Assembly (NCBI RefSeq): GCF_002019765.1
Contig: NZ_KV917380.1
Coordinates: 300,707-364,706, forward strand
Source: Shouchella oshimensis
GTDB taxonomy: Bacteria; Bacillota; Bacilli; Bacillales; Bacillaceae_D
Direction of reading: 5' to 3'
Length of the DNA stretch: 64,000 nt
Below, in pieces: positions 1 to 64,000 of this stretch (position 1 is the first letter of the stretch; every line of letters begins with the position of its first letter). The notes under the pieces are model-generated. The model searched no databases. It was given only the letters and a program-made list of their open reading frames with translations, and was not told where the DNA came from. The position numbers and the translations under genes were made by a program.

Positions 1-73
1 ATCTTTGGTCTTGATAAATGACCGAGTAACTTTTCCCCATTGATACATCTAAAGCGACTACAAACTCCATCAT
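1..73 (-). CDS. IS110-family transposase, N-terminal fragment cut by window edge
   Basis: Only the first 24 or so codons are visible; the gene runs off the left edge. They read MMEFVVALDVSMGKSYSV, which resembles the start of IS110-family transposases, whose first catalytic Asp of the RuvC-like DEDD domain lies in the LDVSMGK stretch. GAGGAAC precedes two adjacent ATG codons at 73 and 70; the inner one has the better spacing. IS110 enzymes carry out seekRNA/bridge-RNA guided recombination (family knowledge). Whether the gene is intact cannot be judged here. Confidence 0.75.
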   Translation of the reverse strand, partial: MMEFVVALDVSMGKSYSVIYQDQR

Positions 74-270
74 TGTTCCTCTTTTCATTTAGCATTGAAA
101 GGTCTTCACTTAATCATTCCGATTCTAATTTCCTCTACACGAGCTCAATGGCCCCAACATACTTAAACCTGATTCAGTAATGAAAGTGAAGAAGCTCGGT
201 TTTTAATACGGATTCTAGATCCTTGAGGCTTAGGTCGAGCTTTCTTTCACCTCTCACTATACGCCTAAAC
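1..270 (-). mobile_element. IS110-family element, upstream (non-coding) end plus start of transposase
   Basis: About 200 bases of non-coding DNA lie upstream of the transposase start, between it and the terminator of the acetyltransferase gene. IS110 elements lack clear terminal inverted repeats, so the outer boundary, put near 270, is a guess. The segment can form several short stems, for example GAAGCTCGG (about 192-200) with CGAGCTTTC (about 236-244). In this family the equivalent region is transcribed as the guide (bridge) RNA; that is family knowledge applied by position. Confidence 0.5.
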
Positions 271-314
271 GAAAAATAGTGGGTAAGATTCATCCGTCGA
301 TGATCTTACCCACT
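271..314 (-). terminator. Rho-independent terminator of the GNAT gene
   Basis: A perfect 12-bp inverted repeat (AGTGGGTAAGAT at 278-289 and ATCTTACCCACT at 303-314) is followed, on the minus strand, by ATTTTTCG. It lies just beyond the stop of the minus-strand acetyltransferase. Confidence 0.75.
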
Positions 315-332
315 AATCTTAGTATGTTTATG

Positions 333-1487
333 TTAGAAAAAGTCATGTAGCGTAGGCTCTTGATCAGGGAGTGTTCTTAAAAACTGGTCAATTGCTTCTT
401 CGTTTCCAGTCACAAGGTCTGCGTGCTTATAAAAAGTTGGACGCTTATAACCCATGAATAAGCTGGAAGCCGTCTGAATCGTCATAAAAAGAGAAGGTGG
501 ATCCGTTGTTGGAACGCATTGGGCATGCCCGTCTTTAATTGACAGGGCAAATATAGTATTGTTCCACGTTGCGAAGTCATCTTGAATACGGATTGTAAAC
601 TGTCCATCTGCAAGAAAAGGATGAGTCTCGACAAAGGCTTGAAAATCAACAATTCGCGCCATGAAATAGGGTTTTGTTGTCGCTTTTGTGAGTGGATCTG
701 GTAAGTAGTAATGAAGCGCACTAGAACCAGGAACCGTTATGGTTGCTTCATCTAGCATAGAATCATGTTGCCCAACAAAGTGTAACAATGCTTTTAAGGC
801 AGATTGATCGTAATAGATCATTTCTTGAGTTGTCCATTTTGATTCAGAAAAGCGATAAACCATATACGCCTTTGGAGTACCTTCAGCATCTTCGTAAAGC
901 ACTGTGTGGTACTCTTTGTTTTCTTCTTGTTTTCTCCCCCACCACTCGTCATCTCGTTCTAACATCCCGTGACGTAAACAGTTAGTATAGACATCTTTTA
1001 TGCGGTTATCTTGATAGGGGACACGGGTTAAAGTACCTTCAAGCGTTGCTAGAGGACGGGGGAGTTGATTTTTTTCAAGGGTATAAGTCACTTCATCACA
1101 TAATATCTCCCAGCCGAATTTCCGATAAAAGGATACTGAAAAGGGGGCCAAATAAGAAAGGACTTGTCCTTTTTCTTTCATAGTTTCTAAGCTATGGTGA
1201 AGCAGCTTTCGAACACCGCCTTGGCGTCTCGCTTCAGGATAAGAGGCAACGCTAGCAATCCCACCCATGGGTACAGTTCTGCCAAATAACTGAATAGATA
1301 AAGACAGTAACGTTAGTTTCGATGCAAGCTGGTTATCATCCATTAAAGCAAAATGCGTAGCATTATGATGAGACCAGTGTGTTCGAGCGGTTTCTGTTTG
1401 TTCACTAGTAGGTTTTGCTTGAAAGGCATAACAGCTTAATGCGAACGCCTCATCAAAATGACGAGCGTTCAATGTCTGAATGACCAC
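333..1487 (-). CDS. Eis-like GNAT family N-acetyltransferase
   Basis: A protein of 384 residues. The N-terminal half carries a GNAT acetyl-CoA site: the segment around GGIASVASYPEARRQGGVRKLL has the R-x-x-G-x-x-x-x-L pattern (in part RRQGGVRKLL). The length, with a second degenerate GNAT-like region and a C-terminal sterol-carrier-like domain, fits the Eis family, which acetylates amines on small molecules or proteins; the substrate here is unknown. I start at the GTG at 1487 because AAGGGAGGG lies a few bases upstream; a longer reading to 1553 has no ribosome site. It stands alone with its own terminator. Confidence 0.75.
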   Translation of the reverse strand: MVIQTLNARHFDEAFALSCYAFQAKPTSEQTETARTHWSHHNATHFALMDDNQLASKLTLLSLSIQLFGRTVPMGGIASVASYPEARRQGGVRKLLHHSLETMKEKGQVLSYLAPFSVSFYRKFGWEILCDEVTYTLEKNQLPRPLATLEGTLTRVPYQDNRIKDVYTNCLRHGMLERDDEWWGRKQEENKEYHTVLYEDAEGTPKAYMVYRFSESKWTTQEMIYYDQSALKALLHFVGQHDSMLDEATITVPGSSALHYYLPDPLTKATTKPYFMARIVDFQAFVETHPFLADGQFTIRIQDDFATWNNTIFALSIKDGHAQCVPTTDPPSLFMTIQTASSLFMGYKRPTFYKHADLVTGNEEAIDQFLRTLPDQEPTLHDFF

Positions 1488-1583
1488 ATGATTCCCTCCC
1501 TTTTTTCTATTAAGTGTACCATGAGTCGTGATGAATAGGAGACTATGATACAATCAAAAAAAGAATAATTTGGAGTGATGAAG

Positions 1584-2960
1584 TTGACAAGTAAAGCGGT
1601 TGATTATGTACAAGCTCATCGAGAGGCAATGTTAAATGAATTAAATGAGTTTTTGAAAATTAAAAGCATTAGTTCCCTGTCTGAACATAAACAAGATGTT
1701 GCGGAAGCGGCAAGCTGGTTAGAGGGGCAATTGCTTCATGCTGGGTTAGAAAAAGTAGAGATTATCCCAACTGCTAAACATCCAGTTGTCTATGGAGAGT
1801 GGTTAAAGGCAGGAAACGATGCGAAAACCATTTTAGTGTATGGTCATTATGACGTGCAGCCTGTAGATCCGGTTCATTTATGGGAAACAGACCCATTCGA
1901 ACCAACGATTCGAGAAAACAAGCTTTATGCAAGAGGAGCGAGTGACGATAAAGGTCAAACCTTCATGCATATAAAAGCAGTTGAAGCGATGCTCAAATCA
2001 GAAGGGGCGCTACCGTTTAATATCAAATTTCTTATTGAAGGTGAAGAGGAAATCGGTTCGCCTAATTTAGATGCGTTTGTCGAGAAAGAAAAAGAGCGAT
2101 TGGCAGCAGATGTACTAGTCATTTCAGACACACCGATGCTAGAAGCTGGACGACCTGCTATCTGTACTGGCTTAAGAGGGTTAGCTGCAATGGAGCTTAC
2201 AGTAAGAGGCGCAAAAGGGGACTTGCATTCCGGTTTATATGGGGGAGCCGTTCCTAATTCCCTTCACGCATTAGTTGAGCTTTTAGCTAGTTTTCGAAAT
2301 GAGGCTGGTGAGATTGCGATTTCGGGCTTTTATGATGGCATTGAAGCGCTAGCTGATGAAGAGAAAGAGAGTTTAGCGGCTCTCGGAAGCGGCGATGACA
2401 GCATGAAGGCAGAGACCGGTGTATCCGCTCTTGTAGGTGAAGAAGGGTATTCATCGCGTGAGCGGACGTGGATTCGTCCTACTCTTGAGCTAAATGGTGT
2501 ATTCGGAGGCTTTCAAGGAGAAGGCGTCAAAACAGTCATTCCAGCGGAAGCTACAGCAAAGATTTCTTGCCGCCTCGTCCCAGGACAAGACCCAGATGAT
2601 ATTTTAAACAAAATCGAGAAACACATTAATGCCCATACACCAAAAGGAGTGACGGTCACTACACATCGTCATGACACTGGTAAACCATTTGCGGCTCCTG
2701 TGACAGATCCTGCCTTTGCGGCGGCTGCACGAGCGTATGAAAAGGTGTATAAAACAGAAGTTGCTTATACACGTATGGGAGGATCGATTCCAGTTGTGGA
2801 AACATTTGATGCTCAGCTTCATGTTCCGATTGTGCTAATGGGCTTTGGCCTGCCAAGTGAAAACTTCCACGCGCCTAATGAACATTTCCATCTAGAAAAT
2901 TTTGACAAGGGGCTCGAAACGATTTTAGCTTTTTGGCAAGAATACAGTCAATTAAGCTAG
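1584..2960 (+). CDS. M20 family metallopeptidase (dipeptidase-like)
   Basis: A cytosolic zinc peptidase of about 458 residues. Metal-ligand motifs of the M20 clan are visible: YGHYDVQPVD (His and Asp), GASDDKGQ (bridging Asp), EGEEEIGSPN (catalytic Glu and ligand Glu), and a late His in NFHAPNE. The middle part (GDLHSGLYGG) begins the lid/dimerisation domain. Members hydrolyse dipeptides or N-acylated amino acids; specificity cannot be told. TGGAGTG lies 8 bases before the TTG at 1584, so I prefer that start over the GTG at 1575 or ATG at 1578. It is divergent from the acetyltransferase gene and ends in its own terminator. Confidence 0.85.
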   Translation: MTSKAVDYVQAHREAMLNELNEFLKIKSISSLSEHKQDVAEAASWLEGQLLHAGLEKVEIIPTAKHPVVYGEWLKAGNDAKTILVYGHYDVQPVDPVHLWETDPFEPTIRENKLYARGASDDKGQTFMHIKAVEAMLKSEGALPFNIKFLIEGEEEIGSPNLDAFVEKEKERLAADVLVISDTPMLEAGRPAICTGLRGLAAMELTVRGAKGDLHSGLYGGAVPNSLHALVELLASFRNEAGEIAISGFYDGIEALADEEKESLAALGSGDDSMKAETGVSALVGEEGYSSRERTWIRPTLELNGVFGGFQGEGVKTVIPAEATAKISCRLVPGQDPDDILNKIEKHINAHTPKGVTVTTHRHDTGKPFAAPVTDPAFAAAARAYEKVYKTEVAYTRMGGSIPVVETFDAQLHVPIVLMGFGLPSENFHAPNEHFHLENFDKGLETILAFWQEYSQLS

Positions 2961-2961
2961 T

Positions 2962-2993
2962 AAAAGGGATGGGGATAGCCCCCTCCTTTTTTT
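2962..2993 (+). terminator. Rho-independent terminator
   Basis: GGGATGGGG and CCCCCTCC form an imperfect GC-rich stem with loop ATAG, followed by seven Ts, immediately after the M20 peptidase stop. Confidence 0.7.
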
Positions 2994-3109
2994 CATCTGT
3001 TGATTGGCAACGATAGGAATGCAAGCTGAATATTCATGACACGACATTTCATTTCATTTTGTAGTACACTAAGAAAGGAAAGAGTGCATTCTGGAAGGGG
3101 TCAGGTATC

Positions 3110-3904
3110 ATGTCAACGGTAGAAAGACCAGTCATTAAGTTAATTGCTCTTGATATGGACGGTACATTATTAAACGAAAATCATGAGATATCTGCTGGGA
3201 ATCGAGAAGCCATTATGGAAGCGCGAGAATTAAATGTTCCTGTTATGATTGCGACTGGACGAACGCGGGCAACATGCGGAAGTTACGCTCAGTCATTAGG
3301 TTTACAGACATTTTTAGTCACTGCAAATGGTGGAGAAATTTATAATAAAGACGGTGTGTTAATACACGCAACCCACTTACACGAAGATGCTGTGGATCAT
3401 GTTTATGAATTAAGAGAACGATATGGCGCTCATGTATGGGCAGCTTCCTCTAATGGACTTTTTCGTGGAGATTTGCCCGAAGATCGTCATAATTACAATT
3501 GGTTGAAATTTGGTTTCGATACGACTGACGATCAAGTGCGTAAAGACATTATTGCTGAGCTAACAGAACATGGTCTTACAGAAATTACAAATTCGAGTCC
3601 CACAAACATTGAAGTTAATGCAATCGGAATTAATAAAGCAAATGCGATAAAAATGGTTTGTGATGAACTGGACATTGATATGAAGCATGTGATGGCTGTT
3701 GGAGACAGCTTAAATGATATTGCCATGATACAAGAAGCTGGAATAGGGGTTGCGATGGGAAATGCTCAAGACCTTGTTAAGCGTAAAGCAGACTGGATAA
3801 CAGCTACAAACGCAAATGACGGTGTTGCTGCAGCCATTCATCGATGGGTCACATTGCCGAGAAAAGAAGGAACGCGAGAGAAGCCAAATGAAAATGGTAT
3901 GTAA
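3110..3904 (+). CDS. Cof-type HAD-IIB family phosphatase
   Basis: 264 residues. HAD motif I is ALDMDGTLLN near residue 13, motif II is the MIATGRT stretch, motif III is the Lys of NKANAIKMV, and motif IV is VGDSLNDIAMI. The cap between motifs II and III is the large alpha/beta C2 type that defines the Cof/IIB group. Such enzymes dephosphorylate sugar phosphates, flavin mononucleotide or pyridoxal phosphate in the cytosol; the substrate is not predictable. A GGAAGGGG ribosome site lies upstream of the ATG. Single-gene unit with a strong terminator. Confidence 0.88.
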   Translation: MSTVERPVIKLIALDMDGTLLNENHEISAGNREAIMEARELNVPVMIATGRTRATCGSYAQSLGLQTFLVTANGGEIYNKDGVLIHATHLHEDAVDHVYELRERYGAHVWAASSNGLFRGDLPEDRHNYNWLKFGFDTTDDQVRKDIIAELTEHGLTEITNSSPTNIEVNAIGINKANAIKMVCDELDIDMKHVMAVGDSLNDIAMIQEAGIGVAMGNAQDLVKRKADWITATNANDGVAAAIHRWVTLPRKEGTREKPNENGM

Positions 3905-3913
3905 ACGAAAGAA

Positions 3914-3950
3914 AACGTCACGCTCATTGATAAGCGTGGCGTTTTTTTTT
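3914..3950 (+). terminator. Rho-independent terminator
   Basis: AACGTCACGCT pairs with AGCGTGGCGTT and is followed by a run of nine Ts. Confidence 0.85.
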
Positions 3951-4023
3951 ACATAAATGGAAGAGAGAATCGAAAAGCTAAGAGAGGGTAGAGGGACGAA
4001 AAAAAGGAACGAGGGAAAAATTC

Positions 4024-4069
4024 TTGACAATATTGGACAAGGGAATTAAAGTTGCATTAGAGAAACTTT
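4024..4069 (+). promoter_or_regulatory. mntABCD promoter with MntR-like operator
   Basis: TTGACA at 4024-4029 and TAAAGT at 4047-4052, 17 bases apart, form a sigma-A promoter. A dyad AAAGTTGCATTAG/AGAAACTTT (4048-4069) overlaps the -10. It resembles the MntR box of B. subtilis manganese importer genes (TTTGC...GGAAAC type). Occupancy would block RNA polymerase when manganese is plentiful. Confidence 0.7.
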
Positions 4070-4142
4070 ATTGTGGACAGGAAATAAATCCTGATTGATG
4101 CATACAAATAAAGATAATGAGTGGATGAAGGAGGAACAAAAC

Positions 4143-5084
4143 ATGTTAAAGCATACTCTCGGATTGACAGCTGTCTCTGCAGCCGTGTTACTCTCTGCCT
4201 GTAATGATAGCGGGAATGAAACTGGTGGAGGAGATTCAGCAGACGGATCAATTGACGTTGTAGCAACGATTGCTCAAATTGGGGAGCCTCTATCTGTTAT
4301 CGCTGGTGACTTTGCTAACGTCGAGACGTTAATGGGTCCAGGAGTGGATCCCCATATTTACGAGGCATCTCAAGGAGATATTCGTTTATTTCAACAGGCG
4401 GATATTATCTTTTACAACGGATTACATTTAGAGGCCCAGCTTTCAGATGTGTTTAATAGTGTAGAGACAAACGCCCATGCAATTGGTGAAAAAGTAGATG
4501 CAGGAAGTCTGTTAGAGGATGAAGAAGATGCAGGTATGGATGATCCACATATCTGGTTTGATGTAGTATTATGGGAACAAGCATTAGATGCTGCAGTTGA
4601 GGAATTAAAAGTATTACTTCCTGATCACGCAGATGAAATAGAAGAAAATAAACAAGCCTATTTTGCTGAATTAGAAGAATTACACATGTATGCTGTAGAT
4701 ACGTTAGCACAAATTCCAGAAGAACAGCGTATTTTAGTAACGGCACATGATGCATTTCAATATTTTGGTGAAATGAACAATATAGACGTAATGGGCATAC
4801 AAGGTTTAAGTACAGAGTCTGAGGCAGGTATATCAGATATCCAGTCAACAATTAATACGATTGTAGAAAAAGAAGTTCCGGCTGTCTTTGTTGAAAGTAG
4901 TGTGAACGATTCAACGATTCAAGCAGTCATTGAAGGCGCTAATCAAGCCGGGCATTCCATTGAATTAGGCGGCGAGCTGTATTCAGACGCTATGGGTGAT
5001 GCAGGTACAGAAGAAGGAACGTACATTGGAATGTATCGACATAATGTTGATACGATTTACTCAGCATTAACAGCCTCCGAATAA
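4143..5084 (+). CDS. mntA: Manganese ABC transporter, substrate-binding lipoprotein
   Basis: 313 residues, cluster A-I metal-binding protein. The N-terminus is a lipoprotein signal ending in the lipobox LLSAC, so it is lipid-anchored outside the membrane. The expected metal ligands are present: His71 (VDPHIYE), His136 (DDPHIWFD), an acidic residue in GLSTESEAG (Glu225 or Glu227) and Asp282 (YSDAMG). A Glu at the third site, where zinc-specific proteins have His, and the lack of a His-rich loop point to manganese. The start is the ATG after GAAGGAGGA. First gene of a four-gene operon. Confidence 0.9.
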   Translation: MLKHTLGLTAVSAAVLLSACNDSGNETGGGDSADGSIDVVATIAQIGEPLSVIAGDFANVETLMGPGVDPHIYEASQGDIRLFQQADIIFYNGLHLEAQLSDVFNSVETNAHAIGEKVDAGSLLEDEEDAGMDDPHIWFDVVLWEQALDAAVEELKVLLPDHADEIEENKQAYFAELEELHMYAVDTLAQIPEEQRILVTAHDAFQYFGEMNNIDVMGIQGLSTESEAGISDIQSTINTIVEKEVPAVFVESSVNDSTIQAVIEGANQAGHSIELGGELYSDAMGDAGTEEGTYIGMYRHNVDTIYSALTASE

Positions 5085-5118
5085 CTTCGATGACGTGTAA
5101 GGCAGAACAAGGAGATGA

Positions 5119-5883
5119 ATGACCATGAGCGTACTGCATGTCGAAAACATCAGTGCAGCCTATCGCAGAAATACAGTCTTGAAAAATGTAAGCTTTACTG
5201 TAGAAAAAGGTTCATTGACAGGGATTGTTGGACCAAACGGTGCAGGTAAGTCAACGTTAATTAAAACATTGCTTAACCTGCACCCACCTTTAAATGGCCA
5301 AGTATATTTTTTTGATTCTTCATTAAAAAGACAAAAATCTCGCGTAGGCTATGTACCGCAAAGAGGCTCAGTAGATTGGGATTTTCCAACAAATGCGCTC
5401 GATGTTGTGTTAATGGGACTTTACCGCCGTATCGGTTGGCTGAAGTGGCCGAAAAAGAAACATAAAGAAAAAGCAATGGACGCTTTAAGAAAAGTTGGTA
5501 TGGAAGATTATGCAAAAAGACAGATTAGCCAGCTTTCTGGTGGGCAACAACAGCGTGTTTTTCTAGCACGTGCACTTGTGCAGGATGCAGACCTTTATTT
5601 TATGGATGAGCCATTTGCCGGGGTCGATGCTGCAACAGAGAGAGCGATCATGACCATTTTAAAGCAATTACGAGCAGATGGAAAAACGGTTCTTGTTGTG
5701 CACCATGATTTGCAGACAGTTAAGGATTATTTTGACCACGTACTGTTTCTAAACAAAACCATTATTGCACATGGTAAAACAGAAGAAATCTTTACGGCAA
5801 GCAACATTACGAAAGCGTATGGGGGAGCTGTGCACATCATAAAAGAGGAGGCGCTTGTCGATGGCGATTCTAGCGTCGATTAA
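5119..5883 (+). CDS. mntB: Manganese ABC transporter, ATP-binding protein
   Basis: 254-residue ABC ATPase. Walker A is GPNGAGKST, the signature is LSGGQQQR, Walker B is LYFMDEPFAG, followed by the H-loop VVHHD. It drives import through the MntC and MntD channels. AGGAG lies upstream of two in-frame ATGs (5119 and 5125); the second has the more usual spacing. Its last codons overlap the start of mntC. Confidence 0.92.
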   Translation: MTMSVLHVENISAAYRRNTVLKNVSFTVEKGSLTGIVGPNGAGKSTLIKTLLNLHPPLNGQVYFFDSSLKRQKSRVGYVPQRGSVDWDFPTNALDVVLMGLYRRIGWLKWPKKKHKEKAMDALRKVGMEDYAKRQISQLSGGQQQRVFLARALVQDADLYFMDEPFAGVDAATERAIMTILKQLRADGKTVLVVHHDLQTVKDYFDHVLFLNKTIIAHGKTEEIFTASNITKAYGGAVHIIKEEALVDGDSSVD

Positions 5884-6784
5884 CTTCCAGTGGGTGCTCC
5901 TAAGTGCGACATTCTTAGGAATAGCGGCCGGAATGTTTGGTACCCTTGCATATTGGAAACGACAGAGCCTGATGAGTGACGCGCTCTCTCACGCCGCTCT
6001 CCCTGGTGTTGTGATTGCGTTTATGATCATTAATGAGAAAAATTTCTTCATCCTTATTTTAGGGGCTGCTCTTAGTGCATTATTAGGCGCGTGGTTTATT
6101 TACGTAATCCGTTCTTCGTCTAGGATTAAAGAAGATACAGCTATGGGGATTATTCTTTCTGTCTTTTTTGGAGCAGGAATTGTTCTACTGACACTTGTTA
6201 ATCGGTCAGGTAGCGGAAGCCAAAGTGGGTTAGACACATTTATCTTTGGTCAGGCGGCAAGCATGGTGCGCCTAGATGTGTATACGATGGTGGTCCTTGC
6301 AATCGCGATTATTGTCCTCATTACCTTTGCATACAAGGAATGGAAGCTGTTTTTATTCGACCCTGAATTTGCAAGAGGCATTGGTTTATCGTCCAGAGGA
6401 ATGGATATAGCTTATATGATTGGACTTGTGACGACTATTGTAATCGGTATTCAAGCTGTAGGAGTCATCTTAATGGCGGCATTGTTAATTATTCCGGCTG
6501 TGAGTGCAAGATACTGGACGCAATCGTTTAAAGTTATGTTGCTCTTGTCAGGGATATTCGGCGGATTGTCTGGTGCCATTGGTACTTTCCTAAGTGCGCA
6601 AGGTGCAGGTTGGCCGACTGGACCGTTTATCGTTTTATCTGCGTCTATCTTCTTTGTTTTTTCTTTGTTCTTTGGAAAAGAAAAAGGGTTCATTGCAGAA
6701 AAAATGGAGTTTCGTGCTCAGCAACGGCAAGCACTTAGTGAGAATGAAGCACCTGGCGTATTGAAAGAAGGTGGCCATAAATGA
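5861..6784 (+). CDS. mntC: Manganese ABC transporter, permease 1
   Basis: 307-residue polytopic permease of the ABC-3 (ZnuB/MntC) family with about eight or nine hydrophobic segments. The family motif MSDALSHAALPG lies near the N-terminus. The ATG at 5861 is preceded by GAGGAGG at good spacing; the upstream TTG at 5855 is too close. It overlaps mntB by 23 bases and mntD by the ATGA at 6781-6784, so the genes are likely translationally coupled. It has a soluble, charged C-terminal tail of about 25 residues. Confidence 0.9.
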   Translation: MAILASINFQWVLLSATFLGIAAGMFGTLAYWKRQSLMSDALSHAALPGVVIAFMIINEKNFFILILGAALSALLGAWFIYVIRSSSRIKEDTAMGIILSVFFGAGIVLLTLVNRSGSGSQSGLDTFIFGQAASMVRLDVYTMVVLAIAIIVLITFAYKEWKLFLFDPEFARGIGLSSRGMDIAYMIGLVTTIVIGIQAVGVILMAALLIIPAVSARYWTQSFKVMLLLSGIFGGLSGAIGTFLSAQGAGWPTGPFIVLSASIFFVFSLFFGKEKGFIAEKMEFRAQQRQALSENEAPGVLKEGGHK

Positions 6785-7674
6785 TTTCATATGAAGGCTG
6801 GATTCTTATTACCGGTGCGTTAGTTGGTATGACCTGTGGAATTGTAGGTGCATATTTAATTTTACGACGAATGGCGATGATGGCTGATGCCATTAGTCAT
6901 ACGGTTTTATTAGGTATCGTACTTGCATTTCTCGTTACTCAACGATTAGATGGCATTCATATGCTAATCGGTGCTGCACTTGCAGGTTTATTAACAACAT
7001 TCCTTGTACAATGGTTTCATTCAAAAGGGGTACAGCATGATGCGTCCATTGGAGTCGTCTTCACTTCATTGTTCGCGATTGGCGTTATTTTAATTTCTAC
7101 TTCAGTCGGAAATGTTCATTTAGACGTTCAACACACTTTAATGGGGGAAATTGCGTTTATTCCTTTTAATACAACGAATCTTTTTGGTTTGGAGATACCA
7201 GTAGCTACATTGATGTTAGTTGTTGTCTTTGTCATTGTACTTGGATTTATTCTCCTTCTCTATAAAGAATGGAAGCTATTAGCTTTTGATGCGGGACTTG
7301 CGTTAAGCCTTGGATTGCCTGTGTTATTTCTGCATTATTTGTTTATGGGGTTAGTCTCCATTACAACGGTTGCCTCATTCGACGCTGTTGGAGCCATTAT
7401 GGTCGTAGCGATGTTAGTAACGCCAGCCGCTTCAGCCTATTTATGGACGGAACGACTGTCCGTGATGATTATGCTAAGTGCATCGTTTGGTGCTCTTTCA
7501 GCAATCAGTGGCTATTATGTAGCGTATTGGATCGACAGTTCGATTTCGGGGTCGATGGCAATGATGACTGGTGTTGTGTTTCTGCTTAGTTTCCTTTTCT
7601 CACCTACACATGGGTTGGTGGCGAAATGGATTCGGCCAAATAAGAAGAAAAACGATGAAAAAGCTCATGCGTAA
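6781..7674 (+). CDS. mntD: Manganese ABC transporter, permease 2
   Basis: 297 residues, a second ABC-3 permease with the MADAISHTVLLG motif near residue 36. Two distinct permease genes after an SBP and an ATPase is the order of mntABCD of B. subtilis and troABCD of Treponema, and separates this operon from zinc importers with a single permease. The stop codon lies inside the terminator hairpin. Confidence 0.9.
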   Translation: MISYEGWILITGALVGMTCGIVGAYLILRRMAMMADAISHTVLLGIVLAFLVTQRLDGIHMLIGAALAGLLTTFLVQWFHSKGVQHDASIGVVFTSLFAIGVILISTSVGNVHLDVQHTLMGEIAFIPFNTTNLFGLEIPVATLMLVVVFVIVLGFILLLYKEWKLLAFDAGLALSLGLPVLFLHYLFMGLVSITTVASFDAVGAIMVVAMLVTPAASAYLWTERLSVMIMLSASFGALSAISGYYVAYWIDSSISGSMAMMTGVVFLLSFLFSPTHGLVAKWIRPNKKKNDEKAHA

Positions 7675-7691
7675 CGTGAGCTTTTTCTTTT

Positions 7692-7692
<1 letters not shown>
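7658..7692. terminator. Terminator between mntD and ypiB
   Basis: AAAAAGCTCATGC and CGTGAGCTTTTT pair around GTAA, with T-rich tracts on the plus strand and an A-tract on the other side, so it can serve both convergent genes. Confidence 0.8.
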
Positions 7693-8321
<629 letters not shown>

Positions 8322-8666
8322 TTAAAATGTGAAGCTTTCATTTTGATTGGTAACAGCGACTATGATTTTTCCTTGGTCTAGTTCTTCTTCGAGCTGTTCT
8401 GCTTCAGGCTCGGAGAATCCTAACTCCTCAAACTTAGAACGAAGCTCGTCCCCTTTACTGCGGAACGTGTTCTTTATGGATGTACCAAGACCTGTTTCGG
8501 ATGCTGTAATCGTATTAGCGTCTGCATTATCAGCCACACGATCTGTACGATCATCATCGTGGGTGATAACGTAAATATCGTCTTCCATGATGTTCTTTTG
8601 CTTTAATGCCTTCACTACATTCACGACTTCTTCATCGTTATAAAATTCTCTGTATACAGGTTTCAT
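8322..8666 (-). CDS. General stress protein, YflT (17M) family
   Basis: 114 residues. The N-terminus (YREFYNDEEVVNVVKALKQK) and the ITHDDDRTD stretch are typical of the YflT/17M domain found in sigma-B controlled stress proteins of Bacillus. The C-terminal half is highly acidic. The molecular role is unknown. A strong GGAGGCG ribosome site lies upstream, and a sigma-B type promoter 25 to 50 bases upstream of the start agrees with the family's known control. Confidence 0.8.
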   Translation of the reverse strand: MKPVYREFYNDEEVVNVVKALKQKNIMEDDIYVITHDDDRTDRVADNADANTITASETGLGTSIKNTFRSKGDELRSKFEELGFSEPEAEQLEEELDQGKIIVAVTNQNESFTF

Positions 8667-8690
8667 TGATATCGCCTCCTGTGTACTTAA

Positions 8691-8716
8691 GTACCCTCGA
8701 CAATTTTGAATGAAAC
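8691..8716 (-). promoter_or_regulatory. Sigma-B type promoter of the YflT-like gene
   Basis: On the minus strand GTTTCA (8711-8716), 14 bases, then GGGTAC (8691-8696). This fits the general stress consensus GTTTAA-N12-15-GGGTAT at ten of twelve positions. Confidence 0.75.
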
Positions 8717-8785
8717 ATCCAATAAATAGGTCATAAGAATCAAAAAAAGTTCATCAAAAAAAGATGTACTAGCAGCTTTATTCAT

Positions 8786-8820
8786 GAAAAAACCCTCAAG
8801 CCTATTAAACAGCTGGAGGG
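8786..8820 (-). terminator. Terminator of the DUF3817 gene
   Basis: On the minus strand CCCTCCAGC pairs with GCTTGAGGG and is followed by six Ts. The gene's TAA sits in the loop. Confidence 0.8.
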
Positions 8821-9092
8821 CGTTCGTTTTGATTAATGATCCGTTTTTCTAAAATAAATGGTCCGAATGGTACGATTGATGCAATCGTAGCAAAGACCGA
8901 TGTTTTTAAATTCCACTGTTTACTAAAGAAGAAATTTGCAACGAAAAGCATGTACATAATAAAGAGTACACCATGGGCCATTCCAATCACACTAACAAAC
9001 TCTGGAATGTTCCAGATATACTTAAGTGGCATCGCAAGAAAAAGTAATAATAGTAAAGATATTCCTTCAATATAGCTAACCCATTTAAACAT
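8805..9092 (-). CDS. DUF3817 family membrane protein
   Basis: 95 residues with three hydrophobic segments: an N-terminal one (YIEGISLLLLLF), a middle one containing GMAHGVLFIMYM, and one ending in VPFGPFILEKR. The conserved E-G-x-S-x-L and H-G motifs identify DUF3817 (YdzA-like) integral membrane proteins of unknown function. The start at 9092 has GGTGGGA upstream. Monocistronic. Confidence 0.78.
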   Translation of the reverse strand: MFKWVSYIEGISLLLLLFLAMPLKYIWNIPEFVSVIGMAHGVLFIMYMLFVANFFFSKQWNLKTSVFATIASIVPFGPFILEKRIINQNERPPAV

Positions 9093-9191
9093 TCTTATCC
9101 CACCTTCCCTCTCTAGTATAGCAATCTTTCTATACAATATGTGGGGGAAGCGTACATTTTCAGCTCGTTAAAAGCAAAAGTCAAAGGTTCT

Positions 9192-9371
9192 TCACAATTG
9201 TTGGGTTGAAAGTGGTTCAGGTATCCAATGACATGAGTAGGAACGATCTTTATTTAATTGTTCTGCATACAGTTCAGCCTCGAATAAATCGTTGAAAATG
9301 GCATCCTCTTCACTATTGTCGACCTTAAGAGTTTTCGTTATTCCATTTATTGTACAGATCAATTTAAACAT
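9192..9371 (-). CDS. Small hypothetical protein, 59 residues
   Basis: A short open frame with a clear TAGGAGTGATG ribosome site 2 to 8 bases before its ATG. The product begins MFKLICTINGITKTLKVD, is acidic in the middle (EEDAIFNDLFEAELYAEQLN) and ends in EPLSTQQL. It has no signal peptide or membrane segment. I do not recognise a family. The start quality and the beta-strand-like N-terminus suggest it is real. Confidence 0.55.
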   Translation of the reverse strand: MFKLICTINGITKTLKVDNSEEDAIFNDLFEAELYAEQLNKDRSYSCHWIPEPLSTQQL

Positions 9372-9520
9372 GTCATCACTCCTAAGGGACTTTGTTTTAT
9401 TATGCGCTTTTTATAAATAAATAGATAGAGATTTCATCTATTCTCCCCGTGAATCAACGGGACCGTAGCTCATTTCACTGTTGAAAAAACGATATGCTAT
9501 ACTACTGTTGAGGTGAAAGC

Positions 9521-10717
9521 ATGCACAATCGTACGGAAAGCAAACAAGTAGTGAATGAGAAGGTTTCTAAACAACTAAAGAACGGCTATCCACTTCTTGA
9601 AAAAGACTGGTTTTCTACAGAGGACCTGCAAGAAGGGACACTTTTAACCATAGAGGATCATTCCAATCGTTTTATTGCCAAGGCGTATGTCGGCAAGCAG
9701 AATGTAGGAAACGGTTGGGTTCTATCAACAGATCAACAAGAGCCAATCGATCTTGCTTTTTTTAAGGGGAAATTGACAGAGGCTATTGAAAAACGTCAGG
9801 CTTATTTTCGGTCAGAAGATACGACAGCTTTTCGTTTATTTAATAGTGAAGGTGATGGAATAGGTGGATTACAAATCGATTATTATGCTGGTTACATTGT
9901 CATTACTTGGTATAGTGAGGGAATTTATACGTTTCGAGAATGGGTGTTAGACAGTGTTAGGAAGCTAGTGTCTTATGAAGGCATATATGAAAAGAAGCGA
10001 TTCGCAGAAGATGGTTCTTATACAGGTGAAGATGATTACGTGGAAGGAAAACGAGGCGAGTTTCCGCTTCTTATTAAAGAGAATGGAATCACATATGCTA
10101 CTTACTTGAATGATGGTCCAATGACTGGAATCTTTTTAGATCAACGTCTCGTGCGTAAACGGATTATGGATCAGTATGCTGTTGGAAAACGTGTATTAAA
10201 TCTTTTTTCCTACACTGGTGCGTTTTCAGTTGCAGCGGCAATGGGAGGCGCAAGTGAAACAACAAGTGTTGATCTAGCCAACCGCAGTAGGGAAAAAACA
10301 GAAGAACAATTTGCGGTTAACGGACTCGATCCAAAAGAACAGCGAATCGTTGTAATGGATGCGTTTCGCTACTTTTCTTATGCGAAAAAGAAAGAGCTAG
10401 AATATGACTTAATCGTGTTAGACCCACCGAGCTTTGCACGGTCTAAGAAGATAACGTTCCGTGCAGCAAAGGACTATTCGAAGCTTTTAGAAGAAGCCAT
10501 TCCGTTAGTAAGTAAAGACGGTGTTATGATCGCTTCTACCAATGCTGCAAATGTTACAACGAAGCAATTTAAGCGCTTTGTAGATGAGGCATTTGAAGCG
10601 ACAGGGGTCCACTATGAGGTGGTAGAAGAGCACCGGGTACCAGCAGACTTTGCAACAACCCGTGCCTATCCAAAAGGAAGTTATTTAAAGGTCTTAATGA
10701 TACAAGTACGTAAATAA
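9521..10717 (+). CDS. Class I SAM-dependent rRNA methyltransferase (RlmI/YwbD type)
   Basis: 398 residues. An N-terminal PUA-like RNA-binding domain (about residues 8-75) precedes a Rossmann methyltransferase with SAM motif LNLFSYTGAFSVAAAMGGA near residue 230, the acidic motif II in TSVDLAN and the target-base motif LDPPSF near residue 305. This layout matches 23S rRNA m5C methyltransferases such as RlmI; B. subtilis YwbD is the closest named relative I recognise. GAGGTGA precedes the ATG. TopB follows 14 bases downstream, probably cotranscribed. Confidence 0.85.
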   Translation: MHNRTESKQVVNEKVSKQLKNGYPLLEKDWFSTEDLQEGTLLTIEDHSNRFIAKAYVGKQNVGNGWVLSTDQQEPIDLAFFKGKLTEAIEKRQAYFRSEDTTAFRLFNSEGDGIGGLQIDYYAGYIVITWYSEGIYTFREWVLDSVRKLVSYEGIYEKKRFAEDGSYTGEDDYVEGKRGEFPLLIKENGITYATYLNDGPMTGIFLDQRLVRKRIMDQYAVGKRVLNLFSYTGAFSVAAAMGGASETTSVDLANRSREKTEEQFAVNGLDPKEQRIVVMDAFRYFSYAKKKELEYDLIVLDPPSFARSKKITFRAAKDYSKLLEEAIPLVSKDGVMIASTNAANVTTKQFKRFVDEAFEATGVHYEVVEEHRVPADFATTRAYPKGSYLKVLMIQVRK

Positions 10718-10731
10718 AAAAGGATGATTAG

Positions 10732-12912
10732 ATGAAGAAAAAAGCCATTTTAGCAGAAAAACCGTCTGTTGGTCGCGACATTGCCCGCGTTCTAGGCGCA
10801 AACCAAAAAGGAAACGGATTTTTTGAAGGCAAAGATGTTATTGTGACGTGGGGATTAGGGCATCTTGTCACGCATGCTGATCCTGAGCATTATGGAGAAC
10901 AGTATAAAACGTGGCGATTAGAGGAGCTACCGATGCTACCGAAGCGCCTTGATCTCGTTGTCATTAAACAAACCTCTAAGCAATTCCATACGGTGAAAAA
11001 AGTGTTGAATCGTCAAGATGTTGGTGAAGTGATTATCGCAACAGATGCAGGAAGAGAAGGGGAGCTTGTAGCTCGTTGGATTCTTGCAAAAGCCCATGTG
11101 AAAAAGCCAATTAAGCGATTATGGATTTCATCTGTTACAGATAAAGCGATAAAAGACGGTTTTAAGAAGCTGAAAGATGGTCGCCAGTATGAGAACTTGT
11201 TTGCCGCAGCAGAAGCCCGAGCAGAAGCCGACTGGTATGTAGGCATTAACGGTACACGCGCACTCACAACAAAGCATAATGCACAGCTCTCTTGTGGTCG
11301 CGTTCAGACGCCAACCCTTGCGATTCTGGCGGCACGAGAAAAAGCTATTCAATCCTTTAAGCCGGTGCCTTATCACACGCTGCAAGTAAGTGTAGATGCC
11401 GGTGCAATGTTCCGCTGGTATAATCAGAAATCTGGTGATGAGCGGATTTTCGATGAAGCAGAAGCGAAAGCCTTGAAAGAGAAGATAAAAGGAAAAGCCG
11501 TCGCTATTACAAGCGTGAAAGCGAAGAAAAAATTTACCCCTGCACCTCACCTCTACGATTTAACAGAGTTGCAGCGTGAAGCCAATAAACGTTACGGTTA
11601 CTCGGCAAAAGAAACTCTCGGTGCTTTGCAGAAGCTGTACGAACAGCATAAAGCAGTCACGTATCCAAGAACCGATTCGCGCTTTCTTTCTTCTGATCTT
11701 GTTGATACATTCAAAGACCGTTTAAAAGCCATTGATGTGCAGCCATTCCGCAAAACAGTGCTTGAAGCATCAAAGCTAGGCACACAACATGCGAAAAAAC
11801 AAATGGTTAACGACGCGAAAGTATCGGATCACCACGCGTTAATTCCAACCGAACAAGCACCACCAATAAGTGCTATGAATGATAAAGAAACGAAGCTTTA
11901 TTACTTGATTGTGCGACGCTTTTTAGCAAACTTTTTCCCAGCAAGTGAATCAGAGCAAACGGTTGTAGAAGCAGAGATTGCAAACGAAACACTCCGCACA
12001 AAAGGAGAGCGTATGATTTCTCTTGGTTGGCGTCAAAATGAAGACGAAGATCAAGCAAAAGAAAGCAAGCTTCCTAAATTAACTGAAGGAGAGAAGTTGT
12101 CGGTTAACCATACAGAATTAAAGCGAGGTGAAACAACGCCACCTGCCCGTTTTAATGAAGCAACCTTGTTGACGGCAATGGAAAAGCCAGCTCAATTTAT
12201 GGAAGAAAAAGACGCAACAATCTCTAAAACCCTTGCGCAAGCTGGTGGAATTGGTACGGTAGCAACCCGAGCAGACATCATTGAGAAGCTCTTTTCTAGC
12301 TTCTTAATTGAGAAAAAAGGCAAAGACCTTTTTGTGACGTCAAAAGGGAAGCAGCTACTTGATCTTGTACCAGAAGAGCTCAAATCGCCAGCGCTAACTG
12401 CTGAATGGGAGCAACGTCTTGAGAAAATTGTGCAAGGGAAAGAGCAGAAGAGTGCGTTTATTGCCGATATGAAAAAATATGCTCACTCCGTTGTTGGACA
12501 AGTAAAAGCCGACACAACGAAATTCCGTCATGATAATAAAACAGGGGAAAAATGCCCAGAGTGTGGTAAATTCTTGCTTGAAGTGAACGGGAAGAAGGGC
12601 AAAATGCGTGTGTGCCAAGATCGTGAATGCGGCTACCGTAAAAATATTGCGATGACGACAAATGCACGCTGTCCAAAATGTAAAAAGAAACTGGAACTTC
12701 GAGGGCAGGGAGACGCTCAAGTTTTCGCTTGTGTGTGTGGCCATCGAGAAAAGAAAGCTCAATTTGAGGAACGCCGTAAACAAAGTAAAAACAAAAATGT
12801 TTCGAAGCGTGAAGTAAATAATTATATGAAGAAACAAAACAAGCAAGACGATTTTGCAAACTCTGCACTAGCAGATCAATTAGCGAAATTAGGGTTAAAT
12901 AAAGAGAAGTAG
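10732..12912 (+). CDS. topB: DNA topoisomerase III
   Basis: 726-residue type IA topoisomerase. The TOPRIM domain starts with AILAEKPSVG (catalytic Glu9) and holds ATDAGREGEL near residue 104. The active-site Tyr lies in AVTYPRTDSRFL near residue 310. Two Cys clusters at the C-terminus (CPECGKF...C...C and CPKCKKK...C-x-C) form degenerate zinc ribbons, followed by a basic tail. It relaxes negative supercoils and separates intertwined single strands during replication and repair. The length agrees with B. subtilis TopB. Confidence 0.95.
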   Translation: MKKKAILAEKPSVGRDIARVLGANQKGNGFFEGKDVIVTWGLGHLVTHADPEHYGEQYKTWRLEELPMLPKRLDLVVIKQTSKQFHTVKKVLNRQDVGEVIIATDAGREGELVARWILAKAHVKKPIKRLWISSVTDKAIKDGFKKLKDGRQYENLFAAAEARAEADWYVGINGTRALTTKHNAQLSCGRVQTPTLAILAAREKAIQSFKPVPYHTLQVSVDAGAMFRWYNQKSGDERIFDEAEAKALKEKIKGKAVAITSVKAKKKFTPAPHLYDLTELQREANKRYGYSAKETLGALQKLYEQHKAVTYPRTDSRFLSSDLVDTFKDRLKAIDVQPFRKTVLEASKLGTQHAKKQMVNDAKVSDHHALIPTEQAPPISAMNDKETKLYYLIVRRFLANFFPASESEQTVVEAEIANETLRTKGERMISLGWRQNEDEDQAKESKLPKLTEGEKLSVNHTELKRGETTPPARFNEATLLTAMEKPAQFMEEKDATISKTLAQAGGIGTVATRADIIEKLFSSFLIEKKGKDLFVTSKGKQLLDLVPEELKSPALTAEWEQRLEKIVQGKEQKSAFIADMKKYAHSVVGQVKADTTKFRHDNKTGEKCPECGKFLLEVNGKKGKMRVCQDRECGYRKNIAMTTNARCPKCKKKLELRGQGDAQVFACVCGHREKKAQFEERRKQSKNKNVSKREVNNYMKKQNKQDDFANSALADQLAKLGLNKEK

Positions 12913-12913
12913 G

Positions 12914-12949
12914 TCACCGTCCACTGATTCACATCAGTGGGCTTTTTGC
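12914..12949 (+). terminator. Rho-independent terminator of topB
   Basis: TCCACTGAT pairs with ATCAGTGGG around TCAC, followed by CTTTTTG. Confidence 0.75.
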
Positions 12950-12953
12950 GCCG

Positions 12954-12970
12954 TTTACATTTTGTTTATA
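12954..12970 (+). promoter_or_regulatory. PhoP-box-like direct repeat upstream of the alkaline phosphatase
   Basis: TTTACA (12954-12959) and TTTATA (12965-12970) are spaced by exactly five bases, the 11-base period of the Bacillus Pho box (TT-A/C/T-ACA repeated). A weak third copy, TTCATC, starts at 12975. A TATAAG -10 lies at 13010. Confidence 0.45.
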
Positions 12971-13058
12971 AACCTTCATCGGAGCATAATGTGCGCTTTA
13001 CAATTTTCCTATAAGGTAAAAGTGTAGGAAATAAAATTGGACAAGGGGTGGATGATAA

Positions 13059-14390
13059 ATGAAAAAACAGTTCATTACATATGGTTTGGTTGGCGCAATG
13101 ACAATCGGGTTAATCGCTACAACAACAGGTGTTTCTGCCAGTGACGATGGAAGTATACCAAGTCACGGACCCGCCAAAAATGTCATTTTCTTAATACCCG
13201 ATGGTTTCTCCCAAAGTTATGCAAGTAGCTACAGGTTCTATAAAGAAGATGCTCTTCCGATATGGGAAGAAAAAGAGATGTTTGCTGCTATGGTAAAAAC
13301 GGGGTCTAATAATGCGGTCATTACAGATTCTGCTGCAGCAGGAACAGCTTTAGCAACAGGTCATAAAACAGATAATGGTGTGATCGGTTTAGGGTCAGAT
13401 GGCGAGTCACTCCCGACCATCCTCGATATAGCAAAAGAAAATGGAAAACGTACAGGTCTAGTAGCAACATCAACGATTACCCATGCGACCCCCGCTGCCT
13501 TTGCAGCAAAAGTAGAATCTCGAGGAAGCTACACAGAGATTGCGAAACAAATGATGGAAAACGAAAACGTTGATTTACTATTCGGTGGGGGGAGAACCGA
13601 ATTTTTACCGGAGAGCGAAGGGGGTATTCGTGACGATGATCGAAACTTAGTGACATATGCAGAGGAAAGTGGCTATACATACTTAGAAACCCGAAGACAG
13701 CTTATGCAATGGGAGGGCGAAGGTGATAAAGTACTCGGATTATTTGCAGAGGAAGCATTAGAGCCGTCTCTTAACCAACGAACGGACGAGCCAAGCCTAG
13801 CGGAGATGACGAACACAGCCATTGATTTCTTATCAAAAGATGAAGAGGGATTCTTCTTAATGGTGGAGGGCAGCCAAATTGACTGGGCTGGTCACGACAA
13901 CGATCCTCTCTATGCGATGACGGATACAGAAGCCTTTGAAGAAGCCGTAAAGATAGCGGTAGACTACGCAGACACCCATGAAGATACGTTAGTTGTCATG
14001 GTAGGCGACCACGATACAGGTGGAATGGCTGTTCATGCCTCTGAAGAAGCACACCCAACGATGTTAAACCAAGTCCATTCATTAGGTAAGGATATGGCTG
14101 AAGCAGTTACCCACGATTACGCTAATCTAGAGGACGTTCTTAAAGAGAAAACAGCATTTGAATGGACGGAAGAAGAAATGGATGACTTAAAAGAAGCGGA
14201 ATCGTTAAAGCTTGCCATTAACGGGGCGATCAGCGAGAAGACAGGCTTTGGTTGGTCTTCCTACGATCACACTGGTATAGATGTACCACTTTTCGCTTAT
14301 GGGGCAGGAGCAGCATCATTCAACGGCACAATGGACAACACCGATGTTCCGAAAATAATGCTTGAAGCCCTTGGTCTATCTGGACTATAA
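13059..14390 (+). CDS. Secreted alkaline phosphatase (PhoA family)
   Basis: 443 residues with a Sec signal peptide ending near GVSASDD. Metal and nucleophile motifs are visible: LIPDG (Asp for Mg/Zn), ITDSAAAGTALATG with the phosphoryl-accepting Ser91, EGSQIDWAGHDND, VGDHDTGGMAVH and YDHTGIDVP (Zn His). It releases phosphate from monoesters outside the cell. The chain is acidic, as in other secreted enzymes of this type. A Pho-box-like repeat upstream suggests induction by phosphate starvation. Confidence 0.92.
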   Translation: MKKQFITYGLVGAMTIGLIATTTGVSASDDGSIPSHGPAKNVIFLIPDGFSQSYASSYRFYKEDALPIWEEKEMFAAMVKTGSNNAVITDSAAAGTALATGHKTDNGVIGLGSDGESLPTILDIAKENGKRTGLVATSTITHATPAAFAAKVESRGSYTEIAKQMMENENVDLLFGGGRTEFLPESEGGIRDDDRNLVTYAEESGYTYLETRRQLMQWEGEGDKVLGLFAEEALEPSLNQRTDEPSLAEMTNTAIDFLSKDEEGFFLMVEGSQIDWAGHDNDPLYAMTDTEAFEEAVKIAVDYADTHEDTLVVMVGDHDTGGMAVHASEEAHPTMLNQVHSLGKDMAEAVTHDYANLEDVLKEKTAFEWTEEEMDDLKEAESLKLAINGAISEKTGFGWSSYDHTGIDVPLFAYGAGAASFNGTMDNTDVPKIMLEALGLSGL

Positions 14391-14398
14391 AAGAAAGA

Positions 14399-14430
14399 AA
14401 CCGCCTGTCTGTTAGGAGAGGCGGTTTTCA
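14399..14430. terminator. Terminator between the phosphatase and flotillin genes
   Basis: AACCGCCT pairs with AGGCGGTT, followed by TTC; weak T-tract on both sides but positioned between convergent genes. Confidence 0.7.
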
Positions 14431-14436
14431 TCATTA

Positions 14437-15891
14437 TTATTTTTTCGATATATTTTCAACAAGCTCTTTAATATCAATGCCGCTAGATGCCTTTAATGAT
14501 TCTTGCAAGCCAGCCATGAGATCTGTTGCGTAACCAGTGACACGATTCGCACCACCATTTTCACCAGATCCAGTATCCACAACGGTAATTTTATCAATAT
14601 TAGATAATGGAGAAGAAACTTCTCTTGCGTACTCAGGTAGCATGTCGATAATCATGCTGAGCTTAGCTGCTTCGCCATATTTCTCGAATGCTTCGGCAAT
14701 CTTTTCTTTTGCTTCGGCTTCAGCAAGACCTTTCAGACGAATAACATCCGCTTCTGATTCCCCGCGGGCACGAACCGCTTCGGCTTCAGCAAGACCATCA
14801 ACACGAACTTTCTCCGCTTCCGCTTTTGCCATCGCTTCCACCCTGTATTTATCTGCATCGGCTTCTGCGAAGTGTCTACTTTTCTCTGCTTCCGCTGATT
14901 GTTCAACAGAATAACGGTCCGCATCGGCTTTCTTTTTCACTTCTGCATCATATTGACGCTCACGACGCGCAATTTCTTTTTCTTCTAATTCAATTTGCTT
15001 TTGACGCTCAATAATTTGAATTTGCATTTGTTGTTCAGTTACTTCTTGTTTCGAGCGTGCTTCTTGTAAGTGGTACGCTTGGTCAGCTTGGGCTTTCGCT
15101 TGCTCTTGCTCACTACGATAAGCCGCTACCTTTAACTGATTATTCTTTTCAGATTCAGCAATTTCTGTAGCCCGCTCAATTTCAGAACGTTTCGCTTGCG
15201 TGTTCGCATCCGCTTGACGAATACGCGTTTCTTTTTCCGCTTCCGCTGTGGCAATATCTGCGTCACGTTTTACTTGCGCAATTCTTGGCTTACCAAGAGA
15301 TTCTAAGTATCCATTCGTATCTCGTAAATCTTTAATGGTAAAGGAAACAATGACAAGACCCATTTTTGCTAAATCTTGTGAAGCCACTTTTTGTACCTCT
15401 TGAGAAAAGCGCTCACGGTTTTTGTAAATCTCTTCTACTGTCATAGAACCGAGAATCGAACGAAGATGACCTTCTAGCACTTCTTTCGCTTCTTGTTCCC
15501 GATCTTCTCTTGATTTTCCTAAAAATTGCTCTGCTGCTGTCGCGATTTCACCAATGGAACCACCGATTTTAATAATGGCTGTACCATCGGCAATAACCGG
15601 AACGCCTTGCTCTGTGTACACTTCTGGTGTTTGGACATCCAATTTACTTGATAGCAATGACAATGGCTTTGCTTGTTGAAAAACCGGCATTACAAACGTA
15701 CCGCCACCACGAACGATTTTGATACGGTTACCTGCATCGTCCATGTTTACATTTTTACCACCTAAATAACTTCCTGTTACAATAAGTGCTTCATCTGGTC
15801 CTGCCGTGCGGTATCTTGTAACAAACACCCCTACAAGTACAGCTAGAATGACAACGACAATTCCAACAATAATGATAATTTCCATACCCAA
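14437..15891 (-). CDS. floT: Flotillin family membrane scaffold
   Basis: 484 residues. One N-terminal membrane segment (residues 3-22) is followed by an SPFH/PHB domain (about 25-200) and a long Ala-Glu-rich coiled coil with repeated EAEAxRxRGE-like units (about 230-400), then a small C-terminal domain. Flotillins assemble in ordered membrane regions and organise signalling and secretion proteins. GGGGG lies 7 bases before the TTG at 15891; an ATG two codons later is the alternative. It follows the NfeD gene as in the B. subtilis yuaF-floT operon. Confidence 0.93.
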   Translation of the reverse strand: MGMEIIIIVGIVVVILAVLVGVFVTRYRTAGPDEALIVTGSYLGGKNVNMDDAGNRIKIVRGGGTFVMPVFQQAKPLSLLSSKLDVQTPEVYTEQGVPVIADGTAIIKIGGSIGEIATAAEQFLGKSREDREQEAKEVLEGHLRSILGSMTVEEIYKNRERFSQEVQKVASQDLAKMGLVIVSFTIKDLRDTNGYLESLGKPRIAQVKRDADIATAEAEKETRIRQADANTQAKRSEIERATEIAESEKNNQLKVAAYRSEQEQAKAQADQAYHLQEARSKQEVTEQQMQIQIIERQKQIELEEKEIARRERQYDAEVKKKADADRYSVEQSAEAEKSRHFAEADADKYRVEAMAKAEAEKVRVDGLAEAEAVRARGESEADVIRLKGLAEAEAKEKIAEAFEKYGEAAKLSMIIDMLPEYAREVSSPLSNIDKITVVDTGSGENGGANRVTGYATDLMAGLQESLKASSGIDIKELVENISKK

Positions 15892-15910
15892 AACAATTCC
15901 CCCTTAAAAA

Positions 15911-16429
15911 TTAAAGATCATCGAGTGCCAACATCGTGACATAGGCAATCCCATTTTCCATCTTGACAATGACAACTTCAGTACCTGATGGAATAACTTG
16001 ATTATCCAGACAGGCTGCTGTTTTCGCAATGGTTCCGCTGTCGCTACGAATGACAACCTCTCCGAAACCATCTGCTGGAACCGTCAAAATTACCTCGCCC
16101 TGCTTTCCTTCCAAGTCTTCATCACTATAAGCAACAGACTCTTCTGTATGCTGCAAAGGCGTCAAAATAAACAAATTAAATAATGTCGCCAAACCTAACG
16201 CAATTGCAGCAGCAATAAGACCGGCTACAAGGCTATCAAAAGGTGAAAATCGCTCCAATATGTAAGCAGAAGCCCCAAAGAAAGCAGGTGTAGAAAGGAT
16301 TAACGTCGGTGAGAGCCAGCCATCAAAAATGTCAAAAATGCCATCCAATATATCTGACAACAAGACATATAAAACGGTCAACCCACCACTAACTAGAAGG
16401 ATTGTGAAGTAAATCGTTGTGAGCTCCAT
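15911..16429 (-). CDS. NfeD family membrane protein (YuaF-like)
   Basis: 172 residues with three or four hydrophobic segments (about 5-25, 40-60 and 65-90) followed by a soluble beta-rich OB-fold domain (about 105-170, ending in IAYVTMLALDDL). NfeD proteins partner flotillins; the short YuaF type lacks the serine protease domain of long NfeD. An AGGAGGAA ribosome site precedes the ATG. It lies 19 bases upstream of floT in the same operon. Confidence 0.9.
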   Translation of the reverse strand: MELTTIYFTILLVSGGLTVLYVLLSDILDGIFDIFDGWLSPTLILSTPAFFGASAYILERFSPFDSLVAGLIAAAIALGLATLFNLFILTPLQHTEESVAYSDEDLEGKQGEVILTVPADGFGEVVIRSDSGTIAKTAACLDNQVIPSGTEVVIVKMENGIAYVTMLALDDL

Positions 16430-16796
16430 ATAAATTCCTCCTTTACCTAAGTCTACTTTATATACGCCTCCAGTAGGGGAAGAAGTTTCAAGAAAATGAA
16501 TTAAAATTTCGTAGAGAATAAAGACAACAGCAAAAACTAAAAAAAGAAAAACAAATAATGAAGAGGTAAAAGTAAAATGGAGGAGTGATAAAGGAGTGCC
16601 AGCAGTTTAGCGCGGCGAGTACGAACATAAGACGATGATCATGATTGGGTATTTCCTTATTTATACAAAAATTGACTGAACCTTTCATTTATGCAATAAT
16701 TATGTAAAATTTTTAAAAATAAACACTTTAAAAAATGTCAGTCATATTAGAAGTGAAAATGGTGCAGTTCTTATGGTAAAAGGATGGAGGAATGTT
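16430..16796. other. Intergenic region between nfeD and the DUF3021 gene
   Basis: It holds the sigma-W-like site near the nfeD end. The remainder is AT-rich. A 66-codon minus-strand frame at 16488-16688 has no ribosome site and low-complexity codons; I see nothing else. Confidence 0.5.
16463..16490 (-). promoter_or_regulatory. Sigma-W-like promoter of the nfeD-floT operon
   Basis: On the minus strand TGAAAC (16485-16490) and CGTA (16463-16466) match the two sigma-W elements, and the B. subtilis operon is sigma-W controlled. The spacer is 18 bases, two longer than usual, so the call is tentative. Confidence 0.45.
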
Positions 16797-17195
16797 ATGA
16801 AACTTTTTTTGAAAGGATTACTTAGAGGGTTAGTCCCATTAGTAATTCTATTAATGATTTCAATGTGGAATATGTTAAATGGATCAACAGACTTGGCAAA
16901 AATTTTTTTATTTTATAGTTTAGTAACCTTTTTTGTAGGGGCATTAAGTGTGATATATCAAATTAAAAAATGGAGTTTTTTAAAGCAAATTATTGTTCAT
17001 TATGCGGCAATGCTGATTACCGTTTTTCCAGTTTTGCTTCTATACGGTTCCTATCCACTGAATACTTTTATGGATGTGTTAAAGGTATATTTTCATTTTA
17101 ACAAAGTTGGCTTTATTTTATTTGTTTCGTCATTAATTATTTTTAGAGTATTTAATAAGTTTGATACCTCTAAAGAAAAGTATAAAACGTTGTAA
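16797..17195 (+). CDS. DUF3021 family membrane protein
   Basis: 132 residues with four hydrophobic segments and the family-typical VIYQIKKWSFLKQIIVHY stretch after the second one. DUF3021 proteins are usually encoded next to a LytTR response regulator and are thought to control it; no such gene is adjacent here. The start is the ATG preceded by GGATGGAGG; eight upstream codons are in frame but lack a better site. The base composition is more AT-rich than its neighbours. Confidence 0.75.
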   Translation: MKLFLKGLLRGLVPLVILLMISMWNMLNGSTDLAKIFLFYSLVTFFVGALSVIYQIKKWSFLKQIIVHYAAMLITVFPVLLLYGSYPLNTFMDVLKVYFHFNKVGFILFVSSLIIFRVFNKFDTSKEKYKTL

Positions 17196-17368
17196 TAAAA
17201 TTCTTCACCACATTTTGTGAGCCAATTTTCTATCAGATACAAATGTATAGAAAAACAGGAATTATGTAGAAACATGACGAATGGAAAAAGTAGAAGACCA
17301 GATAACATAAATAGTTACAAAAATTAACAAAATGTATATTGGGAAATATCTAACTTATCTTACATTTG

Positions 17369-17392
17369 TTCTATTTTACCAGTAAAATAGAA
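17369..17392. repeat. Perfect 11+11 bp palindrome upstream of rap
   Basis: TTCTATTTTAC, two bases (CA), then GTAAAATAGAA. It ends 45 bases before the rap start and has no T-tract after it, so it looks like an operator for a dimeric regulator rather than a terminator. It does not match ComA, Spo0A, CodY or AbrB consensus sites as I know them. Confidence 0.6.
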
Positions 17393-17419
17393 CCATAATA
17401 ACAAAAAGGAGGTGGTAGG

Positions 17420-18520
17420 ATGCAAATAACGATACCATCAGAGGAAGTCGGTGCCAAAATTGTAGAATGGTATAGTTGCATTATTGCACGATCAACGGAT
17501 GAAGCCATTCTATTACATGAGGAAATTAAGCAGATGCTAAAAAGGATGGAGCCTAGTGACAGCATTTTGGCTTATTATTCGCTTGTAGAGTACCGATATA
17601 CGATGATGAGAGATCAAACGACAGATGAAAAAGCTGGAGACGAGATGATCGAACGTGTATCTCCAGCAGTAAGTGAATCTCTTGACCATCTGTTAAGGTA
17701 TATGTACTATTTTGTAAGCGGTCAACATGAGTTTATGCACCATCGCTATCGTTCTGCCATTCGCTTATTTCGTAAAGCCGAGCGATTGCTCGAATATGTG
17801 AAAGATGAGGCAGAAGAGGCTGAGTTTCAATACTATATGGGTTTGGCGTTATTAAGGATTAATCATAATGCTTATGCCTGCTCATACTTAGAAGAAGCCA
17901 TTGTGACATTTAAGCGATTAGGGTATACAGAGCGAATTATTTTCTCAACTAACATTTTAGCAGGTATTTATTCAATATCAGATATGCATGAAGAGGCAAA
18001 GGAAATCATGAATGAAAATGTATCTTTAAGTAATGATTATCCGTATGCTAAACAATTAGTTATTAATACGATGGGCATTAACGCTTATCGAGAAAAAGAT
18101 TTCGAGAATGCAAAAAATTATTTTGAACAGAATATATCCTCTGATGAGTTTACTGGTTATTTTGTAGTCGCACAAGCACACTATTGTTTAGCAAGAGTTC
18201 TGTTTGTACAAGGTAATCATAAAGAAGCAGGAACAGAACTAGACAAAGCTTTCCAAGAAGTAACTAAACATAACAACGAAGAATTTCTCATTAGATGTAG
18301 AATCCTGCAAAAGATATACGTGGAAAAAAATTATAAGGATTTGGAACATGAGTTTGATTTATTAGAAGATCGGAAAATGTTATATGCTTGCGAAGAACTT
18401 GCTCAGGAGTTATCGGCTATGTTTCAGGAACAGCAGGATACGGAAAAGGCACTTTGTTTTATGCAGCGTGCCTATCGTGCCAAACAAAAATCGTTAACGT
18501 TAGGAGTTGGGTCAGATTGA
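17420..18520 (+). CDS. Rap family aspartate phosphatase / quorum-sensing TPR protein
   Basis: 366 residues, all helical. The N-terminus (IPSEEVGAKIVEWYSCI) is the Rap three-helix bundle and is followed by a linker and about six tetratricopeptide repeats (from about residue 95). Rap proteins dephosphorylate Spo0F or bind response regulators such as ComA, and are inhibited by their cognate Phr peptide. A strong AAAAAGGAGGTGG site precedes the ATG. Its stop overlaps the start of the phr gene by three bases. The target cannot be told from sequence alone. Confidence 0.9.
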   Translation: MQITIPSEEVGAKIVEWYSCIIARSTDEAILLHEEIKQMLKRMEPSDSILAYYSLVEYRYTMMRDQTTDEKAGDEMIERVSPAVSESLDHLLRYMYYFVSGQHEFMHHRYRSAIRLFRKAERLLEYVKDEAEEAEFQYYMGLALLRINHNAYACSYLEEAIVTFKRLGYTERIIFSTNILAGIYSISDMHEEAKEIMNENVSLSNDYPYAKQLVINTMGINAYREKDFENAKNYFEQNISSDEFTGYFVVAQAHYCLARVLFVQGNHKEAGTELDKAFQEVTKHNNEEFLIRCRILQKIYVEKNYKDLEHEFDLLEDRKMLYACEELAQELSAMFQEQQDTEKALCFMQRAYRAKQKSLTLGVGSD

Positions 18521-18636
18521 AGAAATTTCTAATAGCTTTGATGATGGTGGGATCTATTGCTTTATTGTCAGCAACGAATCAACCAGTAGCAGATGGTGAC
18601 ATTCAAACGTATGTACAGCCTATAGCTGGTCACTAA
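18517..18636 (+). CDS. Phr signalling peptide precursor
   Basis: 39 residues starting at a TTG: a KKFLIALMMVGSIALLS signal segment, then a short tail ending DIQTYVQPIAGH. TAGGAG lies 10 bases before the TTG. The position, immediately after rap with overlapping stop and start, and the secretory layout define a Phr precursor. Mature Phr peptides are usually the last five or six residues; here that would be PIAGH or QPIAGH, which lacks the Arg or Lys found at position two of most B. subtilis Phr peptides. Confidence 0.82.
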   Translation: MKKFLIALMMVGSIALLSATNQPVADGDIQTYVQPIAGH

Positions 18637-18649
18637 TATTCAATTTATC

Positions 18650-18687
18650 AAAGACTGCACCTTGTAAAAGGCTCCAGTCTTTTTTTG
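18650..18687 (+). terminator. Terminator of rap-phr
   Basis: AAAGACTG pairs with CAGTCTTT; an inner CCTT/AAGG stem extends the hairpin. Seven Ts follow. Confidence 0.75.
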
Positions 18688-18784
18688 ATGTAAAAATAGG
18701 CGCTTAGGATACTTTCTTGTGTTTGCTAACTTGTTAGAGTCCTTTTCTTTTTGTAGTTATAATGTAGCCATGATAGGCATGGAG

Positions 18785-18808
18785 AGCAGCCATTAGGGCT
18801 GCTTTTTT
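18785..18808 (+). terminator. Second terminator hairpin, possibly of a very short transcript
   Basis: AGCAGC pairs with GCTGCT around CATTAGG, followed by six Ts. It lies about 20 bases after a TATAAT -10-like box, with no coding frame between. Confidence 0.55.
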
Positions 18809-18934
18809 GGTTTTGATCATGATACGTAGAGTGGAATAAATCCATTTAATATCTATATTTGTGCTATTTAATAGGTGAATTTGCTACTTTACAATAAGAA
18901 AAATAATATTATCCTTAGAATAAGTTATCAATAA

Positions 18935-18948
18935 AGAAAGCGCTACCA
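18935..18948 (+). promoter_or_regulatory. cre-like site (CcpA) upstream of the transporter
   Basis: AGAAAGCGCTACCA fits the cre consensus TGWAANCGNTNWCA at 12 of 14 positions, including the central CG. It lies 18 bases before the start codon, where CcpA would repress. Confidence 0.5.
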
Positions 18949-18965
18949 ATCAGGGGGAATATGGA

Positions 18966-20285
18966 ATGAGTGATTTGAAATTAAAAGAAACAGGACGGAA
19001 TCGATTCTTAACGGATGAGATCTATGGTATAAGGTTGCCTTTATATTTGGCTCTATTGATTCCGGCAATTCTTTGTTTGTATTTAAATATTTTACCAATA
19101 AATATTATTACAGGATTAATGATTACCATGGGATTAGGTGGGCTTTTTCTATGGATTGGAGATTCGATTCCTAAATTTTCAGAGTTTGGGGGAGGTACAT
19201 TACTCTGCATTTTTTTACCTGCGGTGCTCATATTTGTTGGGGTCTTGCCAGAATCAATGTCAGAGATTGCTCAAAATTTTTATAGTGGATTTGGATTTCA
19301 AGATTTTATCGTAGCTGGATTAATTGTTGGGAGTATTTTAAGTATTAAAAGAGAAGTTCTAATTACAGTTGGTTTGAAGATGCTTATTCCTCTTATGACA
19401 ACCATTTTATTAGGTGCATTAGTAGGTGGGTTATTAGGTCAGTTATTTGGTTTAGGTTTTAAATACACAATATTATTGATTGTCGCTCCCATTATGGCAA
19501 GTGGTTTAACGACGGGTGCCATTCCATTATCGCAAATATATGCAGACAATATGGGTGGTGTACCTTCTGATTTCTTTGATATTCTGGCACCTGCCGTCAT
19601 GGTCTCCAATATTATTTGTATTTTATTAGCATCCATTCTTAATTTCCTCGGAAAAAGAAAGAAAACACCTTTTAAAGGTTTTTCAGGAAATGGGAATCCA
19701 TTAAGAGTAAAAAACGATTCTTTTAAAGTGGAAGAAGGAAATCGTTTAGTTGAATCCATTAAAAATATAGGAATAGGCATAATGGTAGCTGGCGGTCTTT
19801 ACATGTCAGGTGTCCTACTAAACGGGCTTTTTCCTTTCTTCCATACCTTTGTATGGTTAATTGTTTTAGCTGCCATTTTAAAACTGACGAACTTGCTACC
19901 GAATCAAATTAATAGTGGGGCCGAAGTGTGGTTTAATTTTATTAGTAGAGTATGGGTTCCTGCCGTCCTTGTAGCGATAAGTGCCAGCCTAATAGACGTA
20001 AATCGTGTACTAGATTTAATAACGAATCCAACAAATATGTTTGTAACAGTAATGGTCGTGGTGATTATTGCAACCATTGCAGGTTTTGCAGGGTGGATTA
20101 TTGGTTTCTATTTCGTGGAATCGTCCATTATCTCAGGATTGGCTTTAGCAGACATGGGTGGAGTAGGAGATGTAGCAGTGTTAAAAGCAAGTGAACGAAT
20201 GCAGCTCTTCCCATTTCTTCAGATTACCACGAGAATAGGTGGCGTTCTCACCATTGTCGTTATGAGTTTATTATCTGCAACGTAG
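18966..20285 (+). CDS. 2-hydroxycarboxylate transporter family (2HCT) protein
   Basis: 439 residues with about eleven hydrophobic segments. The N-terminal charged stretch, the EFGGGT and ADNMGGV stretches and the late ALADMGGVGD match the GGxG-type loops of the 2HCT family (CitS, CimH, MleP), which import citrate, malate, lactate or related acids with Na+ or H+. AGGGGGA precedes the ATG. It faces a LysR regulator and lies beside an oxidoreductase and an aldolase, so the substrate is probably a hydroxy acid used as carbon source. Confidence 0.85.
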   Translation: MSDLKLKETGRNRFLTDEIYGIRLPLYLALLIPAILCLYLNILPINIITGLMITMGLGGLFLWIGDSIPKFSEFGGGTLLCIFLPAVLIFVGVLPESMSEIAQNFYSGFGFQDFIVAGLIVGSILSIKREVLITVGLKMLIPLMTTILLGALVGGLLGQLFGLGFKYTILLIVAPIMASGLTTGAIPLSQIYADNMGGVPSDFFDILAPAVMVSNIICILLASILNFLGKRKKTPFKGFSGNGNPLRVKNDSFKVEEGNRLVESIKNIGIGIMVAGGLYMSGVLLNGLFPFFHTFVWLIVLAAILKLTNLLPNQINSGAEVWFNFISRVWVPAVLVAISASLIDVNRVLDLITNPTNMFVTVMVVVIIATIAGFAGWIIGFYFVESSIISGLALADMGGVGDVAVLKASERMQLFPFLQITTRIGGVLTIVVMSLLSAT

Positions 20286-20291
20286 TTTAAT

Positions 20292-20327
20292 AAACACCCC
20301 CTGTTTTGTGACAGGGGGTGTTGTTTT
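20292..20327. terminator. Bidirectional terminator
   Basis: AACACCCCCTG pairs perfectly with CAGGGGGTGTT around TTTTGTGA, followed by TGTTTT; it lies between convergent transporter and LysR genes. Confidence 0.8.
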
Positions 20328-21216
20328 ACCTGTGAATGTTCGTTTCTTCAAGGTTTTTTTTAGACACATAAGTAAATAGCTCAAGAGAATGTTTTTTAGA
20401 GATGAACGGTTTTTTATGAGTTAATTGATAACAAATATAGGGTGGCGGATTGTTTTCCAACTGATAGCTATAAAGCTTTCTTTCCATAGCGATCTTATGG
20501 GCTATCCATTCAGGAACAACCGCCCAATATTTTGAGTTTTCCAGTACACCGAGTAGGATGTTCATGTTATCTAATTTGAACTGCTGGTGAATCATTTCCC
20601 CGCACCAATATTCGTGCCACATTCTATAGTCTTCTCCCCACGGCATATAGAGTTCATATTTTGAATCTAGCTCGCTAATATTTAAACTTTTCCCACCTAG
20701 GTATTTCTTCGCGCTTATAACAACAAGTGGTGATTCGAAATATTTACTTACATTGACGTTTGGGCTGTTTCTAATGGCTAGAGAAAAACCAACATCAATG
20801 GAACGGTTTTCAATTTCATCGTAGAGTTCTTTTGAATGTAAGGTATGCGTTGATAAAAACAAGGAAGATGTGAGGGTACTAATCTCCTTATAAACTTCTG
20901 GAAGAAAAAAAGTATTGAAGCTATCAACTGAACCTACGCTTAAAACCGATTTAGGACCACGCTTCTTTAATAGATCCATTTCTTTATCAATGTGATCCCA
21001 TTGTTCTGCTAATCTCAGGAATTCCTCTCCAGCAGGCGTTAGCTTAATCTCTTTAACCCCTTTTCCTCGTTCTATTAACTTAAATCCTAATTCTGTCTCA
21101 GCGATCATCAGTCTTTGGCTAATGGTGGTTTGTGCGATATGCAGCTCTTTTGCTGCCGCACTTAATGACTTCTTTTTAACAACTGCTAAAAATGTTTCTA
21201 TAAAATTTAAATTCAT
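20326..21216 (-). CDS. LysR family transcriptional regulator
   Basis: 296 residues. The N-terminal winged helix-turn-helix begins MNLNFIETFLAVVKKKSLS and contains the recognition helix in AAAKELHIAQTTISQRL. The rest is the two-lobed effector-binding domain. It is transcribed divergently from the dehydrogenase gene across a 121-base region with three ATAARCYTA-like repeats. By position it should activate the dehydrogenase-aldolase unit, and perhaps the transporter, in response to the imported acid or a product. Confidence 0.9.
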   Translation of the reverse strand: MNLNFIETFLAVVKKKSLSAAAKELHIAQTTISQRLMIAETELGFKLIERGKGVKEIKLTPAGEEFLRLAEQWDHIDKEMDLLKKRGPKSVLSVGSVDSFNTFFLPEVYKEISTLTSSLFLSTHTLHSKELYDEIENRSIDVGFSLAIRNSPNVNVSKYFESPLVVISAKKYLGGKSLNISELDSKYELYMPWGEDYRMWHEYWCGEMIHQQFKLDNMNILLGVLENSKYWAVVPEWIAHKIAMERKLYSYQLENNPPPYICYQLTHKKPFISKKHSLELFTYVSKKNLEETNIHR

Positions 21217-21251
21217 AACAGACCACCTTATAACATATTTATCGTTATTTA

Positions 21252-21303
21252 ATAAGCTTAATACCTATTTTACATTAATAAACCTACTAGATAAACTTAA
21301 TAC
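21252..21303. promoter_or_regulatory. Direct repeats, candidate LysR binding region
   Basis: ATAAGCTTAATAC (21252-21264) and ATAAACTTAATAC (21291-21303) differ at one base; a partial copy ATAAACCTA starts near 21278. They lie between the divergent LysR and dehydrogenase genes. Confidence 0.5.
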
Positions 21304-21305
21304 AA

Positions 21306-21319
21306 TGATAACGCTATCA
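21306..21319 (+). promoter_or_regulatory. cre site (CcpA) before the dehydrogenase
   Basis: TGATAACGCTATCA fits TGWAANCGNTNWCA at 13 of 14 positions and is itself nearly palindromic. TACAAT just upstream (21301-21306) could be the -10, which would put cre over the transcription start, a repressing position. Confidence 0.65.
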
Positions 21320-21337
21320 AGATGACGAGGTGTACAG

Positions 21338-22267
21338 GTGAAACCATTTAAAATTCTCTTAACGGAGCATATTGACGTAAACGCAATGAAAACACTTGAA
21401 GAATATTGTACCATTACACAGGATGTTAATGAGATTGATGTTGTTGACGGTATTATTATTAGAGCTGAGAAAGTCACTCGGGATATGATTGCTAAAGCAA
21501 AAAACTTAAAAGTCATTGGAAAACATGGTGTAGGGTACGATTCCATTGATATTAAAGCAGCAAAAGAATATGGCATCAACGTTGTATACACCCCACAAGC
21601 GAATATTCAATCTGTAGGTGAATTAATTATTGCGTTAGCCATGAATATGGCTCGTAATGTGAGTTTGAGCTTCGAAAGAGGAAAGCAAGACAAAAATAAA
21701 ACAATCGCGCCAAAAGAACTAACGGGGTATCAATTAAGTAAAAAAACATTTGGTATTGTGGGTGCGGGTAAAATTAGTAGAATAGCAGCTACGATTGCAA
21801 AACAAGGATTTAATATGGAAGTCCTTGCCTATGATCCATACATTTCTAGAGAAGAGTGTGATCAATTAGGTATTCAAAAAGTTGATTTAGATTTATTGAT
21901 GACTTCAGCGGATTTCGTTTCGATTAGTGTTCCATTGACGGAGAATACAAAGCACTTAATAAATGAATCGAAGCTTCAATTAATGAAACCAAGTGCAATT
22001 CTTATCAACACATCTAGGGGTGGAGTAGTTGACGAGGAAGCTCTTTATAACGCTTTAATTCATAAACATATTTACGCTGCAGCAAGTGATGTTTTTGTAA
22101 AAGAACCACCAACGAGTGAGAACAAGCTTTTAAGCTTGGATAATTTTGTTGCTACACCTCATATTGGAGCCAACACCCATGAAGCAATGGCTCTTATGGG
22201 ATCTACCGTTGTGAACGAAGTGCTTCTTGTATTGAGGGATGAAAAACCAAATTATAGTGTTCTTTAA
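21338..22267 (+). CDS. D-isomer-specific 2-hydroxyacid dehydrogenase
   Basis: 309 residues. The NAD-binding fold has FGIVGAGKISR near residue 145 and the catalytic triad Arg (INTSRGGVVDE), Glu (FVKEPPTSE) and His (TPHIGANTHEA). The N-terminal catalytic domain includes GKHGVGYDSID. The family covers D-glycerate, D-lactate, phosphoglycerate and related dehydrogenases, so the substrate is a 2-hydroxy or 2-oxo acid; it lacks the regulatory ACT domain of biosynthetic SerA. It is followed 14 bases later by the RraA-like gene. Confidence 0.85.
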   Translation: MKPFKILLTEHIDVNAMKTLEEYCTITQDVNEIDVVDGIIIRAEKVTRDMIAKAKNLKVIGKHGVGYDSIDIKAAKEYGINVVYTPQANIQSVGELIIALAMNMARNVSLSFERGKQDKNKTIAPKELTGYQLSKKTFGIVGAGKISRIAATIAKQGFNMEVLAYDPYISREECDQLGIQKVDLDLLMTSADFVSISVPLTENTKHLINESKLQLMKPSAILINTSRGGVVDEEALYNALIHKHIYAAASDVFVKEPPTSENKLLSLDNFVATPHIGANTHEAMALMGSTVVNEVLLVLRDEKPNYSVL

Positions 22268-22281
22268 AAAGGAGAATGTTT

Positions 22282-22974
22282 ATGAGCGTAGGGAAGCGAA
22301 TTTACACAAATAGAGAGAATATGAATCCGACTTTAGTGGATCGCTTTAGGGAATATCCTTCAGCAAATGTATCTGATTGTATGGAACGGTTGTATAGCAT
22401 GAATGCCTATATCAAGCCATTCGGCAAACAAAAAAGGCTATTAGGTCAGGCTTTAACTGTCAAAGCATCCATTGCTGATAATATGTTATTTCACCAAGCA
22501 CTCCTTATGGCGCAGCCTGGTGATGTCATTGTAGTGGAGGCTGGAAGAGATATGAATCATAGTATATGTGGAGATATTATGTATTCGATTGCAAAAAGTA
22601 AAAATATTGCCGGATTCGTTGTTGATGGGTGTATTCGTGATGTTGATTACCTTCAAAAGGAAGATTTCCCTGTGTTTGCTGCCGGTGTAACAGGAAGAGG
22701 ACCTTATAAAAATGGCCCCGGTGAAGTAAATGTAGATATTTCTTGTGGAGGGCAGGTTGTACATCCCGGAGACATCATACTAGGGGATGAAGATGGCATT
22801 GTGGTTATTCCACCTCAAGAGGCTGAAGGTATCTTGGCAAAAGTTGAAACGTTACTTAATAACGAGAACCAATCAATGGAAATCATACAAAGTGGCAATT
22901 GGGAAGAGAGTGCGCTCGCAAAAAATATTGAAAAACACCTTGAAGAGAATGGGTATAAATTTATTCATGAATAG
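22282..22974 (+). CDS. RraA-like aldolase / oxaloacetate decarboxylase family protein
   Basis: 230 residues. The swivelling-domain fold is marked by ANVSDCMERL, by PGDVIVVE, and by the substrate and metal motif GFVVDGCIRDVDYL (Arg and Asp). The fold is shared by the RNase E regulator RraA, HMG/CHA aldolases and oxaloacetate decarboxylases. No RNase E is expected in a Bacillus, so an enzyme is likely. I take the ATG at 22282, 7 bases after AGGAG. Together with the dehydrogenase it could cleave or decarboxylate a 2-oxo dicarboxylate to pyruvate. Confidence 0.78.
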   Translation: MSVGKRIYTNRENMNPTLVDRFREYPSANVSDCMERLYSMNAYIKPFGKQKRLLGQALTVKASIADNMLFHQALLMAQPGDVIVVEAGRDMNHSICGDIMYSIAKSKNIAGFVVDGCIRDVDYLQKEDFPVFAAGVTGRGPYKNGPGEVNVDISCGGQVVHPGDIILGDEDGIVVIPPQEAEGILAKVETLLNNENQSMEIIQSGNWEESALAKNIEKHLEENGYKFIHE

Positions 22975-23095
22975 GAGGTCGTCAATTCACTAATTGATGA
23001 AGGCCGATGATATACGTTGCTTTCGAATTTATTAGTGAGCTCTATCCGGTTTGCAATGAATAGGTAACCAACCATAAAGCTACTTAGAATGTAGA

Positions 23096-23133
23096 AAACC
23101 CGATTGACGTTTCCGTTCAATCGGGTTTATTTG
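23096..23133 (+). terminator. Terminator of the dehydrogenase-aldolase operon
   Basis: AAACCCGATTGACG pairs with CGTTCAATCGGGTTT, followed by ATTTG. It is about 120 bases past the aldolase stop; the space between holds no gene. Confidence 0.75.
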
Positions 23134-23271
23134 TTCAATTAAAGGATTGCATGATAGCATTCCCGAAACCTTGTATCTATTCCTCTTCGAAAGCAAGTCC
23201 CTATTCAAAGATTTTAATTAAAGAGAACTCGGCAAATGTAAAAAGCGAGGGACAATACGTGATTCGTTGTC

Positions 23272-24201
23272 TTACATCTCTTCACTCAGTAAGAAATTCA
23301 TTCGGACAATTAAGTCGTTCGTTTCTTGTCTAACTTGAAAGTAAAGCTCTTCAAATTCTTCTTTGTTCTCGGCTGGGTTTTCGAATTGCCCTAATTGTCC
23401 CCACATTTGATGCAGGTCTTGTATAAGTTCAAATAATTGCATGTCATACACCGTTTGAGGTGCAGGGAAGAGAACCATCGGAGAGCCAAGCTTTTCAAAT
23501 TCTTCTAATAGAATGGGGAGGGCATCATGGTTATACAGATCTTCCTGAACGATATAGTCTATGTTATGAATAGGTGCAGCGGTGAGGTAAATCATTTGCA
23601 TGACGCCTCTCTCTAAGTTTGACGCTTCCTCCCATGTTCGGTATTCTGATTGATCTTTTCCTTCAAGCTCTTGTGGTGGTGAAAGCATGATGAATTTGTA
23701 GGCTTCTTCACGCAATTCCTCATCCAATTGAAAAGCCTCTGCTTCTATTATATTTATAAAAACATCGGCATAATTGGTGACCTGGACGATATTCTCGTCC
23801 TCGGGGTTTGTAATGTTTCGTACCGGATCTTCGTCTAAATCAAAATAAATACGACCGTTATCGTCCATATAGTCCTCTACAATCTCAATTTGAGTATGCT
23901 CGTGTTTCATGTTGCCATCCTCATCATAGGGGGAGTCCATCGGAACTGTTAGAATTCGAAGCGCTTCCAATTCACTCTCACTAAGCTCTTCATCTGATGC
24001 ATCTGTCGGTTCTTTCTCATCATCTTCGGTGGTTGTTTGTGAGTCTGATTGATTTGAATCGCTTGTGACCTCTTCTTCCTCTGATCCACGAACAGTAGAA
24101 TGGGAGCGTTCTTCATTGTCGCTGTTTGTTTCTTCACTCGCATTTCCGCCGCAAGCAACTAAAAAGCCGCATGCAAAAGATAAAACCAAGAACTTTCTCA
24201 T
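23272..24201 (-). CDS. Hypothetical lipoprotein, acidic
   Basis: 309 residues. The signal peptide ends in the lipobox LVACGG, so the product is lipid-anchored outside the membrane. A low-complexity acidic Ser/Glu/Asp/Thr linker (about residues 22-75) follows, then a folded domain of about 230 residues with no motif I recognise, including an amphipathic helical C-terminus (LIQDLHQMWGQLGQFENP). No neighbour gives a hint of the function. It is monocistronic. Confidence 0.7.
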   Translation of the reverse strand: MRKFLVLSFACGFLVACGGNASEETNSDNEERSHSTVRGSEEEEVTSDSNQSDSQTTTEDDEKEPTDASDEELSESELEALRILTVPMDSPYDEDGNMKHEHTQIEIVEDYMDDNGRIYFDLDEDPVRNITNPEDENIVQVTNYADVFINIIEAEAFQLDEELREEAYKFIMLSPPQELEGKDQSEYRTWEEASNLERGVMQMIYLTAAPIHNIDYIVQEDLYNHDALPILLEEFEKLGSPMVLFPAPQTVYDMQLFELIQDLHQMWGQLGQFENPAENKEEFEELYFQVRQETNDLIVRMNFLLSEEM

Positions 24202-24327
24202 CTAATCCAACCTTTCATTTGTGATAAAACTATTCTATCATGCCTCATGAACCAATAACTGGAATCGTTTATTTGAGACTAGACCAATAATAAATTTAAT
24301 AATTTTTTAAAAACAGTTACCGCTCCA

Positions 24328-24903
24328 TTAAACTTCTCGCCAAATTCTAGTAAACTCAGTTACTGTCATTCCATCGAATTTCAATAGGAAGACATCAGGC
24401 TTTGTAGTCTCCATGAGAAAGTCAAAACCGATATGTTTAATAAAATTGCGAATCATTATTGTCATTACAAATCCATGAGTACTAATCGCAATTCTTTTTC
24501 CTTCAAAGTTTCTTAGTACTCTTTCTAATCCAAATATCGCTCTATCTAAACACTGATCATACGTTTCGCCGCCTAGTATTGCGTATTCATGGTTCGAGAA
24601 CATTTTTTTTACAAGTGGGTAAACTTGCTCATTAGGTACAACTTTGTCCCCTTTTGAAAATGTACACTCTTTAAAGTTTTCGCATAGTAGTATTTCCTTT
24701 CCAGATTCAGTAGCTAATTCTTCTATTGAAAGAAGAGCACGAGTATAAGGACTTGAAATAAAAACCTCTATATCTTCATTCCTTAACAATGTAGTTAACT
24801 TACTAGCATCCATTGTTCCTTTTCGAGTTAGGCCTCTTCTTTCTTCACTACCACCTAGTTTTGGTGATTCACAATGTCTTATCATGTAAATATGCGTTTC
24901 CAA
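24328..24903 (-). CDS. Histidine phosphatase family protein
   Basis: 191 residues. The catalytic YMIRHCESP (RHG-type) is at the N-terminus, followed by LTRKG, SSPYTRALLS, GGETYDQCLDR (acid) and ISTHGFVMT (second His). The branch includes phosphoglycerate-mutase-like phosphatases; the substrate is unknown. I start at the TTG at 24903, 8 bases after AGGAG; a longer frame exists but has no ribosome site. Confidence 0.82.
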   Translation of the reverse strand: METHIYMIRHCESPKLGGSEERRGLTRKGTMDASKLTTLLRNEDIEVFISSPYTRALLSIEELATESGKEILLCENFKECTFSKGDKVVPNEQVYPLVKKMFSNHEYAILGGETYDQCLDRAIFGLERVLRNFEGKRIAISTHGFVMTIMIRNFIKHIGFDFLMETTKPDVFLLKFDGMTVTEFTRIWREV

Positions 24904-24967
24904 AATGAGCACTCCTATGAATTCATTAGACAAACATTTTCAGTCGTTTCCACTGTACCTGGTTTCG

Positions 24968-25003
24968 AAAATGGTTTTAAAGTGGTGCAATTAAAATGGT
25001 TTT
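24968..25003. repeat. Short direct repeat, possibly remnant of an IS end
   Basis: AAAATGGTTTT occurs at 24968-24978 and 24993-25003, 25 bases apart, with GTGGTGCAATT between. Spaced repeats of this kind (GTGGTGCAATT/AAAATGG) occur at the ends of IS21-type elements. No transposase is near. Confidence 0.3.
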
Positions 25004-25156
25004 GAATGGAGACATACGCAGTTTTCTAGTTGGAGAAATCCAGCGCAGTGTCTACTTACCGCACTAGATGAGGTTTCTTTATTCAATTTATCCCCATTCG
25101 GTTATCTTCGAGAATATTCATTAAAGCTGTCTCAATGCATCAAGGGTTTTTTGCTT

Positions 25157-25336
25157 TCAATTTTCTCCCCCTTCGGAACGCAAAAGTGATGTGTGACGCT
25201 CTTGTGCTTCGATCTTTTTAACTTTTCGGTAATGGGTCTGCATGCCAACATAAACACCTACTGCAATAACGGTAATTGCAAGTGCGAACAGCCAAATCCA
25301 ATATAAGAATGACAGTATGATAGCGCCAATGGCCAT
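25157..25336 (-). CDS. Small membrane protein, 59 residues
   Basis: One membrane segment (about residues 3-30, AIGAIILSFLYWIWLFAL) followed by a charged cytoplasmic tail containing HYRKVKKIEAQER. GGAGGTG precedes the ATG at 25336. The family is not recognised. It lies upstream of, and in opposite order to, nothing obviously related. Confidence 0.5.
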   Translation of the reverse strand: MAIGAIILSFLYWIWLFALAITVIAVGVYVGMQTHYRKVKKIEAQERHTSLLRSEGGEN

Positions 25337-25433
25337 AGAGAGCACCTCCATTTTTTGTCGTAGTTTTCCATACCCTACTTAGATTGTAAATAAAAGCAAA
25401 AAAGAAAAAACTGTGTGCCACTGGCAACACAGC

Positions 25434-26951
25434 TTAATCTAGTTTTTTAAGTGGTTCCTTTGCGGGGCCTTCAATAACCTCTCCTTTATAGGAAAAGCGG
25501 GAGCCGTGGCATGGGCAATCCCATGTAAGGTCGGCATGATTCCAGTTGCATTCACATCCCATATGAGTACACGTTGTATCGACTAGGTGAAGATCACCTC
25601 GCTCATCTTTAAACGCTCCAGCTCGTTTGCCGTCGTGTTTAACGACTGCCCCTTGGCCGTTTTCTAATTCAGCGATGTTTTCGTAATCATTTTGTACTTT
25701 CCCTTGGATTAAGTGTTTGGCAACATCTGCGTTTTCAGTCAGAAAGTGCTTAATGCTTGGATCGGAATGGAAGCGCATTGGTTTGTATAAGTCTGAATAT
25801 AGGCTGTTTCCATCGACAATTAAATCAGTGAGTACTTGTGCTGCGCATATGCCACCTGTCATCCCCCATTTTCGATAACCTGTTGCGACAAATACATTCT
25901 TTTGCAAGGAGGAAAGTTGACCAATGTATGGAATATTATCTAGAGTCGTTAAATCCTGTGCAGACCACTCCTGCTCGGCTGTGAAATGGCTAAATTGCTC
26001 ATCTGCAAAGGTGCGCAAAGCGTCGTAATGATTTCGGGCATCCATTCCTTGACCTGCTTTATGATGATCACCGCCTACTAAAATGTAGGTTTTTCCATGC
26101 AATTCTACGCTACGAAGGGATCGTTTCGGCTGTTCTGCACTTAAGTACATGCCACCGGCCCATGGTTCGTTTGTGGTGCCGGCTACCACGTATGAGCGAT
26201 CCGCTTTCAATCGTGTCATATAAAGCCCGCCACCATCAATAAACGGGAAATGTGTAGCTGCAATGACTTTTTTGGCGGTTACCGTATGACCATCTTTTGT
26301 GTGTATGATAACGGAACCGTTGTCATGGGTCACTTTTTGACAAACGGTGTGTTCAAACAGTTGGGCCCCTTTTTTGTTCAGCTCATCGCATAGGAAGGAC
26401 ACGTAAGCGAGTGGGTGAAATTGAGCTTGATTTGGTATTTTTAAAGCAGCGCGTATGGTAAGATTGATTGGTAATTCAGTCACCCATTCGTGTGGAATGT
26501 CCAACTGTTCATATGCCTTTTTCTCACGTTTCAACCGATGCTCGCCATGGTGTGTAGTTGCATAAAGATACGTGTCTTCATCTGAGAATCCACACTCTAG
26601 TTGCTTGTCTTTCACAAGCTTACGAACGTATGCAAGTGCGTCGTTTTGAGATTGGTAGTATTGCTGTGCTTTTTCTTTTCCTACATGTGAAAGAAGTTCG
26701 TCGTAAATGAAGTCGTGTTGAACAGTTAATTTGGCTGTGCTATGACCCGTAGTACCTCGTCCGAACGAGGTGGCGTCAAGAACCGCCACTTGCTTTCCGG
26801 CCTCAGCAAGTAAATAAGCTGAGGTTAAACCGGTTATGCCACCACCGACAATCGCAATATCGACTTCAATATTGTAATCCAAATGGGGGTAAGGTTTATC
26901 ATGAGAAGAAAGTTGCCAAATGGATGTTAATGGTTGTTTCATTTCACTCAT
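25434..26951 (-). CDS. FAD-dependent oxidoreductase with C-terminal Rieske domain (YhfW-like)
   Basis: 505 residues. The N-terminus has the FAD dinucleotide motif VAIVGGGITGLTSAYLLAE and the DAO fold runs to about residue 400. The last 90 residues form a Rieske [2Fe-2S] domain with CTHMGCECN and CPCHGSRF ligand motifs. B. subtilis YhfW has the same domain order. It probably oxidises an amine or imino acid and passes electrons to the cluster, but the substrate is unknown. Monocistronic. Confidence 0.88.
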   Translation of the reverse strand: MSEMKQPLTSIWQLSSHDKPYPHLDYNIEVDIAIVGGGITGLTSAYLLAEAGKQVAVLDATSFGRGTTGHSTAKLTVQHDFIYDELLSHVGKEKAQQYYQSQNDALAYVRKLVKDKQLECGFSDEDTYLYATTHHGEHRLKREKKAYEQLDIPHEWVTELPINLTIRAALKIPNQAQFHPLAYVSFLCDELNKKGAQLFEHTVCQKVTHDNGSVIIHTKDGHTVTAKKVIAATHFPFIDGGGLYMTRLKADRSYVVAGTTNEPWAGGMYLSAEQPKRSLRSVELHGKTYILVGGDHHKAGQGMDARNHYDALRTFADEQFSHFTAEQEWSAQDLTTLDNIPYIGQLSSLQKNVFVATGYRKWGMTGGICAAQVLTDLIVDGNSLYSDLYKPMRFHSDPSIKHFLTENADVAKHLIQGKVQNDYENIAELENGQGAVVKHDGKRAGAFKDERGDLHLVDTTCTHMGCECNWNHADLTWDCPCHGSRFSYKGEVIEGPAKEPLKKLD

Positions 26952-27131
26952 ATTCGAGCCTCCAAAGTTTTTTCTCTTATTACAATTGACCAGTCTGACT
27001 AATTTTAGACATGAAACAGAAGAAAAACAGTAGAGGAAAGTGAATTCTAATTCAATGTTCGGGATTTTGACATGTTATAGTGGCTTTAATTGGAGTACAA
27101 TTGTACGAAAGTTTGGTTCGTGGGAGGCGGA

Positions 27132-27566
27132 ATGTTTGTGAGTAAGAAGATTGAAAACAGTCTTTTGTTTGCATGGCTTGTATCGTTCGTCGCAACACTT
27201 GGATCGCTTTATTTTTCTGAAATTAAAGGGTTCGAGCCTTGTGCGCTATGTTGGTACCAGCGAATTTTTATGTATCCACTTGTTCTTCTGATTGGTGTCG
27301 GCATTATTCGTAAAGATACAGGGGTTGCCATCTATTCAGCTATTTTATCTGGAATCGGTATGGTCATTTCGATTTACCATTACGCCATTCAGAAACTTCC
27401 GGTAAATGAAGACGATGTGCTTGGTTGTGGTCTTGTCTCTTGTTCAGGAGAATATATAAACTGGTTAGGTTTTATTACGATTCCATTTCTTGCAGGAACC
27501 GCATTTATTCTTATTTTTAGTACAAGTTTATACACGATTAAAAAACGTAAGGAGGAAGTTGCGTGA
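27132..27566 (+). CDS. bdbC: Disulfide oxidoreductase, DsbB/BdbC family
   Basis: 144 residues with four membrane segments. The first external loop has CALC (Cys37, Cys40) and the second has Cys99 and Cys104 (CGLVSC), the four redox cysteines of the DsbB fold. It re-oxidises a partner thiol oxidase using quinone. The ATG at 27132 has GGGAGG four bases upstream; a GTG two codons later is the alternative. It overlaps the following gene by four bases. Confidence 0.88.
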   Translation: MFVSKKIENSLLFAWLVSFVATLGSLYFSEIKGFEPCALCWYQRIFMYPLVLLIGVGIIRKDTGVAIYSAILSGIGMVISIYHYAIQKLPVNEDDVLGCGLVSCSGEYINWLGFITIPFLAGTAFILIFSTSLYTIKKRKEEVA

Positions 27567-28036
27567 AGAAATTACTTTGGATTGGTGGCGCTGTTGTGGC
27601 CGTCTTTATTATTTTGATTGTCATCCAAAATATGGGGCAAAGTCAGCAGCTTGAAAATAATACCCAGTACGACACAGACGATTTGGATTCAGCAACGATT
27701 GATCAGCTTGATGATCCAAACTATCAAAATATTATTATGCCAGATGATTTAGAAGAAAAACTTGCAAATGGGGAAGATGCCATTGTTTATTTCTTTTCTC
27801 CTGTATGTAGCTATTGTAAAGAAGCAACACCAGTCTTAATGGATGTTGCAGGAGACGAAGACATAACAGTTGACCAATACAACGTGCTGGAATATGATTC
27901 AGCAGCGTATAACATTCAATCAACACCTACATTAATTGCATTTGAAAATGGTGAAGAAGTACGTCGCGTTGTTGGAAACCAGCCGCCAGAGACATTCAGA
28001 GCCTTTTTAAATGGGGAGGAAGCCCCTAGTTCATAA
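27563..28036 (+). CDS. Membrane-anchored thioredoxin-like protein
   Basis: 157 residues. An N-terminal membrane segment (WIGGAVVAVFIILIVI) is followed by a linker and a thioredoxin domain with the active site SPVCSYCKEA (Cys82, Cys85) and a cis-Pro in STPTLIA. It faces the outside. Because it is cotranscribed with the BdbC-type protein it is the likely partner; it is shorter than B. subtilis BdbD. It starts at a GTG that overlaps the previous stop. Confidence 0.85.
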   Translation: MKKLLWIGGAVVAVFIILIVIQNMGQSQQLENNTQYDTDDLDSATIDQLDDPNYQNIIMPDDLEEKLANGEDAIVYFFSPVCSYCKEATPVLMDVAGDEDITVDQYNVLEYDSAAYNIQSTPTLIAFENGEEVRRVVGNQPPETFRAFLNGEEAPSS

Positions 28037-28044
28037 GAAATGAT

Positions 28045-28077
28045 AAAGCATGCGCTATCGTTGCACATGCTTTTTTA
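28045..28077 (+). terminator. Terminator of the bdbC operon
   Basis: AAGCATGCGC pairs, with one mismatch, with GCACATGCTT, followed by a T-run. Confidence 0.75.
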
Positions 28078-28324
28078 TGAACCGTTAAGTGGTGGCTGTT
28101 ACGCTTGTGCTGTAAAACCGTGTTATTATTTTTTTTCAATTGGTTAAACTAAGTGTAGGGACCGATGGTACGAGGGAAACATCAGTCACGCAAACGGTAA
28201 AAGTTGATTATTAGAAGGAAAGCGGCTATTGCGGAACCTTCAATAGTATGGTAAGATATTTGCTTGAGTACAGATGAGCGCCTATGATGTATAGTTGTAG
28301 ATTTTAAGCAATCAAGAGAGCTTT

Positions 28325-28388
28325 AAGGCTGTCTCGATGTTCAAAGCGAGCCGACTTCACTGGCTTTTTGCATCAAGACAGCCTTTTC
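28325..28388 (+). promoter_or_regulatory. Structured leader hairpin upstream of cshA
   Basis: AAGGCTGTCTcGATG (28325-28339) pairs with CATCaAGACAGCCTT (28371-28385). An inner stem AGCGAGCC/GGCTTTTT with T-run (28361-28369) forms a terminator-like alternative. A T-tract TTTTC follows the outer stem. It could be a terminator for an upstream transcript or an attenuator of cshA. Confidence 0.5.
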
Positions 28389-28436
28389 GATGCGTGTAAG
28401 GCGCTTAAATATAAAAAAATGAGGAGTTTTTAACAC

Positions 28437-29924
28437 TTGACACAGTTTGATCAATTTGGTCTGGACACACGTGTTGTTCAAGCCATCACAAATATGGGCT
28501 TTACAGAGCCTACGCCTATCCAACAGCAAACAATAGAACTTGTAAAAGACGGTGAGGATGTCATCGGGCAAGCGCAAACCGGAACAGGAAAGACAGGCGC
28601 ATTCGGTATTCCAATGGTGGATCGTATTGATGCATCGCAACCAGTTTTACAAGGGCTTGTGCTAGCACCTACTCGTGAACTTGCGAATCAAGTAGAGCAG
28701 TCGATTCGTCAGTTTGGACGTGAAAAAGGGGTTCGTACCGTTGTTGTATACGGTGGAGAAGACTTTGGGAAGCAAATTCGCGCATTAAAAGCAAAGCCGC
28801 ATGTCATTGTTGCAACGCCTGGTCGTTTAATGGACCATATGCGCAGAGGTACGGTTCGTTTGCAAACGATTGAGACGGTTGTGCTTGACGAAGCAGACGA
28901 AATGCTAAACATGGGCTTCATTGAAGATATTGAAACAATCTTAGCGGAAACGCCACAAGATACAAGACAAACGCTTTTGTTTTCAGCGACAATGCCTCGC
29001 CGTATGGAGTCACTAGCAAGCAAATTTATGAAAAACCCGAAACGTATTGCGGTTAAAGCAAAAGAAGTAACAATGGAAAACATTGCTCAGCAATATGTTG
29101 AAGTGCATGAGCGTGAGAAGTTTGATGTGTTCTGTCGTTTACTTGACTTAGAAACACCTGAACTTTCAATCGTTTTTGGTCGTACGAAGCGTCGTGTAGA
29201 TGAGCTTTCAGAAGCACTTATCAAGCGTGGCTACCGTGCAGAGGGCTTACATGGTGATTTAAATCAAGCGAAGCGTAACAGCGTCTTGCGTAAATTTAAG
29301 AGTGGCTTAATTGACATCTTAGTTGCAACAGATGTGGCTGCCCGTGGATTAGATATTAGCGGTGTAACCCACGTATTTAACTTTGATTTACCACAGGATC
29401 CTGAGAGTTACGTACACAGAATTGGACGTACAGGTCGTGCTGGAAGATCAGGTATTGCGATTACTCTTTCAACGAAGCCAGAGCGTGACCACGTAAAATT
29501 AATTGAAAAAGTTTCCAAAAAGCGTATGACGGCACGTCCGAAACCTACGTATGATGAAGCGTTAGCTGGACAGAAACAACTTGTACTCAACCAGCTTCGT
29601 GAGTTAACAATGGAAGGCGATCAGGACCATTACCGTGTGGAAGCAAAAGAAATATTACAAGAAACAGACGCAGTTACTGCCTTATCAGCAGCATTGAAGC
29701 TTTTAACAAAAGAGCCGAATGAAACGCCTGTTGCACTAACAAGTGAAGCACCACTTCGTTCGAAAAAGCGTCATGATGGCCGTGGTGGAAATGGCGGAAA
29801 CGGTGGAAACCGTCGTCGTGATGGACGTAGCAAAGATCGTCGTAACGCTTTTAACCAGAAGCGTAGCAGAAGCGATCAGCCAAAAGGCGGTCAAAAGCGC
29901 CAATGGGCAAAGCGCTCGTCTTAA
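28437..29924 (+). CDS. cshA: DEAD-box RNA helicase, CshA type
   Basis: 495 residues. Motifs in order: Q motif [13 protein letters not shown], Walker [41 protein letters not shown], then in the second RecA domain ARGLDI and [11 protein letters not shown]. The C-terminal tail is rich in Gly, Arg and Lys. CshA unwinds RNA in the cold and takes part in the RNA degradosome. It starts at TTG after GAGGAG. Length and tail match Bacillus CshA. Followed by a strong terminator. Confidence 0.93.
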
Positions 29925-29932
29925 CAGTATGA

Positions 29933-29964
29933 AAAAAACCTGTCTCTTTTCGGCAGGTTTTTTC
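29933..29964 (+). terminator. Terminator of cshA
   Basis: AAAACCTG pairs with CAGGTTTT around TCTCTTTTCGG, followed by Ts. Confidence 0.8.
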
Positions 29965-30051
29965 TGTATAGCAATAGAGAATTATGATACGATCATAAAA
30001 GCATAATTTATATCATACATAAGCATGGGGATCGAAAAAGGAGAGATGACA

Positions 30052-30525
30052 GTGATTAAACGAACAGGTGAAAGAGTTCTTGGTATTATAGGGATCGTTT
30101 TATTTTTTCTAGGTACATTGTTTTTGGGTGCGCTAGCTGTTGGAGCTGATCAGGGATTATTTGAGGAATTTCTATTTGAAATGACAGATGAAAATAGTGA
30201 GTTTGTGGAGTCTGGCACTGAGCCGCTAACTGAAGAGGAAGCCAATGCAGCGATTGAAATGCTTGAAATGGTGAACTTCGGATTGTTAACGGCAGGATCT
30301 CTTATCCCAGCAATCGCTGGTATCGTAGCGGTTGTGATGGTGAAGAAAAAGCCCATCGTTGCCAGTATTTTGTTCTTAGGATCGGCAATTTTTTATGGAG
30401 CGACGAGCTTCTTATTAATCGCGTTAATTCTTCCAGCAATTCCTTTAATCCTTTATTTAATTGCGGGCATTATGGCGCTTGTACGTAAGCCGAAAGAACC
30501 GTTAGAGCCAGTAGATCAAGTTTAA
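30052..30525 (+). CDS. DUF4064 family membrane protein
   Basis: 157 residues. The N-terminus IKRTGERVLGIIGIVLFF, an acidic loop (about residues 40-65) and two or three later hydrophobic segments match DUF4064 proteins of Bacillus, whose function is unknown. AAAGGAG lies 8 bases before the GTG at 30052; the ATG at 30046 is only two bases from it. It ends at a long-stem terminator. Confidence 0.72.
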   Translation: MIKRTGERVLGIIGIVLFFLGTLFLGALAVGADQGLFEEFLFEMTDENSEFVESGTEPLTEEEANAAIEMLEMVNFGLLTAGSLIPAIAGIVAVVMVKKKPIVASILFLGSAIFYGATSFLLIALILPAIPLILYLIAGIMALVRKPKEPLEPVDQV

Positions 30526-30530
30526 TATTT

Positions 30531-30590
30531 GAAAAAAGCGCTATAAGCTCGGGTGATTTTTTGAAAATCCAATGGCTTATAGCGTTTTTT
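30531..30590 (+). terminator. Terminator of the DUF4064 gene
   Basis: GCGCTATAAGC (30538-30548) and GCTTATAGCG (30575-30584) pair, with six Ts following. The 26-base loop is itself T-rich. Confidence 0.75.
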
Positions 30591-30690
30591 GAATGCAAAG
30601 GAGTCAACTTTATAAGTAGTCATAAAACTGATTTGAACGAATGATTATTAATATTTCTTTCTTTCTTCATTGTTTGGTTTAACTTGAAGC

Positions 30691-30765
30691 AAAAAATGCG
30701 GTGACGCCCGCGGAAAGAGGGGCGACGGCTTACCCGTATCTCCGAGGCAAGCTTCCGCATTTTTT
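30691..30765. repeat. GC-rich hairpin repeat
   Basis: AAAAAATGCGG and CCGCATTTTTT bound a 75-base GC-rich stretch including GACGCCCGCGGAAAGAGG and CGACGGC. The CCGCGGAAAG core resembles dispersed intergenic repeats of Bacillus genomes; it may also act as a terminator in both directions. Confidence 0.5.
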
Positions 30766-30886
30766 ACTTTTGAAACGTTCGGCTTTATTCATAGGTTCAC
30801 GAGCTATGAAATAAATAAAACGTTAATGACGGGCATTGAATAAATTTTTTAAATAGCGATCCTTTACCTTAACAGAGCGAATAGTG

Positions 30887-30938
30887 TGTCAGATTATCTT
30901 ACAAAACGATTGCGCGCATGTCATATCCGTCATAGAGT
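30887..30938 (+). promoter_or_regulatory. glnA promoter with GlnR/TnrA box
   Basis: TGTCAGATTATCTTACA (30887-30903) fits TGTNAN7TNACA exactly. Downstream TTGCGC (30910-30915), 17 bases, TAGAGT (30933-30938) form a possible sigma-A promoter, which would put the box near -50. Confidence 0.75.
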
Positions 30939-30992
30939 AGTAGTAAGAAAAAGATGAGCATAACATCTACTAATCTAGGGGAGTGTTTCGAG

Positions 30993-32351
30993 ATGGCAAC
31001 TCAAGCGCCTACGAGAGAAAGTTTGTTAGAGACGATTCGGGAGACAATTGAAAAGAAGAATGTGGAGCTACTTCATATGCAATTCGTTGATATTGAAGGT
31101 ATGCTAAAGCATGTAACCATTACAGCGGATCAGTTGGACCAAGCTGTAAACGGAGAAACCATGTTTGATGGTTCTTCTATTACGGGTTTCACACCAATCA
31201 ATCAGTCAGATCTTTATTTAAACCCTGATTTATCAACATTTGCTGTGTTACCTTGGACAGAGGAAGAAGGCTATTCAGAGGCGAGATTTTTGTGTAGCGT
31301 AAAAAAGCCTGATGGCTCTGACTTTGATGGAGATCCTCGTAACATTTTAAAGAAGACGGTTAAGCGTGCAGCAGACAAAGGATATTCAATCAGTGTCGGG
31401 CCTGAGCTAGAGTTTTTCTTATTTGATACAGATGAATTTGGTCAACCAACGCTTCGCACACAGGATGTCGGTGGTTATTTTGAACCGTCACCTAAAGATG
31501 ATGGGGAGAAAGTTCGTTTAGCCATTTATAAAGCTCTACGTATGATGGGCTTCACAATTGAAGCGTCTCACCACGAAGTAGCGATTGGACAGCATGAAAT
31601 TAATTTTAAATATTCTGACGCTCTTGGCTCTGCCGATGCAGCGACAACCTATAAATGGGTCGTAAAAACTGTAGCAAAGCAGTTCGGTTTACATGCAACG
31701 TTTATGCCTAAACCACTTGGTGGGGAAAATGGAAATGGCATGCACGTGAACATGTCTCTATTTGATATCGAGAAGCAAGAGAACAGCTTCTATAACGAAG
31801 ACGACAAAATTGCACTATCCAAAACAGCGTATCACTTTATTGCTGGATTGCTTGATAACGTAAAAGACTTTGTTGCGGTAACAAATCCACTTGTTAACTC
31901 GTACAAACGTCTTGTTCCTGGCTACGAAGCGCCTTGTTATATCGCTTGGTCTGCTTCTAACCGGTCAGCGCTAGTGCGTATCCCGGCGACAAGAGGAGCG
32001 GGAACACGAGTAGAAATTCGCTGTCCAGATCCATCTGCAAATCCGTATCTTGCGTTTGCTGTTGTAGCTGCAGCTGGTTTAGATGGCGTGGAAAATGAAA
32101 AAGAATGCCCTGCTTCTGTTGACGCAGATATTTTCAACATGACAGAGGCAGAAATTAGCGAGCGGGGAATTGAGAATCTACCAACAAGCCTTGAATCCGC
32201 TATTGATCGTTTTGAAGCAGGTTCAATTGGGCGGGAAACATTTGGTGAGCATGCGTTTGGTGAGTACATTGAGCTAAAACGTGGCGAGTGGGATGATTTC
32301 CGCACAAGTGTTCATGCATGGGAGCTTACAGCTTACCAAAGCAAGTTTTAA
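30993..32351 (+). CDS. glnA: Glutamine synthetase type I
   Basis: 452 residues. The beta-grasp N-terminal domain (to about residue 105) includes FVDIEGMLKHVTI and FDGSSITGF. The catalytic domain has GPELEFFLF, ANKYSDALG-type Glu loops, NGNGMHVN, NPLVNSYKRLVPGYEAP and NRSALVRIP. It makes glutamine from glutamate, ammonia and ATP. A GGGGAG ribosome site precedes the ATG. No glnR gene is next to it, unlike the B. subtilis glnRA operon; its GlnR/TnrA box implies nitrogen control in trans. Confidence 0.94.
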   Translation: MATQAPTRESLLETIRETIEKKNVELLHMQFVDIEGMLKHVTITADQLDQAVNGETMFDGSSITGFTPINQSDLYLNPDLSTFAVLPWTEEEGYSEARFLCSVKKPDGSDFDGDPRNILKKTVKRAADKGYSISVGPELEFFLFDTDEFGQPTLRTQDVGGYFEPSPKDDGEKVRLAIYKALRMMGFTIEASHHEVAIGQHEINFKYSDALGSADAATTYKWVVKTVAKQFGLHATFMPKPLGGENGNGMHVNMSLFDIEKQENSFYNEDDKIALSKTAYHFIAGLLDNVKDFVAVTNPLVNSYKRLVPGYEAPCYIAWSASNRSALVRIPATRGAGTRVEIRCPDPSANPYLAFAVVAAAGLDGVENEKECPASVDADIFNMTEAEISERGIENLPTSLESAIDRFEAGSIGRETFGEHAFGEYIELKRGEWDDFRTSVHAWELTAYQSKF

Positions 32352-32363
32352 GACAGCGTAACG

Positions 32364-32392
32364 AAACCACTGACCCGAGTCAGTGGTTTTTT
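32364..32392. terminator. Terminator downstream of glnA
   Basis: AAACCACTGAC pairs with GTCAGTGGTTT around CCGA, then TTT. The convergent membrane-protein gene ends in its tail. Confidence 0.82.
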
Positions 32393-33219
32393 CATTCGCT
32401 CTGAGGTTTAATTCCGGAAGTTAAGGAGACAGGATCAAACGAATACAAAGACGCTGATACGCCGTTATACGGAACAATGGTGTATTCTTGCTCGAATGTA
32501 AGGTCCTCTGCATTGAAAGGTGCGACAATAAGAGAATCGTTCGTTGTTGTCAAAACGATATGAGTTCTTTCTTCATGATTAAATAACAAGTAGTCTGTCT
32601 GGTTACTAGCTAGATAATGACCAATAAAAAAAGAAAGCTGTGGGAGCAGGATTAGAATAACGATGCTAAATAAGAGCTGTTTTTCTAATTTTGTATCTTT
32701 AATAAAGGATGGAACATAATCGCGCCAGTTCCAATTGTCATACGGCGTTATCAATTTTTCTAAAAAGGTGGTTTTATAATGCTGTATGCGCCCATAAAAT
32801 AAAGGAACGATGAAATAATAAGCAGCAATGGCAAAGGGAACAAAGTAAAAGATGGATTGGTCGTACAAAAATGCAATAGCTGGATAAAAAAGAAACCAAG
32901 GTAGAATATGGCTTGCTACTTTTGACCAAAAAAAAGGTAGCTGCTTATAATACCAGTTTAGTACAATTTGAATGACCAAGATGGCAATAATAAAAATAAA
33001 AACCGCAGTCATGGCGATGATGATGTGATTCAAATAAATCTGCCCAAAAAGGATTTCATTGATTTGGTAATAGTCAAATTGCCCCATTTGATAGCGGTAA
33101 GCAACTAAGTAGCCGAGAATTGTTGCAGAGGCAATGAGTAAAGCAGAATCAATTGAAAGTATTTGTTTTGTTAATTGGTGAGGATGTTGTTGTGTAATGC
33201 GTCTTTTTGAATGAGTCAT
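32392..33219 (-). CDS. Hypothetical integral membrane protein
   Basis: 275 residues with about five membrane segments (near residues 25-45, 65-90, 103-125, 128-148 and 188-210) and a soluble C-terminal domain of about 65 residues after the last one (ASNQTDYLLFNHEE onward), which probably lies outside. I recognise no family. The start codon is followed by a basic stretch SKRRITQQHPHQ. Convergent with glnA; no cotranscribed neighbour. Confidence 0.6.
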   Translation of the reverse strand: MTHSKRRITQQHPHQLTKQILSIDSALLIASATILGYLVAYRYQMGQFDYYQINEILFGQIYLNHIIIAMTAVFIFIIAILVIQIVLNWYYKQLPFFWSKVASHILPWFLFYPAIAFLYDQSIFYFVPFAIAAYYFIVPLFYGRIQHYKTTFLEKLITPYDNWNWRDYVPSFIKDTKLEKQLLFSIVILILLPQLSFFIGHYLASNQTDYLLFNHEERTHIVLTTTNDSLIVAPFNAEDLTFEQEYTIVPYNGVSASLYSFDPVSLTSGIKPQSE

Positions 33220-33353
33220 AAGTCGTTTTTCCTTTCACGTCAGTCGTTGACAATTGTAGCATGAAACCCTACACTTTAGTTATTAGAATGATCGAAATGG
33301 AGTGAAAGACATGAATGTTCGGTCTTGTCGGTATCTCGTTATAAGGAATCAGG

Positions 33354-33401
33354 AGCTGTTCGCTTTGAAATGAGGATCATTTCAGCGGGCGGCTTCTTTT
33401 T
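33354..33401 (+). promoter_or_regulatory. Terminator-like leader hairpin before hutH
   Basis: TGAAATG (33366-33372) and CATTTCA (33378-33384) pair around AGGAT, with a wobble-extended lower stem, and CTTCTTTTTT follows. Lying about 35 bases before the hutH start, it could attenuate hutH. UAG triplets four bases apart occur at about 33279-33288, recalling HutP sites. Confidence 0.45.
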
Positions 33402-33432
33402 TATAGCTTTAATGAACTAGAGGGGTGAAGCT

Positions 33433-34920
33433 ATGGTTTATTTAACTGGAAAAACATTAGAAATGGAAGATGTGAAAAAGATCTTATGGCAAAGCGAACA
33501 AGTGGCAATTGATTCTGCGTGTATCTCTTCCATTCATCACAGTCGTTCAGCTGTTGAGGAAATTGTGGAGGAACAGCGGACGGTTTACGGGATAAACACT
33601 GGTTTTGGTAAGTTTAGTGATGTCCGAATTGAAAAAGAGGATGTAGAAGAGCTGCAGCGTAATTTGTTAGTGTCCCATGCATGTGGGGTCGGTCCATTGT
33701 TTGAGAAGGATGTAACAAAGACGATGATGCTGTTACGGGCGAATGCACTTGTAAAGGGGTACTCAGGCATTCGAATAGAGGTAATACAGCGACTCCTTGA
33801 TTTTGTTAATATGGATGTCTATCCGTGCGTACCCCAAAAAGGCTCCCTTGGGGCTAGTGGGGATTTAGCACCGCTGGCTCATTTAGCATTGCCGTTAATT
33901 GGTGAAGGCGACGTTTGGTATAGAGGTGTAAAGAGATCCGCGCTTGAGGCTTTACAAATGCTTGGTATGGCACCGATTCGGTTACAGGCTAAAGAAGGCT
34001 TGGCGCTTATTAATGGTACTCAAGCTATGACTGCAACAGGTGTGATAGCGTATTTAGAAGCGGAAAAGTTAGCCTATGATGCAGAGAAGATCGCTTCTAT
34101 AACGTTAGAAGGATTAGAAGGAATTATAGATGCGTTTGATGAATCTATTCATAAAGCTAGAGGATACCCAGAGCAAACGGCTTGTGCCGCTCGAATAAGA
34201 TCGTATTTAAAGGATAGTCGGTTAGTGACCACTCAAGGGGAAAAACGAGTTCAAGACGCTTATTCGTTACGCTGTATTCCGCAAGTCCATGGAGCAACAT
34301 GGCAGACCCTAGGCTATGTAAAAGAGAAGCTCATCATCGAAATGAATGCAGCGACTGATAATCCGCTTATAGTTGAAGGTGGGAAAAAAGTCATTTCCGG
34401 AGGGAATTTTCATGGTCAGCCGATTGCATTGGCGATGGACTTTATGGCGATTGCGATGGCGGAACTTGGGAATATCTCTGAACGGCGAATTGAACGGCTA
34501 GTGAATCCACAGCTTAATACGTTACCACCTTTTTTAAGTCCGGAGCCTGGGTTGCAGTCTGGTGCGATGATTATGCAGTATGTTGCGGCTGCTCTTGTAT
34601 CGGAGAATAAGACGCTCGCTCATCCTGCAAGTGTCGATTCAATCCCATCTTCGGCAAATCAAGAAGACCATGTAAGTATGGGGACGATTGGAGCTCGTCA
34701 TGCATTGGAAGTCGTTGCGAATGTGAGGCATGTTTATGCGATTGAAGCGATTTGTGCAATGGAGGCGACTTCTTATCGCGGTACGGAGAACATGGCGACA
34801 GCTACTTGTAGGTGGCACGTTCAAATGAGAAAGATCGTTTCCGCCATTACAGAAGATCGGATGTTTGCTAAAGACATTGAAGCTCTTGCTGCATGGCTTA
34901 AGGAAGAAAAGAACGCATAA
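33433..34920 (+). CDS. hutH: Histidine ammonia-lyase
   Basis: 495 residues. The Ala141-Ser142-Gly143 triad in [14 protein letters not shown] forms the autocatalytic MIO electrophile that removes ammonia from histidine to give urocanate. Further motifs are [10 protein letters not shown] near residue 53, TDNPL and GGNFHGQP, and the late EDHVSMG. The rest of the hut pathway (hutU, hutI, hutG) is not in the window, so it works as a lone gene here or the others are elsewhere. Its leader carries a terminator-like hairpin. Confidence 0.93.
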
Positions 34921-34939
34921 TGATGTCACTATGCGTTCT
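34905..34939 (-). terminator. Terminator of pdxK
   Basis: GAACGCATA (34911-34919) and TATGCGTTC (34930-34938) pair perfectly; on the minus strand TTTTCTTCC follows. It overlaps the end of hutH. Confidence 0.65.
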
Positions 34940-34946
34940 CCTAGTC

Positions 34947-35756
34947 TTACTTATGTTCAAGGTTGTAAGCGCCGTGAGCAACGGAGCCAACGTAGTCATT
35001 TAAACGACTTCCGTGTTTAATGGCGGCGGTAACAAAGGATTTTGCTGTATAAATGGCTTCTTTTACATCTTTTCCTTTCGCTAATGAAGCGGCGATTGCC
35101 GCTGCGAATGTGCAGCCTGCACCGTGGGTATACGTTGTGTTAATTTCATCTGATTCAAGGAGATGGAACTCTTCTCCGTCATACCATACATCAACAGCCT
35201 GGGCGGACTCAAGCTTACTACCGCCTTTAATAACCACATGCTTCGCACCTAGCTCATGAATAGCCTTTGCTGCAACTTTCATATCTTCAAGAGACGAAAT
35301 GGCTACACCGGATAATTGCGTTGCTTCAAATAAATTCGGTGTCACAACAAATGCTTTTGGTACAAGCACGTCTCGTAAGCATGCATCGGTCTCTGGATTT
35401 AACGCCTCGTCAGCGCCTTTACATACCATTACTGGATCAACAACGAGTTGATCAACGCCGTATTGGTCCACTTTTTCAGCGACGATGTTAATAATCTCAA
35501 TTGATCCAAGCATTCCTGTCTTGACTGCATCTACGCCAATGCCTTTTAACACAGTATCAATTTGTTTAGCAACAATAGCGGGATTTTGTGGGAAGACTTC
35601 GTGTGCCCAGCCTTCAAATGGATTTTGAGCAACAATAGTCGTAAGGGCGTTCATTCCGTATACTTGTAACTCTTGGAACGTTTTTAAGTCGGCCTGAATA
35701 CCTGCTCCACCACTTGTATCAGATCCTGCAATCGTTAACGCTTTGTATCGTTTCAT
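34947..35756 (-). CDS. pdxK: Pyridoxal/pyridoxine kinase, PdxK (ThiD-like ribokinase fold)
   Basis: 269 residues. The N-terminus KALTIAGSDTSGGAGIQADLKT and the motif VDPVMVCKGA, KGGSK and TYTHGAGCTF fit the HMP/pyridoxine kinase group. The overall sequence reads like B. subtilis PdxK (YwdB), which phosphorylates pyridoxine, pyridoxal and HMP. It lies in the same ywd block as ung and ywdI, which supports the orthology. Ends in its own terminator. Confidence 0.85.
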   Translation of the reverse strand: MKRYKALTIAGSDTSGGAGIQADLKTFQELQVYGMNALTTIVAQNPFEGWAHEVFPQNPAIVAKQIDTVLKGIGVDAVKTGMLGSIEIINIVAEKVDQYGVDQLVVDPVMVCKGADEALNPETDACLRDVLVPKAFVVTPNLFEATQLSGVAISSLEDMKVAAKAIHELGAKHVVIKGGSKLESAQAVDVWYDGEEFHLLESDEINTTYTHGAGCTFAAAIAASLAKGKDVKEAIYTAKSFVTAAIKHGSRLNDYVGSVAHGAYNLEHK

Positions 35757-35894
35757 GATTTCGTCTCTCCTTTATCTCTGTTGTGTCTATTATAGTAGAA
35801 AAAAAACAACAGGGAAAGTATGTTACTCATATGGAAAGGATCAATCAATTTTCCGATATATAGGAGAAGAACAGTAGATTAAGGAGGAGACGTC

Positions 35895-37283
35895 TTGATA
35901 CAGAAGAAATTAGTGAAAGGGTACAGTGTGATAGGAGGACTCATGATCTTGTTTGGTGTACTCGTTACATTTTTCATGAGAACAACGAACCAAACGTTAG
36001 AGCAACTTTCGGGGGAAGTAGGAAGTGAACACGTGGAGCAATTAACAACGTTGCAACAATCAATATCCATACAGCTGCTATTTATGTGGGGCGTTCTTGT
36101 CGCGTTCATCATCATCGGTGCATGGATAGCGAGACATCAAGCTCGTATGATTCTTGTTCCATTAAAGCGTCTAGTGAGAAGAGCAAATCAACTAGCAACA
36201 GGTGATTTCTCACACAAACCTCTTCCGATAGTTGGTGAGGATGAATTTGCTCATTTTACTCATGCGTTTAATCAGATGACGGAAGAATTAAAAAGAACAA
36301 TGGAAAGAGCATCTACTGTAGCGCAAACCCTTATTTCTTCTACCACTTACCTGACAGACCAGTCTAACAAAACGTTACAATCTGCCGCTTCTATTGAAAA
36401 AGGAAATCAAAGAATGATGCATGCGGTACAAGACCAAGTACGAACGTCTCAAGAAAGTGTACGTTCTACAGATGATCTTTCAGAAAAGGTGGAACACATA
36501 ACAATAGCGTTGGCAGCCGCTGAAAATGCGACAGAATCGGTGCGGAACCTTGTTGAGGATGGAAACAAAAAGGCAAATGATTCCACCTCATACATGGGAG
36601 CGATTGCAGAAAATAATAAACGCACATATGAAGTGGTTCATCATCTGTATGAGCGCTCAAAGCGCTTGTATGAAACGGTACAAACTGTCTCTGCAATAGC
36701 GAACCAAACAAACTTACTGGCACTAAACGCAGAAATTGAAGCAGCACATGCAGGGGAACAAGGGAGGGGATTTGCAGTAGTAGCAGAAGAAGTGAGAAAG
36801 TTAGCGGCTGAATCGCAAGTAGCGGCAAGCCAAATGGGAACCGTTATTGAAACGGTTCAAGGAGATGTTCAAACTGTGCTAGATGAAGTGAGCCGTGGGA
36901 ACGAAGGTATACAGCATGGTCTGACAGCTAATACAGAAGTCGAAACGATATTAGGGGAGATTCATTTAGCGTGTACTGGCTTAAATCGTGATATTTATTC
37001 TGTTTCTTCTTCTACTCAATCAATTGCTTTTAGTACACTAGCGTTAGTAGAGCAAATCGATTCGTTAAAAAAAGCAAGTGAAGCGAGTGGAGAAGAATCA
37101 AAAAATGGCGTGGCGTTAGCGGATGAACAAGTAGGCATAATGGAAGAGGTCATTAAAAAAGTAAAGACGATTGAGGTGGCGGTGGAAGAGCTTTCGAGGG
37201 TGACAACATTACTAAAAAAGACATCGACAGAAGAGAGTGAAGAAAAAGAAAACGTTAATAATGAGATTTACCATAGCGCTTAA
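35895..37283 (+). CDS. Methyl-accepting chemotaxis protein
   Basis: 462 residues. Two membrane segments (about 10-29 and 60-82) enclose an outer loop of only some 30 residues, so ligands are probably sensed in the membrane or indirectly. A HAMP linker follows, then a long coiled coil with the highly conserved hairpin tip [38 protein letters not shown] (shown in part: [16 protein letters not shown]). It signals to CheA/CheW. It starts at a TTG after AAGGAGGA. Confidence 0.9.
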
Positions 37284-37343
37284 AGACAAGAAGCTGTATA
37301 ATGATTCATTATTGCTTATTATTATCCGGTCGGAGGACTATTT

Positions 37344-38696
37344 ATGAATAACGTAACAGTTAAAAATGCATTAATGTTTATCATTCCGTCTATACTTGGA
37401 ATTTTTCTATTTATGACACCAATCCCTATTGATACAGAGGACGGTCGATCTGTACAGCTACCCGTCATGTTTGCTTCTGATTTCTTAATGGAGTTGCTAT
37501 CGGTTGAGGTTATTACGATTATTGTAACCATACTTCTCATTGTGACAGCTATTGTTTCTATCATTGCCACTCGTGTGAAAAACCAAAGCCAAACGGAGTC
37601 ATTTTGGATAAGTATCTTTGCGACATCACCTGTTTGGATAGTCGTCCGAATTGTAGGGGCAATTCTAGCCATTCTTGTGTTTATGAACGTTGGGCCCGAA
37701 TTCTTAATTTCGGAAGATACAGGGCAGTTATTGTTAACAGACTTACTTCCTTTCCTTTTTTCAATCTTTTTGTTTGCAGGGTTGCTTTTACCATTGCTAC
37801 TGAACTTTGGGTTAATGGAATTCTTTGGCTCATTATTAAAAAACGTCATGAGACCGCTGTTCCGTCTACCAGGTCGCGCTTCGATTGATTCAATGGCTTC
37901 TTGGGTCGGGGATGGTACTGTAGGTATTATGATGTCAAGTAATCAGTATGAATCAGGTAAGTATACAGCGAGAGAAGCTGCTATCGTTGCTACTGCCTTT
38001 TCTGTTGTTTCCATTACGTTTAGTATTTCGATATTAGGTCGATTAGGGATTTCTCATTTGTTCTGGCAATTCTTTTTAACATTATTTATTGCAGGATTTG
38101 TAGCGGCAGTGATTACGCCAAGGATTCCACCGTTATCGCGTAAAGCCAATACGTATATTGATGGTAGCGAAGGTCAAGAAGAGCCAAAAGAAAAAAACGT
38201 CGTAAAAAATGGCTTTGCTCAGGCATCCTTACGTGCTGAAGAAAGTTTTAAGCAAGGGAACAATATTCAAACAGGTGTAAAAACAGTATTTGACTTATGG
38301 TTTGGCGTTTTGCCTGTTGTTATGGCAATTGGTACAATTGCAGCAGGTGTGGCTAATTTCACACCAGTCTTTGAATGGTTAGCGATACCGTTCGTACCGA
38401 TCTTGGAATGGATGAACGTGCCAGAAGCGGCTGCGGCTAGCCAAACCCTTTTAATTGGGTTTGCTGATATGTTATTGCCTGCTATCTTGGCAGAGTCCTT
38501 TGGCATTACAAGTGAATTAACGTTGTTTGTTATTGCGACGTTGTCTGTATCCCAGCTCATTTATATGTCAGAAACAGGTGGCGTTCTTGTTGCCTCTAAA
38601 ATACCGATTACTTTTCTAGATGCTGTTTTGATCTTCTTGGTTCGAACCATTATTACGTTACCAATTATTGTGTTAATGGGGCATTTGCTTTTATAA
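37344..38696 (+). CDS. YjiH family transporter
   Basis: 450 residues with about eleven hydrophobic segments in the arrangement of nucleoside-recognition (Gate) domain proteins; features are the SWVGDGTVGIMMSSNQYESG stretch near residue 185 and the late MSETGGVLVASKIP. A charged cytoplasmic loop (about 260-315) separates two halves. YjiH members are linked to uptake of amino acids or nucleosides; the substrate here is unknown. Single-gene unit, 60 bases after the chemotaxis receptor. Confidence 0.8.
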   Translation: MNNVTVKNALMFIIPSILGIFLFMTPIPIDTEDGRSVQLPVMFASDFLMELLSVEVITIIVTILLIVTAIVSIIATRVKNQSQTESFWISIFATSPVWIVVRIVGAILAILVFMNVGPEFLISEDTGQLLLTDLLPFLFSIFLFAGLLLPLLLNFGLMEFFGSLLKNVMRPLFRLPGRASIDSMASWVGDGTVGIMMSSNQYESGKYTAREAAIVATAFSVVSITFSISILGRLGISHLFWQFFLTLFIAGFVAAVITPRIPPLSRKANTYIDGSEGQEEPKEKNVVKNGFAQASLRAEESFKQGNNIQTGVKTVFDLWFGVLPVVMAIGTIAAGVANFTPVFEWLAIPFVPILEWMNVPEAAAASQTLLIGFADMLLPAILAESFGITSELTLFVIATLSVSQLIYMSETGGVLVASKIPITFLDAVLIFLVRTIITLPIIVLMGHLLL

Positions 38697-38702
38697 GACA
38701 GG

Positions 38703-38735
38703 GAACTGGCGGATCGCGTCAGTTCTCTTCTGTTT
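38703..38735 (+). terminator. Weak terminator after YjiH
   Basis: GAACTGGCG pairs loosely with CGCGTCAGTTC, followed by TCTTCTGTTTG; the T-tract is broken. Confidence 0.45.
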
Positions 38736-38794
38736 GTCAACGTATGCGGAGAGGCGTATGATTGAAGGAAATCGGATAGCAAAGGAGTAAACAG

Positions 38795-39496
38795 ATGACG
38801 ATTTTACAGAACGATTGGCACGACTATGTCGGTCAAGAGTTTTCTAAAGAGTATTATATCCAGCTACGGGAATTTTTGAAGCACGAATATGCAAATGAAG
38901 TGGTGTATCCACCTATGCATGATTTATTTAATGCGCTTCATCTTACTCCTTATAAAGACGTAAAGGTGGTTATTCTTGGTCAAGATCCTTACCATGGACC
39001 AAATCAAGCTCATGGATTAAGCTTTTCCGTTAAGCCTGATGTAAAAACACCGCCTTCTTTAAAAAATATGTATAAAGAGTTAGAAGAGGATATCGGTTGT
39101 CAACCACCTACGCACGGTTATTTAGAGTCCTGGGCGAAGCAAGGTGTATTGTTATTAAATACTGTGCTATCCGTTCGTCAAAAGCAACCAGGTTCTCACC
39201 AAGGGAAAGGATGGGAAGCTTTCACAAATAACGTCATTGCGACGCTAAACGAACGAGAGAAACCAGTAGCTTTTGTATTGTGGGGAAAGCATGCACAAGC
39301 AAAATTAGCGTTAGTTGATGAGAACAAGCATTTTATTGTCCAATCGCCACACCCGAGTCCGTTTTCGGCCCATAGAGGTTTTTTTGGAAGTCGCCCATTT
39401 TCAAAAATCAATAAGTGGCTTACGTCGATGGACGAGACACCTATTGATTGGCAACTGCCGTTAACGATTGAAGGGAAAGGATCAAATGGGGAGTAA
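38795..39496 (+). CDS. ung: Uracil-DNA glycosylase
   Basis: 233 residues, family 1 UDG. The water-activating GQDPYHGP has Asp64; the second catalytic motif [18 protein letters not shown] has His186. It removes uracil from DNA to start base-excision repair. The length is the usual one. It overlaps the AbrB-type gene by 11 bases and belongs to the ywd block conserved in B. subtilis. Confidence 0.95.
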
Positions 39497-40520
39497 GCTG
39501 CTTTTTTTTACCACTTCGTTTCTAATCGGTTGGTTTTTCCAATGGGTAGGGCTACCAGCTGGGTGGTTGCTGGGTGCCTTGTTAACAGGAATGGTTTGGT
39601 CTTTTTTCATAGATAAGCTCATCTTTCGAAGCGAATTGTTTACGTTATCCCTTGCTCTAGTTGGTGTGGTAATTGGGTTTATGGTTGTTCCAGAAGAGGT
39701 TTGGGCATATCGAACACTATTACCGGCTTTCCTGTTATCATTAGTACTCACTCTTATTGGTGGCATTGCTCTTGGGAAGCTGTTTGGTAAATGGACGAAG
39801 CTTGAAGGGAATACAGCTTTCTTTTGTTGTTTACCAGGAGGCGCATCAGAAGTGATTGCGCTTAGTGAACGGTACCAGGCTGACCAGCGAATTGTTGCTG
39901 CATTTCATACAGCACGCATTACCTTATTTGTGTTTTCAGTGCCCCTTATCGTTGGTGTTGGTTCAAGGGCCAATGCTGTACCTATAATAGAAGAGCCACA
40001 AGGGCTGTGGGCGGATGGAGGGTTGATTGGGCTAGCCTTCGGTTTAGCTATTCTGGTGTTCTTTCTTAGTCGTTTTCTTTCTTTTCCAGGTGCGCCAATG
40101 TTTGTTGCGATTCTGTTTGGCTTTACTGCTCATCAACTTGCTGTTCCAGACTATGCTATGCCAAACGTTGTAATGGGGATGGCACAAGTGTTAATTGGTT
40201 CGTTGATCGGAATGAGGTTTGACCGGAAAACAGTGAAAGAATTAAAGCGAATTGGTGGAGCTAGTGCGTTGACACTTTTGTTGTATGTCTTAATGAGTAT
40301 TGGATTGGCTTTAATTTTTTTCGTTTTAAGCCCGCTCCCATTTTATACAACGTTGCTTGCTATTGTTCCGGCAGGAGCTGCTGAAATGGCATCTACCGCT
40401 GCGACATTACAGCTAGATGCAACCGTAGTGGCGACGTTGCAAATGTTACGAGTGCTTGGCCTGTTTCTAGCCTTACCTTTTTTATTAAAGTGGTTTGCGA
40501 AGAAACCAATAAAATCATAG
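39486..40520 (+). CDS. AbrB family membrane protein (COG3180)
   Basis: 344 residues with about nine hydrophobic segments in two repeated halves ([13 protein letters not shown] in the first and [12 protein letters not shown] in the second), as in the AbrB duplication family of putative transporters; it is unrelated to the DNA-binding AbrB. GGGAAAGGATC precedes the ATG at 39486, inside the end of ung. Substrate unknown. Confidence 0.78.
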
Positions 40521-40521
40521 C

Positions 40522-40562
40522 AAAACAGCTGCTTTTCGTATACGAAAAGCAGCTGTTTTTTT
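40522..40562. terminator. Perfect palindromic bidirectional terminator
   Basis: Nineteen bases (from AAAACAGCTG to TTCGTA) pair with nineteen (from TACGAA to CAGCTGTTTT) with no unpaired loop in DNA; T-runs on both sides serve the convergent AbrB-type and coat genes. Confidence 0.85.
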
Positions 40563-41199
40563 ACTGGATAGGTGTTTTTGGCTGTGGCATTGTTGCCTTT
40601 TGACCAATAACTGGCTGATACGCACTTGTCATAGCTTGGGCATCGCGGTCATTTAGCTGTGGAACTTGATAGTACTGATGCTTATTTTGGTACAGAAAAA
40701 TTTCATAGGCTAATTCTATAAAGTTCGGTACCGTGTCTGCTACAATTCGACGGACGATCGGGTTGGTGATCTCAGAAGCAGCCATTCCCATGAGTGATGC
40801 TTGTCCTTTAATTAAACCGAGCATATGGGCAGATAAACCCGCTTCTTTCACTTCTGAAATGTTGCGGTTTGGCTTTTTCGGTTGGCTTGGTGTAAGACCA
40901 AACTGAACATCATGTGAAAGGGTCATCTTGTATACACCTGTTGACTGGCTTGGTGGTTGCCCTGTGGAGAACGCTTGAGCAAGAACATTATACTGGCTTT
41001 CAATAAATGTATATTGACGATCCAGTAAAGAAATGAGCTCTTGGTCCGACATAAATGTGCGAAAGATCATATATTGATCAAGTACATTGATCATTCCAGC
41101 TATAATTTCATGACTGTCGAATAAATCATGTCCTCCGTGGTTTAACGTAGGAGCTACCTGTGAAGAGTTAACGTGTCCTGATGGTTGTTGATTCATCAT
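40561..41199 (-). CDS. Spore coat protein, CotF-like
   Basis: 212 residues. Two ferritin-like helical CotF segments span about 25-85 and 110-180 (for example ADTVPNFIELAYEIFLYQNKH in part ADTVPNFIELAYEI) between Pro/Gln-rich ends. CotF-type proteins are deposited in the spore coat. GGGGGCAT precedes two adjacent ATGs; either is possible. No sporulation promoter could be defined with confidence. Confidence 0.7.
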   Translation of the reverse strand: MMNQQPSGHVNSSQVAPTLNHGGHDLFDSHEIIAGMINVLDQYMIFRTFMSDQELISLLDRQYTFIESQYNVLAQAFSTGQPPSQSTGVYKMTLSHDVQFGLTPSQPKKPNRNISEVKEAGLSAHMLGLIKGQASLMGMAASEITNPIVRRIVADTVPNFIELAYEIFLYQNKHQYYQVPQLNDRDAQAMTSAYQPVIGQKATMPQPKTPIQ

Positions 41200-41294
41200 T
41201 TAAATGCCCCCTATTCGAAAATGTGTTGATCAAGCCGAGTATAGTGTATGTATCCAAAACGAATCCTATGTTGGTCAAAAAAAGGAAGAAAGAC

Positions 41295-41345
41295 TGTCAG
41301 ATAAACTGACGGACTTATGGAACAATTTCGACATCCGCTTATAAT
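41295..41345 (+). promoter_or_regulatory. amt promoter with TnrA-like box
   Basis: TGTCAGATAAACTGACG (41295-41311) fits TGTNAN7TNACA except the last base. TATAAT at 41340-41345 is a perfect -10 with no good -35, as in activator-dependent promoters. The box centre is about 49 bases before the expected start at 41352, where TnrA activates. Confidence 0.75.
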
Positions 41346-41385
41346 GACCATATAGATAAACCATTTTATACGAGGGGGATTGTAG

Positions 41386-42666
41386 ATGAGTGGAGATGAA
41401 GCATTGGTATTAGTAGATAATTTATGGCTAACGGTTGCCGCCGTCCTAGTTCTATTAATGCAAGGGGGATTTATTCTTCTTGAGGCAGGCTCTACCCGAA
41501 TGAAGAATGCGGGTCATATTGCTGGAAAGACCATTTTTACAGTAGGGGTCGCCTCGTTAGTATTCTGGGCAGTGGGTTACGGATTTATTTATGGAGAAGG
41601 AAATGCAATTATAGGTCTTTCTAATTTCTTTTATGGTAGTGCGACGGATGGAATTGGTTCTGTCGATTTCTTTTTTCAATTAACGTTTGCAGCAATTGCT
41701 TTAACGATTGCCTTTGGTGGATTCGCTGAAAGAGGGAAGCTTGCGGCTTACGCAATTTTTGCGGTTCTATTTTCAGCATTTGTCTATCCGTTAGTGGCAC
41801 ACTGGATTTGGTCTGATCAGGGATGGCTTGCTGATTTAGGGAAGCAAGACTTTGCAGGCTCAACAGTTGTTCACTTAACAGGTGCAATGGCAGCTCTTGC
41901 TGCGACAATCCTATTAAAGCCTCGCCTCGGTAAATATGGTAAAAACGGAAAAGTAAACGATTTATCTGGACATAACCAGGTGTATACGGCTTTAGGTGTA
42001 TTGATCCTTTGGGTTGGTTGGTTTGGTTTTAATGCAGGCTCAACAGGTGGGCTTGATGGAGCATTTTTTGGCTTTGTTGCCTTAAATACACAGCTAGCAG
42101 CAGGTGCAGGAACGATTGCAGCATTATTCTTAGTTTGGGCAATGAGTGGCAAAGCCGATGTCCCAACAACGTTAAACGGAGCATTAGCCGGTCTTGTTGC
42201 TATTACTGCATCGTGTGCTTTCGTTGATCCTTGGGCTGCGGTTGTGATCGGTATGATCGGTGGACTAATAGTAGTAGTTAGTATGAGAATGTTTGACAAG
42301 TTAAAAATCGATGATCCTATTTTTGCGCTTAGTGTACACGGAGTGGCTGGTGTCTGGGGCACGCTTTCGACAGGTTTTTTTGCTACACCTGAGCTTGCAG
42401 CATTAAACGGTGGTCGAGCTGGCTTATTCTATGGTGGAGGAATTGATCAATTAGGCGTGCAAGCCTTAAGCGTTGTAGTATGTGCTGCGTTTGCATTTGG
42501 TGCTTCTTACGTCTTACTTCTCCTTACAAAGAGTCTTGTTGGCGGTACACTGCGTGTAACAGAAGAAGAAGAAATTCTTGGTCTAGATATGAGTGAACAC
42601 GGTTCATACGGCTATCCTGAGAATGTTCAGCAAGAACAAGAACGTTCTTCGAATATAGGCTCATAA
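41386..42666 (+). CDS. Ammonium transporter
   Basis: 426 residues, eleven membrane segments. Channel residues are present: VVHLTGAMAAL (pore His) and LSVHGVAGVWGT (twin His), with NAGSTGG and GGFAERGK. It imports ammonia or ammonium at low concentration. B. subtilis nrgA is followed by glnK (nrgB); here no PII gene follows and a DUF294 gene starts one base from the stop. A short cytoplasmic tail carries GYPENVQQEQERSS. Confidence 0.92.
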   Translation: MSGDEALVLVDNLWLTVAAVLVLLMQGGFILLEAGSTRMKNAGHIAGKTIFTVGVASLVFWAVGYGFIYGEGNAIIGLSNFFYGSATDGIGSVDFFFQLTFAAIALTIAFGGFAERGKLAAYAIFAVLFSAFVYPLVAHWIWSDQGWLADLGKQDFAGSTVVHLTGAMAALAATILLKPRLGKYGKNGKVNDLSGHNQVYTALGVLILWVGWFGFNAGSTGGLDGAFFGFVALNTQLAAGAGTIAALFLVWAMSGKADVPTTLNGALAGLVAITASCAFVDPWAAVVIGMIGGLIVVVSMRMFDKLKIDDPIFALSVHGVAGVWGTLSTGFFATPELAALNGGRAGLFYGGGIDQLGVQALSVVVCAAFAFGASYVLLLLTKSLVGGTLRVTEEEEILGLDMSEHGSYGYPENVQQEQERSSNIGS

Positions 42667-43562
42667 TGGTGGAGATATCAGAATTAATGAAGCAGCGTTT
42701 AAATCAGCAAGAACAGCAACGTAAGGATGCTTTACAAGTTGCTTTAGATAAGACGACGAAGGAGCTGGGAAAAATCCCTGCTCCCTTTGCGTTTTTCTTT
42801 ATGGGCAGTGCCGGAAGAGAGGAACAGCTCTATCAAACCGATCAAGATCATGGCATCATTTACGATGGAGAAGAAGCGTGTCAACGATACTTTCTTACTT
42901 TAGGGGAAGAGATCGTTAAAGCACTTGAAGATAAGGGATATGAAAGGTGTGAAGGAGGGGTTATGGCCTCAACTAAACGCTGGTGTCGATCCTATAAGGA
43001 ATGGAATGAACAACTTGACTTTTGGATAAAAGAAAATCAATTTGAGCATGTCCGCTATTTATTAACGTTTTTTGATTCTAGAACGGTGTTAGGTGACAGT
43101 CAGTGGCTCACCCACCTAAAGCAACGTCTTTTTTTAGAGATAAAGGAAGGGCGCATACCGATGAGTCGCTTTACGGAAAATACAGGTAGAATTCCTAAAG
43201 GATTGAATGGATTTGGACAATTGTTGGAAGAACAGTATGGTGAATACCAAGGAACAATCAATTTAAAAGAACAGGTGCTCTTTCCTTATGTGAACGGGAT
43301 GCGATTACTTGCCTTGCAGGAAGGAATTGATGCGGCTTCAACATTGGAACGTATGCAGCAAAGTGCGTTTATCAATAGTGAGCAACACGTAATGGCATCT
43401 TTTTTAGAGATCCAAACTAAACGTGTGCTATGGGGAGAGAATCATGGAACATTTACACATGTTTTTCCGGAAACCCTTACAAAAGAAGAGCGGAAATTCC
43501 TTAAAAAATGTATTCGAGAAGGACGATCATTTTATCGGAGCATTCAACAAAATCATGAATAG
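42666..43562 (+). CDS. DUF294 nucleotidyltransferase-like protein
   Basis: 298 residues. The motif GSAGREEQLYQTDQDHG (residues 47-63) has the G-S, E and the D-x-D metal-ligand pattern (Asp59, Asp61) of the GlnD-like nucleotidyltransferase fold; the C-terminal half is the helical DUF294_C region (about 155-290). It lacks the CBS or cyclic-nucleotide domains often found in front of this pair in other bacteria. It starts in TAATG with the transporter stop, so it is translationally coupled. It may modify a protein with a nucleotide in response to nitrogen; that is a guess. Confidence 0.8.
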   Translation: MVEISELMKQRLNQQEQQRKDALQVALDKTTKELGKIPAPFAFFFMGSAGREEQLYQTDQDHGIIYDGEEACQRYFLTLGEEIVKALEDKGYERCEGGVMASTKRWCRSYKEWNEQLDFWIKENQFEHVRYLLTFFDSRTVLGDSQWLTHLKQRLFLEIKEGRIPMSRFTENTGRIPKGLNGFGQLLEEQYGEYQGTINLKEQVLFPYVNGMRLLALQEGIDAASTLERMQQSAFINSEQHVMASFLEIQTKRVLWGENHGTFTHVFPETLTKEERKFLKKCIREGRSFYRSIQQNHE

Positions 43563-43574
43563 GCGTGTGGTAGT

Positions 43575-44288
43575 ATGAACTTAATAACGATCATGCGGCA
43601 AATCTCGGCTAGATTCACTCCAGGTGTTTCGTCTTCAAGTGCAGATCAAGCAAGTCAAATGGCGCGTTTTCGTCAGTATCAAAAGGAAGCGCAAAAGGAT
43701 GTGCTGGATGAACCACTGCGTGAATTACCAATGGTGGTTTTTGACTTAGAGACAAGTGGGTTTCAGCCAGATTATGGTGACTCGATTCTTTCAATCGGAG
43801 CGGTGAAAATTAAAGGTTCTTCCATTTTACATGAACATTTCTATAAAACCATTAAGCCAAAACAGACGCCTTCTGCAGAAATTTTACAACTAACCGGTTT
43901 GACTACTGCAGAGTTAGAACAATCAGAAGCGTTAAAGGACGTTTTACTGGCTTTCTACCAGTTTGTTGGTTCCTCTACTCTTATTGCTCATCATGCTGCC
44001 CATGAACGACGGTTTATGCGCCACGCAACGTGGCATGAACTCGGTCGAACGTTCACCCATCGTTTAATTGATACATCTTTTCTGACGCAACTTACAGCAG
44101 CGCATCAGTCGTTTGAACAGTTAGAAGAGTGGTGTCATGCATACGATATTGCGGTAGGGAATCGACATCATGCTCTTGCAGATGCCCACATGGCTGCACA
44201 ATTATGGGTGAAGCATCTAGTGGTTGCCGATCATGCAGGTTATGCAACACTATCTGACTTATACAAAGCCCTTGCGGCTAAAAAGTAA
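43575..44288 (+). CDS. DnaQ-type 3'-5' exonuclease (DEDDh)
   Basis: 237 residues. ExoI is VVFDLETSG (Asp57, Glu59) near residue 57 after a 50-residue helical lead, ExoII is IAHHAAHERRFM, where the usual Asp is replaced by Glu, and ExoIII is HHALADAHMAA (His and Asp). It should act on single-stranded ends or small nucleic acids. DUF294 proteins and DnaQ-like exonucleases are found together in many bacteria. It follows the DUF294 gene by 12 bases. Confidence 0.85.
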   Translation: MNLITIMRQISARFTPGVSSSSADQASQMARFRQYQKEAQKDVLDEPLRELPMVVFDLETSGFQPDYGDSILSIGAVKIKGSSILHEHFYKTIKPKQTPSAEILQLTGLTTAELEQSEALKDVLLAFYQFVGSSTLIAHHAAHERRFMRHATWHELGRTFTHRLIDTSFLTQLTAAHQSFEQLEEWCHAYDIAVGNRHHALADAHMAAQLWVKHLVVADHAGYATLSDLYKALAAKK

Positions 44289-44352
44289 CCACACTCTCGC
44301 ATTGAACGGCTGAAGCGTGCTATCATAGAGCTGTGTTCGAAAGGAGGACACT

Positions 44353-44646
44353 ATGCTCATTAAAGTTGAACATCTTATTGAACAAATGGAAAGACAAATA
44401 GAAAAGATGAAAGGAGCGGCAAGCAGGGACAGCTGGATAGATGTAAAAGAAGCGGCATCCGTTATTGAAAGTTACTGTCATGTGATAAAAGGCAGTCAGC
44501 AAGTAGATGAACCACTTCAAACATCAACACTGCAAAAGCCAGTTGTGCAATCTCCTGTTCAACCGCCTCCACAAAAACCAGTACTCAAACAGTCAACGAC
44601 AGAAGCAGATGAGCGAGAAGAAAAACGAAATTTGCTTGATTTTTAG
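44353..44646 (+). CDS. YwdI family protein (DUF5327)
   Basis: 97 residues. A helical domain with VEHLIEQMERQIEKMKGAAS and WIDVKEAASVIESYCHV (to about residue 56) is followed by a Pro/Gln-rich linker and the basic-acidic end EEKRNLLDF. It reads like B. subtilis YwdI, of unknown function, and stands in the same neighbourhood (ung, ywdI, ywdK, gerQ). AAAGGAGG precedes the ATG. Confidence 0.75.
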   Translation: MLIKVEHLIEQMERQIEKMKGAASRDSWIDVKEAASVIESYCHVIKGSQQVDEPLQTSTLQKPVVQSPVQPPPQKPVLKQSTTEADEREEKRNLLDF

Positions 44647-44657
44647 ACAAAATGGAC

Positions 44658-44697
44658 AAAAGGCGATTATCCTTAAATGGATGGTCGCCTTTTTTTC
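44658..44697 (+). terminator. Terminator of ywdI
   Basis: AAAAGGCGA with inner TATCC pairs with GGATG and TCGCCTTTT, followed by Ts. Confidence 0.78.
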
Positions 44698-44710
44698 AAA
44701 CACAGGATAT

Positions 44711-45316
44711 TCAAGGCCGCCATTCAACAAGTACACCATAATTGTTTGATTCTACGTCTGGTAAATAGTCTTTTTCAATGCGAACAACGGTTAATCCTTG
44801 TTTTAACATAAAGGAAAGAACAGGGTCCGTTCTCTTACCTGCTTGTACACTCTCGACGTATTCTTCTATGGATAATGTTTGTGCATAGTGATGATAACCA
44901 GGTAATCGACTCCCCGCGGCATAGCGGTGCAACTGTAACGTTCGTACGGTTTCTTTTCTTGCATCATAAAGGGCTTTTGCAATTCCAAGATTTCTGTACG
45001 TCGGATGTACACATAAATCAATTCCATACAACGTCTTACCATTAGGGTCATGGGTTTGCCGAATGGTTCCATTATCACTTATGTCACTCCAAGAATGAGA
45101 ATGGTCGGCAGCATTTGTTAACAGAGATGTAGCTGAACCGACGATGGTGTTATTGTATTCAGCAAGAAGGGCGCCTTCTGGAAAGGTGTCTACATGAGCT
45201 GAGATGTCATCTTTACTCCAAAGTTGTTCCCCTGGATAAGGCGGTGGAAATGCTTCTTTTTGGACTTGTAATAAACCATCAAAATCAGCTAAAGTATAAG
45301 GACGAACGCGTATCAT
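44711..45316 (-). CDS. GNAT family N-acetyltransferase
   Basis: 201 residues. The acetyl-CoA loop is in LCVHPTYRNLGIAKALYDARKE (R-x-x-G-I-x). The C-terminal half has a SIEEYVESVQAGKRTDPVLSF stretch. Substrate unknown. It is convergent with ywdI and divergent from ywdK. Confidence 0.8.
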   Translation of the reverse strand: MIRVRPYTLADFDGLLQVQKEAFPPPYPGEQLWSKDDISAHVDTFPEGALLAEYNNTIVGSATSLLTNAADHSHSWSDISDNGTIRQTHDPNGKTLYGIDLCVHPTYRNLGIAKALYDARKETVRTLQLHRYAAGSRLPGYHHYAQTLSIEEYVESVQAGKRTDPVLSFMLKQGLTVVRIEKDYLPDVESNNYGVLVEWRP

Positions 45317-45423
45317 ACCATTCCCTCCGAATTTCGTTTACCTTATCATAGCACGGGCTTGAATGGAACGCGATGGATGGGAATTTAACAGGAATGAGTG
45401 TTAAATGGAAGGAGTGCTCAAAT

Positions 45424-45798
45424 ATGGGAAAACTTTTTATTTTCATTGGTGCGATTGTCATGGCGCTAGCTGTAGCTATTGGTGCATTTGGCGCACACGG
45501 TTTGGAAGGGCGTATTAGCGAGCGGATGTTAAAAAATTACCAGACAGGTGTACAGTATCATATGATTCACGGTATCGGTTTATTGTTTGTAGGGGTACTG
45601 TCGGTAAAAATGCTCGGCAATCAAATGATTCATGGAGCAGGTTGGGCGTTTTTAATAGGTATTGTTCTTTTCTCGGGTAGCCTATACGTTATGGCGCTAA
45701 CAGGCATAACGAAGCTTGGTGCCATTACACCTATTGGCGGACTTGCTTTTATTGTTGGCTGGATATTGCTAGGAATTGCGGCTATGCGCCATTTTTAA
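45424..45798 (+). CDS. DUF423 membrane protein (YwdK-like)
   Basis: 124 residues with four hydrophobic segments. MALAVAIGAFGAHGLEGRI and the late PIGGLAFIVGWILLGIAA are typical of DUF423. B. subtilis YwdK is the same family and lies in the same place before gerQ (ywdL). GGAAGGAG precedes the ATG at 45424; a longer frame upstream lacks a better site. Function unknown. Confidence 0.82.
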   Translation: MGKLFIFIGAIVMALAVAIGAFGAHGLEGRISERMLKNYQTGVQYHMIHGIGLLFVGVLSVKMLGNQMIHGAGWAFLIGIVLFSGSLYVMALTGITKLGAITPIGGLAFIVGWILLGIAAMRHF

Positions 45799-45803
45799 AT
45801 AAG

Positions 45804-46090
45804 CAAAAAGAGGCTGGGACAAAAGTAGATAGACAGACCAAAATGACGAACATTCCTGAAAATAGGAACGTTCGTCGTTTGTTTTATATGAAAATGAGCG
45901 GAAGGAGAATCCGAAGACTCCTGGGTGATCAGCACGTGTCTGAAGACTCTGAAGTGGCGCGGTTTTCCACGGAGGAGGCTGAGGCCGTGTCCCCGGAAAG
46001 CGAAGGATTCTCCTGTAGCGGTGCTACTCAACATAGTTTAGACTATTCGTCTTTTCAACTACTACTTTTCGTTATGTCCCAGCCTCTTTG
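45804..46090. repeat. 287-bp intergenic repeat with AGAGGCTGGGACA ends
   Basis: The ends are inverted repeats AAAGAGGCTGGGACA (45807-45821) and TGTCCCAGCCTCTTT. An inner stem ACGAACATTCCT/AGGAACGTTCGT (45845-45874), a GAAGGAGAATCC/GGATTCTCCT pair and a GC-rich middle with GTGTCCCCGGAAAGCG follow. The AGAGGCTGGGACA end is familiar from dispersed intergenic repeats of Firmicutes. It fills the gap between convergent ywdK and gerQ, so it can also act as a terminator. Confidence 0.7.
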
Positions 46091-46092
46091 AG

Positions 46093-46599
46093 TTAGCGAG
46101 GTGAATACTGGGATAAACTCGGTTCATACCCATATTGGTATGTATAATCAATTGGTTCATCAAACGTAATAAAATCTAAATTCACCATTAAAAGTAAATA
46201 ATACTCTCCGGTTTCTGGATTGCCAATAATAATGTGGTCGCGTCCGGCTTCTTCAATGCGACCGCGAAACACTCGCGCATTCCATTCACTGTTGCCTTCA
46301 AATGTCTGATGAACCGTTACAAGTTTGCCGCGATTTAAACGCAAAATATTTTCAATAAATGACTGTTCTATTGGCAACATGCTTGCATCTACACCTGACA
46401 TCTGCTGTTGAACAAAGCCTGGCGTCTGGTAGTTTTGTGAAGAAAAGTAAGGCTGAGGCGATTGTTGTTGCATAGATTGTTGGCCATACATCGGTTGGCC
46501 TTGCATAGACTGCCCTTGCATAGGCTGCCCTTGGTGGTGTTCCTGCCCGCTCCCTTGGCCTTGTTGCCCACCTTGATTTTGCCACTGATTTTGGTACAT
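46093..46599 (-). CDS. gerQ: Spore coat protein GerQ
   Basis: 168 residues. A Gln-, Gly- and Met-rich N-terminus (repeats of GQPMYGQ/GQSMQGQ, about 5-60) precedes the conserved core (SFIENILRLNRGKLVTVHQT to TFDEPIDYTYQYG). GerQ is needed to place and cross-link CwlJ in the coat and is itself cross-linked by transglutaminase. It follows cwlJ by 20 bases as in B. subtilis. Confidence 0.92.
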   Translation of the reverse strand: MYQNQWQNQGGQQGQGSGQEHHQGQPMQGQSMQGQPMYGQQSMQQQSPQPYFSSQNYQTPGFVQQQMSGVDASMLPIEQSFIENILRLNRGKLVTVHQTFEGNSEWNARVFRGRIEEAGRDHIIIGNPETGEYYLLLMVNLDFITFDEPIDYTYQYGYEPSLSQYSPR

Positions 46600-46619
46600 G
46601 TGATCACTCCTTTTTAATC

Positions 46620-47051
46620 TTAAAACGTATTAAAGACTTCTTCGCATTCAGCTGGTGTTGGTTGATAAAAGCAGTGTGCTTTGTAACGGCCTGTGTTCCA
46701 CTGCCCCCACCATTCTGCTGGACAAGGACCATCAGGACGAAAGAACCACAATGCAAATTCGGCTGGATAGAAGCGTTCCCCATTAATAACCCTTCTCGCC
46801 AAACGTCTATCTCGTTCACGAGCTCGTTGGTAAAAATAGCTTTTCTGAACAGCTTCAAAACCACCTGGAGACTGATAGGCCATATCGGGAATGCTATTAA
46901 CCCCTCCAAAGTCTAAACATCTCACTCTTGTACGGTTCACCATCACGTTCCCCGCCATGAGCATGCCCTCTTCTCCTTCTCCTTCTGCTTCTGCTCGCAT
47001 TAATCGTGCTAATACATCAACATCACTGGAATTTGCTTTTATAACGGCCAT
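46620..47051 (-). CDS. cwlJ: Spore cortex-lytic enzyme CwlJ
   Basis: 143 residues, SleB-type hydrolase domain: LARLMRAEAEGEGEEGMLM (catalytic Glu) and HCFYQPTPAECEEVFNTF. It degrades cortex peptidoglycan during germination, notably in response to calcium dipicolinate. It lacks a signal peptide, as usual for CwlJ, which is made in the mother cell. GGAGGTG precedes the ATG, and a sigma-E-like promoter lies about 85 bases upstream. Confidence 0.93.
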   Translation of the reverse strand: MAVIKANSSDVDVLARLMRAEAEGEGEEGMLMAGNVMVNRTRVRCLDFGGVNSIPDMAYQSPGGFEAVQKSYFYQRARERDRRLARRVINGERFYPAEFALWFFRPDGPCPAEWWGQWNTGRYKAHCFYQPTPAECEEVFNTF

Positions 47052-47395
47052 TTTTTACACCTCCGCAAAGATAGACTGACGTTGTTCGTTAGTGGAAGTC
47101 GAGTCAAACCACATATAGGTTCGTTCCATCATATGTATAGTGGGTAACAAATATGTCTACTCGTTAAGAGATTAAAAATGATTTAAGATAGAAAAAAAGA
47201 AGAATAGTCTGTAAAATAGAAAGGGCTAATCCATTTTTAGTCAAAAAGACATCTTCGATTTTGCAGTGTTAATCAGGAGGGATTTTAAGAGAGTGAAACC
47301 ATTATAGAAGATGAACCGTAAAAAAAGAAAGGCTAATAAATGGTAGCCGTTTAGTTGGTATATAGCTGAAGCTGAAATAGAAAGGGTTGACTTTA
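47052..47395. other. Intergenic region between cwlJ and the ABC exporter
   Basis: Holds the sigma-E-like promoter at the cwlJ side. Toward the exporter it is AT-rich with no clear promoter; GATTTTAAGAGAG-type stretches carry no ORF. Confidence 0.5.
47128..47156 (-). promoter_or_regulatory. Sigma-E type promoter of cwlJ-gerQ
   Basis: On the minus strand ACATATT (47150-47156), 14 bases, CATATGAT (47128-47135). This fits the sigma-E pattern (ATATT-N14-CATACA-T) with two differences in the -10. B. subtilis cwlJ is transcribed by sigma-E. Confidence 0.6.
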
Positions 47396-48298
47396 ATGAC
47401 GTTAATCATTGATAACGTAGAAAAACAGTTTGGGAATCATACAGCAGTGGATGGTATTTCAGTAAGTGTAGAAAAAGGGCAAATGTTTGGCATGCTCGGA
47501 GCAAACGGCGCAGGTAAAACAACGACGTTCCGAATGATTATTGGCTTATTAGAACCTTCAAACGGAACGGTGACGTGGAACGGACAAAAGCTATCGTACA
47601 AGTACACAAATCTGATTGGCTATTTGCCAGAGGAACGAGGACTTTATCCTAAGTTAACAGTTAGAGACCAACTGATTTATTTAGGAAAGTTAAAAGGAAT
47701 GAAAAAGAATGTCATTATTGATGAAATGCGTTTATGGCTAGAACGCTTTAAAGTGACGGAATATGAAACGAAAAAAGTAGAAGAGCTTTCTAAAGGGAAT
47801 CAGCAAAAGATTCAGTTTATCGCAGCTGTCTTACATAAACCGGAATTGCTCATATTAGATGAACCTTTCAGTGGTCTTGATCCAGTTAATTCAGATATGT
47901 TGAAAGCAGCAGTGCGCCATATTCAAGATCAAGGAACAACGATTGTGTTCTCTAGTCACCAGATGAATAATGTAGAAGAAATGTGTGAAGACATTATTAT
48001 GTTGAAACGTGGTAAAGCGGTTCTACAAGGAAATTTAACGGAAATTAAACGCGGTTACGGTATTAAAACCGTTTCTATCTCCGCTGATTATGACTTGAGT
48101 TTTCTAAAAGAACAGAATCAGGTTACCCAGTACACAGAAACAAAGAATGGTGTGAAAATTCAAGTGGAGAATGAAGACGCTGCGAAAGAGATTTTTTCCA
48201 TTCTTGCTGACAAAGGGTTTGTTCGTAAGTTTGAAGTGGAAGAGCCGAGCTTACACGATATCTTTATCGACAAAGTAGGGGGAGATGCAAATGAATAA
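47396..48298 (+). CDS. ABC transporter ATP-binding protein (NatA/YhaQ-like)
   Basis: 300 residues. Walker A is GANGAGKTT, the signature is LSKGNQQK, Walker B is LLILDEPFSGLD, followed by the SSHQM H-loop. The C-terminal 80 residues form the extra domain (DYDLSFLKEQ onward) typical of NatA-like exporters. AAAGGG lies 9 bases before the ATG at 47396. It works with the permease that overlaps it. Substrate unknown; sodium or antibiotic export is known for relatives. Confidence 0.88.
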   Translation: MTLIIDNVEKQFGNHTAVDGISVSVEKGQMFGMLGANGAGKTTTFRMIIGLLEPSNGTVTWNGQKLSYKYTNLIGYLPEERGLYPKLTVRDQLIYLGKLKGMKKNVIIDEMRLWLERFKVTEYETKKVEELSKGNQQKIQFIAAVLHKPELLILDEPFSGLDPVNSDMLKAAVRHIQDQGTTIVFSSHQMNNVEEMCEDIIMLKRGKAVLQGNLTEIKRGYGIKTVSISADYDLSFLKEQNQVTQYTETKNGVKIQVENEDAAKEIFSILADKGFVRKFEVEEPSLHDIFIDKVGGDANE

Positions 48299-49544
48299 TT
48301 TCGGTACAATTGTCGCACATACATTAAGCGCTAAAATCCGCACGAAATCGTTTTTAATTTCATCGGCATTTATGATGCTTCTTATTATTGGCTTAACAAA
48401 TATTACAACTATTATAGATTTATTTTCAGATGGAGATAGCGATAACGCTACGAAGATTGCCGTTGTGGATGATAGTGAAGATGCAGGCATTATCGCACAA
48501 AGCTTAACCGGACCGAGCGAATTCGAGGAAGAGACAACGTTTGTGCTAATGGATAATCAATCTCTAGAAGACGCTTTGAACGAAGCTGAGGACGGTACAT
48601 ATGATGGGGTTGTGCAACTAAAAGGTACAACCGATTCGTTAGATGTTTCTTTATATAATGATTCTACAACTGTGGCTATGGATGTGGAACAGCAGATTCA
48701 GCGTTTAAAAGAAGGTGTATTGACGAGTGAGCTAGATATTAACGAAGAACAGCTTGCTGCGGTCTATCAGCCAATTGCGTTTGAACAGTTATCATTAGAA
48801 GAAGGCGAGGCAGTAGAAAGTGAAGAAGAAAGCGCGGCCTCCTTTTTTACAGTCTTTGGCATTACGTATGTGATTTTCTTTATCGTCATTCTTTTTAGCA
48901 CAATGATTGCAACGGAGGTTGCTACGGAGAAGTCATCACGAGTGATGGAGCTACTCGTTTCAAGTGTCAATCCAGTTGTCCAGATGTTTGGTAAATTAAC
49001 AGGAATTGCCCTAGCCGGTGTTGTTAACTTATTTACGTTGCTTATTGCGTTTGTGATTGGTATGACCATCGCTGGTGAAAACATTTCAGAGTTTCTATCT
49101 TCTGATGTTATTGATCTAACACTTATAGGTTATGGTATTGTATCGATTGTGCTTGGCTACTTTATTTTCGGTGGAATTGCCGCTATGCTCGGCGCTCTTG
49201 TCAGCCGAACGGAAGAGGTCAATCAGTCTGTACAGCCATTGATTTTTCTTGCATTGATTGGGTTCTTTATTGTGTCATTCAGTCAAGGTTCACCAGATTC
49301 CCCATTCGTTACAGTGGCCTCTTATATCCCATTTTTCACACCTCAGCTTTTAATTTTACGTGTGGGTGTAGGGTCGATCGCTCCATTTGAAATTGCGTTG
49401 TTAATTGGCATCATGGTCATTAGCGCAGTTATCATCAATGTCATTGCAGCTCGTGTTTACAAAGGCGGCGTACTGATGTACGGGAAGTTATCCTTTAAGA
49501 AGAATATTAAACAAGCCCTGGCTGTGTCGAAAAAAGAAAAATAA
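48291..49544 (+). CDS. ABC-2 type permease (NatB/YhaP-like)
   Basis: 417 residues. The first membrane segment (about 20-40) is followed by a large outer domain of about 130 residues with an acidic stretch, then five further segments; ATEKSSRVMELLVSSVNP is typical of this family. I take the ATG at 48291 because GGGGGAG lies six bases upstream; it overlaps the ATPase gene by 8 bases. Confidence 0.87.
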   Translation: MNNFGTIVAHTLSAKIRTKSFLISSAFMMLLIIGLTNITTIIDLFSDGDSDNATKIAVVDDSEDAGIIAQSLTGPSEFEEETTFVLMDNQSLEDALNEAEDGTYDGVVQLKGTTDSLDVSLYNDSTTVAMDVEQQIQRLKEGVLTSELDINEEQLAAVYQPIAFEQLSLEEGEAVESEEESAASFFTVFGITYVIFFIVILFSTMIATEVATEKSSRVMELLVSSVNPVVQMFGKLTGIALAGVVNLFTLLIAFVIGMTIAGENISEFLSSDVIDLTLIGYGIVSIVLGYFIFGGIAAMLGALVSRTEEVNQSVQPLIFLALIGFFIVSFSQGSPDSPFVTVASYIPFFTPQLLILRVGVGSIAPFEIALLIGIMVISAVIINVIAARVYKGGVLMYGKLSFKKNIKQALAVSKKEK

Positions 49545-49560
49545 ATACAGAAAAACGGAT

Positions 49561-49589
49561 TTGTTCTTGCTCAGTGAGTATGGTAAGAT
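49561..49589 (+). promoter_or_regulatory. Promoter of the leader-yidC2 operon
   Basis: TTGTTC (49561-49566), 17 bases, then TAAGAT (49584-49589) preceded by TGG (extended -10). Confidence 0.55.
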
Positions 49590-49628
49590 GGGAATATTGT
49601 GAAAAGGTATCGGAGGAGGTGATGGAGG

Positions 49629-49889
49629 ATGATTGATTTATTTCTAGAGCTATCGTTTATATGGATTCATGTTGGTATATTGCTTCCTGTTCTTGCTTGT
49701 TTAGCATATGAGAACATTAAGCTCCACAGAATGCATGTGAAGATGAAGCGTCCTGTTCGCAAAACGTTAAATACAGGAAGAATGATTGATCTTCCTTCGT
49801 CGCCAGTTACTGCTCGCGTACGCCCGAAGATTCCGTACTTTCGAGATAAGAGCTGTCAAGATGACGATGAACTGTACTTTGTTGTCTAA
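49629..49889 (+). CDS. Candidate MifM-like ribosome-stalling leader of yidC2
   Basis: 86 residues. A membrane segment (about 9-27, SFIWIHVGILLPVLACLAY) is followed by a basic linker (KMKRPVRKT) and a C-terminal stretch RPKIPYFRDKSCQDDDE with DDDE at 78-81, five residues before the end. B. subtilis MifM, also small and membrane-anchored, stalls near its C-terminal DEED and unmasks the yidC2 ribosome site. A perfect AGGAGGTGAT lies 8 bases before the ATG, implying strong translation. Identity to MifM is low, so the call rests on layout, position and the downstream hairpin. Confidence 0.7.
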   Translation: MIDLFLELSFIWIHVGILLPVLACLAYENIKLHRMHVKMKRPVRKTLNTGRMIDLPSSPVTARVRPKIPYFRDKSCQDDDELYFVV

Positions 49890-49919
49890 AGAAACAGCGA
49901 TGTGAGACAACAAAGGAGG
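49877..49919 (+). promoter_or_regulatory. Hairpin masking the yidC2 ribosome-binding site
   Basis: CTTTGTTGTCT (49877-49887), over the last codons and stop of the leader, pairs perfectly with AGACAACAAAG (49905-49915), which runs into AAAGGAGG (49912-49919). A ribosome paused in the leader's DDDE codons would cover the left arm and free the Shine-Dalgarno. Confidence 0.75.
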
Positions 49920-49933
49920 AAATAGAGATACGT

Positions 49934-50728
49934 ATGAAAAGAAAAATATTTTTAACAACAAGCTTATTGTTTATGGCAGTTGTACTTGCTGCCTGTGGAA
50001 TAGACGAGCCTATAACGGCTGACTCTGAAGGCTTCTGGAATTCATTTTTTGTCTATCCAATGTCATTTTTAATCCAATTCTTCTCTGACTTGACTGGAGG
50101 TCATTTTGGCTGGGGGATTGTCATTGTAACCATCTTGATACGTTTGCTGATTCTGCCACTTGCGTTGAAATCACAAAAAAGTTCGCGAGCGATGCAGGCG
50201 TTAAGACCTGAAATGCAGGAGATTCAAGAGCGCATGAAAAAAGCGCAAGGGAATCCTGAGAAACAACGAGAAGTGCAATCAGAAATGATTGGAATGTACC
50301 AAAAACATGGCGTTAATCCAGCCGCTGGTTGTTTACCTGCACTTGTGCAAATTCCAATTGTTATGGCGCTTTATTTTGCGATAATGCGAACGGAAGCAAT
50401 TGGGCAAGGACCTGAAAGTGATTTCCTTTGGTTTAATCTTGGACAAATGGATCCGGTTCTTCCGTTTATTGCTGGTATAACAACGTTTGTTCAATTCAAA
50501 ATGTCGATGAGCCAAATGCCTGCTAATCCGTTAGGTGAAGGAATGCCAAATCCAATGAACATCATGCTGTGGATTATGCCAGTAATGATTATCATTGCCG
50601 GATTGACCTTGCCATCAGCATTAGCGCTTTACTGGGTAATCGGTAACATCTTCATGATTGTTCAAACTTACTTTATCATTGTACGCCCGAACTTGAATAA
50701 AGAAGATGTTGAGAAAGATCGTGCATAA
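49934..50728 (+). CDS. yidC2: YidC/Oxa1 family membrane insertase, second copy type
   Basis: 264 residues. A lipoprotein signal (VVLAACG) is followed by the YidC/Oxa1 core with five membrane segments. The hydrophilic groove Arg is in VIVTILIRLLILPL, and a cytoplasmic hairpin with RPEMQEIQERMKKAQGNPEK follows. It inserts proteins into the membrane. The leader ORF marks it as the YqjG-type second copy, the other (spoIIIJ) being expected elsewhere. The start is 14 bases from GGAGG, longer than usual. Confidence 0.88.
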   Translation: MKRKIFLTTSLLFMAVVLAACGIDEPITADSEGFWNSFFVYPMSFLIQFFSDLTGGHFGWGIVIVTILIRLLILPLALKSQKSSRAMQALRPEMQEIQERMKKAQGNPEKQREVQSEMIGMYQKHGVNPAAGCLPALVQIPIVMALYFAIMRTEAIGQGPESDFLWFNLGQMDPVLPFIAGITTFVQFKMSMSQMPANPLGEGMPNPMNIMLWIMPVMIIIAGLTLPSALALYWVIGNIFMIVQTYFIIVRPNLNKEDVEKDRA

Positions 50729-50729
50729 A

Positions 50730-50765
50730 AGAAAAGTTCATCGCCAGTGGCGATGAACTTTTTTT
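50730..50765. terminator. Terminator between yidC2 and chdC
   Basis: AAAAGTTCATCGCC and GGCGATGAACTTTT pair around AGT, followed by Ts; serves both convergent genes. Confidence 0.85.
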
Positions 50766-50767
50766 AC

Positions 50768-51517
50768 TTATAGCTTAAAATACTTAGAGAGCGCTTCCTT
50801 CTCCAACAGATTGCCGACATAGAACGATCCGAACTCTCCATAACGAGCCGAAACTTCATCAAAGCGCATTTCATAAACCAATTTTTTAAATTGAAGCACA
50901 TCGTCAGAAAATAATGTCACGCCCCATTCCCAGTCATCAAAACCTACAGAGCCGGAAATGATTTGTTTTACTTTACCTGCGTAACTGCGCCCAATCATGC
51001 CATGACTACGCATTAAGTCTTTACGCTCTTCCATTGGCAGCATGTACCAGTTATCGTTGCCTTCACGTCGCTTGTCCATCGGATAGAAACAAACATGCTT
51101 CCATTTGGAAAGTTCTGGATAAAGGCGTGAGCGAACATACGGATTTTCATAAGGATCTTCATCAGATTCTTTTGCTAAATAGTTGCTTAGTTCAACAACA
51201 GAAACATAGGAATAAGTCGGAAGCGTGTAATCGGCTAGTCCAGACTTATCTAAAGCAAGTTCAATCTCATTTAATTCTTCCATTGTTGGACGAAGGAGCA
51301 TAATCATAAGATCTGCTTTTTGACCAACGATGGAATACAATGCGTGACTTCCTTTACCATTTGCTTCTGTATCGTTCCATTGGTTCAGTAGTGACGTAAA
51401 TTCCTCAATCATACCATCCCGCTCGTTTTGTGGAACCGCCTTCCATGAGCTCCAGTCAATCTTGCGAAAATCGTGCAACACATACCAACCATCAAGGGTT
51501 TTAGCTGCTTCATTCAT
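50768..51517 (-). CDS. chdC: Coproheme decarboxylase (HemQ)
   Basis: 249 residues, chlorite-dismutase-like fold. The axial heme ligand His172 lies in [14 protein letters not shown], and the coproheme-modified Tyr is probably in VSVVELSNY or [13 protein letters not shown]. It performs the last step of the coproporphyrin heme route in Gram-positives. B. subtilis hemQ (ywfI) lies next to pta, as here except for one inserted gene. GAGGAGGA precedes the ATG. Confidence 0.93.
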
Positions 51518-51589
51518 CGTACAAATCCTCCTCTAATGATCTCTCTATACACTATACCATAAGGAAGGGGAAATGCTGAGTGAGAAACG

Positions 51590-52339
51590 TTATCGCTTAC
51601 TTTTATTCACAAAATAGTCAAGTGCAACACGATGTTCTTTTGATTCACTGGCTTCTCGTTGAGCAGTAACTTCCATCTCTAATAGCTCTGCTAAATGATG
51701 ATCAAAGCTCTCTCTGAAATTGTTTTTCATTAACCGATAAGCTGTTGGTGGGAGTGCTAAACAGTTTTGTATCGTTTTATCAATATCGTCAATGCTACTA
51801 ATTAACCCGATTTCTAACGCTTTTTCGCTAGAAATGGTATCCATTATAGCGAGCTCCAACGCTTTAGGGTAGCCGACTAATCGAGGCAAGTAATATGACA
51901 TTCCTGCATCAGGAACAAGGCCTATCTTTAAAAACCCTAAACCAAAGCTGGCTCCTTGATCTGCAACCCGATAATCACAAGCGAGTGCGATACTAAGACC
52001 TGCTCCTACAGCAACACCATTAATATGAGCAATAATAGGCTTCCCAATGTTAGCCATAAGGGTAATTAATTTATTGTATGTTTCTCTTAAAATTCTTCCG
52101 TAATTTACATTTTCTAAATCGTTGGGATCAATGGATTTTAAGTCTGCTCCAGAACAAAAGGCATTTCCACTTCCTGTTAGCACAATAACACGAACTTCAC
52201 TGTCTTCGTTCGCTTCTTCAAATGCTGTATAAAGTTGTTCGTGAGCCTCATCGTTTAAGGCATTTTTTACTTCTGGTCGATTCAAAGTAATCGTTGCAAC
52301 ATTGTTCTTAATAGCTAGTTTTACTAGTTGGTCACTCAT
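51590..52339 (-). CDS. Enoyl-CoA hydratase/isomerase family protein
   Basis: 249 residues, crotonase fold. The oxyanion motifs are AFCSGADLKS and NGVAVGAGLSIALACDYRVA; residues LVPDAGMSYYLPRLVG follow. The acidic residues of the second catalytic site are replaced or shifted compared with true hydratases, so an isomerase or other crotonase function is possible. It lies between chdC and pta, a place empty in B. subtilis. It is probably cotranscribed with no neighbour on its strand except chdC downstream. Confidence 0.8.
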   Translation of the reverse strand: MSDQLVKLAIKNNVATITLNRPEVKNALNDEAHEQLYTAFEEANEDSEVRVIVLTGSGNAFCSGADLKSIDPNDLENVNYGRILRETYNKLITLMANIGKPIIAHINGVAVGAGLSIALACDYRVADQGASFGLGFLKIGLVPDAGMSYYLPRLVGYPKALELAIMDTISSEKALEIGLISSIDDIDKTIQNCLALPPTAYRLMKNNFRESFDHHLAELLEMEVTAQREASESKEHRVALDYFVNKSKR

Positions 52340-52403
52340 AAAATCCTCCTAGAATGGTTTTCTACATAATTCGATTATAATAAATGAAAACCCTTTATTT
52401 ATG

Positions 52404-52417
52404 TGTAAGCGTAATCA
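52404..52417 (+). promoter_or_regulatory. cre site (CcpA) upstream of pta
   Basis: TGTAAGCGTAATCA fits TGWAANCGNTNWCA at 13 of 14 positions. A TAAAAT -10-like box lies at 52485. B. subtilis pta is activated by CcpA from an upstream cre. Confidence 0.6.
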
Positions 52418-52525
52418 ATGTGTCAATTTTTAAAATTAACGCTTTATAGGAGTCTGTTTCCTTTTCTTCTAAAGCAGGGTATCCTAAAATAGAAGAAGAA
52501 CGAAAACTGAAGGAGGTTATTTAAC

Positions 52526-53521
52526 GTGAGTAATTTATTTGCTGATATTAAGCAGCAGGTAGGGTCTCATAAACCAAGTATCGTATTGCCAGAAGGAACC
52601 GATGAACGTGTTCTTGAAGCTGCGGTTAAGCTTGCAGCGGATAACGTAGTTGAACCGATTGTAATTGGAAATCCAGACGAGATTGCGTCTCTTGCTGATA
52701 AAATAAACGTAAAGATTGATGATGTTACCATTTATAATCCAAAGACGTATGCACATCTTGATGCTATGGTCGAAGCTTTCGTTGAAAGACGTAAAGGGAA
52801 AGCAACGGAAGAGCAGGCACGTGAACTTCTTATGGATGTAAACTATTTTGGGACGATGCTTGTTTACATGGAAAAAGCAGATGGCTTAGTGAGCGGTGCG
52901 GCCCATTCAACTGGCGACACAGTTCGTCCAGCTTTACAAATTATTAAAACATTACCTGGTATTAAACGCACATCCGGTGTGTTTATCATGGTAAAGGAAG
53001 ACAAAAAGTTCGTGTTCGGTGACTGTGCGATTAATATTTCACCTAATGAAGAAGAGTTAGCTGAAATTGCAACAGCAACGGCAGACACGGCTAAATTGTT
53101 TGGAATTGATCCAAAGGTAGCGATGCTGTCATTCTCAACTCTTGGCTCTGCATCGTCTCAAGAAACGCAAAAGGTATCTGCAGCTACGAAAATTGCTCAA
53201 GAAAGCCGTCCAGACCTTGTTATTGATGGAGAATTCCAGTTTGATGCAGCGTTTGTACCTGCAGTTGCACAGAAGAAAGCTCCAGATTCACCATTAAAGG
53301 GTGAAGCCAATGTCTTTATCTTCCCTAGCTTAGAGTCAGGAAACCTTGGCTATAAGATTGCTCAAAGACTTGGTGGCTACGATGCGATTGGACCAATCTT
53401 ACAAGGTTTAAATAAACCAGTTAATGATTTATCTCGTGGCTGTAACGTAGACGATGTGTATAAGCTAAGCTTAATTACCGCTATGCAAGCTATTACGCAA
53501 ACAGAAACGCAAAAAGCATAA
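52526..53521 (+). CDS. pta: Phosphate acetyltransferase
   Basis: 331 residues, single-domain Pta (EutD length). It interconverts acetyl-CoA and acetyl phosphate in overflow metabolism. Landmarks are VLPEGTDERVLEAA, GLVSGAAHSTGDTVRPALQ, KTLPGIKRTSGVF, FGDCAIN and the late NVDDVYKLSLITA. AAGGAGG precedes the ATG. Its neighbours (chdC, lipL) are those of B. subtilis pta. Confidence 0.94.
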   Translation: MSNLFADIKQQVGSHKPSIVLPEGTDERVLEAAVKLAADNVVEPIVIGNPDEIASLADKINVKIDDVTIYNPKTYAHLDAMVEAFVERRKGKATEEQARELLMDVNYFGTMLVYMEKADGLVSGAAHSTGDTVRPALQIIKTLPGIKRTSGVFIMVKEDKKFVFGDCAINISPNEEELAEIATATADTAKLFGIDPKVAMLSFSTLGSASSQETQKVSAATKIAQESRPDLVIDGEFQFDAAFVPAVAQKKAPDSPLKGEANVFIFPSLESGNLGYKIAQRLGGYDAIGPILQGLNKPVNDLSRGCNVDDVYKLSLITAMQAITQTETQKA

Positions 53522-53561
53522 GAAAAAGCTTTCGGTTTAGAATCCGAAAGCTTTTTTTTAT
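53522..53561. terminator. Bidirectional terminator between pta and lipL
   Basis: AAAAAGCTTTCGG and CCGAAAGCTTTTT pair around TTTAGAAT, with T-runs on both sides. Confidence 0.85.
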
Positions 53562-54385
53562 TGAAGACAACGATGTTGACGTTGCGTCACCCGCTCAAGC
53601 TGTGCTTCAAAAAGAAGATCTTCTTCTTCTGAAAGCATATGGGGTTCAAGGGATATACCAAAGGTTGACGCAGTGTCAATTGTACGTTGAACAATTTCTT
53701 CTACTGTATAGGTCGTATTTAGTAACTCATTTAATGAACCCATGACGGCTGGATCAATGGAGGGGACTGTATAAGAGGGTTTCGACTGCCCAATGCCATG
53801 TTCATACATTTGTTTTACCATGTGAGCTCTTTGGGCTCCGCTGCCTGTTACACATAAATAAATTTGCACAGCAATTCCCCCACGGATTCTCCGCTGTGAA
53901 ATGCCTGCAAATTTCTTGCCGTCAATACTCAAGTCGTAGCTTCCTGGGCAATAGGATCCCACCACTTCACCTGTTTGAATAGTCGCTTGAGGAAACAGGG
54001 CGCGAATTAACGCAACCATGCGCTCGTATCCACCATCAATAGAGGAAGTTGTTTCGCCAGGGAAAATAAGAGAAAGATTGAGAACACCCTCATCTAACAA
54101 AACGGCTAAGCCTCCAGAATTACGAACGACAACGTGGTAGTTGTTTTTTTTAAGAAACGTTATTGCTTCATTGATATAGTCTAAACGCGAGTCCTGTGTC
54201 CCTAATACGATTGTGTTTTGATGAACCCAAAATCGAAGGGAAGGTTGGTCTTTTTTGCCTGCAAGGGTACAAAGCAAATCGTCATACGCAAAAGAATGCA
54301 ATGCATTTGTTTGTAAATATTTTTTGCTGTGATCAATAAGCTTCCATGTGCTCACCTTAGACTGGAATGGTGATACGTTAGCCAA
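53558..54385 (-). CDS. lipL: Octanoyl-[GcvH]:protein N-octanoyltransferase
   Basis: 275 residues, BPL/LplA-like fold. VRNSGGLAVLLDEGVLNLSL is the substrate loop and GSYCPGSYDLSIDGKKFAG has the acyl-accepting Cys146 and conserved Lys. It moves octanoyl or lipoyl groups from GcvH to E2 subunits. I choose a TTG at 54385, 9 bases after AAAGGA, which gives a length near B. subtilis LipL; longer frames reach to 54457. Confidence 0.88.
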   Translation of the reverse strand: MANVSPFQSKVSTWKLIDHSKKYLQTNALHSFAYDDLLCTLAGKKDQPSLRFWVHQNTIVLGTQDSRLDYINEAITFLKKNNYHVVVRNSGGLAVLLDEGVLNLSLIFPGETTSSIDGGYERMVALIRALFPQATIQTGEVVGSYCPGSYDLSIDGKKFAGISQRRIRGGIAVQIYLCVTGSGAQRAHMVKQMYEHGIGQSKPSYTVPSIDPAVMGSLNELLNTTYTVEEIVQRTIDTASTFGISLEPHMLSEEEDLLFEAQLERVTQRQHRCLQ

Positions 54386-54581
54386 TAAAATCATTCCTTT
54401 CATGCCGCTATTAGTATACCATGTAAATAGTCTTCCTATAAAAAGGAAGTTGCGCAATTTGATTCCAGCCGTTATACTGAAAAAAGTTTTAGGAAAAGAA
54501 AGCGATTCACATGTTGCTTTGCTAGGATGAAAAAATGAAAACTGAATAGAGTGAAGGTCAAATGGGTTTGGGGGAAATAAA

Positions 54582-55817
54582 ATGAATAAAAATAAACTTA
54601 CACGTAATATTTTATTAGGTTTATTATTTGGTGCGTTATTAGGTCTTATTTTGCCTTATTTTTCGCAAGATGTATTTAATTTGTTAAATCAGTATCTCTT
54701 AGATCCAGCTGGTAGTATATTCTTACGATTAATTATGATGGTTGTTGTTCCGCTTGTATTCTTCTCGCTAGTCATAGGCATTTCTGATTTAGGAAGCCCA
54801 AAGCAACTCGGACGAATGGGTATCCAAACGGTTATTTTCTTTCTTGCTACTTCTGCTATCTCATTAACCATTGGTATTGTTGCCGCTCAAATTGTTCAGC
54901 CAGGTTCACCAGGACTTCTCGGTGATGGCATTGCGGAGGATTATGAAGTAGCTGATTCTGTACCCATTATGGATACGCTAGTCAATATTATTCCAAATAA
55001 CCCAATTGAATCAATGGCAAATATGGAAATGCTTCAAATTATTTCTTTTGCTATTTTTGTTGGTCTGGCTATGGCGATGCTTGGAAAGAAAGTAGAAACG
55101 GTTAAAGTATTCTTTACACAAGCAAACGATATTATGATGAAGATTGTTACATTTGTCATGGCCTTTGCTCCGATTGGTGCCTTTGCACTAATTGCTTCAG
55201 CTCTTGGTGAAGCTGGATGGGAAGCAGTAGGCTCCCTATTGTCCTATTTTTTAACAGTAGTCGTAGTGCTATTAATACACTTATTTGTAGTTTATGGATT
55301 AATTGTCTACTTCCTAGGGAAAATGAGCCCTGTGAAGTTCTTTAAAGGCTTTGCACCAGCAATGACAATGGCATTTAGTTTATCGAGTTCAAATGCTGTG
55401 CTTCCTTTGTCGATGAAATCTGCTCAAGAAAACTTAGGTGTCTCCAAGCAAGTGTCTGGATTTGTTCAACCCCTCGGGGCGACTATTAATATGGACGGTA
55501 CAGGTATTATGCAAGCTGTGGCAACCGTCTTTATTGCCCAAGTGTATGGGGTCGATTTAACGATCACTCAAATGCTTATTATCGTATTAACGGCCACATT
55601 GGCAAGTATCGGAACAGCAGGGGTGCCTGGTGTCGGCATGATTATGCTCGCAATGGTCTTAACTTCAGTAGGATTGCCGCCAGATGCTATTGGTTTAATT
55701 ATTGGTATTGACCGTTTACTTGATATGATGAGAACCGCAGTAAACATTACGGGAGACGCCGCTTTAGCTGTTATCGTCGATCGAAACGAAAAGCGACGGG
55801 GCGAAATCTCTGCTTAA
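54582..55817 (+). CDS. Dicarboxylate/amino acid:cation symporter (GltP/DctA family)
   Basis: 411 residues with about eight membrane segments plus two re-entrant loops. The serine-rich SLSSSNAVLP and the binding-site INMDGTGIMQA and AGVPGVG motifs are those of glutamate/aspartate/C4-dicarboxylate symporters. It imports an acidic amino acid or dicarboxylate with protons or Na+. TTGGGGGAA precedes the ATG. Confidence 0.9.
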   Translation: MNKNKLTRNILLGLLFGALLGLILPYFSQDVFNLLNQYLLDPAGSIFLRLIMMVVVPLVFFSLVIGISDLGSPKQLGRMGIQTVIFFLATSAISLTIGIVAAQIVQPGSPGLLGDGIAEDYEVADSVPIMDTLVNIIPNNPIESMANMEMLQIISFAIFVGLAMAMLGKKVETVKVFFTQANDIMMKIVTFVMAFAPIGAFALIASALGEAGWEAVGSLLSYFLTVVVVLLIHLFVVYGLIVYFLGKMSPVKFFKGFAPAMTMAFSLSSSNAVLPLSMKSAQENLGVSKQVSGFVQPLGATINMDGTGIMQAVATVFIAQVYGVDLTITQMLIIVLTATLASIGTAGVPGVGMIMLAMVLTSVGLPPDAIGLIIGIDRLLDMMRTAVNITGDAALAVIVDRNEKRRGEISA

Positions 55818-55826
55818 CTCATTAAC

Positions 55827-55861
55827 GAAACTCAAACCGAAGAATCGGTTTGAGTTTTTTA
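55827..55861 (+). terminator. Terminator of the symporter gene
   Basis: AAACTCAAACCGA and TCGGTTTGAGTTT pair around AGAA, followed by Ts. Confidence 0.85.
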
Positions 55862-55928
55862 TGAGATCAAGCCTTTTTTTAAAGAAGGAGAAACTTTATA
55901 ATAAGAGGGATAAAAAGGGGGGAGAAAC

Positions 55929-57209
55929 ATGTCCATAAGGCTGACTGAAGAAAAAGTGTTTAAAGATCCTGTTCATCGCTATATACACGTGCAGGATAAG
56001 TTGCTGTGGGATTTAATTGGAACGAGTGAATTTCAGCGTTTGCGAAGGGTTCGTCAATTAGGGACGACATCGTTTACCTTCCATGGTGCGGAGCATTCCC
56101 GATTTAATCACTCCCTCGGTGTTTATGAGATCATGAGGCGACTAATCACCAACTTTAGCGATAAACCGATGTGGAATAATGAGGATCGACTTTTAGCGCT
56201 TAGCGCAGCCTTACTCCATGATATTGGGCACGGACCGTTCTCCCATTCGTTTGAAAAAGTATTTGATACGGACCACGAAGAATGGACGAGGTTGATTATT
56301 CTCGGTGACACAGAAGTGAACGAGGTGCTTCGTCACGTACATGCAGATTTCCCGAAAGAGGTTGCCGCCGTCATTGAGAAGACGTCTGCTAACAAGCTTG
56401 TAACGAGTATGATCTCAAGTCAAATTGATGCAGATCGGATGGATTATTTATTAAGGGACGCTTATTATACCGGTGTGAGCTATGGTCAATTTGATTTGGA
56501 GCGCATTTTGCGGGTAATGAGGCCGATGGGCGATCAAGTCGTTGTGAAAGCGAGTGGTATGCACGCCGTAGAAGACTATATTATGAGTCGCTATCAAATG
56601 TACTGGCAAGTATATTTTCATCCGGTTACGAGAAGCTCTGAAGTAATCCTTAGTAAGATTCTTAAACGGGTAAAAGTGTTGCACGAAGAGGGGTATCCGT
56701 TTAAACAGCCTCCTCATCATTTTGAGTCGATATTCTCGAACGCAATGACAATTGAAGATTATTTACAATTAGATGAATCTGTTATGCACTATTATTTTCA
56801 GTGTTGGCAAAAAGAAGATGATTCAATTCTGGAAGACTTATGTCATCGGTTTTTAAATCGACGTTTGTTTGCGTATGTAGAATGTCATCCAAACGAGCGG
56901 ATAACCGATATAATGGCTCTACAAGAACTATTTTGGGAAGCTGGAATGGACCCAGATTACTATTTGGAAATGGATTCCTCCTCAGACTTGCCATATGACG
57001 TATACAGGCCCGGAGAAGAACAGAGGGTACCGATTCAACTGCTCATGAAAAACGGCCAATTAAAGGAGCTCTCAAGCGAGTCAGATGTAGTTGAATCCAT
57101 CTCAGGAAAGAAACGAACGGATCATAAGCTCTATTACCCGGCTGATACGATTGCCACACTTGACCCTACGATTAGGCTTAAAATTGAATCTATTTTGGAA
57201 CAAATGTGA
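55929..57209 (+). CDS. HD domain protein, YwfO-like (dGTPase-type)
   Basis: 426 residues. The HD metal motif is LLHDIGHGPFSHSFE near residue 97, with an earlier His-rich RLRRVRQLGTTSFTFHGAEHSR (in part RLRRVRQLGTTS) and the later DADRMDYLLRDA. The layout matches B. subtilis YwfO, a dNTP triphosphohydrolase-like enzyme. GGGGGGAGAA precedes the ATG. It is followed by ywgA, which starts inside its ribosome-site region. Confidence 0.85.
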   Translation: MSIRLTEEKVFKDPVHRYIHVQDKLLWDLIGTSEFQRLRRVRQLGTTSFTFHGAEHSRFNHSLGVYEIMRRLITNFSDKPMWNNEDRLLALSAALLHDIGHGPFSHSFEKVFDTDHEEWTRLIILGDTEVNEVLRHVHADFPKEVAAVIEKTSANKLVTSMISSQIDADRMDYLLRDAYYTGVSYGQFDLERILRVMRPMGDQVVVKASGMHAVEDYIMSRYQMYWQVYFHPVTRSSEVILSKILKRVKVLHEEGYPFKQPPHHFESIFSNAMTIEDYLQLDESVMHYYFQCWQKEDDSILEDLCHRFLNRRLFAYVECHPNERITDIMALQELFWEAGMDPDYYLEMDSSSDLPYDVYRPGEEQRVPIQLLMKNGQLKELSSESDVVESISGKKRTDHKLYYPADTIATLDPTIRLKIESILEQM

Positions 57210-57220
57210 GGAGGGGTAAC

Positions 57221-57721
57221 GTGCTAACCCATCATGCACAAGTATTGAACCTTTTTTCTTTATGTGAGAAAACGATTGAACATAAGAAGCTACAGAAAAT
57301 CATTTACATTGCTAAGTCCTTTGGAGCTCCGTTTGCTGAAAAATATCGCTATCACCGGTTAGGTCCTTATTCGGAAGATTTATTTGTACGATTGGAAGAG
57401 CTGTGCAATCTCCATTTTCTTCAAGAGGAACAGCACAATGTTGATGCTGTTTATGTATTAACAGAAGAGGGAGAACAGTTTTTACATACATTGCGGACAA
57501 AGAAAGAAAAAGACAGCTATACTTCTATGTATAAAGCATTAAACGAACAGTCACTAGCAACCCTTGAACAAATGGCAGCTCTGCTATATTTTCAGCAAAT
57601 GGAAGGTGATGGTGTTCGTGATCCTCATCTTATCTCTCGCTATTCAGATCAAGAGTGGCTCCATGCGGAAACTTACTTAACAACGCTAAGGGAACGACAA
57701 GTATTCTATGAAGGTTCATAG
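57221..57721 (+). CDS. YwgA family protein
   Basis: 166 residues. The N-terminal part (CEKTIEHKKLQKIIYIAKSFG) and YRYHRLGPYSEDL stretch match YwgA-type proteins of unknown function, with a winged-helix-like character. I start at the GTG at 57221 after GAGGAGGGG; it is 11 bases after the ywfO stop. B. subtilis has the same ywfO-ywgA order. Confidence 0.8.
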   Translation: MLTHHAQVLNLFSLCEKTIEHKKLQKIIYIAKSFGAPFAEKYRYHRLGPYSEDLFVRLEELCNLHFLQEEQHNVDAVYVLTEEGEQFLHTLRTKKEKDSYTSMYKALNEQSLATLEQMAALLYFQQMEGDGVRDPHLISRYSDQEWLHAETYLTTLRERQVFYEGS

Positions 57722-57824
57722 TCTTACATTTTATTTTACAGCAGTTTTGTAGTTATGGCGCGTATCGTTGTATACACTAAAGGCAAGAGATCACCATGAC
57801 AAGAGAAGAAAGGTGGCGCCATCT

Positions 57825-58010
57825 TTGCTCAGCTTTACATTCATGCTACTTATGTTCGCTGTGGGCATCCCGTTAATTCTAATCTTAATTTTATCATCAC
57901 CAATGATGGGAGTGACTGTTGTTGCGGTCATTCTGTTAAATTGGTTTTTTATATCACACTACGTGCGCAAACATCATAGAGATGCGCATAGTAAAAAGGA
58001 GTGTCCGTAA
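57825..58010 (+). CDS. Small membrane protein, about 61 residues
   Basis: Two hydrophobic segments (FTFMLLMFAVGIPLILILIL and VTVVAVILLNWFFI) and a basic His-rich end (HYVRKHHRDAHSKKECP). The start is uncertain: TTG at 57825 has AAAGGTGG at good spacing, and longer in-frame starts reach 57768. I recognise no family. Its end lies inside the terminator. Confidence 0.5.
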   Translation: MLSFTFMLLMFAVGIPLILILILSSPMMGVTVVAVILLNWFFISHYVRKHHRDAHSKKECP

Positions 58011-58028
58011 TGGGAACGCTCCTTTTTA
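57993..58028. terminator. Terminator before the tautomerase
   Basis: AAAAAGGAGTGTCC pairs, with mismatches, with GGGAACGCTCCTTTTT around GTAAT. Confidence 0.75.
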
Positions 58029-58031
58029 CTT

Positions 58032-58217
58032 TTATTGATCGCTTTGTCGAACCCCTGCAACTCCGAAATTAGTCGGCTTCATTTCATCAATGATAACCGA
58101 GATTCGCTCTTTTGGAGCTTGTGTTGTTTCTGAGACCGCTGCAGTTACTTGCTCCACGAGTGCTCGCTTTTGGTCATCACTGCGACCTTCAAGCATTTGA
58201 ATGGTTACGATTGGCAT
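58032..58217 (-). CDS. 4-oxalocrotonate tautomerase family protein (YwhB-like)
   Basis: 61 residues beginning PIVTIQMLEGRSDDQKR after the removed Met, so Pro1 is the catalytic base and Arg11 a substrate ligand. The rest (KERISVIIDEMKPTNFGVAG) fits the tautomerase fold. It isomerises 2-hydroxymuconate-like compounds; the physiological substrate in Bacillus is unknown. It is conserved in this place in B. subtilis (ywhB). Confidence 0.88.
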   Translation of the reverse strand: MPIVTIQMLEGRSDDQKRALVEQVTAAVSETTQAPKERISVIIDEMKPTNFGVAGVRQSDQ

Positions 58218-58271
58218 AAAAAAACTCCCTTCTTATAGCATACGTTGAGTATACCAGAAAGGAGTTTTCTT

Positions 58272-58949
58272 TTATTCAGTAAAAAGGGCTAAAGACTGAT
58301 TAAACTGTGAATCAACGAGGTCTGCAACAAGAACATAACGTTCGGGTGCAAAACCAACAACATGAAATGGATAACAAGTCGTTAACGTTAGTTGCGCATC
58401 GTCTGTGGAAACAATAACGGTCCGATCATCCTCATCAACAATGCGAACGGTGTGGACTTGATAGGTAAACACACCGCTCTTTGTTTCCACGATAATCTCG
58501 TCTCCTTCACCTACATCGCCTAAATGATGAAAGACGGTGTTGTTATGACCGGATAAGACGCTGTTGTCATTTTCACCAGGTAGGACACTCCCGTCAAAAT
58601 GACCGACCCCGCGATCAAGCTCCTCATCACCAGTGCCATGAATGATTGGCCAGCTTGAGTTTAGCGTAGGAATTGTCAATTTCCCCATAACTTCACCGAT
58701 TTTTGGCTGCCACTCACTCACTTCAGGGTTTATTGTTGAGGCAAGAACGGGCTCGCTCTCTCCTTTTCCTGAAAGGGTGTGGGCGACCAACGTTTCTTCC
58801 GTAGGCATGAACTTGTAAAGGGCATAGCCATGTAGAATTTTAAACCCTGTAGTTGTTGTAAGATAAGCACCAAAAGCGATTAACAGAACAGCAAAAATCG
58901 TTAAGATCGTCTTTTTAACGTTTCGTTTCCGCTTTTTAAAACGTGCCAC
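58272..58949 (-). CDS. Class D sortase
   Basis: 225 residues. A basic N-terminus and one membrane segment (about 13-33) anchor the enzyme with its catalytic domain outside. The catalytic residues are His135 (LSGHNNTVF), Cys192 (LTTCYPF) and Arg204 (APERYV). The next gene upstream on the same strand encodes a protein with a C-terminal sorting signal, its probable substrate, four bases away; the pair forms an operon. Confidence 0.88.
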   Translation of the reverse strand: MARFKKRKRNVKKTILTIFAVLLIAFGAYLTTTTGFKILHGYALYKFMPTEETLVAHTLSGKGESEPVLASTINPEVSEWQPKIGEVMGKLTIPTLNSSWPIIHGTGDEELDRGVGHFDGSVLPGENDNSVLSGHNNTVFHHLGDVGEGDEIIVETKSGVFTYQVHTVRIVDEDDRTVIVSTDDAQLTLTTCYPFHVVGFAPERYVLVADLVDSQFNQSLALFTE

Positions 58950-58952
58950 GAC

Positions 58953-60038
58953 TTATACAGCCTCTTTCTTCATTGAACGACGGAATACAAGTAAGCCAGC
59001 TCCCATTAATCCAAGACCAAGTAAAGCGAAAAGTGGGTAGTTGCTTGATGTTTTAGGCATTTTCGCACCATCAACCGTCTTTGTCAGCTTTTTAGATGTG
59101 TCGCTACTATTGTCTCCACCTGATGTAGGCGCTTTTTTAGCTGGTGCTTCGCCACCGTTTTTCGGTGTTTCTTTTAATGATTCTTCTACTTCTTTACCGA
59201 TGTTGTTCACATCATCTAAAATATCTTTAACGAAATGGGAGTTAAACATCTCTGGAGTGATATAAAAATCAGCTAAAAAGTCGCCAGATTCATTATACAA
59301 TTCAACAAGAAGTTTATATTCTTTTTCAATACCTGATTTCGCTAAAGCAGCTAAATCGACTGGTTTTTTGTCTTGACCAGCTTTGTCAACGTAATAAGCT
59401 GGTTGTAATTTTAGTAAATCAATTGCTTTTTCGCCAATTGCGAAAAGTTCAGCGATTTCTTGTGCGTTTAATTCTGTAATGGATTCAAAAGCGCCATCAC
59501 GGAAAGCAAAACCACGCTCTTTTAATGCGTTCAAATCTGCTGATAAATGTGGGTTTGTTTCTCTTACTTCAAGGAAATGCATCATTAAGTTCCATAATTC
59601 TTCATCACTAAGGCTAAACTCTTTTAAGTAACCCGATAAGTCAGGAAACTCATACCAGTCATCATCACCAAAATGTGCCCATAGGAACATATCTAAGTCA
59701 TCATAGAAAATAAAGTAATCCATTGAAATCATTAACTCTTCTATTAAAGCTAAGAAGTCATCTTCAGAAACTCCGTAATCTTCTAACAGTTGATAATAAC
59801 TTTCTTCAGTTAATAAGTCACCTAGAAAACCATCTAATTCTTCGACTGTACTAAACTCGTCTAAAGCGGTTTGCCAGCGATCATTTAAATATATTTCAAG
59901 CTCTTCTTCAGTCATGTCTATGTACGCTAAGTACTCATTTAGCTCGTCCTGATCCAATGAGTGGGCAAAACTAAGACTCGGTGCAATAAGAGATAAAAGC
60001 AATGTAAAAATAAGTGATAAGGACAATAATTTTTTCAT
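58953..60038 (-). CDS. Processed acidic surface protein with sortase signal MPKTS
   Basis: 361 residues. A signal peptide (about 1-25, ending SFAHS) precedes a strongly acidic domain built of repeated EEEL/EDYL-type helices (residues about 30-220), a charged Lys/Ser linker (about 280-325), and a C-terminal sorting signal: MPKTS, a membrane stretch (YPLFALLGLGLMGAGLLVF) and RRSMKK. The layout fits the acidic surface proteins that pair with a dedicated class D sortase in Bacillus; MPKTS departs from the usual LPxTG. The function is unknown. Confidence 0.85.
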   Translation of the reverse strand: MKKLLSLSLIFTLLLSLIAPSLSFAHSLDQDELNEYLAYIDMTEEELEIYLNDRWQTALDEFSTVEELDGFLGDLLTEESYYQLLEDYGVSEDDFLALIEELMISMDYFIFYDDLDMFLWAHFGDDDWYEFPDLSGYLKEFSLSDEELWNLMMHFLEVRETNPHLSADLNALKERGFAFRDGAFESITELNAQEIAELFAIGEKAIDLLKLQPAYYVDKAGQDKKPVDLAALAKSGIEKEYKLLVELYNESGDFLADFYITPEMFNSHFVKDILDDVNNIGKEVEESLKETPKNGGEAPAKKAPTSGGDNSSDTSKKLTKTVDGAKMPKTSSNYPLFALLGLGLMGAGLLVFRRSMKKEAV

Positions 60039-60284
60039 GTGTTCCCCCTATATTCAGTTGTCATATTTTTCTTGCAAGGTAATTATATAGTGATATCCCT
60101 TCATTTGTCACCATAATATCGAAAATTTTAGAAAAACTTTAGAATTAGTTCGTATATGCACAGAAATGCGACAAAATCCTTCTAAATGCTCCAAATTATT
60201 CGTGCATGGTATAGTGAATGATCTGAAAATCAACTTATGATACAATGAATTCATGAATGATGAAACTAGAGAGGGCGGATGATC

Positions 60285-60824
60285 GTGGATTTGCTCAATA
60301 ATAATAATTTGAAGAAGGCGAAGAAGTCTTCAAACTTTACGATTCTTAGTAACGATTCTGATGCGACAGATGGCCATGGTGGATACGGAGCTGGTCTCAT
60401 TAACTTAGATCATATGACGCCATTGTTTATTAATATTGATGAACAAGAGGCGTTTGTTGATATGGGGGCGCTTCATGCACGTTCTGCTGTTGAAAAACGG
60501 GTGAAGTTTATTCCAACCCTCGAAGATGTCCCAACAGAAGGCATGAAGCGTTATTGGCTAGTTTGGATTACAATTGAGACAAAAGATAAAAAACCTTATT
60601 ACAGTGGCGTTTCCGCCTGCTATATGACAGTAAACAAAGGGGCAAAACGTGGCTATAAAAGCATGCCAGAGCATGTGAATCAGATGGACAAAGCATTAAA
60701 AGGAAAAGTATCGGTTGAAGATATGGATGCCTCTTCTCGTAAAGTGTTAGCTGATTTCTTAAAAGGACATAGTGAAGACATTTGGAATGCATCATCAACG
60801 TTGCAAGAAGCGTTAAAAATTTGA
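60285..60824 (+). CDS. YwhD family protein
   Basis: 179 residues. The conserved start (KKSSNFTILSNDSDATDGHGGYG) and the PEHVNQMDKALKG stretch match B. subtilis YwhD, of unknown function and found in the same place. I start at the GTG at 60285 because GAGGGCGG lies 6 bases upstream; the ATG at 60279 is too near. There is no signal or membrane segment. Confidence 0.8.
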   Translation: MDLLNNNNLKKAKKSSNFTILSNDSDATDGHGGYGAGLINLDHMTPLFINIDEQEAFVDMGALHARSAVEKRVKFIPTLEDVPTEGMKRYWLVWITIETKDKKPYYSGVSACYMTVNKGAKRGYKSMPEHVNQMDKALKGKVSVEDMDASSRKVLADFLKGHSEDIWNASSTLQEALKI

Positions 60825-60896
60825 ACAAATTGTGAATAAAGGATAAGATCTATTGTTCTTTTAATGTCTTTGTTTTACGCTTACTAGTGCTAGGAC

Positions 60897-60941
60897 AAAA
60901 AAGCAGCCGAGGGTGTACGTATACCCCTCGGCTGTTTTTTT
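60897..60941. terminator. Bidirectional terminator between ywhD and pepF
   Basis: AAAGCAGCCGAGGG pairs with CCCTCGGCTGTTT around a TGTACGTATA centre, flanked by A- and T-runs. Confidence 0.85.
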
Positions 60942-62727
60942 ATAGTTTTTTCAATTCGTCTACAAGCTCTGCGAATTTTTTCATTGCTGCTTCGATTGGT
61001 TCAGGAGTGGTTAAATCGACTCCTACCGCTTTAAGGAGCTCAAGTGGGTCAGCTGAGCTTCCGCTTTTAAGGAACGTTAAATACGATTCAAGGACGTCTT
61101 TATCGCCATCTAAAATCTTAGTGGCAATTTGAATGGCTGAGGCGAATCCTGTTGCGTATTGGTATACATAAAAGGCACGATAGAAGTGAGGGATGCGAGA
61201 CCACCCGTATTTCACCTCATCATCAAATACAATATCTGGACCGTTATAAAGGCGGAAAAGCTCTTCATATAGTGTATTTAAGTTTTCTGCATTTAGCGAT
61301 TCACCGTTTTCTGCTTTTTCATGGGTTTGCTTCTCAAAATCAGCAAACATTACTTGCGTGAAAAAGGTACCGCGGAATTGTTCAATGAAATGATTTAACA
61401 AGTAAGCTCTCATTTTCTCATCCGTTGTTTCATTTAACAAATAGTTAATCAGCAAAACTTCGTTTACTGTCGATGCTACTTCTGCAACAAAAATGCGATA
61501 GCTTGCAGTTATTTGAGGTTGATGTTTGCTTGAATAATGACTGTGTAGTGCGTGACCCATTTCATGAACAAGTGTAAATAAGCTGTTTAAATCATCGTGA
61601 TGATTTAAGAGAACAAATGGATGGACACCGTAAACGCCCAAATTGTAAGCGCCTGAACGCTTGGCAGGTGTTTCCCTTACATCAATATAGCGTTTATCTT
61701 TAAATTCTTTTAAACGCTCAACGTACTCTTCACCTAATGGCTGTAAAGCATGAATCATCGTGCTGTATGCTTCCTCATACGGAATGTCAGCTTTGACACC
61801 AGGTACAATGGATGCATTTAAGTCGTATTGACGTAGTTCGTCAACACCAAGCTTTTCCTTACGCAATCGACTGTACTCATGTAATGGTTGAATATGGTTT
61901 CTCGCTGCCGTAATTAGCTGATCGTATACAGCAGGATCAATGTCGTCCGCAAAAAGAGCTTTTTGCAGAGCCGACTCATAGTTGCGTACTTTCGCCATGG
62001 TTGCATTCTTTTTAATTTCCGCACCGAGGGTTGTAGCAATCGTATTATTTAGTTCAATGTACGGCTTATAATAAGCTTTGTACGCTTCTTTTCTCTTATT
62101 TCGATCTTCGTCTTCAATTAACTTTGCATACATGCCTCTTGTTAACTGAACTTTTTCTCCTTTTTCATTGGTTACGTCACCAAATTGTATGTCTGCATTA
62201 TTCAACATACTAAATGTTGCGCCAGGAGCTTGAAACGATTCACTCAGTTGCGAAAGAAGTTCTTCTTTTTCTTTTGTAAGAACATGGTCTTTAAAACGAA
62301 ACGATTTCCATAGTTCGTCTTCGAAATACTCAAGTTCTTTTTCTTCTTTTAAGTAAGAACGAAGCGTCTCCTCGTTCAAGCTTAAGAGGAATGGCATGAA
62401 AAACGCCGTTGATTCACTAACTTTCACTCCAAGCTTTGTTGTGCGATCGTTTAACGTTTGCGCATGGGAATCCCTTGTATCAATGTCGGTTAAAAACATG
62501 GTATAGGCAAATACTTTTCGCAAATGAAATGAAAGCTCTTCTTGTGTTTTTAAGTAGGCTAACAAATCGGAGCCATTTAAAATAGCGCCATCATATGTTT
62601 GTAATTTGTCACAGATGCTTTCGCATTCTTCTAATTTAGCGCGCCATTCCTGTTCATTGTTAAATAAATCGGTCAAATCCCACTTTTCGTGATCAGGGAC
62701 TTCTTTTCGTGTTGAATATGTCGTCAT
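60940..62727 (-). CDS. pepF: Oligoendopeptidase F
   Basis: 595 residues, M3B zinc peptidase. The HExxH motif is VHEMGHALHS at about residue 388, with the third ligand Glu in FVAEVASTVNE some 28 residues later. The N-terminal helical domain spans about 1-200. It cleaves peptides of about 7 to 17 residues in the cytosol. It ends in a terminator shared with ywhD. Full length. Confidence 0.93.
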   Translation of the reverse strand: MTTYSTRKEVPDHEKWDLTDLFNNEQEWRAKLEECESICDKLQTYDGAILNGSDLLAYLKTQEELSFHLRKVFAYTMFLTDIDTRDSHAQTLNDRTTKLGVKVSESTAFFMPFLLSLNEETLRSYLKEEKELEYFEDELWKSFRFKDHVLTKEKEELLSQLSESFQAPGATFSMLNNADIQFGDVTNEKGEKVQLTRGMYAKLIEDEDRNKRKEAYKAYYKPYIELNNTIATTLGAEIKKNATMAKVRNYESALQKALFADDIDPAVYDQLITAARNHIQPLHEYSRLRKEKLGVDELRQYDLNASIVPGVKADIPYEEAYSTMIHALQPLGEEYVERLKEFKDKRYIDVRETPAKRSGAYNLGVYGVHPFVLLNHHDDLNSLFTLVHEMGHALHSHYSSKHQPQITASYRIFVAEVASTVNEVLLINYLLNETTDEKMRAYLLNHFIEQFRGTFFTQVMFADFEKQTHEKAENGESLNAENLNTLYEELFRLYNGPDIVFDDEVKYGWSRIPHFYRAFYVYQYATGFASAIQIATKILDGDKDVLESYLTFLKSGSSADPLELLKAVGVDLTTPEPIEAAMKKFAELVDELKKL

Positions 62728-63074
62728 CTAGACACCCCTTCGAAGTTAATAGCGTATTCGTTCTAGTGTAGCACGCAAGCGGTAAATTATGTTTGAATCT
62801 AACATTTTAAAAACATTTCAGGTGATTTGTCAGCTTAAAAAATATATTTTTCGTTAGACAATTGAATTTTTAGATAGGATTATACTTTTTATCGTTGAAT
62901 GAGTTACATAGTGAACTTTCTAATAAGTTCGAGAGATGTTATGAGTGCGTAAATATCTAGTGAAAGTGAATCATAGCAAAGAATAAAAAGTTTGGGTCAG
63001 TGAGAAGAATATTCTCTAGCTGCATTCTCGTGTTTTTACGGCTTATTCATTTTTATAAAGAGGGGTGATAATTA
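62728..63074. other. 347-base region between pepF and the small ORF
   Basis: AT-rich. A short palindrome AGAGAATATTCTTCT lies near 63003-63017. No ORF with a ribosome site, no terminator and no operator I recognise. Confidence 0.5.
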
Positions 63075-63245
63075 ATGTCTAAAGCAAAGATGTATACTTA
63101 CTTAGGAATAGTAATACTTGTAATTTCACTCGTAATAGCATTATTAGTAGATAGGATGATGATATTTATATCTGTAATCCCAGTGTATGGCACATTATTT
63201 TTCTATGCGCATAAAGAAAATGTGAATGATCAAAGAAGTGGGTAA
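63075..63245 (+). CDS. Small membrane protein, 56 residues
   Basis: Two membrane segments (about 8-25, YLGIVILVISLVIALLV, and 29-46, MMIFISVIPVYGTLFFYA) with a short charged tail. GAGGGGTGATAA precedes the ATG. I recognise no family. No cotranscribed gene; the next gene starts 160 bases later. Confidence 0.5.
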   Translation: MSKAKMYTYLGIVILVISLVIALLVDRMMIFISVIPVYGTLFFYAHKENVNDQRSG

Positions 63246-63408
63246 ACAAAGTATGCCTTACTGAAATCAACATTCCAGGCAAATAAAATTTCTCGGCAAA
63301 AGATATGGAAACATTCAAAGCTTTTAAAAAATAGTCGATCACACGTAATTAAAATGAAAATTATAACCGTTTTCTGTGCTATACTGATGAGAAAAGGTGG
63401 TGAAAAAG

Positions 63409-64000
63409 ATGCTTGCCCCAGAGCAACGAAAAGCAATTCATGCGCTGCAGCAGAAGGTAGAACATTATGATAAGACGAAGTTAAAAATGAATTGGGATAT
63501 GCTTGCTCAACAAAATCGTTCTGAGTCTAAAACGGAAGATTACTTTCATTATGATGAAAAAGGTACATTACTTGGGTATTTAGCAGTTTTTCCATTTGGG
63601 AAAAAAGTTGAATGCTTGTGTCTTGTTGACCCAGAATACAGACGGAGAGGCATTGCCCGCCATTTAATGACTCAAGCGCTCAGCGATTGGCAACAGCAGG
63701 CAGCATCTTTTCTGATTAACACTCCTGAAAACGCTACGAATGGTCATGCTTTTTGTCGGGCCGTTGGGTCTGTCTATCAGTTTTCTGAGCATCAGATGGT
63801 TTGTCGCGAAATACCAATGCCTTGTTCAAAGGAGGGCATTCGAATTCGTCCAGCTGTTTCAAGTGATCAAGCATCCATTCAATGCTTAGATAAAGAGGGT
63901 TTTGGATTATCTATGGAAGAAACAAATCATTTGAGACCAGACGAAGTAAATGGAACTTATATTGTTGAAGCTGCTGGTGAAGTAGTTGGGAAATTAAGAG
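63409..64000 (+). CDS. GNAT family N-acetyltransferase, cut by window edge
   Basis: The first 197 codons are present; the gene continues past the right edge. The acetyl-CoA loop is LVDPEYRRRGIARHLMTQAL near residue 72. After about residue 145 a second GNAT-like start (IRIRPAVSSDQASIQ) suggests a two-domain protein. AAAGGTGG precedes the ATG. Substrate unknown. Confidence 0.8.
   Translation, partial: MLAPEQRKAIHALQQKVEHYDKTKLKMNWDMLAQQNRSESKTEDYFHYDEKGTLLGYLAVFPFGKKVECLCLVDPEYRRRGIARHLMTQALSDWQQQAASFLINTPENATNGHAFCRAVGSVYQFSEHQMVCREIPMPCSKEGIRIRPAVSSDQASIQCLDKEGFGLSMEETNHLRPDEVNGTYIVEAAGEVVGKLR

Follow-up and report, generated by a model that had tools for sequence, protein, structure and literature searches.

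According to PMC13183943, the arrest peptides named ahead of yidC genes are MifM, ApcA, and CliM. For MifM (YqzJ of B. subtilis, the sensor of yidC2/yqjG), the model given in two papers is a stall at or just after an acidic cluster, released by insertion of the transmembrane (TM) segment (PMC6037786, PMC4423224). In 2024, 572 MifM sequences from 592 Firmicutes genomes were classed by clustering and the acidic patch, with a filter that asked for a local charge (5 residues) below -0.3 between residues 70 and 100 (PMC10987492). The YidC-monitoring CliM (uC_KYxIW, Clostridia) has a TM segment at its N-terminus and a stem-loop that covers the yidC2 start, both also features of the locus described below; it carries a KYxIW motif, and the C. 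difficile-type protein stalls at the end of its ORF before the stop codon (PMC13183943). ApcA, ApdA, ApdP, RQH, and RAPP-like arrest peptides have a RAPP/RGPP/RAPG-like motif near the C-terminus.

The locus reported here lies in a 64,000-nt stretch of Shouchella oshimensis DNA (hereafter the window), where an 86-codon ORF (uORF; 49629–49889, + strand, ATG start) stands immediately 5' of a secondary yidC, its putative target (yidC2; 49934–50728, +; PF02096 E 3.1e-52), across a gap of 44 nt. Judged by sequence comparison, the uORF very probably encodes a YidC-monitoring arrest peptide of MifM type. The genome, a single contig of 4058377 bases, carries one other PF02096 gene, which is of spoIIIJ type and adjoins rnpA- and jag-like genes (neighbours named from sequence reading). 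The closest solved relatives of the yidC2 product are the 3wo6 and 3wo7 chains (Membrane protein insertase YidC 2), which we take to be B. halodurans proteins. An earlier sequence-only reading had credited the uORF with a good ribosome site and one N-terminal membrane segment, and both are present: by direct reading a Shine-Dalgarno site, GGAGGTGAT (49615–49623, +), precedes the ATG, and a hydropathy scan found a single hydrophobic stretch at residues 8–26 (49650–49706, +), with acidic residues on its N-terminal and mostly basic residues on its C-terminal side, charges from which we infer an N-out/C-in topology. That reading also assumed a promoter of the uORF's own. Upstream, an ABC-transporter permease-like gene (48285–49544) ends 84 nt before the uORF, and the promoter-like element of the uORF–yidC2 unit, TTTGTTC-N17-TGGTAAGAT (49560–49589, +), was not among the calls of a simple promoter scan; its support comes instead from conservation, as TTTGT[T/C]C, a 17-nt spacer, and TGNTAAGAT are retained in 7/7 aligned upstream regions of the genus. 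The uORF product itself had a best Pfam match of 13.9 bits (cut-off 27), no NCBIfam family at E ≤ 1, and, as a single query, no PDB sequence at E ≤ 10; the 21-row family profile (A1) gave only one weak match among PDB chains, to the TM region of a heme exporter (E 0.27).

Like MifM, the uORF precedes a secondary yidC, encodes one N-terminal TM segment with a similar spacer, carries an acidic patch 5–6 residues before the stop, and is joined by a stem from its end to the yidC2 start. From the hydrophobic segment to the last acidic residue there are 55 residues here and 49–62 in 28 relatives, which exceeds the more than 30 residues between TM and conserved end expected of the MifM class and sits beside a MifM median of 54 residues, although that median, from signal to arrest site, is a somewhat different measure (PMC10987492). 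Residues 77–81 (QDDDE) have a local charge of -0.8 and pass the published MifM filter. Unlike MifM, the uORF is without R69/I70/W73/I74/M80/N81-type residues and instead has RPKIP...DK ahead of the acidic patch (MifM residues as given in PMC4423224), so that of the B. subtilis arrest residues RIxxWIxxxxxMNxxxxDEED it shares the acidic patch and none of the tunnel residues; the downstream YidC2 likewise falls outside the YqjG group in the YidC tree. Neither the K-Y-x-I-W motif of CliM nor a RAPP/RGPP/RAPG-like motif occurs in its 86 residues.

The stem, identified from pairing and fold, was described in the sequence-only reading as running into the yidC2 Shine-Dalgarno site, AAAGGAGG (49912–49919, +), which by direct reading lies 14 nt ahead of the ATG. 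Its left arm, CTTTGTTGTCT (49877–49887, +), occupies the last uORF codons, where the codon pattern also marks it, and its right arm, AGACAACAAAG (49905–49915, +), enters the site; the arms are fully complementary over 11 bp around a 17-nt loop. The stem reaches no further than the beginning of the site: the last base of the right arm is the first G of GGAGG (49915–49919), and in the lowest-energy fold the rest of GGAGG forms no more than two weak outer pairs. Folded without the left arm, the yidC2 start region reaches -1.3 kcal/mol and is nearly unfolded. In the window this region folds to -16.2 kcal/mol, where dinucleotide shuffles average -11.4 (sd 2.3; z -2.1, 8/200 as good); alone this is only moderately above chance and weak evidence, the comparative evidence being much stronger. 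Over 31 loci, the duplex of each locus's own left and right arms averages -15.05 kcal/mol, compared with -10.81 (sd 0.46) when partners are reshuffled among loci, and 0/20000 reshufflings were as low. In 19/31 loci the actual codons out-pair at least 95% of synonymous recodings and in 12/31 they stay below that level, in a control that applies the codon usage of five window genes to every locus; in six of the 31 (L013, L033, L015, L016, L052, L054), 89–179 of 200 shuffled right arms pair as well. The 31 were drawn from 43 loci, L002, L003, L007, L009, L010, L011, L018, L023, L024, L043, L055, and L057 being left out as near copies, with one for a broken frame and one for overlapping genes. A known RNA element at the leader was ruled out for 49400–50100, over which an Rfam scan returned no match at E ≤ 1.

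A conserved stem by itself would suffice for plain translational coupling, in which translation of the 3' end of a small membrane protein opens the stem with no regulated arrest; such coupling, however, requires no conserved C-terminal peptide, and the peptide is conserved. Profile A1 matched the uORF in 38/41 family genomes, and all 38 matches start 464–487 nt ahead of the second YidC match (coordinates compared by hand). Against 397 genomes of the order it matched 41 at E ≤ 0.1, and among 27 newly fetched loci one (L056) had no uORF and two (L058, L059) were not ahead of a yidC. Searches with the single sequence gave matches at E ≤ 1 in 42 of 60 relatives, many of the weaker ones surely due to chance, and strong ones (E ≤ 2e-19) in 12/13 genomes of the genus, its own included; identity is 95% in Shouchella miscanthi (a name that resolves taxonomically to S. 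hunanensis), 67% in S. xiaoxiensis, and 45% in S. shacheensis. In the alignment a variable linker gives way to a sharply bounded C-terminal module, RPKIP-x3-DK-x3-DDD/E: K67 and D78 never vary in the 21 rows of A1, where W12, P66, I68, P69, D73, and D79 reach at least 90%, and K67, P69, and D73 still do so in 28 rows that include other families. DDDE, which the sequence-only reading had pointed out, is indeed found at residues 78–81, but the signature is larger, with top conservation in RPKIP...D...DDE, and the alignment and codon pattern delimit a putative arrest module at codons 65–81 (RPKIPYFRDKSCQDDDE; 49821–49871, +).

Differing codon pairs, counted by uORF region in five rows of the genus, separate the module from its surroundings. 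Codons 62–81 have 76 synonymous and 39 nonsynonymous differences in 200 pairs, the linker (codons 31–61) 93 and 171 in 310, the TM part (codons 13–30) 53 and 76 in 180, and codons 82–86, which hold the left stem arm, 0 and 19 in 50; by these regional differences, the module is constrained at the protein level and the last uORF codons at the RNA level. Plain coupling accounts neither for this protein constraint beside a free linker nor for the recurrence of an acidic-ended module ahead of YidC2 in other families, and we regard it as improbable. The C-terminal residues and the hairpin, on whose conservation in relatives the sequence-only reading had staked its case, are thus both kept.

That reading also described the sensor as an analogue of MifM with little sequence identity. 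The low identity holds: single-sequence searches, and the first profile against PDB chains, revealed no similarity between the uORF and MifM, and B. subtilis MifM, used alone as the query, matched 48/397 genomes at E ≤ 0.1, strongly in only 10, all of one genus. The sensor reading passed the comparative tests, but the sensor is probably not just an analogue. Three ORF profiles were built, an RPKIP-type one of 27 sequences, an intermediate one of 8, and a YqjG-type one of 30 that includes B. subtilis MifM, with L057 (f28) kept out of the RPKIP set because it is of the same family as two intermediates. In hhalign the RPKIP-type profile aligned to the YqjG-type profile with 90.96% probability (E 1.1e-6; reversed control 2.70%) and to the intermediate profile with 95.98% (reversed control 1.17%), and the intermediate aligned to the YqjG-type profile with 61.83% (reversed control 0.36%). 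When single ORFs were scored against 1472 negatives (reversed ORFs and window ORFs), the RPKIP profile ranked 5/8 intermediates and 2/30 YqjG-type ORFs (B. subtilis MifM and one other) above all negatives, and the YqjG-type profile did so for 1/27 RPKIP-type ORFs. Profile comparison, while not overwhelming, supports the uORF as a remote homologue of MifM, and given this support and the catalogued MifM-class uORFs across Firmicutes, the uORF probably belongs inside the known class. The expectation that it would broaden the arrest-peptide family is accordingly reduced to a variant, since this kind of sensor is already known and catalogued among the 572 MifM sequences, and the RPKIP module is a variant of it. 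A keyword search of the literature found no paper linking MifM with Alkalihalobacillus or with clausii.

In the order, a search for PF02096 across 91 genomes matched 91/91, and from among the matches listed we fetched 60 YidC regions that were second, only, or doubtful, along with 20 SpoIIIJ regions. Among these, an ORF that is hydrophobic N-terminally and carries an acidic patch lies upstream at 44/51 YidC2 loci belonging to other families and at 0/29 SpoIIIJ-clade loci, the latter being an imperfect control because rnpA occupies the space ahead of spoIIIJ. A quick YidC tree (111 rows, midpoint root), which leaves a single origin of all YidC2 undecided, united 42 YidC2 in one group (SH-aLRT 100) with the B. 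subtilis-group sequence inside, recovered a SpoIIIJ clade of 30 rows (99), and placed the window type and other YidC2 between the groups. By eye, W-I/L...KRKE-x-PDD-like modules tend to close the ORFs ahead of YidC2 from the 42-row group, and K-I-P...D...DDE closes those ahead of window-type YidC2; an exception is L100 (f9), where an RKE-type ORF precedes a long-branched YidC2 that falls outside the 42-row group. At YqjG-type and intermediate loci the stem test was weaker, with 84/20000 reshufflings as low (rough anchors; 23 of 35 uORF-bearing loci usable).

The uORF is absent from three of the 41 family genomes (G006, G033, G420). G006, which belongs to the genus and measures 2.6 Mb, retains yidC2, the permease gene, and a promoter-like element but has lost the uORF; the leader there (L173, G006:C8, 750–850) forms a long stem of -27 kcal/mol (z -3.6, 0/200 shuffles as good), with most of the Shine-Dalgarno region outside it. 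In G033 (L175, G033:C80) and G420 (L177, G420:C14), both of genus g3, an ORF with KRKESPEDDGDY replaces the RPKIP-type ORF, and the YidC2 is YqjG-like, with an LKQ[Y/S]KNQ stretch also present in L134, a member of the 42-row group, a type assigned by eye and for G033 also by a lower Pfam score (151.6 bits). Since both genomes carry the other ORF together with the other YidC2, leader type and insertase type seem, on sequence grounds, to go together. The yidC2 frame of G420 appears broken. Separately, L007 (G005:C26, ~1690–1806), from a draft genome 86% complete, has a frame shift inside the conserved module, after which the uORF continues to the yidC2 start; this may be an assembly error or a real loss.

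These exceptions bear on a further explanation, that the small protein is functional in its own right, for instance as a YidC partner or small membrane protein whose tail binds a partner. The conserved tail could be such a binding site, yet most of the sequence, the TM segment included, is strongly variable while the tail beside the stem is fixed, G006 retains yidC2 without the uORF, the uORF type appears to switch with the yidC2 type, and the position of the module at the uORF 3' end beside the stem is left unexplained; we consider this explanation quite unlikely. A chance ORF with a chance stem, for which the modest fold (z -2.1) might speak, has a negligible probability and is rejected by the presence of the uORF in 38/41 family genomes, the synonymous-biased codons of the module, and the own-partner pairing of the arms.

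For the MifM-like sensor favoured here, comparison establishes the uORF itself, its fixed place before yidC2, the conserved C-terminal module, the covarying stem, and the 55-residue spacing; the earlier proposal is amended in that DDDE is not the whole signature. By analogy with MifM, we infer the stall, its exact codon, YidC-dependent release, and the membrane topology. With ample insertase activity, the nascent chain would have its N-terminal membrane segment inserted and the resulting pull would release the ribosome, upon which the stem would re-form over the yidC2 start region and little YidC2 would be made. When YidC activity is low, the module RPKIP-x3-DK-x3-DDDE would hold the ribosome at about codons 79–83, its front edge would cover the left stem arm, and the freed Shine-Dalgarno site would allow YidC2 to be made. 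With the P-site at codons 79–82, the computed front edge lies at ~49878–49889 (assumed footprint +15 to +17).

We tentatively propose, at slightly less than even confidence, that two or more arrest codes exist among MifM-type sensors, each moving together with its own insertase (RPKIP...D...DDE with 3WO6-like YidC2 and W-I...KRKE-x-PDD with the YqjG type), that B. subtilis MifM is a divergent outlier, that KIP reaches the same A-site block through other tunnel contacts, and that sensor and insertase are exchanged together. Their exchange as one cassette is suggested by G033 and G420. Within the literature searched, what is new is the second module, its association with a different YidC2 type, and the natural cases of loss and swap. 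Because the acidic end is all that the RPKIP module has in common with the solved MifM arrest sequence, the module can reveal the contacts on which MifM-type stalling depends, and nature supplies controls in G006 (leader lost, yidC2 kept) and in G033 and G420 (other leader with other insertase type). B. subtilis MifM, the one studied in depth, may not be typical of its class.

A further layout was seen in several families, in which the uORF continues past the acidic patch into the yidC2 start (L112, L122, L128, L129, L131, L132, L135, L136, L142), an overrun into the yidC2 frame that differs from the form in which the uORF stops before the stem.
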